From: Gammaproteobacteria bacterium
GTDB lineage: Bacteria > Pseudomonadota > Gammaproteobacteria > Pseudomonadales > Halieaceae
NCBI GenBank assembly: GCA_030426545.1
Contig: JAUHYL010000045.1
Location: 1 to 32,844 of the forward strand
Length of the DNA stretch: 32,844 nucleotides
Direction of reading: 5' to 3'
Shown here one piece after another: positions 1-32,844 of the stretch. Every line of letters starts with the position of its first letter. The first letter of the stretch is position 1. Both the position numbers and the translations under genes were made by a program. The notes beneath the pieces are model-generated. The model saw only the letters and a list, made by a program, of their open reading frames with translations, made no database searches and had not been told where the DNA came from.

Positions 1-166
1 CATCGCTCTGTATGGAGTATTTGGACTCACCCATTACTATCGAGAGGCGGCAAACACCGCAACGCTCAACCGTGCCTTGCTGTATCTCATTCCCCTCGGC
101 GTCTATCTCATCACCGACCGCATGCTCCAGGCTTTTCGCCCGCAACGAATCGAAGATCAACAATAG
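1..166 (+). CDS. C-terminal end of an unknown membrane protein (partial)
   Basis: An open frame enters from the left edge and stops at the TAG at 164-166, giving 55 residues. They contain a hydrophobic stretch (around ALLYLIPLGVYLI) followed by a short basic tail, which fits the last membrane segment of an inner-membrane protein. The stop lies 33 bp before the cca start, so the two could be co-transcribed. The piece is too short for a family assignment and I do not recognise it. Confidence 0.5.
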   Translation, partial: IALYGVFGLTHYYREAANTATLNRALLYLIPLGVYLITDRMLQAFRPQRIEDQQ

Positions 167-199
167 CCCCATCGGAGCAGGCATCGGTAAACTCCGTTT

Positions 200-1456
200 A
201 TGGATATCTATCTCGTAGGTGGCGCGGTCCGCGACGCGTTGCTCGAATACCCCTTCACAGAACGGGACTGGGTCGTCGTTGGCGCGACGCCCGCAGATCT
301 GCTGGCCGAAGGCTTCACCCAGGTCGGCCGCGACTTCCCCGTGTTTTTGCACCCGCAGACCAAAGAGGAGTACGCCCTTGCGCGCACCGAGCGCAAACAG
401 GGCCACGGCTACCACGGCTTTGCGGTGCACGCCGACCCAGGTGTCACGCTCGAAGAGGACCTGCAGCGCCGCGACCTCACGATCAATGCCATGGCCCAGC
501 GCGACGATGGCACGGTAGTGGATCCCTTTGGTGGGCAACGGGATCTGGAACAGCGCGTGCTGCGGCACGTGTCACCGGCCTTTGTCGAAGACCCGTTGCG
601 GGTGCTGCGCGTCGCCCGCTTTGCGGCACGTTTTGCGCATCGCGGATTTACGGTCGCGCCCGAAACGCAGGACCTGATGCGCGAGATCGTGTCCCAGGGT
701 GAACTCGCACACCTGTCTGTGGAACGCATCTGGGTCGAAATGGAGCGGGCCTTGCGCGAGGCCGATCCCCAGGTGTTCGTGCAGGTGCTGCGAACCTGCG
801 GTGCCCTGAAGGCACTCATGCCCGAAGTGGAGGCCCTGTTCGGTGTTCCCCAGCGCGCCGAGCATCATCCCGAAGTGGATACAGGGGAACACCTGCTGCT
901 GGTGTTACAGCAGGCCGCGCGCCTTTGCCGGGAGCGTGACCGCCATGAGAGCCGTATAGTGTTCGCCGCGCTGACCCATGATCTGGGCAAGGGCATCACG
1001 CCCATTGATGTACTACCCAGCCACCGCGGTCACGAACATGCAGGCCTGCCGCTGGTCGAGGAACTCTGCCAGCGCCTGCGCGTACCCAATGACCACCGCC
1101 AGCTGGCATTGACGGTCTGCGAGCACCATCTGAACTGCCATCGCGCCCGGGAACTGCGTGCTGTCACGGTGCTCAGGCTGCTTGAGGCCACGAGCGCGCT
1201 GCGCGACGATGATCGCTTCGAGGCATTTTTGCTGGCCTGCGAGGCCGATGCGCGGGGACGACGGGGTTATGCCGACCGGCCTTATCCCCAGGCGGATTAT
1301 TTGCGTACGGCGCGCCTTGCTGCGCTCGAGGTGCGCGCCGCGGACGTACAACGCGAGGGTCTGCAGGGACCCGCGATTGGCGAAGCACTGCGTGCCGAGC
1401 GCGTGCGGCGCCTGAAAGCGCTGCGCCCCAAACTACAGGACGTGGCTACAGACTGA
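200..1456 (+). CDS. cca: Multifunctional CCA-adding tRNA nucleotidyltransferase
   Basis: Adds or repairs the 3'-terminal CCA of tRNAs in the cytoplasm from CTP and ATP. The N-terminus carries the polymerase-beta-type signature ([12 protein letters not shown], residues 4-15), the DFPVFLHP and [11 protein letters not shown] blocks, and [12 protein letters not shown]-terminal HD domain follows (THDLGKG near residue 260), which in the E. coli enzyme gives phosphatase and phosphodiesterase activity. The length of 418 aa matches the bacterial Cca family (E. coli 412 aa). The ATG at 200 gives the standard MxIYLVGG start. The carboxylate pair usually read as DxD is E21-R22-D23 here. The 3' end overlaps the convergent folK by 11 bp. 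Confidence 0.95.
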
Positions 1457-1928
1457 CTTCGGTCAGCGCCAGCGCAGTCTGATCAAAACTCTGCCAGTGA
1501 TCGGCAAAGGTGCGACCGGTACCCGGATGACGGGCATCCGGTGCCAGTTCGGCCAGCGGGCGCAGCACAAAGGCCTGCGCGAGCACATCGTCGCGCGGCA
1601 GCACCACCCCATCGACCTCACCCGCGCACGCCCCGTACAACAGCAGGTCGATATCCAGCGTGCGATCACTGTAGCGCGTGGCATTGCGCGCCCGGCCGTG
1701 AGCGTACTCGATGTCCCGCAGCGTGCGCGCGAGCTCACCCACCGAAAGATCGGTCTCGGCCTGCACTACCAGGTTCCAGAAGGGGGCGCCATCGAAGCCC
1801 ACAGCGGCGCCCTCGTAAACAGCAGAGCAGCGCAGGGCACCGAGCAGTGCCCGCAATGCGTCCAGGCCAACGGCCAGATGATGCGCCGGTTGTACGTTGC
1901 TGCCCAGGCCCAGAAAAATGGCGGTCAT
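1446..1928 (-). CDS. folK: 2-amino-4-hydroxy-6-hydroxymethyldihydropteridine pyrophosphokinase
   Basis: Transfers pyrophosphate from ATP to 6-hydroxymethyl-7,8-dihydropterin in folate synthesis. The N-terminal FLGLGSN motif and the [12 protein letters not shown] signature (metal and substrate binding) are intact, and 160 aa is the normal size. Its ATG overlaps the stop of folB by a few bases, so the two folate genes are probably translated from one leftward message that starts with tsaD. Its tail overlaps the end of convergent cca. Confidence 0.95.
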
Positions 1929-2284
1929 GCGCTCGCAGTACCGCGCTCGATGCGCACAGCCACATACTCCGCCTCGGGCACCGCGCCGGGTTTGCGCAGC
2001 GTGAGCCGCAGCCAGCCTACGGCAAACTCACGCTGCAGCAGGTCGGCCAGCGCCGTAGCCAGGGCTTCGATGAGTTGAAACTTCGCTTCGACGGCAAACG
2101 CTCGCAACCGGGCGCTGACCGCCGCGTAGTCCAGTGCGTCCCGCACGTTGTCAGATTGGCCGGCGGGGGCCAGGTCCCAAGCCAGTTCCAGGTCCACCAG
2201 CAGGGTCTGGCGTACTTCGCGCTCCCAGCCGTAGACGCCGATCACCGTCTCGAGGGTCAGTCCCTGTATCAATACTCGATCCAT
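1925..2284 (-). CDS. folB: Dihydroneopterin aldolase
   Basis: Cleaves 7,8-dihydroneopterin to 6-hydroxymethyl-dihydropterin, the substrate of the neighbouring folK product. The protein (119 aa) starts [21 protein letters not shown], a typical FolB N-terminus with the catalytic Glu in the GVYGWERE block. It also has DNVRDALDYAAV and a conserved substrate-pocket lysine in the KPGAVP segment. The open frame extends upstream, but the ATG at 2284 is chosen by homology. It also shares one base with the tsaD stop (TGATG), indicating translational coupling. Confidence 0.93.
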   Translation of the reverse strand: MDRVLIQGLTLETVIGVYGWEREVRQTLLVDLELAWDLAPAGQSDNVRDALDYAAVSARLRAFAVEAKFQLIEALATALADLLQREFAVGWLRLTLRKPGAVPEAEYVAVRIERGTASA

Positions 2285-3333
2285 CAGCCTGCGGCTCCCG
2301 AGGCTTCCGTCAGGGGCGGCAGCTCGGTCATGGGCCAGCGCGGGCGCACCTGCACTTCGACGCCATCGCACTGCCCCGCCGCCAGGCGCTGGGCCCCGGC
2401 GTAGGCGATCATCGCGCCATTGTCTGTGCAGAACTCCATCGCCGGGTAATATACCTGGGCACCGCGGGCACCCAGGGCCTTCTGGAGCTGCGCGCGCAGA
2501 TTGCGGTTGGCACTCACGCCACCGGCCATCACCAGGCGACTGAGATGCTCCTGCTCCAGGGCCCGACGACACTTGATGACCAGGGTAGAGACCACGGCCT
2601 CTTCGAACGCCCGGGCCACATCTGCGCGATCCTGATCCGACAGCTCACCGTCAGCTTCGAGCTGCCGAATCGTGGTCAGGGTATGGGTTTTCAGACCGCT
2701 GAACGAAAAATCGAGGCCAGGGCGGTTGACCATGGGACGCGGGAAGTCAAACCGTTGCGGATCGCCTTCTGGCGCGAGCCGCGCAATATGCGGCCCACCC
2801 GGATACGGCAGCCCCAGCATCTTCGCCGCCTTGTCGAAGGCCTCTCCCGCGGCGTCATCCAGCGATTCGCCCAACATTCGATAACGCCCGATTCCATCAA
2901 CCCGCACCAACTGCGTATGGCCGCCCGATACCAGCAGGGCTACAAAGGGAAACTGCGGCGGATCCGCTTCCAGCATGGGCGCCAGTAGGTGGCCCTCCAT
3001 ATGGTGAACGCCCAGCGCGGGCACACCCCAGCCCCGCGCGAGTCCCCGCGCCAGCGTCGCCCCCACCATGAGGGCACCCATCAGGCCCGGGCCCGCCGTG
3101 TACGCCACACCTTCAATGGCTTGCGGTCCGCACTGGGCGTCAGACAGCACCTGCTCTACCAGCGGCAAGGTCTTGCGCACGTGATCGCGCGATGCCAGCT
3201 CAGGCACCACACCGCCGTACTCGGCGTGAACGTCCACCTGGCTGTACAGGGCGTGAGACAACAGCCCTTTCTCGGTGTCGTAGAGGGCGACACCGGTTTC
3301 ATCACAGGAGGTTTCGAGGCCAAGAATCAGCAT
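2284..3333 (-). CDS. tsaD: tRNA N6-threonylcarbamoyladenosine transferase subunit TsaD
   Basis: Catalytic subunit that transfers the threonylcarbamoyl group to A37 of ANN-decoding tRNAs, working with TsaB and TsaE. The ASKHA-fold markers are present: [11 protein letters not shown] at the start, H111 and H115 in HMEGH (metal ligands), [17 protein letters not shown], and the late [14 protein letters not shown] block. The length of 349 aa is standard. It heads the leftward tsaD-folB-folK run and is divergent from rpsU, as in many gammaproteobacteria. The tRNA-Ile in this window decodes an ANN codon and would be a substrate. Confidence 0.96.
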
Positions 3334-3652
3334 GGTGGGGGGCCGGCGTTCGGTTCCGGTTGCAAAGATGCCGCATCATACGCCCGGGACGCTTTTCAAA
3401 TCCAGCGTCGAGGCACGCAGCCGGCAAACGGGCAGAAGCGCGCTGTTGCAGTGCCGGCTGTTGCGGGCGGTAGGAGACCGCCCCGGCGCGTCGTAGCGGG
3501 GCCGCCACAGGGGTGGCAAAACCCCACGGGAACGTTTAGAATGCGCGCCCTTTACCGGCTTTCCGCCGTCAGGCCGCTCGCGTTTTGGCATGGCCACGGC
3601 GCAGTCCCGAAGGGAAAAGCTGAACATTATCAACAAGATAAGGAAGGACTGA
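3334..3652. promoter_or_regulatory. Divergent intergenic region between tsaD and rpsU
   Basis: 319 bp with no convincing gene. It must hold the promoters of tsaD (leftward) and of the rpsU-dnaG-rpoD operon (rightward). For rpsU the best -10 candidate is TAGAAT at 3537-3542, with a weak -35 (TGGCAA at 3514-3519, 17-bp spacer). An AAGGA ribosome-binding site lies at about 3641-3645 before the rpsU ATG. Open frames crossing here lack coding character. Confidence 0.4.
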
Positions 3653-3868
3653 ATGCCCTCCATCAAGGTCAAAGAAAACGAGCCCTTCGACGTAGCGCTG
3701 CGTCGTTTCAAGCGCTCCTGCGAAAAGGCTGGCGTTCTGGCCGAAGTTCGCAAGCGCGAGCACTACGAGAAACCTACTACAGTGCGCAAACGTGCCGGTG
3801 CGGCCGCCGTAAAGCGACACCTCAAAAAGCTCTCTCGCGAGAATCGCAAGCGCGTCAGACTGTACTGA
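3653..3868 (+). CDS. rpsU: 30S ribosomal protein S21
   Basis: Small-subunit ribosomal protein involved in translation initiation. The 71-residue sequence begins [21 protein letters not shown], contains CEKAG, and ends in the lysine/arginine-rich helix [19 protein letters not shown], all typical of S21. An AAGGA site sits just upstream of the ATG. It is the first gene of the macromolecular-synthesis operon and is followed after 81 bp by the YqeY-domain gene. Confidence 0.97.
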
Positions 3869-3949
3869 TCACTCCCTTGATCGCAGCGACAGCCCATTGC
3901 TCAACGCCTCGACCCGCGCAAATTCCTGCGCTCAACGTCTGACCGTTTC

Positions 3950-4417
3950 ATGAGCGACGACGTCTCCCCGGCAACACTCGCAGAAACACTCCGCGCGGCT
4001 CAGAAAGCCGCCATGAAAGCCCGCGAGAAAGAACGACTGGCCACCATCCGGCTAATTCTGTCTGAATTCAAGCGCATCGAAGTCGATGAGCGCATTGAGA
4101 TTGATGATACTCGGGCACTGTCCATACTCGACAAAATGGTCAAACAACGACGCGATTCGGTTGAGCAATACGAAAACGCCGGACGCGATGATCTGGCAGA
4201 GCGAGAAAAAGCCGAAATCGTCATCATCCAGGAATACCTGCCCGAACAGATGAGCGAAGCGGACATCAATGCGCTCATTGATGAGGCACTGGCAGCGACG
4301 GAGGCCACAGGTATGGCCGCCATGGGCCCGGTGATGGGGCAACTCAAGCCCCGCCTGCAGGGTCGCGCCGACATGGGCGCCGTCAGCGCGCTGGTCAAGG
4401 CCCGGCTGCAGGGCTGA
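3950..4417 (+). CDS. GatB/YqeY-domain protein
   Basis: 155 residues matching the stand-alone YqeY family, which resembles the tRNA-binding tail domain of GatB. Visible features are the helical N-terminus with MKAREKERLATIRLILSEFK, the REKAEIVIIQEYLPEQMSE block, and a C-terminal GxVMGxLKP-like segment (GPVMGQLKPRLQGRADM). The family's function in bacteria is not settled, although a link to aminoacyl-tRNA handling is often assumed. It is commonly placed between rpsU and dnaG in gammaproteobacteria and is probably co-transcribed with them. Confidence 0.9.
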   Translation: MSDDVSPATLAETLRAAQKAAMKAREKERLATIRLILSEFKRIEVDERIEIDDTRALSILDKMVKQRRDSVEQYENAGRDDLAEREKAEIVIIQEYLPEQMSEADINALIDEALAATEATGMAAMGPVMGQLKPRLQGRADMGAVSALVKARLQG

Positions 4418-4612
4418 CCCGGACGTTTCACGCCGGGAGTAATCCGGGAGTTCCATCGAATCCTTTACCCGGCCCGCAAGGGCGCCAGGGCCATACCGCT
4501 AACCAGCGCCAGGATTCCTTCCACTGCGCCGTCCCTGAAATCCAAAGCGGCTAAAAATACCCGCGCCAGAAGAATGGCGTTAGACTAACCAGCCAATCTT
4601 GAGCAGGACCGC

Positions 4613-6502
4613 ATGGCCGGATTGATCCCACAGGCTTTCCTCGACGACCTACTGGATCGCGTCGACATCGTCGAGGTGATAGACCGCCGTCTCAAGCTAA
4701 GAAAAACCGGTAAAAACTACTCCGCCCGCTGCCCTTTTCACGACGAAAAAACGCCCTCTTTCAGCGTCAACCCGGACAAGCAGTTCTACTACTGTTTCGG
4801 CTGCGGAGCCGGCGGTAACGCCATCGGCTTCGTGATGGAATACGACAACATCGAATTTCCCCAGGCCGTAGAACTACTGGCCGGAAACCTCGGGCTGGAC
4901 GTTCCCCGCGAACCGGGTCGCGGTGGGCCGCAGAGTGAACAACAGGCATCCAGCAACAAACCGCTGTACGCACTGATGGAGCAGGCATCGCGCTACTACC
5001 AGCAGCAACTGCGCCAGCACCCGCACAGGGAGCAGGCCGTTAAATACCTGAAGGGGCGCGGTTTGAGTGGCGAGATAGCCGCCCGGTTTCAGCTCGGCCT
5101 GGCGCCACCCGGCTGGGACAATTTGCTACAGGCGCTGGCAAAAACCGACGAGCAGCGCGACGATCTGGTGAAAGCCGGCATGCTGGTGGCCAGCGAAAAG
5201 GGCAAAATCTACGACCGTTTTCGCGAGCGGATCATGTTTCCCATCCGCGACAGGCGCGGGCGCGTGATCGCTTTTGGCGGCCGCGTCCTCGGCGATGACA
5301 AACCCAAATACCTGAACTCGCCAGAAACGGACATCTTCCACAAGGGCCGGGAACTCTATGGCCTGTACGAGGCACGCCAGGCCAATCGCAACCTGGAACG
5401 TATTGTTGTCGTTGAGGGCTACATGGATGTGATTGCCCTGGCGCAGCACGGCATCACCTACGCCACCGCCACACTGGGTACCGCCACCAGCAGTGCGCAC
5501 CTCGAACGCATCTATCGACTCTGTCCCGAAGTGGTTTTTTGCTTCGACGGCGACGAGGCCGGACGCAAAGCCGCCATCCGCGCTCTGGAGGCCACCCTGC
5601 CCTGTATGGAAGACGGGCGCCAGGCGCGCTTCCTGTTCCTGCCCGAGGGTCAGGATCCGGACGATGCGGTACGCAGCGGCGGCAAGGGGCACTTCGAAAC
5701 GCTGATGGCCGGCGCCCGGCCCCTGGAGAGCTTTCTTTTCGACACCGTCTCCAATGGACTGGACATGGACAGCCTGGACGGCCGCGCGCGCATGAGCAAG
5801 CTCGCCCTGCCCTACATCCGCATGCTGCCCGAAGGCGTCTTCCAGCAGCTGATGTACCAGGCACTGGCCGAACGTACAGGGCTGGAACTGAGCAGTCTTA
5901 TGGCTCTGGAAGCGCCGCCGCCAGCGCCGCTGAGCGAAGAGCCGCCCGACACCATCGAGCCTTACTACGACACCGGGCCACCGCCGGACTTTGATCAGTC
6001 TGCCCCGGTGATGGAGGAAGCCGAAGACCAGCCGCCAGCGCGCAAACCGCCCCCGAGGGGATTCTCCAACCTGTGCCAGAAAGCGATGGCGCTGTTGCTG
6101 CACCAGCCCAATGTTGCCCGCCTGGTTGAGCCCGGCGAACTGCGCGAGTTGGAGGGCGAGGACGGCAACATGCTGCTGGAGCTGCTGGGACTGCTGCATC
6201 GCCGTCCGGAGTCGAGCACCGCCATGCTGCTGGGGCACTGGTACGGCACGCCCCAGGGCGATCTGCTGAGCAGACTGGCAGGTCAGGAGCGGGTCATACC
6301 TACCGAGGGCATCGAAGGGGAGTTTCGCGACACCATCACGCGCCTCGTGCAGGACCTTCCCCACCACTCTAAATTGGCCGCTCAGGTCGACAAACTGAAA
6401 CACACGAACTACGCTGAAGTGAGCGAGCTGGAGAAGCAGCGACTGAGAGAACTGCTGCAGGAAAAAGTGCAGCGGGATGCCAGTCGCAACAAGCCCCGGT
6501 AG
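4613..6502 (+). CDS. dnaG: DNA primase
   Basis: Synthesises RNA primers at the replication fork and is recruited by DnaB helicase. The N-terminal CHC2 zinc finger is intact (C40, H43, C61, C64). The catalytic core follows, with a TOPRIM domain containing VVVEGYMDV and the CFDGDEAG acidic motif around residues 265-320. The C-terminal third is the DnaB-binding helical region, reached through a Pro/Glu-rich linker near residues 430-480. The length of 629 aa is near the usual size. The 195 bp before the ATG have only a weak -10-like TAGACT and no strong ribosome-binding site. Confidence 0.96.
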   Translation: MAGLIPQAFLDDLLDRVDIVEVIDRRLKLRKTGKNYSARCPFHDEKTPSFSVNPDKQFYYCFGCGAGGNAIGFVMEYDNIEFPQAVELLAGNLGLDVPREPGRGGPQSEQQASSNKPLYALMEQASRYYQQQLRQHPHREQAVKYLKGRGLSGEIAARFQLGLAPPGWDNLLQALAKTDEQRDDLVKAGMLVASEKGKIYDRFRERIMFPIRDRRGRVIAFGGRVLGDDKPKYLNSPETDIFHKGRELYGLYEARQANRNLERIVVVEGYMDVIALAQHGITYATATLGTATSSAHLERIYRLCPEVVFCFDGDEAGRKAAIRALEATLPCMEDGRQARFLFLPEGQDPDDAVRSGGKGHFETLMAGARPLESFLFDTVSNGLDMDSLDGRARMSKLALPYIRMLPEGVFQQLMYQALAERTGLELSSLMALEAPPPAPLSEEPPDTIEPYYDTGPPPDFDQSAPVMEEAEDQPPARKPPPRGFSNLCQKAMALLLHQPNVARLVEPGELRELEGEDGNMLLELLGLLHRRPESSTAMLLGHWYGTPQGDLLSRLAGQERVIPTEGIEGEFRDTITRLVQDLPHHSKLAAQVDKLKHTNYAEVSELEKQRLRELLQEKVQRDASRNKPR

Positions 6503-6834
6503 CCCGCAGTATCCGGCGACAGGCTCTGTCGTACGCGCGACCATCCGGCCCCTAACCCACACAGCCCCGGCAAGTGGGTCAGCCTGAAGCGAGTGGGAAG
6601 ACCCCTGGCTCTGCCGGCGCCCCAGGCGACAGCGAGGCCACCTCACCCGCACCACAGGCCTGGGCAAATTTACGGCGAATTTTCTAGCCTGAATCGGGTC
6701 TAAACGAGTGATTTCACGGGAAATTTCAATGATTTCTGGTAGGTAGGCCGTGTTTTTCCGGGTATAATCGCCCGCTTATTTTTGACCACGAACTTTACGT
6801 TCCAGAACTTTACAATCCATAGGTGTCAGCTTAC
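6503..6834 (+). promoter_or_regulatory. dnaG-rpoD intergenic region
   Basis: 332 bp without a gene. Just after dnaG is a perfect 6-bp hairpin, CGACAG-gct-CTGTCG (6517-6531), with no following U run, so it is more like an mRNA processing or stabilising element than a terminator. The last 170 bp turn A/T-rich and hold the -10 box of an rpoD promoter. E. coli also processes mRNA between dnaG and rpoD, but equivalence here is inference. Confidence 0.45.
6763..6768 (+). promoter_or_regulatory. -10 element of an rpoD promoter
   Basis: A perfect TATAAT lies about 65 bp upstream of the rpoD ATG, in an A/T-rich segment. No good -35 is seen at 16-18 bp upstream (the bases at 6740-6745 are TAGGTA), so it may depend on an activator or on a downstream discriminator. 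Confidence 0.5.
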
Positions 6835-8658
6835 ATGACAGACGTTGCCAAGCAACAATCACGCCTGAAGGACCTGATCGCCCGCGGCAAAGAGCAGGGT
6901 TATCTCACCTACTCCGAGGTGAACGACCACCTGCCCCAGGATATTTCCGATCCGGACCAGGTCGAAGACATCATCCAGATGATCAACGATTTGGGAATTC
7001 AGGTTTTTGAATCTGCCCCCGATGCAGACGAACTTCTCATGGCAGAGGGTGATTCCTCAGCCGACGATATCGCAGCCGCGGAAGCCGCAGCAGCCCTTGC
7101 TGCAGTGGAAACCGAAGCCGGCCGCACCACAGATCCGGTACGCATGTACATGCGCGAAATGGGCACGGTGGAGCTGCTGACCCGCGAGGGCGAGATCGTC
7201 ATCGCCAAGCGCATTGAAGAGGGCATCCGCGAAATGCTCTCTGCGCTGGCGCTGTATCCCGGCGCAGTGAAGGCCGTGATCGACGAGTACGACCTTGTCG
7301 CCAAGGAAGAGCGTCGCCTGGCAGACATCCTCGTCGGCTATCTCGACCCGACAGAAAACGTACCCTCCGCCGCAGAGATCGCGGAAAACGCCACAAATGC
7401 GGCCAACAAGAAGAACGACGATGACGACGAAGATGAAGTCGACACCGGCCCCGATCCCGTTGAGGCGAAAAAGCGCTTTACAGCAATCAAGCGGCAGTAC
7501 AACAAGACTGAGAAAGCCATCGCCGCCAAGGGTCGTCAGGACAAAACCAGCATCAAGGAGATGGAAAAGCTCGGCGAGCTGTTCAAGTTCCTCAAACTGA
7601 CGCCTCGCGTTCAGGATCCGCTCACCGACACCCCGCGCAACCTGCTGATGGCCATACGCGACCAGGAGCGCGAGATCATGCGCATCGCGGTCAAGGAATG
7701 TGGCATGCCGCGCAAGGATTTCATCGCCTCTTACCAGGGCAGCGAATCGGATGTGCGCTGGGTAGGACGCAATGCGCGCAAAAAGGACTATGGCCCGAAG
7801 CTGTCAGCGCAGAAAGAGATCATCCAGCGCCTGCAACGGCGTATCGCGGCAGTTGAAGAACGCAGCGGTCTGAGCGTTGGCGAGATCAAGGAGATCAATC
7901 GTCGCATGTCCATGGGCGAAGCCCGGGCACGCCGCGCCAAGAAGGAAATGGTTGAGGCCAACCTGCGCCTGGTTATCTCCATCGCCAAGAAATATACCAA
8001 CCGCGGTCTGCAGTTTCTCGACCTCATCCAGGAGGGCAACATCGGCCTGATGAAAGCGGTCGACAAGTTCGAGTACCGCCGCGGTTACAAGTTCTCAACC
8101 TATGCCACCTGGTGGATTCGCCAGGCGATAACCCGCTCGATCGCAGACCAGGCGCGAACTATTCGTATCCCGGTTCACATGATCGAGACCATCAACAAGC
8201 TCAACCGTATTTCCCGACAGATGCTGCAGGAAATGGGCCGCGAGCCCACACCGGAAGAGCTGGGTGAGCGCATGGACATGCCTGAAGACAAGGTGCGCAA
8301 GGTGCTGAAGATCGCCAAGGAGCCTATCTCCATGGAGACGCCGATCGGCGACGATGAAGATTCGCACCTGGGTGACTTCATTGAGGATCACACGATCCAC
8401 TCGCCGGTTGACGCCGCCACCGGCCAGGGCCTGCAGGAAGCGACCAAGGATGTACTCGCCGGCCTCACGGCACGCGAGGCCAAGGTACTGCGCATGCGTT
8501 TCGGTATCGACATGAATACCGACCACACGCTGGAAGAAGTGGGCAAGCAGTTTGATGTAACCCGCGAGCGCATTCGCCAGATTGAGGCGAAGGCACTGCG
8601 CAAGCTGCGCCACCCAACGCGGTCAGACTACCTGCGCAGCTTCCTGGACGAAAACTAG
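6835..8658 (+). CDS. rpoD: RNA polymerase sigma factor RpoD (sigma-70)
   Basis: Primary sigma factor. Region 1.1 is at the N-terminus ([21 protein letters not shown]). Region 1.2 contains [21 protein letters not shown]. An acidic non-conserved insert with a run of Asp/Glu follows. Regions 2.1-2.4 include the [19 protein letters not shown] and [13 protein letters not shown] blocks. Regions 3 and 4 end with the helix-turn-helix [22 protein letters not shown] four codons upstream (6823) would also be in frame. The ATG at 6835 is preferred because AGGTG at 6821-6825 is correctly spaced for it. It is the last gene of the rpsU-dnaG-rpoD operon. Confidence 0.97.
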
Positions 8659-8673
8659 GCACAACACCACACC

Positions 8674-8698
8674 GGGCGGCGGTTCCACCACCGCCCTT
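8674..8698 (+). terminator. Terminator-like hairpin after rpoD
   Basis: GGGCGG (8674-8679) pairs with CCGCCC (8691-8696). Three further inner pairs follow beyond one C/A mismatch, with a 3-nt loop. The U tract after it is weak (TTGCTATT). It lies 16 bp after the rpoD stop and separates the operon from the next gene. Confidence 0.5.
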
Positions 8699-8779
8699 GC
8701 TATTCCCTGAAAGACACAGCTTCCCGCTAACCTTGGAGCGCCAAACCTCCCCGTCCAACCTTTCATCGGAGACTTTGCA

Positions 8780-10120
8780 GTGACGGCAACCTGCCTCATC
8801 TACGACAGCGATCTGCAACACGCCGAGCAACTGTCCGTCCTGTTGGCAGAGTGCGGCTTTTCAGTCACTTGCGAAGCGGCACTCACTGAACTTGATGATG
8901 AGGCGTGCACGAGCTTCGATCTGATAATCCTGGACCTCGAGGACAAAGCGCTCGACAGCGTTCAGACAATGCTTGAGCAAGGGATTCGAGTAGGCACAGA
9001 ATACTTCGTCATGAGCGACCAGGATGCGCCGGAGTTGGCAGACCAGGCGGTACGTATGGGCGCCAGCTACTACTTTTGCAAACCGGTCAACGAAGACAAT
9101 CTACGCCCTCTGCTCGCAGACATTGCGGCAGAGGCTGACACGCCGGCCCACGACACTGACGACAACGAATGCACGGTTGACCAGTTTGGTTTGTTGCGCG
9201 GGAACTCGCGAAGCATGCGCAAGCTTTATCGCCAGATCCGCAAAGTGGCGCAGAGCGATATCAGCGTCATGGTAGTCGGCGAAAGCGGCACGGGGAAGGA
9301 GCTTGTTGCCAACACTCTCCACCTGATGTCGGGGCGGCGCGACGGACCTTATGTCGCCTTCAATTGCGCAGCGGTTCCAGAAAGTCTCGCCGAGAGCGAA
9401 TTATTCGGCCATGAGCGGGGCGCTTTCAGTGGCGCCACCCAGCGGCATCGAGGCTTTTTTGAACGCGCCAGGGGCGGCACCCTGCTGCTCGATGAAATCA
9501 CCGAGATGAACAGCGATCTGCAGGCCAAACTGTTGCGCGTCCTGGAAACCCGCCACCTGCGCCGGCTCGGCTCCGAGGAAGACATCGCGCTGGATGTTCG
9601 CGTCATTTCAGCATGCAACCGCGACCCGGCCACAGCCGTGCAGGAGGGCACCCTGCGCGAAGACCTGTACTATCGCCTCGCACAGTTTCCGCTGCAGGTA
9701 CCCGCCTTGCGTCATCGGGGATCCGATGTTCTCGGGCTTGCACGCTTTTTTCTCAATGAACTCAATGAAAAGCACGAGACAAATCTCACGCTGAGCGACA
9801 AGGCCAGCGAGGCGATCGAAAACCACGACTGGCCCGGCAACGTGCGCGAGCTGCGACACCGCGTCGAACGCGCCTACATCATGTCTGAAACGACCCTGGA
9901 CGATGAGCTCATTCATGCCATCTCCCAGGGCGCGTCTCTGGGCCCTGTGGATGAATCGATCGTGAGCGTACCGGTCGGCACCAGCATCGCCGACATGGAG
10001 CGGGCACTCATCGAAGCGACGCTCAAACATACCGATAACGATAAGCCTGCAGCTGCGGAGCTACTGGGCATTAGCGTCAAAACGCTGTACAACCGATTGC
10101 GCGACTACCAACCGGATTAG
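8780..10120 (+). CDS. Sigma-54-dependent response regulator (receiver, AAA+, Fis-type HTH)
   Basis: 446-residue enhancer-binding protein of the NtrC class. Residues 1-115 form a receiver domain with the probable phospho-acceptor D52 in IILDLED and the conserved lysine K101. The AAA+ domain has Walker A GESGTGKE (167-174), the sigma-54 contact loop GAFSGA (214-219) and Walker B GGTLLLDE (232-239). The C-terminal 45 residues are a Fis-type DNA-binding helix-turn-helix (AAAELLGISVKTLYNRL). The GTG at 8780 is chosen because TCGGAGA sits about 7 bp upstream. The sigma-54 loop has Ser where GAFTGA has Thr. No histidine kinase is adjacent. About 600 bp downstream is a consensus -24/-12 promoter, a likely target. 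The specific input signal is unknown. Confidence 0.92.
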   Translation: MTATCLIYDSDLQHAEQLSVLLAECGFSVTCEAALTELDDEACTSFDLIILDLEDKALDSVQTMLEQGIRVGTEYFVMSDQDAPELADQAVRMGASYYFCKPVNEDNLRPLLADIAAEADTPAHDTDDNECTVDQFGLLRGNSRSMRKLYRQIRKVAQSDISVMVVGESGTGKELVANTLHLMSGRRDGPYVAFNCAAVPESLAESELFGHERGAFSGATQRHRGFFERARGGTLLLDEITEMNSDLQAKLLRVLETRHLRRLGSEEDIALDVRVISACNRDPATAVQEGTLREDLYYRLAQFPLQVPALRHRGSDVLGLARFFLNELNEKHETNLTLSDKASEAIENHDWPGNVRELRHRVERAYIMSETTLDDELIHAISQGASLGPVDESIVSVPVGTSIADMERALIEATLKHTDNDKPAAAELLGISVKTLYNRLRDYQPD

Positions 10121-10248
10121 CCAGGTACACTCCCACAACGGCACCGCGCTGTTCATGCGGACTTTGCACCCTGGCTTTGCTGAGACGTAGCGACCGCAAT
10201 CACCGAGCAGATCGCGCCCTCAAGGACAGCGCCCACTCTCGAGCGCGC

Positions 10249-10491
10249 CTAGGATCGCGGTAACAATCTGAAGCACGCGTTCTCCCTATCCACCGCGACA
10301 CGCTGCCAGGGGATTTCCAAGGTCTGCCATGGCGTGGCGAGTTCCACCTCCAGAATCCTGCCGCTGTGCAAATCAATCTGCACACTGGACACCGCGCCCA
10401 CACTTTGCCCATGTAACCCGACCATTTCCCAGGCCGGGGTAAACTGCGCCCAAACTGCAAGATTCGGCTCTTTACCACACGAACGTTCCAT
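10249..10491 (-). CDS. Small PRC-barrel-like protein
   Basis: A leftward frame of about 80 residues from the ATG at 10491, preceded by AAGGA at a workable distance. The in-frame TTG at 10578 would give 109 residues but has no ribosome-binding site. The sequence has the rhythm of a PRC-barrel: a G-x-x-VG-x-V turn (HGQSVGAVSSVQID), a second strand pair with SGRILEVELA, and a closing IPWQRVAVD strand. PRC-barrels occur in RNA-processing and adaptor proteins. This is pattern recognition on a short frame, and its coding status is not certain. Confidence 0.45.
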   Translation of the reverse strand: MERSCGKEPNLAVWAQFTPAWEMVGLHGQSVGAVSSVQIDLHSGRILEVELATPWQTLEIPWQRVAVDRENACFRLLPRS

Positions 10492-10812
10492 ACCTTCCTT
10501 CTGCACACCTGCGCTTCCACCGTGCCACCGGTTAAGATCCAAGCTCTGTCGGAGATAATGAAGCAGATACCATGCCAACGATGATCGGCGGCAATCCGCG
10601 CGCTCTACTCGCTTGCTGACCGTTTCTAGGGAACTTCTTACACACGCTCGTGAAATTTTTTCCAGATTGAACCGAAAAGCACGGCTGTACGTACCTACAC
10701 ACGACCATCCAACACTGGCACGCGCCTTGCATTGCTACTCACGCACTCACCTGAAACGCATTTTCTCAACGGGTGAGTCCATTCATCACCACCAGGAATC
10801 ACAGGAGTTAAC
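10492..10812 (+). promoter_or_regulatory. Control region with sigma-54 promoter and repeats
   Basis: 321 bp of mostly non-coding DNA between the PRC-barrel-like gene and the gene at 10813. It contains the -24/-12 promoter described separately. It also holds two direct copies of TACACACG (10639-10646 and 10696-10703) and a GTACGTAC palindrome (10687-10694). The left repeat overlaps the dyad CACG-ct-CGTG at 10643-10652. An A/T tract between them could help DNA bending. These are candidate activator-binding sites. Confidence 0.4.
10715..10731 (+). promoter_or_regulatory. Sigma-54 (-24/-12) promoter
   Basis: The 17 bases CTGGCACGCGCCTTGCA match the consensus YTGGCACG-N4-TTGCW at every defined position, with GG and GC separated by 10 bp. 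Transcription would start near 10742, giving a leader of about 70 nt before the ATG at 10813. A sigma-54 activator gene lies immediately upstream in the window. Confidence 0.85.
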
Positions 10813-11193
10813 ATGAGTACGGCGCAGACAAAACACGACAGCTACGACAGCTTTATGAACACACTCGACGTGTTTAACGACGCAATGGACAAGCTTCGCG
10901 ACAAGCCGTTGATCAAGGATCTGATGTCGCTGGTGGACAAGCAAACGGCAGGTAGACAATTCGGTATCGCTGTTTACGGCGACAATCCTGACAAGCCGTT
11001 CGACTACTACACTGTGCGACTCCACAATCAAAGGCTGGAACTCGTCTCGCGGGGCAAGGACGCGCCAGATTTGGACTGGAAAGTGTCCATCGACTACCTC
11101 GAAGACGTTGCAGAGAACCCCGAGAAATACATCGATAATCCGGCGAAGCTTGATTTCGAATGGCTGAAGCACAGGCTGCAAGACGCGGCTTAA
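10813..11193 (+). CDS. Small cytosolic protein under sigma-54 control, possibly SCP2-like
   Basis: 126 residues without a signal peptide or membrane segment. The N-terminal third is helical and charged. The rest (FGIAVYGDNPDKPFDYYTV, then a short strand ending LELVSRG, then a WKVSIDYLEDVAENPEKYID helix) recalls the sterol-carrier-protein-2 fold, which binds lipids, but I see no diagnostic motif. AGGAG at 10803-10807 supports the start. It is transcribed alone, between a consensus sigma-54 promoter and a strong terminator. It is therefore probably made in quantity under the condition sensed by the upstream regulator. The function is unknown. Confidence 0.8.
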   Translation: MSTAQTKHDSYDSFMNTLDVFNDAMDKLRDKPLIKDLMSLVDKQTAGRQFGIAVYGDNPDKPFDYYTVRLHNQRLELVSRGKDAPDLDWKVSIDYLEDVAENPEKYIDNPAKLDFEWLKHRLQDAA

Positions 11194-11225
11194 ACCCCGC
11201 CCGGCGAACTGCCGGGTCCATTCTT

Positions 11226-11253
11226 CCGGGCCGTTCATACGGCCCGGCCTTTT
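11226..11253 (+). terminator. Rho-independent terminator
   Basis: A perfect 9-bp stem, CCGGGCCGT paired with ACGGCCCGG, with a 4-nt loop, is followed by CCTTTT. A smaller 6-bp hairpin (CCCGGC-gaact-GCCGGG, 11200-11216) lies just before it. It closes the sigma-54-driven unit ahead of sodB. Confidence 0.8.
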
Positions 11254-11293
11254 CATAAGCTTCATTTCGAACTGAACCAGGAGACTGTCGACC

Positions 11294-11875
11294 ATGGCGA
11301 TTACATTGGAACCCCTCCCGTTTGCTGAGGACGCACTTGAGCCGCACATTTCCAGGGAAACAATCGAATTTCATTACCACAAACACCATGCAGGCTACGT
11401 CGACAAGCTCAACGACGCGATCGCCGGCACAGACAGGGAAGATCAGTCACTGGAAGAGATCATCGCGTCTTCTGAAGGCGATGTGTTTAACAACGCAGCC
11501 CAGGTTTGGAACCACACGTTCTACTGGCATTGCATGACGCCCGATTCCGTCGGCGCACCGGACGACACGCTGGCGCGGGCTATTGACGCCAGCTTTGGCT
11601 CTTTCGACAACCTGCGCGAGAAGTTTCTTGCCAATGCCGGGAGCAACTTTGGCTCCGGTTGGACCTGGCTCGTCAAAGATTCCGGGGGCAAGCTGGACAT
11701 CCTCAACACCGCAGACGCCGACACCCCGCTAAAGCACGCAGGGATGACGCCGCTACTGACCGTCGACGTGTGGGAGCATGCCTACTACATAGACTATCGC
11801 AACGAGCGCGGTGACTATCTCGACACGTTCTGGAAACTGATCAACTGGAAATTTGTTTCCAGCAACTTTTCCTGA
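11294..11875 (+). CDS. sodB: Superoxide dismutase, iron type
   Basis: Dismutates superoxide in the cytoplasm. All metal ligands are visible: H27, H74, D158 and H162. Q70 in the AAQVWNH segment is the second-sphere glutamine position characteristic of FeSOD rather than MnSOD. The length of 193 aa is normal. The CDS is preceded by CAGGAG. A terminator separates it from the upstream gene, so it should have its own promoter in the roughly 40 bp between them, where only weak elements are visible. Confidence 0.96.
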   Translation: MAITLEPLPFAEDALEPHISRETIEFHYHKHHAGYVDKLNDAIAGTDREDQSLEEIIASSEGDVFNNAAQVWNHTFYWHCMTPDSVGAPDDTLARAIDASFGSFDNLREKFLANAGSNFGSGWTWLVKDSGGKLDILNTADADTPLKHAGMTPLLTVDVWEHAYYIDYRNERGDYLDTFWKLINWKFVSSNFS

Positions 11876-11906
11876 TACAGCCACCGAAGACTCCAGGACG
11901 ATACAC

Positions 11907-13439
11907 GTGAGCTTGAACATTTTGGCAGCGGCGCGGACTGAGCATACGACCCATACACGCGCCGACATAAACCTGACTGCGTCCTCACGCATACTTGCAG
12001 TGATCATGTTGCTAATCAGTTGCGCGATGGCGGCGCACTCGAGCAGCGCAAATACGGCTGCGGGTATTGCAAGCGAAACCAGCGAGGCAGGTGCCAGCGC
12101 ACAGGATTTGAATGAACTGATCGACCTGCTTGAAAACGCGGACGCACGCGAGGCCTTTCTTGAAAAGGTCAGACACCTTGAGCAGGCGAGAGAAGCCGTG
12201 GAACCAGCAGATCCCCTGGAGCTGAGTCAGGCCATAGAACTCGACCAGAGGGTTGGGGAATTCATCAACGAACACCTCGCCCTGGTCACGAACTCTGAGT
12301 TCCGTGCTGGCCGCCTGGGCAGACTTGCCCTGGTCTTCCTGCTGACGCTGAGCGCAGCTGTGCTCGCCTACCTGAACGCGTGGGTGTCTCGCATACTGGA
12401 CAGAAAGCTGGGTATATTGAGAAACCGCCTGCAACTTGCCGATGTGCGTTTTCACTCGGTCTTCAACTGGCAGCGCTACAGCGGATTCCTGTTGATCAGT
12501 ATCAGCTGGCTTTACGCCCTGCTGGTTGTGGTGTTCGACCAGGCGCCAGGGTCTCCTGCCAGCAAAATCGTGATGGCCATTCTCCAGACTACTGTGGCGG
12601 TTCTGCTGGTCGCACTGGTGTTTCTGCTCATCTGGGAGACTATCAATGCATCACTGGAATCCCTGACCCAACGCAAAGACGCGTTGAGCAGTCGACGCGC
12701 GAAAACGCTGCTACCGGTGGTGCGCAACATCATAACGTTTGTTCTCATGGTGCTTTCGGCGCTGGTTATTCTCTCTGAGCTGGGGATTGACGTTGTGCCT
12801 CTGCTTGCCGGTGCGGGCGTGGTTGGTATTGCAGTCGGCTTTGGTGCGCAGAAGCTCGTTCAGGATTTCATCACCGGCTTTACTATCATACTCGAAGACC
12901 TGCTTCAGATCGGGGACGTGGTTTCAGTCGCAGATCGCCAGGGAGTCGTGACACATATTTCCATGCGCAAACTCGAGCTGCGATCGCTGGAAGGCACGGT
13001 GCACACTGTCCCATTCAGTGCCATTGAGATCGTTGACAATCTGACCAAGGATTTTTCCTACTATATGTTCAACCTGGGCGTAGCGTATCGCGAAAACATC
13101 GACGAGGTGATTAAGTGCCTGCTCGAACTCGACGAAGAGATGCGCGCCAGCGAAGCGTATGGCGAGTCGATTCTGGAACCGCTTGAGGTGTTGGGCGTTG
13201 ATGAGTTCGCCGACAGTGCCGTAATCATCAAGGCACGGACAAAAACCCGCGGACGAGATAAGTGGCGTGTTGGGCGGGAGTTCAATCGTCGAATCAAGTA
13301 CGCGTTTGATGAACGCGGCATAGAAATCCCCTTTCCGCATCAAACGCTATACTTTGGTGTGGATAAAGACGGCAACGCACCACCTATGCCACCGGTGCGT
13401 GACACTAACGGGGCATATGCGAGAGAACAGTCAGACTAG
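11907..13439 (+). CDS. MscS-family mechanosensitive ion channel
   Basis: A 510-residue inner-membrane channel that releases solutes under hypo-osmotic shock. The N-terminus has a basic stretch and a hydrophobic signal-like segment (about residues 26-48), then a charged, probably coiled periplasmic segment. Three or four membrane helices precede the conserved pore helix, a Gly/Ala-rich stretch (LLAGAGVVGIAVGFGAQKLV). The beta domain (LQIGDVVSVADRQGVV...) and the alpha/beta C-terminal domain follow. The GTG at 11907 is preferred to an upstream start inside sodB because AGGA lies 8 bp before it. The closest well-known architecture is the E. coli YbiO type, which is longer. It lies 31 bp after sodB and may be co-transcribed. 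Confidence 0.9.
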   Translation: MSLNILAAARTEHTTHTRADINLTASSRILAVIMLLISCAMAAHSSSANTAAGIASETSEAGASAQDLNELIDLLENADAREAFLEKVRHLEQAREAVEPADPLELSQAIELDQRVGEFINEHLALVTNSEFRAGRLGRLALVFLLTLSAAVLAYLNAWVSRILDRKLGILRNRLQLADVRFHSVFNWQRYSGFLLISISWLYALLVVVFDQAPGSPASKIVMAILQTTVAVLLVALVFLLIWETINASLESLTQRKDALSSRRAKTLLPVVRNIITFVLMVLSALVILSELGIDVVPLLAGAGVVGIAVGFGAQKLVQDFITGFTIILEDLLQIGDVVSVADRQGVVTHISMRKLELRSLEGTVHTVPFSAIEIVDNLTKDFSYYMFNLGVAYRENIDEVIKCLLELDEEMRASEAYGESILEPLEVLGVDEFADSAVIIKARTKTRGRDKWRVGREFNRRIKYAFDERGIEIPFPHQTLYFGVDKDGNAPPMPPVRDTNGAYAREQSD

Positions 13440-13486
13440 ATACTGTTCTGGCTAGTTGATACCACTACCCACTGGAGGGCTTTACG

Positions 13487-13675
13487 ATGGGAATAGAAGT
13501 TTCTGGAGTACTCGGCTTGCTGATACTGGTGTTGGATATCTGGGCAATCATCAACACGCTCGGAGCCAGCACCAGCACCGGTTCAAAGGTGTTATGGATC
13601 CTGCTGATTCTGTTACTACCTGTGATTGGCGTGATTCTCTGGTTTTTCATGGGGCCGCGATCGAGCAGTGCCTGA
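13487..13675 (+). CDS. Small two-helix membrane protein (PLDc_N-like)
   Basis: 62 residues with two hydrophobic helices: one near the N-terminus (VLGLLILVLDIWAIINTL) and one near the C-terminus (VLWILLILLLPVIGVILWFF). They are joined by a short Ser/Thr/Gly turn, and the tail is MGPRSS. The P-x-x-G-x-I-x-W-x-x-x-G pattern of the second helix is typical of phospholipase D N-terminal (PLDc_N) membrane proteins. CTGGAGG precedes the ATG. Confidence 0.8.
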   Translation: MGIEVSGVLGLLILVLDIWAIINTLGASTSTGSKVLWILLILLLPVIGVILWFFMGPRSSSA

Positions 13676-13744
13676 GTAGAAGACCGTCGTTTTCTTATAT
13701 TGACGTGTGATTTAAACCAAACCCTCAAAACAAGGAGCAACACC

Positions 13745-13999
13745 ATGCAAACCAAATTCCTCAGCGCAGCAGCCCTTACAGCCTGTCTATTTACCCTTGC
13801 CGCTTGCGACAGCAATGATGGGCCGATGGAAAAGGCCGGCGAACGGGCCGACGAAGCCTATCAGGATGCCGGTTCGGCGATAAAAGACGCGGCAGAAGAC
13901 GTCCAGGATAAAGCAGAGGACGTTGGCGATAGCATTGAAGACAAGGCAGAAGAAGCCGGTGATGCCATTGAGGATAAAGCGGATGAACTAAATCAATAG
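13745..13999 (+). CDS. Small lipoprotein with amphipathic Lys/Asp/Glu repeats
   Basis: 84 residues beginning with a lipoprotein signal peptide. The lipobox is LAAC with the lipidated cysteine C21. The mature part is one long helix made of 7- to 14-residue repeats such as EDKAEEAGDAIEDKADE, resembling apolipoprotein-like or LEA-like helices. AAGGAGC gives a good ribosome-binding site. It is followed directly by a strong hairpin. The likely location is the periplasmic face of the inner or outer membrane. A role in envelope stress is possible, but nothing in the sequence proves it. Confidence 0.85.
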   Translation: MQTKFLSAAALTACLFTLAACDSNDGPMEKAGERADEAYQDAGSAIKDAAEDVQDKAEDVGDSIEDKAEEAGDAIEDKADELNQ

Positions 14000-14011
14000 C
14001 GTCCAGCTACC

Positions 14012-14045
14012 GTGGCGGGAAACTGCACAGTGCAGCTCCCGCCAC
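14012..14045 (+). terminator. Hairpin after the small lipoprotein gene
   Basis: GTGGCGGGA (14012-14020) pairs perfectly with TCCCGCCAC (14037-14045). An inner CTGCA/TGCAG stem extends the structure. The downstream sequence TTCT is a weak U tract. It sits 13 bp after the stop codon. Confidence 0.65.
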
Positions 14046-14188
14046 TTCTAGCTCGTGGTACTCATAGAGCGCCGGCTGCAACCTGCTGGCAAGGTGATTG
14101 CTTTCATAAAACGCCTGGCAGGGACTCACTACTCAGCTAAGAGAGAACGCGAGCGCGAACAGTGAACTTGTCTGCCAAACAAAGCGCC

Positions 14189-14717
14189 ATGCGCTTCGCC
14201 GTAAGGCCATCCATCATACTGCGCATGTTGGCAGAACTGTACGGTGTGCTTGCCTTGCTGGCAATGGCACCCGGCACCGTTGCACTCACGAGGCCACATG
14301 GGCTTTTGCTCTGGTGAATGCCTTGCCTGTACTGCTCTGGTTCGCAAGCAGATTGCTTCCAGAGCCCTGCAAAGTACAACAGAACGAAGCACTGATCATA
14401 GTCGCGTTACTTTTTATCACGTCCCTGTGTTCTTCACTTGTGGCGATGGCGACAAACCCCGCGTGCTATAGGACATCGACCCCGGGACCGGGAGCACGGA
14501 TCGTGTCCTGTGCCTGGCAGATGACGACACTTCCACTGTGCTTGCAGCCGTTGTGGCCAAGTCCATAGAACTCGATCGCGTGGTATTAAGCCTGGACGAT
14601 CGAGACCTGAAAAGCACCTGCACGCAACTGGGGCTCGAAAACGTCATTATCCCTGACCGGCGCGTGGCCGCGGAGCTACTTTCTTTTGCCGAGGGTGACG
14701 AAGAATGTCCCGAATGA
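14189..14717 (+). pseudogene. Remnant of a Trk-type potassium uptake locus (TrkH start joined to a TrkA_N fragment)
   Basis: From the ATG at 14189 the frame reads as the start of a TrkH-like K+ transporter (MRFAVRPSIILRMLAELYG and a hydrophobic helix) up to a TGA near 14315. The hydrophobic reading then continues in another frame (FALVNALPVLLWFASRLLP..., ALIIVALLFITSLCSSLVA), indicating a frameshift. After a further break near 14470 a third piece, up to the stop at 14715-14717, reads as the end of a TrkA NAD-binding domain. It shows DRVLCLADDD, VVAKSIELDRVV and LGLENVIIPDRRVAAELL. A deletion appears to have fused the beginning of one gene to the middle of another. The assignment is by eye and the ends are approximate. 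Confidence 0.5.
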
Positions 14718-14766
14718 GAAACGACGCGACACACTATCATCGCGCCGACCATTTCAAACGGACGAA

Positions 14767-16194
14767 CTAGTTCTCCAGGGGCGTAAGCTTCACCAGACCA
14801 TAAGTGTCGCCAATCACGTAAAGCGCACCCCCAAAGTATTCCACATCGCGCAGACGTCGGCTCAACTGCCCCTCAGTGCCGGGCTTCTTGTAATCCCAGC
14901 CATCGCTGACATAAAAAATCTCATTCTCAACAAGTTCATCCTTGCGTTTGTCATCGAACTTGTAGCGATGCAGGTGCTTGCCGCGTAAGCCCGTGACAAA
15001 CAGGCTGCCGTACCAGGGGCTCGCCGGATCGGTTACGAACGTCATGCCGCTGGGTGACAGATTCCAGTGCCTGAAACAGACCACAGGGAAGCGCCTGTCT
15101 TCCGGCTCTGCGTGCTTGGCCATTTTCGTATCGCACTTATAGCTGCCCCAGCCGTAATTCCCGCCGGGCACAATTCTGTTGATCTCGTCAAAACGCTGCG
15201 GGCCGTGTTCGCTGGCGTACATTTCGCCCGTCTGGTCCCAGGCCATGCCCTGCGGGTTTCTGTGCCCGCGGGAATAGACGTAGCTTTTCGGGTCCGGGTT
15301 GTCTTGCGGGATCGTCCCATCCGCGTTGGCTCGCAGTATTTTGCCGCCCAGGAAATCCATATCCTGCGACTGATGCCACCGTGTCGCATCACCGGTGCTG
15401 ACATAGAGTTTGCCGTCGGCGCCGAATTCTATGCGCAGGCCGCAGTGCTCTACCGAACCCGGCAGGCCATCCAGGATCAGGGTTTCATCCTGCAATTTGC
15501 CGTCGCGGAACGTCCATCGCGACACCTTGTTGAGCACCCGCTGGTGCGTCCACATCTTGGGCTTGGCAAATGCCGGATCAGTATCATCCAGCTTGTAGGT
15601 ATAGGCAGCGTAGACAAACCCGTTGTCGGCGAAATCAGGATCGATCGCAAGCCCCATCAGTCCCGCTTCATGGGTGGTAATAACATCCAGAGACAGCAGC
15701 TCTTTGCTCGTACCATCGGGAGTAATATGCTTCAGCTTGCCTTCTTTCTCGGTCGCCAGGAGCGAACCGTCTGGCAAAAACTCGATATCCCAGGGCAACT
15801 TCAGGGTATCGCTTACAATTTCAGCCTTCACTGTTGGTTTGGAAAGCGGTGCAGAAATGAAATTGTAGGAATCAGTGAGCAACGTCACTTCGCGCAGGCG
15901 CTCACTGAAATTCAAGCACTTCTGCCGTGCTTCTTTCTTGGCACACTCCTCCACGTCGAAGTACACCTTGCGAAAAACACACTTGTTACGACCCTGCATG
16001 CACTGAACCAGCGGCTGGCAGGGGGTCTGCCCTTCTTCGCAGTCGCTTACGCGATAGTTCTGGGGCTCCTCGTTGCTGTCTATTGGACCTGTTTCCGGAG
16101 CCGCGTTGCTATCAAAGGCGAGGATTGCCGCTAGCAATGCCGCCGGCAATACGATCAGCGGCCGGTGGCGTGCTGGATTTCGGAAAGAGAACAT
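14767..16194 (-). CDS. PQQ-type soluble glucose/sorbosone dehydrogenase-like protein
   Basis: About 475 residues. A signal peptide (MFSFRNPARHRPLIVLPAAL..., ending near SNA-A) directs it to the periplasm. A short Cys-rich region (six cysteines within about 50 residues) follows, then a six-bladed beta-propeller of the glucose/sorbosone dehydrogenase family. Family motifs are LPWDIEFLPDGSLLATEKEG, HEAGLMGLAIDP, the metal/PQQ region VYSRGHRNPQGMAWD and SEHGP. Starts at 16212 (ATG) or 16260 (TTG) are also in frame. The ATG at 16194 gives the best signal peptide. The substrate cannot be read from the sequence. It lies about 220 bp downstream of ppk2 on the same strand. Confidence 0.85.
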   Translation of the reverse strand: MFSFRNPARHRPLIVLPAALLAAILAFDSNAAPETGPIDSNEEPQNYRVSDCEEGQTPCQPLVQCMQGRNKCVFRKVYFDVEECAKKEARQKCLNFSERLREVTLLTDSYNFISAPLSKPTVKAEIVSDTLKLPWDIEFLPDGSLLATEKEGKLKHITPDGTSKELLSLDVITTHEAGLMGLAIDPDFADNGFVYAAYTYKLDDTDPAFAKPKMWTHQRVLNKVSRWTFRDGKLQDETLILDGLPGSVEHCGLRIEFGADGKLYVSTGDATRWHQSQDMDFLGGKILRANADGTIPQDNPDPKSYVYSRGHRNPQGMAWDQTGEMYASEHGPQRFDEINRIVPGGNYGWGSYKCDTKMAKHAEPEDRRFPVVCFRHWNLSPSGMTFVTDPASPWYGSLFVTGLRGKHLHRYKFDDKRKDELVENEIFYVSDGWDYKKPGTEGQLSRRLRDVEYFGGALYVIGDTYGLVKLTPLEN

Positions 16195-16351
16195 AAGGGC
16201 AATCCCGTGCATTGGTGCGAAACGACGGGTTAGCTTAGCCCTAAGGAAACGGCGAGACAACTGCGACGACTGGGCCCATTGAGAGCTGGTTCACAAACTC
16301 GCCCCGGGGCGTGACAACTGCCGATTACCGGCAGGGTTTATTGCAGGCGTA

Positions 16352-16414
16352 GCCACCTGCACCGCACTGAGCTCCAAATCGGAACAGGTGCAGGTGGCCG
16401 CAACTTCAGCGGCC
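16352..16414 (-). terminator. Overlapping inverted repeats after ppk2
   Basis: A 12-bp perfect inverted repeat (GCCACCTGCACC at 16352-16363 with GGTGCAGGTGGC at 16387-16398) overlaps a second hairpin, GGCCGC-aacttca-GCGGCC (16396-16414). They share bases 16396-16398, so both cannot form fully at once. They begin 2 bp after the ppk2 stop. There is no clear U tract, so termination strength is uncertain. Confidence 0.5.
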
Positions 16415-16416
16415 TG

Positions 16417-17391
16417 TTAACCCGCCGACTCTTCCCGACTGTCACTGCCGCCGCGGTTCTTGCGCTGCGAGGGATGCAGGGACTTACCCAATATGTGCTC
16501 ACTTTTGCCGATAACATGAGCACTACTGCCCACGATCAGTGGATCCGCGCCGCGAACAATCTTCGGATCTTTCCCCGCGTAGGGAAGTGTCGACAGGAAG
16601 TGCTGCATGGCATTGAGCCGCGCGCGCTTCTTGTCATCAGACTTGATGATCGTCCAGGGGGCGTCAGCCGTGTCGGTGTAAAAGAACATCGCCTCCTTGG
16701 CTTCGGTGTAGTCATCCCACTTGTCGATGGAGGCCTTGTCGATGGGCGACAATTTCCACTGTTTCAGCGGGTCATTCATGCGTGCGTTAAAACGCGCCAC
16801 CTGCTCTTCCTGGGTCACAGAAAACCAGTACTTGAACAGGCGGATGCCGGATCGCGCAAGCATACGCTCCACGTCGGGACACTGGCGCATGAACTCCAGG
16901 TACTCGGTCGGGGTGCAAAAATCCATCACTCGCTCTACGCCCGCACGGTTGTACCAGGAACGATCAAACAGCACGATTTCGCCCCCCGAGGGCATATGAC
17001 TGATGTACCGCTGGAAGTACCACTGGGAGCTCTCTGCTTCTGTCGGCTTTTCCAGCGCCACCACGCGGGCACCCCGAGGATTCAGGTGTTCCATAAAGCG
17101 CTTGATGGTACCGCCCTTCCCCGCCGCATCACGGCCCTCAAACAGGATAACCACCTTCTCACCGCTTTCTTTTACCCACTTCTGTACCTTCAGCAGCTCC
17201 ACCTGCAGCTTCTTCTTCTGGTTCTCGTAGGACGCCTTCCCCATCCTGGTGCTGTAGGGATATTCCCCCGTTTCAAAGGAACGGCGGATCGCCTCGGGGT
17301 TATGGCGCATCTCTGCCAGTTCATGCAGTACAGCACCGTGCTCGGATTTCTCGTTGGCCGCTACTTCCAGATTGCCGATTTTGTCGTCCAT
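16417..17391 (-). CDS. ppk2: Polyphosphate kinase 2
   Basis: Transfers phosphate between polyphosphate and nucleoside diphosphates (or monophosphates). 324 residues with the PPK2 core: Walker A EGRDAAGKGG (85-94), the Walker B/lid region LFDRSWYNRAGVERVM (141-156), WKLSPID and WTIIKSDDKKRARLN. The single-domain length fits class I enzymes, which generally favour nucleoside diphosphates. An N-terminal extension of about 50 residues and a Ser/Arg-rich tail flank the core. GGAG lies about 13 bp before the ATG. It is divergent from the LysR regulator with 158 bp between them. Confidence 0.93.
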   Translation of the reverse strand: MDDKIGNLEVAANEKSEHGAVLHELAEMRHNPEAIRRSFETGEYPYSTRMGKASYENQKKKLQVELLKVQKWVKESGEKVVILFEGRDAAGKGGTIKRFMEHLNPRGARVVALEKPTEAESSQWYFQRYISHMPSGGEIVLFDRSWYNRAGVERVMDFCTPTEYLEFMRQCPDVERMLARSGIRLFKYWFSVTQEEQVARFNARMNDPLKQWKLSPIDKASIDKWDDYTEAKEAMFFYTDTADAPWTIIKSDDKKRARLNAMQHFLSTLPYAGKDPKIVRGADPLIVGSSAHVIGKSEHILGKSLHPSQRKNRGGSDSREESAG

Positions 17392-17468
17392 TGCTGATTT
17401 ATTCTCCGTTTATTGTCGAAAAAGCTTCCCTGCCCGATCACGATCCGGGAAACGCGCAAATGTGTATG

Positions 17469-17483
17469 GAATTGCTTCAATTC
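17469..17483. promoter_or_regulatory. Dyad GAATTG-ctt-CAATTC in the ppk2/LysR intergenic region
   Basis: A perfect 6-3-6 palindrome of 15 bp between two divergent genes. The size and position are as expected for a LysR-type binding site, and it would lie upstream of ppk2. No direct evidence of binding. Confidence 0.45.
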
Positions 17484-17530
17484 TGGCAGTAGGCCATTCA
17501 TAATGGAAATAGTAATTCATTAATGTTTGC

Positions 17531-17545
17531 ATAATTTTTAATTAT
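17531..17545. promoter_or_regulatory. LysR-box-like dyad ATAATT-ttt-AATTAT
   Basis: A perfect 15-bp palindrome with the T-N11-A pattern (T17532, A17544) typical of LysR boxes. It ends 4 bp before the ATG of the LysR gene, where it could block ribosome or polymerase access and give autorepression. No clear ribosome-binding site is visible in front of this start. Confidence 0.5.
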
Positions 17546-17549
17546 CGTT

Positions 17550-18431
17550 ATGAACCTCACCCAACTGCGCCTGTTCCGTGACATCGCCCGCGAAAAGAGC
17601 TTCGCCAGGGCCGCCAGAGGCAACCACATGACCCAGCCAGCGGTCAGCGTACACATCAAAAAGCTGGAGCAGGAACTGGGCAAGGTACTGTTCAAGCGCT
17701 CGCCGGGCAATATTCAGCTCACCACGGACGGCCTTGAAATTCTCGATGACGTGAAGGAAATCCTGCGCCTCAGCGAGGGTTTGAAGATGCAGGCCAGCCT
17801 GCAGCGCGGTGAACTGGTGGGCAGCATTCGCCTGGCCACCATACACAGTATCGGCATGTACGAGCTGGGCGACTTTCTGGCCGCCTTCATGAAGGCCCAC
17901 CCCCGGGTTGCCATCCACCTGGAATTCCAGCGATTCGACGACATTTACGAACTGCTGCTACAGGAAAAGATCGACCTGGGCGTTGTCGCCTACCCCGAAA
18001 AACGCACAAATATAGAGAGCATTCCCTACGGCCGGGATGAATTGGTGCTGGTTAGCTCACCGTCCCACCCCTTCGGTAAGCGCGCTTCGATCAGCCTCAA
18101 TCAATTGCAGGGCGAACCCTTCATCGCCTTCGACCAGGGGATGCCGACCCGGCTGGCGACGGACAAATTGCTGGCGGAGGCTGGCGTAACGGTGGACGTG
18201 CGCATGACCAACGACAATATCTACACCCTCAAGAAGGCCGTGGAAGCCGGTGTTGGGCTGGCCATTGTCCCCTCTGGCACGGTAAACGAAGAGGTAGATC
18301 GCGGCACCTTGGCCAGGCTGCGTATTCGGGATACCGACACCACAAGACCGCTGGCATTATTGAAGCGACGTCGGGCGAAACTGGGCGCTGCCACCGAAAC
18401 ATTCATCGAACAGCTATTCCAGTTTCAGTAG
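17550..18431 (+). CDS. LysR-family transcriptional regulator
   Basis: 293 residues. The N-terminal winged helix-turn-helix (MNLTQLRLFRDIAREKSFARAA, then MTQPAVSVHIKKLEQELG) is followed by a linker helix. A periplasmic-binding-like effector domain starts near residue 90, with IRLATIHSIGMYEL and LDLGVVAYPEKR-type strands. The effector pocket is not recognisable by eye. The overall look recalls the CbbR/CysL branch. It faces ppk2 across an intergenic region with two palindromes and is followed by the amidase 136 bp later, so either neighbour could be the target. Confidence 0.92.
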   Translation: MNLTQLRLFRDIAREKSFARAARGNHMTQPAVSVHIKKLEQELGKVLFKRSPGNIQLTTDGLEILDDVKEILRLSEGLKMQASLQRGELVGSIRLATIHSIGMYELGDFLAAFMKAHPRVAIHLEFQRFDDIYELLLQEKIDLGVVAYPEKRTNIESIPYGRDELVLVSSPSHPFGKRASISLNQLQGEPFIAFDQGMPTRLATDKLLAEAGVTVDVRMTNDNIYTLKKAVEAGVGLAIVPSGTVNEEVDRGTLARLRIRDTDTTRPLALLKRRRAKLGAATETFIEQLFQFQ

Positions 18432-18567
18432 CGCGGCCCAAGCCGATTCCGCGCCAGTCAAACACTTCATTACAAACACACTCAGCAGCGTTCACTCCGT
18501 AAAGTCCGCGTGCTATGTTCAAGCCCGTGTGTAATCCAACCGGCCCCGCAGGCTTACGAGAATCAGG

Positions 18568-20034
18568 ATGTCCGATCTAACGGCACTTTCCGCGTCAGCG
18601 CTGTGCGACAGGCTGTGCGACGGCAGCGTGACGGCGCTGGACGCGCTGGATGCGTTTGAACAGCGCTATCGCGAGCACAATCCGGCATTGAACGCGATCA
18701 TCAGCACCGACTTCGACGCCGCTCGCAAGCGGGCAGGCGAAGCGGACGCCGCGCGGTCGCGAGGCGAGCGCTGGGGGCCACTGCATGGCCTGCCCATGAC
18801 GCTGAAAGACAATATCGAGACAGCGCATCTACGCACCTCGTACGGCGTTGCGGACTGGCGCGACTATCGCCCACCGACACATGCAGATGTTGCTCAGTTG
18901 GTCACAGAGGCCGGCGCGATCATCTTTGGTAAAACCAATCTGCCGGCACTGGGCACAGATACGCAAACCTTCAACGAAGTGCACGGACAGACCAACAACC
19001 CGTGGAACCTGGCGTATACCCCGGGCGGCTCCTCCGGCGGCGCGGCCGCGGCCCTGGCCGCCGGGCTGACACCGCTGGAAATTGGCAACGACATTGGCGG
19101 CTCCATTCGTCTGCCCGCGCACTTCTGCGGGCTGTACGGACACAAAGCCTCCTACGGGTTGGTATCGGCGCACGGACCGAAACCGTGGGAGGCCGAGCAC
19201 GCTCATTTCCCACTGGATGTGGATCTGCTGTCAACGGGCCCGCTGGCGCGCAGCGCGCGCGACCTGGCGCTGGCAATGGATGTCATTGCCGGCCCAGCGT
19301 CCAACCAGCGTACCGCGTTCAGAGCGCAACTCGCCGACAGTCGCGTCCACTCGCTGGGTGACTTCCGCGTCGGCGTGTGGCTGGACGACCCCGGCTACGA
19401 AACCGATCCTGCGATGGGCGATGTCCTGCAGCGGGCAGTGGATGCCCTCGCCAGTGCCGGCGCAAACATCGTAACGCGCAAGCCCAACCTGTCGCTGCAA
19501 CGCTCCCACCAACTGCGCAACGAGTTGGAAGCCACGACGCTAAGCTACACCTGCCCCCAGGATACCTACGACTGGGCGCTGCAGAATGCACAGGACACAC
19601 CAGCGGGTCGCAGCGCACTGACCTGGGCACAATCTGTCAGCATGCGCTGTCGAGACTGGCACAGCATCAACCGCGAACGCCTGATCATGCAACAGCACTG
19701 GCACGAGTACTTCCAGTCAGTGGATGTGTTGCTATGCCCGGTCGCGCGAATCAACGCGCACGAACACGACCACACACCCATTACCGAACGCAGCATTGAT
19801 TTCTGCGGCGAGTCATCGCGTTACTGGCCCATCATTGGGCCATGGAATGCACTCGCCCTGGTAGCCTATCTTCCGGCTACCGTGGCGCCTGTGGGCCAAA
19901 CGCCAAATGGGCTGCCCGTTGGGCTGCAGATCATCGGCCCCTACATGGAGGACCGCACGCCCATTCGTTTTGCGGAGTTGATCGAGGAACACGTGGCCGG
20001 TGAATTTCAGTTCCCGGATGGTTTTGCCCCATAG
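18568..20034 (+). CDS. Amidase-signature family amidase
   Basis: 488 residues, cytoplasmic (no signal peptide). The Ser-cisSer-Lys triad of the amidase signature family is complete: K80 in MTLKDN, S155 in the PGGSSGG loop, and the nucleophile S179 in NDIGGSIR. The C-terminal end (GLPVGLQIIGPYMEDRTPIRFAELIE) is also standard. The family hydrolyses many amides, and the substrate cannot be told from the sequence. It is not GatA: the length fits but the context and the C-terminal region do not. It is preceded by the LysR regulator. Confidence 0.9.
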   Translation: MSDLTALSASALCDRLCDGSVTALDALDAFEQRYREHNPALNAIISTDFDAARKRAGEADAARSRGERWGPLHGLPMTLKDNIETAHLRTSYGVADWRDYRPPTHADVAQLVTEAGAIIFGKTNLPALGTDTQTFNEVHGQTNNPWNLAYTPGGSSGGAAAALAAGLTPLEIGNDIGGSIRLPAHFCGLYGHKASYGLVSAHGPKPWEAEHAHFPLDVDLLSTGPLARSARDLALAMDVIAGPASNQRTAFRAQLADSRVHSLGDFRVGVWLDDPGYETDPAMGDVLQRAVDALASAGANIVTRKPNLSLQRSHQLRNELEATTLSYTCPQDTYDWALQNAQDTPAGRSALTWAQSVSMRCRDWHSINRERLIMQQHWHEYFQSVDVLLCPVARINAHEHDHTPITERSIDFCGESSRYWPIIGPWNALALVAYLPATVAPVGQTPNGLPVGLQIIGPYMEDRTPIRFAELIEEHVAGEFQFPDGFAP

Positions 20035-20242
20035 CCAGGCAGTTGAAGTGCGATGGCGGGAAAGGTTGACGCAATACCGCCCCCAGCGCGTAGGACACCT
20101 GCAGCAGACAGCACGGAGAGCGGGGTGGGAAAGATACAGTGTGAACACCAGCATGCGGGCAAAACGCCCTACCCACAACCGGGAGACACTGGTGTAAGAT
20201 GGTCACAAATAACAACACCGATTAAGAGTCCGACACTTTTCC

Positions 20243-20785
20243 ATGACGCAACACGAATACCTTTTCGTCGCGCTTTCCATCATCCTCGGCTTGGCCATTA
20301 CCCGGCTGTTGCACACCGTGGGCATGTTGATACGGGCGCACCGCGAGGTGAGTTTTCACTGGTCGTCGGCGCTGTGGGCCTTCTGCGTAATGAGCTATAC
20401 CCTGCAATTTTGGTGGGTAGGCTGGGGGCTCAGGGAGATAGACAACTGGCGGTTTGCTGACTTTGCCGTCCTCGTTGCGGGCTCAATCTTCGTTTACGGC
20501 GCTTCCGAGATGGCGCTTCCAGTCCCCGAGAGCCAGCAGGACCTGGACTTACTGCGGCACAGCCAGAACCTTGGCCGATTATCTGCACTTTCCATGCTGC
20601 TCTATTTTACTATCGGACCCTACGTCAACATCACACTGTTTGGCGGGCCGGTACTGCCCGCGTTAATCCTTCCCTCGCTGGGCATCCTCCTGATGATCTG
20701 GATTATCGCATTCCCCCGCTCGTTCAAATGGGTGGCGTTGATCTTCACGCTGTACACCGCGGGTATTCTCGCTATCACAACATGA
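20243..20785 (+). CDS. Unknown integral membrane protein
   Basis: 180 residues with about five predicted membrane helices: EYLFVALSIILGLAITRLL, SSALWAFCVMSYTLQFWWV, FAVLVAGSIFVYGAS, LSMLLYFTIGPYVNI, and a C-terminal double stretch LPSLGILLMIWIIAF / WVALIFTLYTAGILA. No known motif is seen. Its stop overlaps the ATG of the following small gene (ATGA), so the two are translationally coupled. It lies 208 bp after the amidase. Confidence 0.8.
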   Translation: MTQHEYLFVALSIILGLAITRLLHTVGMLIRAHREVSFHWSSALWAFCVMSYTLQFWWVGWGLREIDNWRFADFAVLVAGSIFVYGASEMALPVPESQQDLDLLRHSQNLGRLSALSMLLYFTIGPYVNITLFGGPVLPALILPSLGILLMIWIIAFPRSFKWVALIFTLYTAGILAITT

Positions 20786-20946
20786 AGAAACAGCCGAAAA
20801 AATCCGCCGACGAAATTTCTGACAAGGAGCGGCTGCGCCGGGAAGAGCTCGCGAGAATACAGGCAGAGCACGCGCGCAACGCTGATGCGAGCGAAGAAGA
20901 CAACGACGACGCAAACGTGAGCACATTCATTCTGCCCGGCGATTGA
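20782..20946 (+). CDS. Small charged protein coupled to the membrane protein
   Basis: 54 residues, strongly charged: a Lys-rich start (MKKQPKKSADEISDKERL), a helical Arg/Glu middle and an acidic end (SEEDNDDANVS) closing with FILPGD. The ATG at 20782 overlaps the previous stop as ATGA, which favours this start over an upstream in-frame codon. It probably works with the membrane protein. I do not recognise a family. Confidence 0.6.
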   Translation: MKKQPKKSADEISDKERLRREELARIQAEHARNADASEEDNDDANVSTFILPGD

Positions 20947-21017
20947 TAGCTAACCGCCAGCCTGGCACGCACCCCCACTCGGATACTCGAATTACAACAA
21001 CACGCTGAGAACCAACC

Positions 21018-23378
21018 ATGACAAAAAAATCTGGTACTTTGATTCGCCACCGCGTCTCGCTGCTCCTGACGGCCTGCTTCCTTATTCAGTTACCCCAGGC
21101 ACTCGCCCAGTCGGGCACGCTGGAAGAGGTGATCGTGACCGCCCAGAAGCGCGAGCAGAACATGATGGACGTGCCGGTTGCACTCACCGCGGTATCGCCC
21201 GAGGATCTGGATATATTCGGCGTGCGCGATACCGCCGACCTGACCAAGCTCAGCCCCTCACTCACCTATGACCAGACGGGGCTGGCGCAAAATTCCGGGT
21301 TCCGGATACGAGGCATCGGTACCGTGGTGTACTCGGTCAGCGCCGAAAGCGCGGTGGCGGTTGTTATCGATGACGTGGCAACCACCCAGTCCGGGCAGGC
21401 ACTCGCCGACCTCACTGACATCGAGCGCGTCGAAATTCTCCGCGGCCCCCAATCCACACTGTTTGGACGCAACGCCTCGGCCGGCGTCATCAACGTGGTA
21501 ACACGGGGGCCAACCGATGAGTTTGAAACCAGCCTCGAAGTAACGCTCACCGACGATGAACAACAGAAAGTCAGTGGCGCTCTCTCAGGCCCGGTAACCG
21601 ACTCGCTGGCCTACCGACTGACCGCGTACTACGACGACATCGACGGCTGGGTGGACAACCTGTACGACGGAGGACAGGTGGACGGATCCGAAAAGTGGGG
21701 TGTAAACGCTCGCGCGGACTGGGATGTTAGCGATTCGCTGGTGTTGAAGTTCCAGGGTAAGTACGACGACAGCGACAGCGCCTGCTGCTCACCCGCCCTG
21801 AGTTACGTTGAAGATGTGAACGCGGCACTGGTTCTCACCGTCGTGCCACTGACGGAGGCCTCACCGGAGATCATTCCCTTTATCGACGACGAGAACCGCA
21901 CCGTCAATCTCGACGATGAACAGAAGATTACGTCAGAGAGCCTGCAGCTTTCCGTGAAAGCGGAGTGGGATATTCACGAGCACAGCGTGATGTCTATCAC
22001 CGCCTACAGCAATTGGGACTTGAGCGAGCTTAACGAGCTCGACACCACCGCTTTCGATCTGCTGAACTATCCTTTCGGCGGCGGCACACTGGGAGATCCA
22101 CTGGGCACCGGCGTCGAGCCCTTCACGCTGGCCAGTAACGGCGGCGTAGTGCAACTGAATGAGCTGGAGGTAGATTTTTTCTCGCAGGAGTTTCGCCTGC
22201 TGTCGCCCGAAGCGGACTGGGGCAACTACATTACCGGCATTTACTACTCCAGTATGGACGCAGATCGCCGCTTCGATCGCTACGCGCCGGGGCTTGGTAT
22301 TACGGCGGGGCTGGACGCTCACAGCCTTTCCGACAACGTGGTCAGCTCCGTTTCAGCGTTTGGGCAGGTAACCTGGAATCTTGGTTCAAAATCCAGAGTG
22401 ACACTGGGTGCCCGCTACCAGTACGAGGAAATCGAATTCGATCTCACCGATATCGACTTTTATGGTGGCGGCCCAAACACCGACACCTCTTACGATGACG
22501 ACGACAGCGTGCTACTGGGCAGCCTTGCGTACCAGTACGACGTTTCCGATAACGGCATGCTGTTCGCGCGCTATGCCCAGGGCCACAAGGGTCAATTTTT
22601 TGATGCCGCAGCCTCAACGGCGTTCACCGGCGAGTTGGTGCCCGTGGACAAGGAATCTTCCGATGCGTTTGAGATCGGCTACAAGGCCGAGTTGTTCGAC
22701 AACAGTATGCGCCTTGAGCTGGTGGGCTTTTACACCCTGTACGACGATTACCAGGCCCAGCAGACCACACTGACCGAGGCCGGTGCCATTGTCTTTTCAA
22801 CCGAGAACGTGGGCGAGCTAGAGACTTACGGTATCGAGCTGGACAGCACTACCCTCATTGGCGACCACTTCACCCTGCAGGCGGCGGTTGCCTGGGTGGA
22901 CGCGACTATCGAGGAATATCCCAACGCGGAGTGTTACTTCGGGCAGACCGAGGCCATGGGCTGCACCACCGGCAGCGATGGCGTCAGCACACAGAACCTG
23001 GCAGGCAAGGACCTGCAGAATTCTCCGGACTTCAAGTTCAACCTGGCAGGCACCTACGTGTGGCCAGAGGGCAATCGGTTGCCTGGCGACGTCTTCGCAA
23101 ACGTGGCCTACAGTTGGACTGACAAGGTCAACCACGATCTGCAACTGGCGCCGTGGATGGAGGCCGACAGCTACGGCGTACTAAACCTATCGGTTGGTAT
23201 CGATATCGAGAGCAACCTGAACTACTCACTCACGCTGTTCGCCAACAACCTGCTCGACGAAAGTTACGACAGCGGCCTGCTGGACAGTTCGCTGGCCGCC
23301 GCAACCGAGGCCACCAGCAGGTTTGTGCCGCGCGATTATTCGCGCTACTTCGGCGTGCGGCTAAGAGTTGAGATGTAG
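21018..23378 (+). CDS. TonB-dependent outer-membrane receptor
   Basis: 786 residues. Signal peptide 1-30 ends in ALA. TonB box EEVIVTA (36-42) follows directly. The plug domain contains the FRIRGIGT, VVIDDV and RVEILRGPQSTLFGRNASAGVINVVT motifs. The rest is a 22-stranded-type barrel ending with Tyr/Arg-rich strands and a terminal YFGVRLRVEM. Energy for import comes from TonB-ExbBD in the inner membrane. The subfamily resembles the large group of receptors in marine and sphingomonad-type bacteria for organic ligands, but the substrate is unknown. The amidase and membrane genes lie just upstream on the same strand. Confidence 0.93.
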   Translation: MTKKSGTLIRHRVSLLLTACFLIQLPQALAQSGTLEEVIVTAQKREQNMMDVPVALTAVSPEDLDIFGVRDTADLTKLSPSLTYDQTGLAQNSGFRIRGIGTVVYSVSAESAVAVVIDDVATTQSGQALADLTDIERVEILRGPQSTLFGRNASAGVINVVTRGPTDEFETSLEVTLTDDEQQKVSGALSGPVTDSLAYRLTAYYDDIDGWVDNLYDGGQVDGSEKWGVNARADWDVSDSLVLKFQGKYDDSDSACCSPALSYVEDVNAALVLTVVPLTEASPEIIPFIDDENRTVNLDDEQKITSESLQLSVKAEWDIHEHSVMSITAYSNWDLSELNELDTTAFDLLNYPFGGGTLGDPLGTGVEPFTLASNGGVVQLNELEVDFFSQEFRLLSPEADWGNYITGIYYSSMDADRRFDRYAPGLGITAGLDAHSLSDNVVSSVSAFGQVTWNLGSKSRVTLGARYQYEEIEFDLTDIDFYGGGPNTDTSYDDDDSVLLGSLAYQYDVSDNGMLFARYAQGHKGQFFDAAASTAFTGELVPVDKESSDAFEIGYKAELFDNSMRLELVGFYTLYDDYQAQQTTLTEAGAIVFSTENVGELETYGIELDSTTLIGDHFTLQAAVAWVDATIEEYPNAECYFGQTEAMGCTTGSDGVSTQNLAGKDLQNSPDFKFNLAGTYVWPEGNRLPGDVFANVAYSWTDKVNHDLQLAPWMEADSYGVLNLSVGIDIESNLNYSLTLFANNLLDESYDSGLLDSSLAAATEATSRFVPRDYSRYFGVRLRVEM

Positions 23379-23704
23379 CGCTCACCATGGGCTGCACAGA
23401 GATCGGCCAATACCTACTGTGTAAAGTCCCGCTTTACAGCGGTTGCAATCCACGGGCGCGCCAAGTACAGTGCGCCCCGTCAGCTAATGCTGTCTAGCGT
23501 CATCCTGGTTGCAGGCACCTTTATGTGCCGCCCACCCCGCGAAACTTCGCAACGGTGGCCCACTTCCTCGCAAGTGCCTCTTTGAATGCCGCGCGTGCCC
23601 TAGCGCACATCACGGTACGTACACCCCTACCCTGCGGTGCACCAGCCAAAACCTGCCAGACGGCAGCCATTACTGCGGGTAACCGTTTACCCGGAAGGAA
23701 TACT
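23379..23704 (+). promoter_or_regulatory. TonB-receptor/helicase intergenic region
   Basis: 326 bp without a convincing gene. A 7-bp hairpin TGTAAAG-tcccg-CTTTACA (23420-23438) lies about 40 bp after the receptor gene, with no U tract. The rest is presumably the promoter and a long leader of the helicase mRNA. Long leaders are common for cold-inducible helicases, but no specific cold-shock element is seen. CGGAAGGAA lies 5 bp before the ATG at 23705. Confidence 0.4.
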
Positions 23705-24973
23705 ATGAAGTTCAACGAACTCGGTCTTGCCGAGCCCATTACGCGTGCCGTGCACAAGAAGGGCTACGACAAGCCATCCCCCATTCAGGAGAAGGCCATT
23801 CCCATCGTTCTCAAGGGCCAGGACCTGATGGCGTCAGCCCAGACCGGCACGGGCAAAACAGCAGCATTCGTGCTGCCCCTGCTGCAACGCCTGGCTGACG
23901 GGCCGCGCCCGGCCGGTAAAAAAGTTCGCGCACTGGTCGTTACCCCCACAAGGGAACTGGCTGCGCAGGTGCATGCGAATATCATGGACTACAGCATCAA
24001 CACGCGGCTCTCCAACCTCGTAGTCTTTGGCGGTGTAAATATCGGGCCGCAGATTCGCAAACTGCAACGCGGTGTGGACATACTGGTGGCAACGCCGGGC
24101 CGCCTCCTTGATCTACACGGGCAGAACGCAGTGCAGCTGGATAACGTGGAAATTCTGGTACTGGATGAAGCGGATCGCATGCTGGATATGGGCTTTATTC
24201 ACGACATACGCAAGCTGCAGTCATTGCTGCCCACCCGCAAACAATCATTGCTGTTCAGCGCAACGTTTTCAGGCGAAATTCGCCAACTGGCGAAGACCAT
24301 GCTGCATCAGCCAGTTGAAGTAGAAGTTGCACCGCGCAACAGCACCGTGGAAAGCGTGCAGCAATGCATACACCCCGTGGACAAAGCCCGCAAGGCAGAG
24401 CTACTGGCGCATCTAATCAACAGCAGGAACTGGCACCAGGTACTGGTGTTCAGCCGCACCAAGCACGGCGCCAACAAACTGGTGAAGACGCTCGCCAAGT
24501 CAAACATCCGCGCCACCGCGATACACGGCAACAAGAGCCAGGCACAAAGAACGCGCGCACTGGCAGATTTCAAAGCCGGCAAGGTTGACGTGATGGTCGC
24601 CACCGACATCGCCGCGCGCGGCATCGACATAGTCGAACTGCCTCACGTGGTGAACTTCGACCTACCCAACGTACCGGAAGATTACGTGCACCGCATCGGT
24701 CGCACCGGCAGAGCCGGCGCAACCGGCGAAGCAATTTCGCTGGTAAGCGCAGACGAGTTCAAACAGTTGCGCGACATCGAGCGGCTGATAAAGACCAACC
24801 TGCAACGCGAAGAAATCGAGGACTTTGAGCCCGACCACCAGCTACCCGAATCCAACCAGGCACCCAGGCAGCGTCAGGGTGCCGGCCGCAAGCCGACGAA
24901 CTTCAAACAGCAGCCGGGAAACGGCAATCGGCGGGGTCGCTCGCGGCGCAGAGGTAAAGCCAGAGCGGCGTGA
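23705..24973 (+). CDS. rhlE: DEAD-box RNA helicase, RhlE-like
   Basis: ATP-dependent RNA unwinding in ribosome assembly or RNA decay. 422 residues from the ATG with the strong ribosome-binding site. The frame also runs upstream to 23525, but without coding character. The order is the Q motif ([10 protein letters not shown]), Walker A AQTGTGKT (45-52), PTRELAAQ, the DEAD box [16 protein letters not shown] (FSATFSG), and in the second RecA domain [10 protein letters not shown] and [10 protein letters not shown]. The last 60 residues are a basic Arg/Gln/Gly-rich tail that probably binds RNA. The RhlE name rests on the short N-terminus and tail and is less certain than the family. Confidence 0.9.
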
Positions 24974-25039
24974 AGTAACGCCTCGCTGAGTGAGCCCCTG
25001 ATTGCCCCCGGCAGTCTAGGCTTGCTCAACGTTCTTCTT

Positions 25040-25045
25040 TATAAT
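25040..25045 (+). promoter_or_regulatory. -10 box of the tRNA promoter
   Basis: A perfect TATAAT lies 18 bp before the first tRNA-Ile copy, followed by a GC-rich discriminator (CGCGCC). This arrangement is normal for stable-RNA promoters. TTGCTC at 25022-25027 is too close for a standard -35. A transcript from here would read through both tRNA copies. Confidence 0.5.
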
Positions 25046-25062
25046 CGCGCCTTCCCTCCTGT

Positions 25063-25129
25063 GGGCCCATAGCTCAGTTGGTTAGAGCATCCGACTCATA
25101 ATCGGTTGATCAGTCCTATAGGCCCTGCA
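25063..25129 (+). pseudogene. Truncated tRNA-Ile(CAU) copy lacking the T arm
   Basis: The first 39 bases match the 5' exon region of the downstream tRNA-Ile except for one base (A for T at tRNA position 7). They include an intact D arm and anticodon loop CUCAUAA, here followed directly by UCGG with no intron. After the variable region the T stem-loop is missing, and the 3' acceptor strand is degenerate (TATAGGCCCTGCA in place of a GGGCCCACCA end). It should not yield a functional tRNA. It looks like the decayed original or a duplication scar at an insertion site. Confidence 0.75.
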
Positions 25130-25217
25130 ATGAGGAGAAAGTGGCCAATTTCCAGCCACTCAAATCTATGGAAATTCGATGATAATCATAGGCTTATGAT
25201 ATCTTCGACTGTTATAT
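25130..25217 (+). other. Spacer between the two tRNA-Ile copies, with two hairpins
   Basis: 88 bp rich in A/T. AGTGGC (25140-25145) pairs with GCCACT (25155-25160), and ATCATA (25185-25190) pairs with TATGAT (25195-25200) across a GGCT loop. They may act as processing signals or be traces of recombination. No gene is present. Confidence 0.4.
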
Positions 25218-25537
25218 GGGCCCTTAGCTCAGTTGGTTAGAGCATCCGACTCATAAGGAATCTTGTGACCCGTGGCAGTAATGCCATGTGGAAAAACTGG
25301 ATGAATTCAGGGAAACCTCAGCGGGTAATGCCGGTGGCAATCCTGAGCCAAGCCTGCCAGGCGTGGCAGGAAGGTGCAGAGACTAGGTGGTGCGGTGCGA
25401 TCTCACCGTGTAATACACCAGTAGCGTCCAGCACCCCAGCGGGTAGTGCCGTGGGTGATGATATAGTCCAGGTCAGGGGGAAACTCCTGGTAGCCAGAAT
25501 CGGCAGGTCCGGCGTTCAAATCGCCGAGGGCCCACCA
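25218..25537 (+). tRNA. ileX: tRNA-Ile(CAU), split by a group I intron
   Basis: Exon 1 (25218-25254) gives the acceptor strand GGGCCCU, the D arm, and the anticodon stem and loop through the anticodon C25252-A-T25254. Exon 2 (25498-25537) starts AAUCGG and carries the T arm CGGCG-UUCAAAU-CGCCG, acceptor AGGGCCC, A73 and an encoded CCA. Joined, they form a 77-nt cloverleaf with a perfect 7-bp acceptor stem. The CAU anticodon, the A37-A38 that follow and the similarity to E. coli ileX point to the minor isoleucine tRNA, whose C34 is changed to lysidine by TilS to read AUA. Elongator Met is the alternative. Position 27/43 is a U-C mismatch. Confidence 0.9.
25255..25497 (+). ncRNA. Group I intron (IC3-like) in the tRNA-Ile anticodon loop
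   Basis: A 243-nt self-splicing intron placed after anticodon U36. Conserved core elements are present in order: TCAGGGAAACCT (25307-25318, P element), AATCCTGAGCCAAGCC (25339-25354, Q), GTGCAGAGACTA (25374-25385, R) and GATATAGTCC (25460-25469, S). R and S can form P7 through GACTA/TAGTC. The internal guide GTGA (25264-25267) pairs with exon UCAU to form P1 with the expected U-G wobble at the splice site. A GAAA-capped hairpin near 25476-25490 fits P9. The intron ends in G25497. No endonuclease gene fits inside. The insertion site and guide are those of the known Azoarcus tRNA-Ile intron. Confidence 0.93.
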
Positions 25538-25688
25538 TTTTCTACTTTCATACATGCACTTAACGGCCCCTATACTGAGGTCTTTTTGTATATTGAGCTA
25601 TGAATTGCGTTGTTTGCTATTGAAGTGATCCAGACCCACGCAGAAAGCAATTTTTGCCCAAAATTCTCCCTTGTCAATAAAGTTCATA

Positions 25689-27257
25689 ATGACAAAGCGA
25701 AAAAAATCACTGAAAAGAGAGCGTACGAAAAAGCGATCTCAGAATCAGGATTCTCCGAAGCTGCAGTCGCCTAGGGCCACTGATAGATCAGGCACGCGAC
25801 GGCTGCTAAGTAAGCACACAGTTCCAATTATTGCCGCTGTGATAGGCGTAGTTGGATTGATCTTGGTCGAGCTTCTCAAAACCTTCGTACCGTCAAGCAC
25901 ACCGACAGTGCCTCTGCAGACGATAGGTGAGGTTAGTAATTTCGGCGAAGGAGTTCAGATAATCGGATCAGAGGGATTCGAGATTAAGTATGAAACCTAT
26001 GGGGTAACACGTGGCCAATTTGATCAGCTCGTACAGGAACTACAAGTGTCACGAGAGATGGCGAAACGGCTGCTCAAAGTCTTAAAAGAAAAGGATGTTG
26101 AGCTATATGAACGAGAGTCCAAGTTCAAGCAACTCCTCGTCATGTATGCAGAGCTAAAGAACAAGGTAAACGCACGAGAAGACGATGTTTCCCAAGAGGT
26201 AGTTAAGCTGCTTGAACGTGGAGAGCTTGAGGAAGCAGAGCAGCTTCTGACTGAATCCCTCCAGAGACGATTAAGTCGAATAGGCGAAGATCGTGTTTCA
26301 GCAGCATCGGATGCATTCGAGTTAGGTAGACTCAAATTACTTCAACTCGACATTTATGCCGCCTTTGATTTCGCTCGGCAGGCAGTTGAGCTTGATCCGA
26401 GCAATATCGAATATCTCACCGGGCTGGGGACTATTGAGATCGAGCTAGAGAACTATGAGTCCTCGACTGAACACCTGAGCAATGCGCTTTCGTTAACAAT
26501 TGAAAAGTATGGCGAGAATTCCCCTGAAACTGCCGACGTATACAGCCGCTTAGGTATAGCCGCGGTTATGGGGGACATGCATCACGAAGCAGTAAGCTAC
26601 TTTACTCGCACTATCGAGATAGTTGTAAAGGTATATGGGGAAGATTCCTATATAGCTGATCAAATGCGCAACAGTTTGGCCGGCGCGTTAGCCGGCGTGG
26701 GGGAAATTGAACGAGCCAATGAACTGGCTGAAAGCTCGATAAAGAAACTACTCGAGAATAGGAACAACCCACATTACGCTCTTGCGCTCAATAATTTTGC
26801 GATATTCAAGCGCAACATTGGTGAGTTGCAAGAAGCGATAGCGGCATTCACTCAAGCAGAGGAGGCGTATTGGAAAGAAAACGATAGGCCGGGCCCGTTT
26901 CTCGCCAATATACTTTCAAGCAAGGGTGAAATTATGATCGCAGTCGGCAATTTGGATGAGGCTATTCCAATATTGGAAAGAGCTAATAAAATTTACACAG
27001 AAATCTACAGTCCATCTAGCACTAATGTAATATCTTCGATACAAAATTTGGGCATGGCATGGCATGCCGCAAAAAACTATTCGAAAGCTATTGGCTATTA
27101 CCATGAAGCGCTCGACTTATGTAGGGATAAGTATGGCGAAAATCACCGGTATACGATGACCTTTTTGAATTTGATTGAGCGCGCGGAAAATGAGCTACCC
27201 TTGAGGGTTTACTTTGAAGATTTTGATCGTGGGCTGCGGGTAGAAGAGCTCAAATAG
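25689..27257 (+). CDS. Membrane-anchored tetratricopeptide-repeat protein
   Basis: 522 residues, noticeably richer in A/T than the core genes. The N-terminus is very basic (TKRKKSLKRERTKKR) and is followed by one membrane helix (about residues 45-64, VPIIAAVIGVVGLILVELL), so the bulk may face either side. A segment of about 80 residues after residue 110 is probably a coiled coil (ELQVSREMAKRLLKVLKEK). From about residue 170 on, tandem TPR motifs of the kinesin-light-chain type follow (EKYGENSPETADVYSRLG, EVYGEDSYIADQ-like). The ATG at 25689 is preferred to a TTG at 25671. TPR proteins of this kind are common scaffolds or sensors in defence islands, but no effector domain is attached. The function is unknown. 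Confidence 0.85.
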   Translation: MTKRKKSLKRERTKKRSQNQDSPKLQSPRATDRSGTRRLLSKHTVPIIAAVIGVVGLILVELLKTFVPSSTPTVPLQTIGEVSNFGEGVQIIGSEGFEIKYETYGVTRGQFDQLVQELQVSREMAKRLLKVLKEKDVELYERESKFKQLLVMYAELKNKVNAREDDVSQEVVKLLERGELEEAEQLLTESLQRRLSRIGEDRVSAASDAFELGRLKLLQLDIYAAFDFARQAVELDPSNIEYLTGLGTIEIELENYESSTEHLSNALSLTIEKYGENSPETADVYSRLGIAAVMGDMHHEAVSYFTRTIEIVVKVYGEDSYIADQMRNSLAGALAGVGEIERANELAESSIKKLLENRNNPHYALALNNFAIFKRNIGELQEAIAAFTQAEEAYWKENDRPGPFLANILSSKGEIMIAVGNLDEAIPILERANKIYTEIYSPSSTNVISSIQNLGMAWHAAKNYSKAIGYYHEALDLCRDKYGENHRYTMTFLNLIERAENELPLRVYFEDFDRGLRVEELK

Positions 27258-27281
27258 GAAGTGAATTTATGAGAGTGTTAG

Positions 27282-27932
27282 CTAGCCCATGATTGCTCTG
27301 TAGACATTCTGAATTATTTGGTCCTTCTCATTAAACGGGTTTACTGTGCAGCTAAGTGGTCGTGCATTCTGATAGGTTTGGTACAGGTTTTTCACTATCG
27401 AATCCAATACCAGTAGGGCATCTTCAATCTCTTCCAAGCTTATCGCTCGGAAAAGAGATTGGTGTTCGTTTTCCTGAGTAAACACTGCGTGAGCTATTAC
27501 TCGATTCCGTATGGTTTTGCATTCTGCTTGCAAAAATCTCCTAGGGCCTTTAGCCATACGGAATAGCGTCTTCAAGTCCGCCAATCTCGGAAATTGCGCT
27601 CCGTCAAGGTAACCGGGATTCAACTCAAGGGCTTCCGGCCGTCGTAGTCTAAATACTGTAGCCGTATAGTCGTTCACATTCTCTATACAGTGTCTGTTGA
27701 AATCAGAAAAAGACTTCCCATTACTAGTATCGTCAGCCAAGCGACCCAAGTAAACAAAGAGCGTATATTGAAGGGCGGCGGTGTAGACTCTCCAGAAATC
27801 TGCATTTTCGTTGGCGGCGTCTACAGCATCACCATCACCCATTGCCATCCAGAACCCCATATAGGAGTAGAGCAATGTGAGCGCGCTCTCGGTTTCGCCT
27901 CGCATGAAATCAAACCAAGACTTCGAATCCAT
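27282..27932 (-). CDS. AbiU2-like HEPN-domain protein
   Basis: About 216 residues from the ATG at 27932. An in-frame TTG at 27998 would give 238. Neither has a clear ribosome-binding site. The helical sequence with FWRVYTAALQYTLFVYLGRLAD in the first half and AECKTIRNRVIAHAVF in the second matches the HEPN AbiU2-type domain. RNRVIAH (142-148) is the R-x(4-6)-H motif that gives HEPN proteins RNase activity. AbiU2-like proteins are linked to abortive infection or toxin-antitoxin behaviour. No obvious antitoxin (MNT-type) gene is adjacent. It converges on the TPR gene with only 24 bp between the stops. Confidence 0.7.
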   Translation of the reverse strand: MDSKSWFDFMRGETESALTLLYSYMGFWMAMGDGDAVDAANENADFWRVYTAALQYTLFVYLGRLADDTSNGKSFSDFNRHCIENVNDYTATVFRLRRPEALELNPGYLDGAQFPRLADLKTLFRMAKGPRRFLQAECKTIRNRVIAHAVFTQENEHQSLFRAISLEEIEDALLVLDSIVKNLYQTYQNARPLSCTVNPFNEKDQIIQNVYRAIMG

Positions 27933-28077
27933 TTCTAGAACATGCCGTTGCACCAGGGAGTGTGATGTGCGATTTGAAATCCACTTTATGCTCGCCAAAT
28001 AACCGATTCTGAAGCCCTTTATAAAGGGACTGGCAGGGTCATCAACAGTATCTCATGGTTCGAGGTCGCTCCTAAAT

Positions 28078-29517
28078 TCACCAATTCAGAAACGTAGAAA
28101 CTGAAGTTGACAGACTGCGTTCATCGGCAGGCTGCAAACCACCTCGGTCTTGTTTTTCCCCTATCAGCGTACTTATTAGTCTCTGCTCATCACTCTGAGA
28201 TTGATCATCTGACGCAGTGCCCGACGAACTCTTCACTCGAGGCGGCTTCGCAACCCATCTAGTGAGATTCTGACAGACATCACCGTAAAACTTTACCAGC
28301 TCATCTTCCGCTATCTCAACGAAAGCTTTGACACTCTTAAACTTCGCGCCCAAATCAATGATTCGAACTAGCTCGAATGAGCTTGGCATGTCCTTTATAT
28401 TGGGCGGAATAAGTCGACCACCACCTTCTTCTAAAAGCTCTGCGACAGGCATTAATGTAGTTGGTATTCGCTTAGGCCAGCTTGCCTTCAACACCAGATT
28501 ATCTGTGTTACATCCCTTCAATTGTCTTGCCAACCAGTTTATCGAGGCCGTCTGCCGCTTCGTGTCACCTGGAGCATCCAGCCTGATAGACAAATCCAGC
28601 GTCTTCCTTAGGAAATCACCAGTCAACACAACCCTACCTGCTGTATTGGGTATTTCTATCTCTGCCGACAGGGCATGCTTGGCAGTTAAATCGTGAATAT
28701 CATCATGCAACCTAGAAGCAGGATCCTTTACGTGCCTTCTAGGCAATGATGTTTTTACCGGCTTGCCCAAAGCAACAGACAACTGAATTGCCAAGTACTT
28801 TTGTAATTGATGCCAGCTTGCCACAGCTTCAGATACTTCATTTCCCGATTTCTTTAGTGGGGCACCTTGGTGGACTTCCAGACAGGTGCTTTTCCAGCCG
28901 GGCGACATTCTCAAACCTCTTGTGACACCCGAATAGTCATGTCGAAGGAATCGCACAAGTTCGTTCAATATGTAAGCCTGCTCAACATCATCAACAACCT
29001 TGCTTTCGATTAGCAACAGAGCCTTTGACAAAATAGATAGCCAAGAAAAGTGAAACAATCCGGTCGAACGTATCTTTTGCTTACTTACCTTGACAGGGTG
29101 ATGAGTGGCTAATGCAGCAAACTGATTAGAAACTGTGATAACGGCGTCCACGCCCTGTGCTTTTGCAATATTAATATACTCCTCTACCTGATCAACATTC
29201 AGCTCACTTTGACCCACCTTGGACTCAACCAGAGCGCTCCACATTTTCTTTCCGGTCGTTACTATTATCAGGCCATCCGGACGTGATTTCGGATTGTCGC
29301 CCTTGAAAGATACTTCCGTGAAAGACTGAATAGTTGAACGTTTACCGATTGGCGCACCCGCATCAGACAAGACCGCATGAGCGAAATCTGGAACAACTGT
29401 AAATGCAGCCAGAACGACGGAGGTTGCCCTCTCCTCTTTTTTACTATCGGCGACGACGGGCACCAGTCTAGCAGGAGAACCCTTTATCAAATTTGATCTA
29501 AGTTTTTCCGCATTCAT
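28078..29517 (-). CDS. PD-(D/E)XK-type nuclease-like protein of unknown function
   Basis: 479 residues, A/T-rich. The N-terminal 160 residues show the layout of a restriction-like fold: E30 in KKEERATSVVLAAF, D81 in SRPDGLIIV, E98-S-K100 in SALVESKVG, and Q110 in a helix after it. LITVSNQF-like and HFSWLSIL segments follow. The remaining 300 residues have no motif I recognise and may recognise a target. The C-terminal tail is Ser/Gln/Asp-rich and low in complexity (about 420-450). It follows a small overlapping ORF and precedes the HEPN gene on the same strand after a 145-bp gap. A role in DNA or RNA defence is inference. Confidence 0.8.
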   Translation of the reverse strand: MNAEKLRSNLIKGSPARLVPVVADSKKEERATSVVLAAFTVVPDFAHAVLSDAGAPIGKRSTIQSFTEVSFKGDNPKSRPDGLIIVTTGKKMWSALVESKVGQSELNVDQVEEYINIAKAQGVDAVITVSNQFAALATHHPVKVSKQKIRSTGLFHFSWLSILSKALLLIESKVVDDVEQAYILNELVRFLRHDYSGVTRGLRMSPGWKSTCLEVHQGAPLKKSGNEVSEAVASWHQLQKYLAIQLSVALGKPVKTSLPRRHVKDPASRLHDDIHDLTAKHALSAEIEIPNTAGRVVLTGDFLRKTLDLSIRLDAPGDTKRQTASINWLARQLKGCNTDNLVLKASWPKRIPTTLMPVAELLEEGGGRLIPPNIKDMPSSFELVRIIDLGAKFKSVKAFVEIAEDELVKFYGDVCQNLTRWVAKPPRVKSSSGTASDDQSQSDEQRLISTLIGEKQDRGGLQPADERSLSTSVSTFLNW

Positions 29518-29818
29518 GCCTTAATCCATAATCCAAAATAAGCCCAATATTTTTGTACTTTACAGCATTATGAATTGCAAGGGTTTTCAGTAGTCTATGT
29601 TGCTGCGATACGTTTTCACCAGACTTCAAGAAAATTCCTCGGATCGAGTATCCGCGTCGAGATAATTGCTCGACCAGCGATAGTTTAGAATTGGGAAGTA
29701 AGTCAACCGACCAGCATCCTGTACCTGGCCACCTAGGTGGCTTGCAGTGTTGCCCGTTATAGATGCAAGAACAAAGCGGGCTACTATTGCGGAATCTCGA
29801 CCATCGCAAACCACTCAT
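29498..29818 (-). CDS. Short unknown ORF overlapping the nuclease-like gene
   Basis: About 106 residues ending 20 bp inside the start of the PD-(D/E)XK-like gene, which would couple their translation. The second half (SVDLLPNSKLSLVEQLSRR, SGENVSQQHRLLKTLAIHN, NIGLILDYGLRHE) reads like ordinary protein. The first 35 residues are Cys/Trp/Pro-rich and unconvincing, and there is no ribosome-binding site. It may be the surviving 3' end of a broken gene. The remaining bases up to 29890 hold only short open pieces. Confidence 0.3.
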   Translation of the reverse strand: MSGLRWSRFRNSSPLCSCIYNGQHCKPPRWPGTGCWSVDLLPNSKLSLVEQLSRRGYSIRGIFLKSGENVSQQHRLLKTLAIHNAVKYKNIGLILDYGLRHECGKT

Positions 29819-29890
29819 GGAAAGTACAAGACACAAGGATCGCTTTCAGGTGTTGGGACGGTTATACGATACCCTTTGAAGGTATGCGTT

Positions 29891-30916
29891 CTACCGTTTA
29901 ACCCTTGGCAGAATCCTGTCCAGAACCTTGTACATTTCCTTTGCTGCATTCGGCTCTGAAACTATCCTGACAGCTCCTGTGCCGGGCTCGTTATCTTCCT
30001 CATAGTCATCCTGCATTGGCAGACACCCAAGGAAAGGAGAGCCGCCAAATCTAAATACATAATTGTCTCCTTGGATGACACCGCAAGCTGCACACGTATT
30101 AGCCCAGTATCGCCCATCCCACATTTTGGAGTAACGATTCTTAATAGTCTTAGGCCGAGGTAACGGTGGCTCGGTCTCACAAAACGGTACGCCTTGCCAC
30201 CAGAAAACCGGAATCTCCTCATGGCACTTAAAACACTCAAAGGTTTCTGCGATGTAGAGTGCGCGGGTAGGGTCTTTGAAGGGAGTGTATAGGTATCTAT
30301 CAATTCCCCACTTGTCAGCCACAGTTTGAATGTGTTCGGGGTCGCCAGCGCAATCAGTGCAAAGCTGCGGCCCTTTCAGCCGACCTTCCAAAACATGCCA
30401 ATCCGCTGGTGACTCCATGACGTTTTCAGCTTGCAGCTCCACCCAAGGAACCTCAAGTTCATTGGCCTTGCGCTCGCCAACCTGGTGGGTATGGCGTATT
30501 TCAATTGCCAATGCTGGTGTGTTACCCCTATATCCAATCACATCACAAACAAAGCTTGAAATACCAACTTCTTCCTTTGCGCTTGAGAATGTGCCAGGGG
30601 GAAGCTCAGTTTGATATTCAATTCCACACGCATGGCAGCCCCGCCAAAGCAAAATCAGTTTCCTGCCTGCCGCGTTATCACGTATTGAGCGGGCAACCAG
30701 CATTTTGGCAGTTTTGTGCAGTACATGCTCAGGGCTGCAATTTGAAGAAGGCGCGTGGGAAAAGTGTTTCACCCTAACCTCGCCGGCCCGAAGTGTCAGA
30801 CGTTCATTACATGCTGGACAGGTATAATGGCGCCCCTTTGTGGCGTCATCAGCAGCCACCAACGCGCCAAGGTCATCACAGCCATAGGGCACCGACAATG
30901 CGAGTTGCTCACTCAC
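29891..30916 (-). CDS. CoiA-like zinc-finger nuclease protein
   Basis: 341 residues from the GTG at 30916, selected because a strong GGAGGTTG lies about 7 bp upstream. The frame extends further but without support. The N-terminus carries a zinc knuckle (CPAC, C33 and C36) followed by VKHFSHAP and a Cys-x3-H-like segment, as in competence protein CoiA and relatives. A PD-(D/E)XK-like core follows, with D125 in SFVCDVIGYRG and E139 in LAIEIRHTH, where the usual lysine is Arg. Further CxxC pairs (CTDC, CFKC, CAAC) lie in the C-terminal half. CoiA acts in DNA processing during transformation in firmicutes. Island-borne relatives are often defence-linked. The exact role is unknown. Confidence 0.7.
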   Translation of the reverse strand: MSEQLALSVPYGCDDLGALVAADDATKGRHYTCPACNERLTLRAGEVRVKHFSHAPSSNCSPEHVLHKTAKMLVARSIRDNAAGRKLILLWRGCHACGIEYQTELPPGTFSSAKEEVGISSFVCDVIGYRGNTPALAIEIRHTHQVGERKANELEVPWVELQAENVMESPADWHVLEGRLKGPQLCTDCAGDPEHIQTVADKWGIDRYLYTPFKDPTRALYIAETFECFKCHEEIPVFWWQGVPFCETEPPLPRPKTIKNRYSKMWDGRYWANTCAACGVIQGDNYVFRFGGSPFLGCLPMQDDYEEDNEPGTGAVRIVSEPNAAKEMYKVLDRILPRVKR

Positions 30917-31199
30917 AGCGCGCAACCTCCAGTACGTCCAGCAATGACTCACACGCAAGCCTGTTCCAGCTTCCCGTGTAGCAAAGGAAACCGGCCTCAA
31001 AAAAATCCAGATAGAAGCTATCCACTCGGAAGCGCCTACACCGTCCGTAATCAGAAAAAACCCAGCTTAAGATACGTAGCTGAACTTTCGAAGTCATCAC
31101 TGTGTAGCCACACACGTCGCTTTTTCACGCAGGTGACTTTCCCCCAGGAGGCACCCCCGCCCTCTCGGCACTACCCTAAAACCACCAAGGAGAAATGCC
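30917..31199. promoter_or_regulatory. Divergent intergenic region
   Basis: 283 bp between the leftward CoiA-like gene and the rightward Cys-repeat gene. It should hold both promoters. I see no strong -35/-10 pair. AAGGAG at 31187-31192 is the ribosome-binding site of the rightward gene, with correct spacing to the ATG at 31200 and too short a spacing to the ATG at 31195. Confidence 0.3.
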
Positions 31200-31514
31200 A
31201 TGCTTCGGATCGCAATCTTATACCTGTGCTTCACCCCGCCCATGCTGGCTCTCGCACAAACCCCCATACAACGCCAAGGCGATTCCTGCCCCACGGGCAC
31301 CTACCGCTCCGGGGACTACTGCAAACTCCTCCCCAGCTCCCGCGACCAGTTCATCATCCAGAAATCCGGCAACAACTGCCCTCGTGGTTTCTATTCCCAT
31401 GGCAACTATTGCAAGCGTATTTCGGGGAGCAGAAGGAAAGCCATCCCCAGAGAGTCAGGCAAGAAATGCCCCACTGGCTGGCGCAAATCTGGAGATTACT
31501 GCGTTGAGATCTAG
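31200..31514 (+). CDS. Secreted Cys-rich triple-repeat protein
   Basis: 104 residues. A signal peptide (MLRIAILYLCFTPPMLALA-Q) leads to the periplasm or outside. The mature part consists of three modules with the pattern C-P-x-G-[YFW]-x(2-3)-G-x-YC: SCPTGTYRSGDYC, NCPRGFYSHGNYC and KCPTGWRKSGDYC. They are separated by 18-21 residues containing basic, polar linkers. Six cysteines could form one disulfide per module. No catalytic motif is seen. It is a single gene with its own ribosome-binding site. The repeat type is one I cannot tie to a known function. Confidence 0.75.
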   Translation: MLRIAILYLCFTPPMLALAQTPIQRQGDSCPTGTYRSGDYCKLLPSSRDQFIIQKSGNNCPRGFYSHGNYCKRISGSRRKAIPRESGKKCPTGWRKSGDYCVEI

Positions 31515-31749
31515 GTGAGTGAAGCCACACTTGCGAAATCTTCGAAAATTCCTAGAAAATCATCGAAATACCACCAAAATACCTTGCCTATTTCATCGAA
31601 TATCCTGAGTTCGGACGCATATCGGAAACATGGAAAATGTGCAGGATACGATGCTTTGCAAGGCATTGTGACAGATTCGGGAACTGCAAATCTTTGATGC
31701 TGGATATAGACACGGCATGGACTAGTTCACCTAATAGGCAACCCGGCAC
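31515..31749. other. A/T-rich non-coding stretch
   Basis: 235 bp with several imperfect repeats of TTCGAAAA/ATCGAAAT type near 31535-31575 and no convincing gene, terminator or RNA. It separates the Cys-repeat gene from the convergent leftward gene that ends at 31750. Confidence 0.3.
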
Positions 31750-32547
31750 TCAACCGAATCGCCGGGCTACGAACTGGTTGAATTTTAGACACTTGGAATA
31801 GAAGTCCTGCAGTGCAGGCCCCTCTTCTGTATCCTCTCTTGAGATCACCGCTATCAATTCTTCCCAGGGCACAACCCGAATCTTGATCTTCTCCATCAGG
31901 GGCTCGAACGCCTCGTCGTACCAACGGGCTCTATCTGCTTCGTCGTATTCGCTCACCCGCTTCTGAAGCGTTTCTTGAATATGGCCCTCGTCCATATATG
32001 TTGAAAAAATTCCCTCATTTATCCGGCTCTCAGGGGCAACCACCAAGAACGCAATCGCTTCGAGTTGATTCGGGTGCAGCCCCGCCCTTCGGATGACCTC
32101 AGCTATACACGCCACATTCCTGGCTGCCTGGTTGTAGTACCCGGCATTCGTAACCCGGGAAGAGAGCTTGCTGAACATCTTCGCTTCAGTAACGATGAAC
32201 TGCTTCGCTTCAGGCAGCAGTGACAGATCACCTGCCCCATTGTCGCCGATACTGAAGTGGCCGATGACACCATCCGCATGAGTCCAGGATTCCGCTAGCT
32301 TGTCACCTCGGTATCGGGGTAGAAATGGCGATGGCAGGAGTGCCTCAGAGTACCAGTTGCTGTCTGCGAGAAACTGAAGATCATGCTCAACGCTCCGGTG
32401 GTGTTGAAACCAGTCCAGCACAAGTCGCAGCATCCAGCCCTCGTTGTACAGGTCCGTGGCTGGGAAGTTCCTGCTGTCGCTCGCGGCGTTGCCCAGTAAC
32501 TCTGCGATCCGCGTTTCTGCAATCTGTCCGTTTGAATGTACTTCCAT
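31750..32547 (-). CDS. Nuclease-like protein with an EAK motif, unknown function
   Basis: 265 residues, soluble. The middle shows a PD-(D/E)XK-like order: D92-G93 after SWTHADGVIGHF, E121-A-K123 in FIVTEAKMFSKLS, then a helix with Q140-AARNVACIAEVI. The N-terminal helix contains Glu residues that could complete the site. This pattern is typical of nuclease-like proteins found near restriction-modification genes. The start at 32547 is the only sensible ATG, and its ribosome-binding site is weak. It is divergent from the gene entering at 32801, which looks like a type I modification subunit. Confidence 0.65.
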   Translation of the reverse strand: MEVHSNGQIAETRIAELLGNAASDSRNFPATDLYNEGWMLRLVLDWFQHHRSVEHDLQFLADSNWYSEALLPSPFLPRYRGDKLAESWTHADGVIGHFSIGDNGAGDLSLLPEAKQFIVTEAKMFSKLSSRVTNAGYYNQAARNVACIAEVIRRAGLHPNQLEAIAFLVVAPESRINEGIFSTYMDEGHIQETLQKRVSEYDEADRARWYDEAFEPLMEKIKIRVVPWEELIAVISREDTEEGPALQDFYSKCLKFNQFVARRFG

Positions 32548-32800
32548 CGATAGTCAGTCTAACAATAGACGCGCTTTCGTGCGGCTTTGATCAGGGGGGG
32601 TACCTCCCCCTTTGCCACCGCATTCTCATCATCACCTCCCCGTGAAAATTTTTCAGTAACCCCTAAAGGCCACCCGGAAAACTGAGAAAAGGCGTGTATC
32701 TACAATAGAAGCCTTTCGGGTTTCGTCACCGCCGTTCTGGCAACCATACCAACAGCTCAGCAACACCAACCATCACCTGTAACCGCAAGGAGGCCCATCT
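32548..32800. promoter_or_regulatory. Divergent upstream region of the right-edge gene
   Basis: 253 bp with no gene. A -10-like TACAATAG lies at 32701-32708 without a clear -35. A GAAAATTTTTC near-palindrome is close to 32644. AAGGAGG (32787-32793) is a full-strength ribosome-binding site for the ATG at 32801. Confidence 0.35.
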
Positions 32801-32844
32801 ATGGCCAAACGTAAATCAGCATCAGCCGACAGCAACACCGAACC
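32801..32844 (+). CDS. Start of a gene, possibly type I restriction modification subunit (partial)
   Basis: Only 14 codons are inside the window (MAKRKSASADSNTEP-like, basic then polar). The AAGGAGG ribosome-binding site makes it a real start. Many HsdM proteins begin with a similar MAKK/Ser/Thr leader, and the neighbours are nuclease-like. The HsdM idea is therefore inference from context, and the rest of the gene would settle it. Confidence 0.4.
   Translation, partial: MAKRKSASADSNTE

Follow-up and report, generated by a model that had tools for sequence, protein, structure and literature searches.

Results

Organization of the locus

The stretch of DNA analysed here, 32,844 nucleotides in full and referred to as the window, carries on its forward strand a tRNA-Ile(CAU) gene in which, judged by its sequence, a complete group I intron is inserted after U36. 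The 5' exon occupies positions 25218-25254 (37 nt, the last base being U36), the intron 25255-25497 (243 nt), and the 3' exon with its encoded CCA 25498-25537 (40 nt). Upstream, on the same strand, the native tRNA promoter with its TATAAT box (25040-25045) and leader spans 25040-25062. It is followed by a pseudogene of tRNA-Ile(CAU) without an intron (25063-25126), which occupies the native locus, and by a spacer (25127-25217) that separates this dead copy from the intron copy. Downstream, from 25538 to the end of the contig at 32844, follows a flank of low G+C content.

The intron and its fold

A sequence-only reading of this DNA had proposed a group I intron in the anticodon loop of tRNA-Ile(CAU), inserted after U36 and equipped with a GUG guide, and this identification held. 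With cmscan, positions 25243-25490 matched the full length of the group I model RF00028 (model positions 1-253) at 80.4 bits (E 3.9e-19, cut-off 50), and this was the sole RF00028 match in the genome. As read from the sequence, P1 is formed by UCAU and GUGA with a U-G pair at the 5' splice site (U36, position 25254) and an AAG:CUU extension, and both a P9 GAAA hairpin and the terminal G (25497) are present. The 243 nt of the intron leave no room for a homing endonuclease gene, and none is found inside.

The core elements named in the same reading were supported by an alignment of 35 tRNA-Ile(CAU) introns, onto which a structure drawn from the window intron was laid. The core helices were paired in nearly all cells (P3 244/245; P4, P7 and P8 175/175 each; P6a 207/210; P9 198/210), and changes on both sides of a pair were seen in P3, P4, P6a and P8, with none in P7. 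P1, P2, P7.1 and P7.2 fitted poorly over all 35 introns (0.78, 0.55, 0.50 and 0.60, respectively, with the best slid version of the structure scoring higher), and this is where the other intron lineage described below aligns badly to a structure drawn from the window. In the six introns that are of the same type by sequence (the window, L110, L148, Klebsiella phage phiKp_21, and the IMG/VR contigs L077 and L080), P1, P3, P4, P7, P7.1, P7.2 and P8 were paired in every cell. This amounted to 24/24 cells for P1, 24/24 for P7.1 and 28/28 for P7.2, while the slid-structure control reached at most 0.79, 0.71 and 0.57 for these three helices. Pairing was incomplete in P6a (35/36), P9 (34/36) and P2 (28/35). 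Both-sided changes occurred in P2, P3, P4, P6a, P7.1 (3 of 4 pairs), P7.2 (5 of 5 pairs), P8 and P9 of this set, and at no pair of P1 or P7.

Identity of the split tRNA

Run without its intron option, ARAGORN found zero tRNAs in the window; with the option it reported a tRNA(CAU) spanning the insert. The joined exons gave a complete cloverleaf with CAU, as had been expected from the letters alone. The joined tRNA is 80.5% similar over 77 nt to places annotated as tRNA-Ile in the three best E. coli records, which are records of 49-51 kb (5933 of the 5990 matching records lay at 60-80%). Since it resembles both these places and the tRNA-Ile(CAU) found at the same locus in relatives, we assign the split gene by likeness to tRNA-Ile2 (CAU) rather than to a methionine tRNA. 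TilS converts C34 of tRNA-Ile2 to lysidine, and a TilS gene is present in the genome.

In an alignment of the 30 best tRNAs of relatives, drawn from 56 other genomes, the intron copy stood out by a U7-A66 pair and by a CGGCG/CGCCG T-arm in its 3' exon. Neither feature was present in any of the 20 aligned tRNAs that come from the same family.

Type of the intron and its phage relatives

Compared with the Rfam consensus, the window intron has 37 additional nucleotides inserted after the P7 5' strand and before the P3 3' strand; P7.1/P7.2 (25386-25419, forward strand) lie within this insertion. We take this position to be the one at which P7.1/P7.2 mark subgroup IA. The distance from P7 to the S element is 79 nt in the window, compared with 49-55 nt in four tRNA introns which we label IC3-like (three from the same order and one from the class; four of nine introns were readable by the pattern). 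Introns of subgroup IC3 are not known to have an insertion between these two strands, and in this respect the window intron falls outside IC3. On these sequence features the window intron is of the phage kind (IA-type). Subgroup IA2 is described as traditionally tied to phage introns in a 2025 phage-intron study (PMC11878797).

Of 50,697 phage records that were searched, 37 contained a match. Four Klebsiella phage records matched the 5' exon and most of the intron at about 76%, and a fifth matched partly; Muenster and phiKp_21 were fetched, and KP13-7 and RCIP0023 are known by their BLAST match only. The introns of Muenster and phiKp_21 scored 104.1 and 103.7 bits, respectively, against RF00028. 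In both phages (loci L065, from Muenster, and L064) the intron sits after the CAU of an unannotated tRNA-Ile(CAU) and has the GUG guide, the terminal G and P7.1/P7.2. The split gene of Muenster lies at 302826-303136 of the record (L065 2998-3308), in the gap between an annotated tRNA-Ser and an annotated tRNA-Asn; its joined exons received no tRNA call from ARAGORN, perhaps because of a longer D-loop. Vibrio phages matched the intron alone, which in the three that were fetched stands beside terminase-annotated pieces. The IMG/VR contigs L077 and L080 hold tRNA-Ile(CAU) genes that are interrupted by an intron at the site used in the window, and of the candidate stretches 3 of 63 in one set and 2 of 5 in another proved to be intron-bearing tRNA-Ile genes.

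Similar introns were also seen in tRNA-Lys(UUU) or tRNA-Thr(UGU) genes of IMG/VR contigs (L226 at about 3647, L241 at about 5778, L261 at about 1375 and L276 at about 6598). These are 4 of the 100 viral sites according to ARAGORN, and those in L226, L241 and L261 coincide with RF00028 matches.

Phylogeny of the intron cores

A maximum-likelihood tree was built from 57 cores, obtained from 81 rows by dropping viral rows more than 0.90 alike, which left 19 viral rows; of the Vibrio terminase introns only L066 entered. Loci at which the core pattern failed were left out (L174, L146, L147, L149, L154, L033, L067, L207, L208, L210 and some of the 100 viral sites), the tRNA-Leu locus L159 was outside the main tree, and L161 was outside a second, core-only tree from which P7.1/P7.2 had been removed.

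In the main tree the window intron grouped with that of L110, an uncultured gammaproteobacterium, and that of the viral contig L269 at UFBoot 98, and these three were joined by a Klebsiella phage intron and one more viral intron at 84. The chromosomal tRNA-Ile introns of other bacteria formed a single 28-row bipartition, at UFBoot 94 in the main tree and at 100 in the core-only tree. Among clades of up to 14 rows in the core-only tree, only window plus L110 was listed, with no support value, and the viral grouping of the window intron is not confirmed by that tree. L148 was poorly placed, with tRNA-Leu introns at 63. When gaps were ignored, pairwise core identity of the window intron was 0.91 to L110, 0.905 to an intron of the other lineage (lineage A) and 0.903 to L269; this measure fails to split the lineages, so that it is the trees which set them apart. 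On our reading, the sequence 3' of the L269 intron resembles a terminase Walker B region.

The shared insertion site and guide had been taken in the sequence-only reading as a sign that an Azoarcus-type intron has spread between proteobacterial classes. The intron in the Azoarcus tRNA-Ile(CAU) has the same host tRNA, the same site and the same GUG guide as the window, which is what speaks for such a spread; it is reportedly classed as IC3, and it is not known to have a P7-P3 insertion. The P7.1/P7.2 insertion of the window is, however, missing from the four IC3-like tRNA introns, the window intron groups with phage introns in the main tree, and a separate lineage already occupies the site in the class. 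We regard this descent as highly improbable and have dropped the claim.

Occurrence of introns at the tRNA-Ile(CAU) site

Group I matches were found in 32 of 390 genomes of the order, with at least 10 tRNA-Ile(CAU) introns at the site (28 best loci newly fetched), and in 56 of 369 genomes of the class, with at least 18 such introns (29 best loci newly fetched). These counts are lower bounds, with up to five candidates per genome scored and the best loci fetched. The tree places 26 of those 28 site introns in the other lineage and L148 outside it; L174 is absent from the tree. An intron at this tRNA site is thus not rare, and lineage A holds the site widely in the class. Within the genus of the window, none of 17 other genomes had a group I match among up to 29 candidates scored per genome. 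When the family was searched with the split gene, 104 of 140 genomes gave a match, mostly to the 5' exon alone, and intron matches beyond the own genome were strong in G872 and weak in G022 and G802.

The tRNAscan-SE 2.0 paper (PMC8450103) describes Ile2 introns in Acidovorax and in Burkholderia, and attributes the missing fMet or Ile2 of 36 genomes to group I introns. It appears that different intron lineages have settled at this one tRNA site at least twice, or three times if Azoarcus is counted.

Two further occurrences were noted. Far outside the Proteobacteria, a candidate division FCPU426 bacterium (L141) has a tRNA-Ile(CAU) intron at the same site. Within the same order, eight loci (L033, L146, L147, L149, L154, L159, L161 and L162) are tRNA-Leu(CAA) genes with group I introns, apparently inserted between positions 32 and 33, a site that presumably differs from that of the cyanobacterial tRNA-Leu(UAA) intron.

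A broken native gene upstream of the split gene

The upstream intron-free copy was absent from the sequence-only reading. Its 5' end lies 155 nt from that of the intron copy, and it scores 38.0 bits against the tRNA model RF00005 (cut-off 29). Its first 43 nt equal the tRNA-Ile(CAU) allele of the genus, the GGGCCCA acceptor included, whereas the T-arm is lost and the 3' end degraded. In spite of the 38 bits as a tRNA, the copy was rejected as a working gene, the T-arm being missing and ARAGORN giving no call.

The surroundings identify the upstream copy with the native locus. In the genus, the intron-free tRNA-Ile is preceded at the same place by TATAAT in seven of eight loci and by TATACT in the eighth; a generic promoter scan did not have the TATAAT at 25040-25045 among its predictions. 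Homologues of the genes on the left side of the window stand beside the intron-free tRNA-Ile in 6 of these 8 loci (10-18 kb each), and none of the six right-flank ORFs that were compared was matched in any of the eight. Phage sequences gave no match to positions 25100-25230 at E values up to 1.

We consider it probable that a horizontally acquired tRNA-Ile(CAU) with a phage-lineage IA-type intron has replaced the native gene, which now lies dead upstream.

The two-copy layout in other genomes

A similar layout was found in two other genomes with the window type of intron. In G146 (locus L148), behind rpoD, a truncated tRNA-Ile copy lies 157 nt ahead of the intron copy, and no difference separates the two 5' halves across 37 nt. 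In L110 a decayed tRNA-Ile copy lies 243 nt ahead of the intron copy, and several positions differ between the two. A broken intron-free upstream copy was thus present in 3 of 3 bacterial genomes with the window intron type, compared with 1 of 28 of the other lineage (Fisher's test, p = 0.0009, for a pattern noticed first and counted after, in three genomes only). For this count L174 was not located, L156 offered only 156 nt of upstream sequence, and L148 was typed by sequence and not by tree. None of three viral loci had the two-copy layout. The sole match in lineage A, L182, has only 13-16 nt of the tRNA start repeated upstream, so that the phage-type lineage may not be the only one with this layout. 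In L182 (1370-1490) a 16-nt repeat of the tRNA start stands 107 nt upstream with an inverted copy in between, an arrangement that may hint at the origin of such fragments.

The recurrence of the layout in two more genomes, together with a remnant that has undergone decay of its own, makes it very doubtful that the assembly has artificially fused two tRNA-Ile variants, as might be suspected of a draft genome in 141 contigs.

The main rival to replacement is a tandem duplication of the native tRNA, after which the intron by itself would have invaded one of the two genes, through homing or reverse splicing, and the gene left without an intron would have decayed. Such a course would account for the identical 37-nt 5' halves in L148 and for the 97% likeness of the 5' halves in the window, and it suits L148 better than the window. 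The T-arm and the 7-66 pair of the window's intron copy are, however, unlike those of the 20 same-family tRNAs, remnant and intron copy differ at several positions in L110, and homing would have to be performed by a 243-nt intron without a homing endonuclease gene. We therefore judge duplication to be unlikely.

G872, a genome from the same family assembled as one contig, offers a related case: it has an intact native tRNA-Ile and intron fragments about 31 and 37 kb away from it, besides a third, weaker fragment far off. The fragments lie at 1532120-1532285 and 1538793-1538916 of G872:C1 (locus L318), and a further one is at about 7300-7530 of L321. One of the G872 fragments still has a tRNA-Ile 3' exon at its end, with a different T-arm, beyond which genes for a cytosine methylase, Vsr and HNH follow. 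We read the G872 fragments as what decay has left of a similar acquisition next to a restriction island. L321 and G872 also have a sequence in common near a fragment, GATGAAGAGCCGAG, which is perhaps a mobile element.

Possible dependence of the cell on the split gene

The earlier reading had pointed out that growth may depend on the ribozyme and that a second tRNA-Ile(CAU) should be sought in the genome. No other tRNA-Ile(CAU) was found among the 29 tRNA matches of the genome (97.85% completeness, 141 contigs), but the tRNA set of the assembly is incomplete. One other CAU tRNA (L019) is 69% alike, and we take it to be initiator-like by the mark in its anticodon stem. The split gene itself had five matches in its own genome; among the matches listed, three are at the locus and one is a Thr-type tRNA. 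The draft assembly also has no tRNA for Trp, Tyr, Ile(GAU), Ala(UGC) or elongator Met. With several other tRNAs missing, the absence of a second tRNA-Ile(CAU) is a weak argument, and an intact copy may be unassembled. Dependence of cell growth on the split gene is therefore plausible but weakly supported.

The split gene could then be an inactive leftover of a phage or island, with a working tRNA-Ile(CAU) in an unassembled part of the genome. The tRNAs missing from the assembly and the decayed intron fragments beside the intact native gene of G872 are in line with this explanation. Here, however, it is the native locus that is broken, the exons and core helices of the window intron are intact, and no second copy is seen at 97.85% completeness, for which reasons we hold a leftover to be rather improbable.

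The right flank and the search for a vehicle

The G+C content is 0.482 to the right of the split gene and 0.588 to the left of the remnant (1-25062). Along the contig it runs at 0.53-0.61 between 24.0 and 25.5 kb, falls to 0.42-0.49 between 25.5 and 27.6 kb, and is about 0.52 past 30 kb. The flank at 25538-32844 encodes a TPR protein, an AbiU2-like HEPN protein, a CoiA-N protein and unknowns (Pfam), and it is likely a foreign island. Its proteins gave a TPR match in PHROGs and otherwise weak matches at E 0.02-0.17, and in PADLOC only TPR and DruB-type matches. The AbiU2-type HEPN protein (27282-27998) and the CoiA-N protein, which has weak similarity to DruB (29891-31000), are possible defence cargo.

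A classical integration event was considered but gained no support: an integrase, an att repeat and the displaced native 3' half were all sought and none was found. Pfam revealed no integrase among the seven right-flank ORFs of the window, whose contig stops 7.3 kb past the gene, and none in six flanking ORFs of L110 or in six of L148, one of the latter being an IS transposase. No exact 12-nt direct repeat of 25041-25217 exists elsewhere in the contig. The native 3' half was absent from the own genome with up to 3 mismatches allowed, and a general pattern for it had no match in G000, G146 or the L110 genome. Among 10 proteins near the tRNA in genus relatives, there were one Mutator transposase and two rve-type transposases, and no phage-type integrase. 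Neither plasmids nor E. coli genomes gave a match to the intron gene. The putative carrier of the split gene would be a phage or an island.

Discussion

What the DNA itself shows is the intron and how it folds, both exons, a native copy that is dead, the deviating T-arm and a layout that recurs; from these we infer splicing in the cell, replacement of function, and delivery of an entire tRNA gene by a phage or island. In the course of events that we propose, a phage or island would deliver a whole intron-bearing tRNA-Ile gene, and the native copy would decay afterwards. Transcription, probably from the native promoter or from one in the spacer, would yield a pre-tRNA whose internal guide sequence, GUGA, base-pairs with the 5'-exon bases UCAU. 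Guanosine would then attack after U36, the freed U36 would attack after the terminal G at 25497, and joining of the exons would restore CAU-A37. Only after splicing could TilS turn C34 into lysidine for the decoding of AUA, and the intron copy would now be the supplier of tRNA-Ile(CAU).

Several known systems share parts of this arrangement. Introns in protein genes of phages, such as that for the terminase large subunit of Vibrio phages, are similar in core sequence, and viral introns surround the window in the main tree; the window intron differs from them in being hosted by a cellular tRNA gene and in having no homing endonuclease. The Klebsiella phages Muenster and phiKp_21 (Alcyoneusvirus) agree with the window in tRNA site, GUG guide, terminal G and P7.1/P7.2, but their split tRNA has another body and a longer D-loop and sits in a phage tRNA cluster. 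The chromosomal introns of lineage A have the same host tRNA, site, guide and core helices as well as a P7-P3 insertion, but they form a separate bipartition, have a different P7.1/P7.2, and are accompanied by a truncated upstream copy in 1 of 28 cases.

For the cyanobacterial tRNA-Leu(UAA) intron, a paper by Rudi (2002) reportedly deals with recombination of the entire tRNA locus. Transfer of an intron together with its tRNA locus has been proposed there, in another tRNA and another intron lineage than in the window, and we know of no dead native copy beside that intron.

A 2014 review (PMC3984707) states that all phage introns observed to date are in protein-coding genes, and the Klebsiella jumbo phage Muenster is reported to have six tRNAs (PMC8407769). 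In contrast to the statement of the review, Muenster carries an overlooked intron-bearing tRNA-Ile. A phage-lineage intron in a replacement tRNA beside a dead native gene was not found in the open-access literature, most subscription papers being outside the scope of the search. What is new is the replacement layout, the intron itself belonging to a known kind.

It is an old question for group I introns in essential tRNA genes whether the intron moves alone or the whole tRNA gene travels. With a broken native gene adjoining the intron copy, here and in two other genomes, the whole-gene route becomes directly testable. As a tentative extension, which we offer with considerable reserve, phages or islands might spread self-splicing tRNA-Ile(CAU) as a ready replacement that lands at the native gene, after which the native gene is lost and the cell relies on a phage-lineage ribozyme for AUA. 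An intron that splits the anticodon loop in the DNA would leave tRNA-targeting integrases no intact anticodon-arm target, and a replacement of this kind could therefore hold the site against rivals.

Just upstream of the tRNA locus, a gene for a DEAD-box RNA helicase is located at 23525-24973 of the window. DEAD-box helicases can aid the folding of group I introns. The position of this gene beside the intron is probably a coincidence, as homologues also lie near the intron-free tRNA-Ile of two relatives (L069 and L076).
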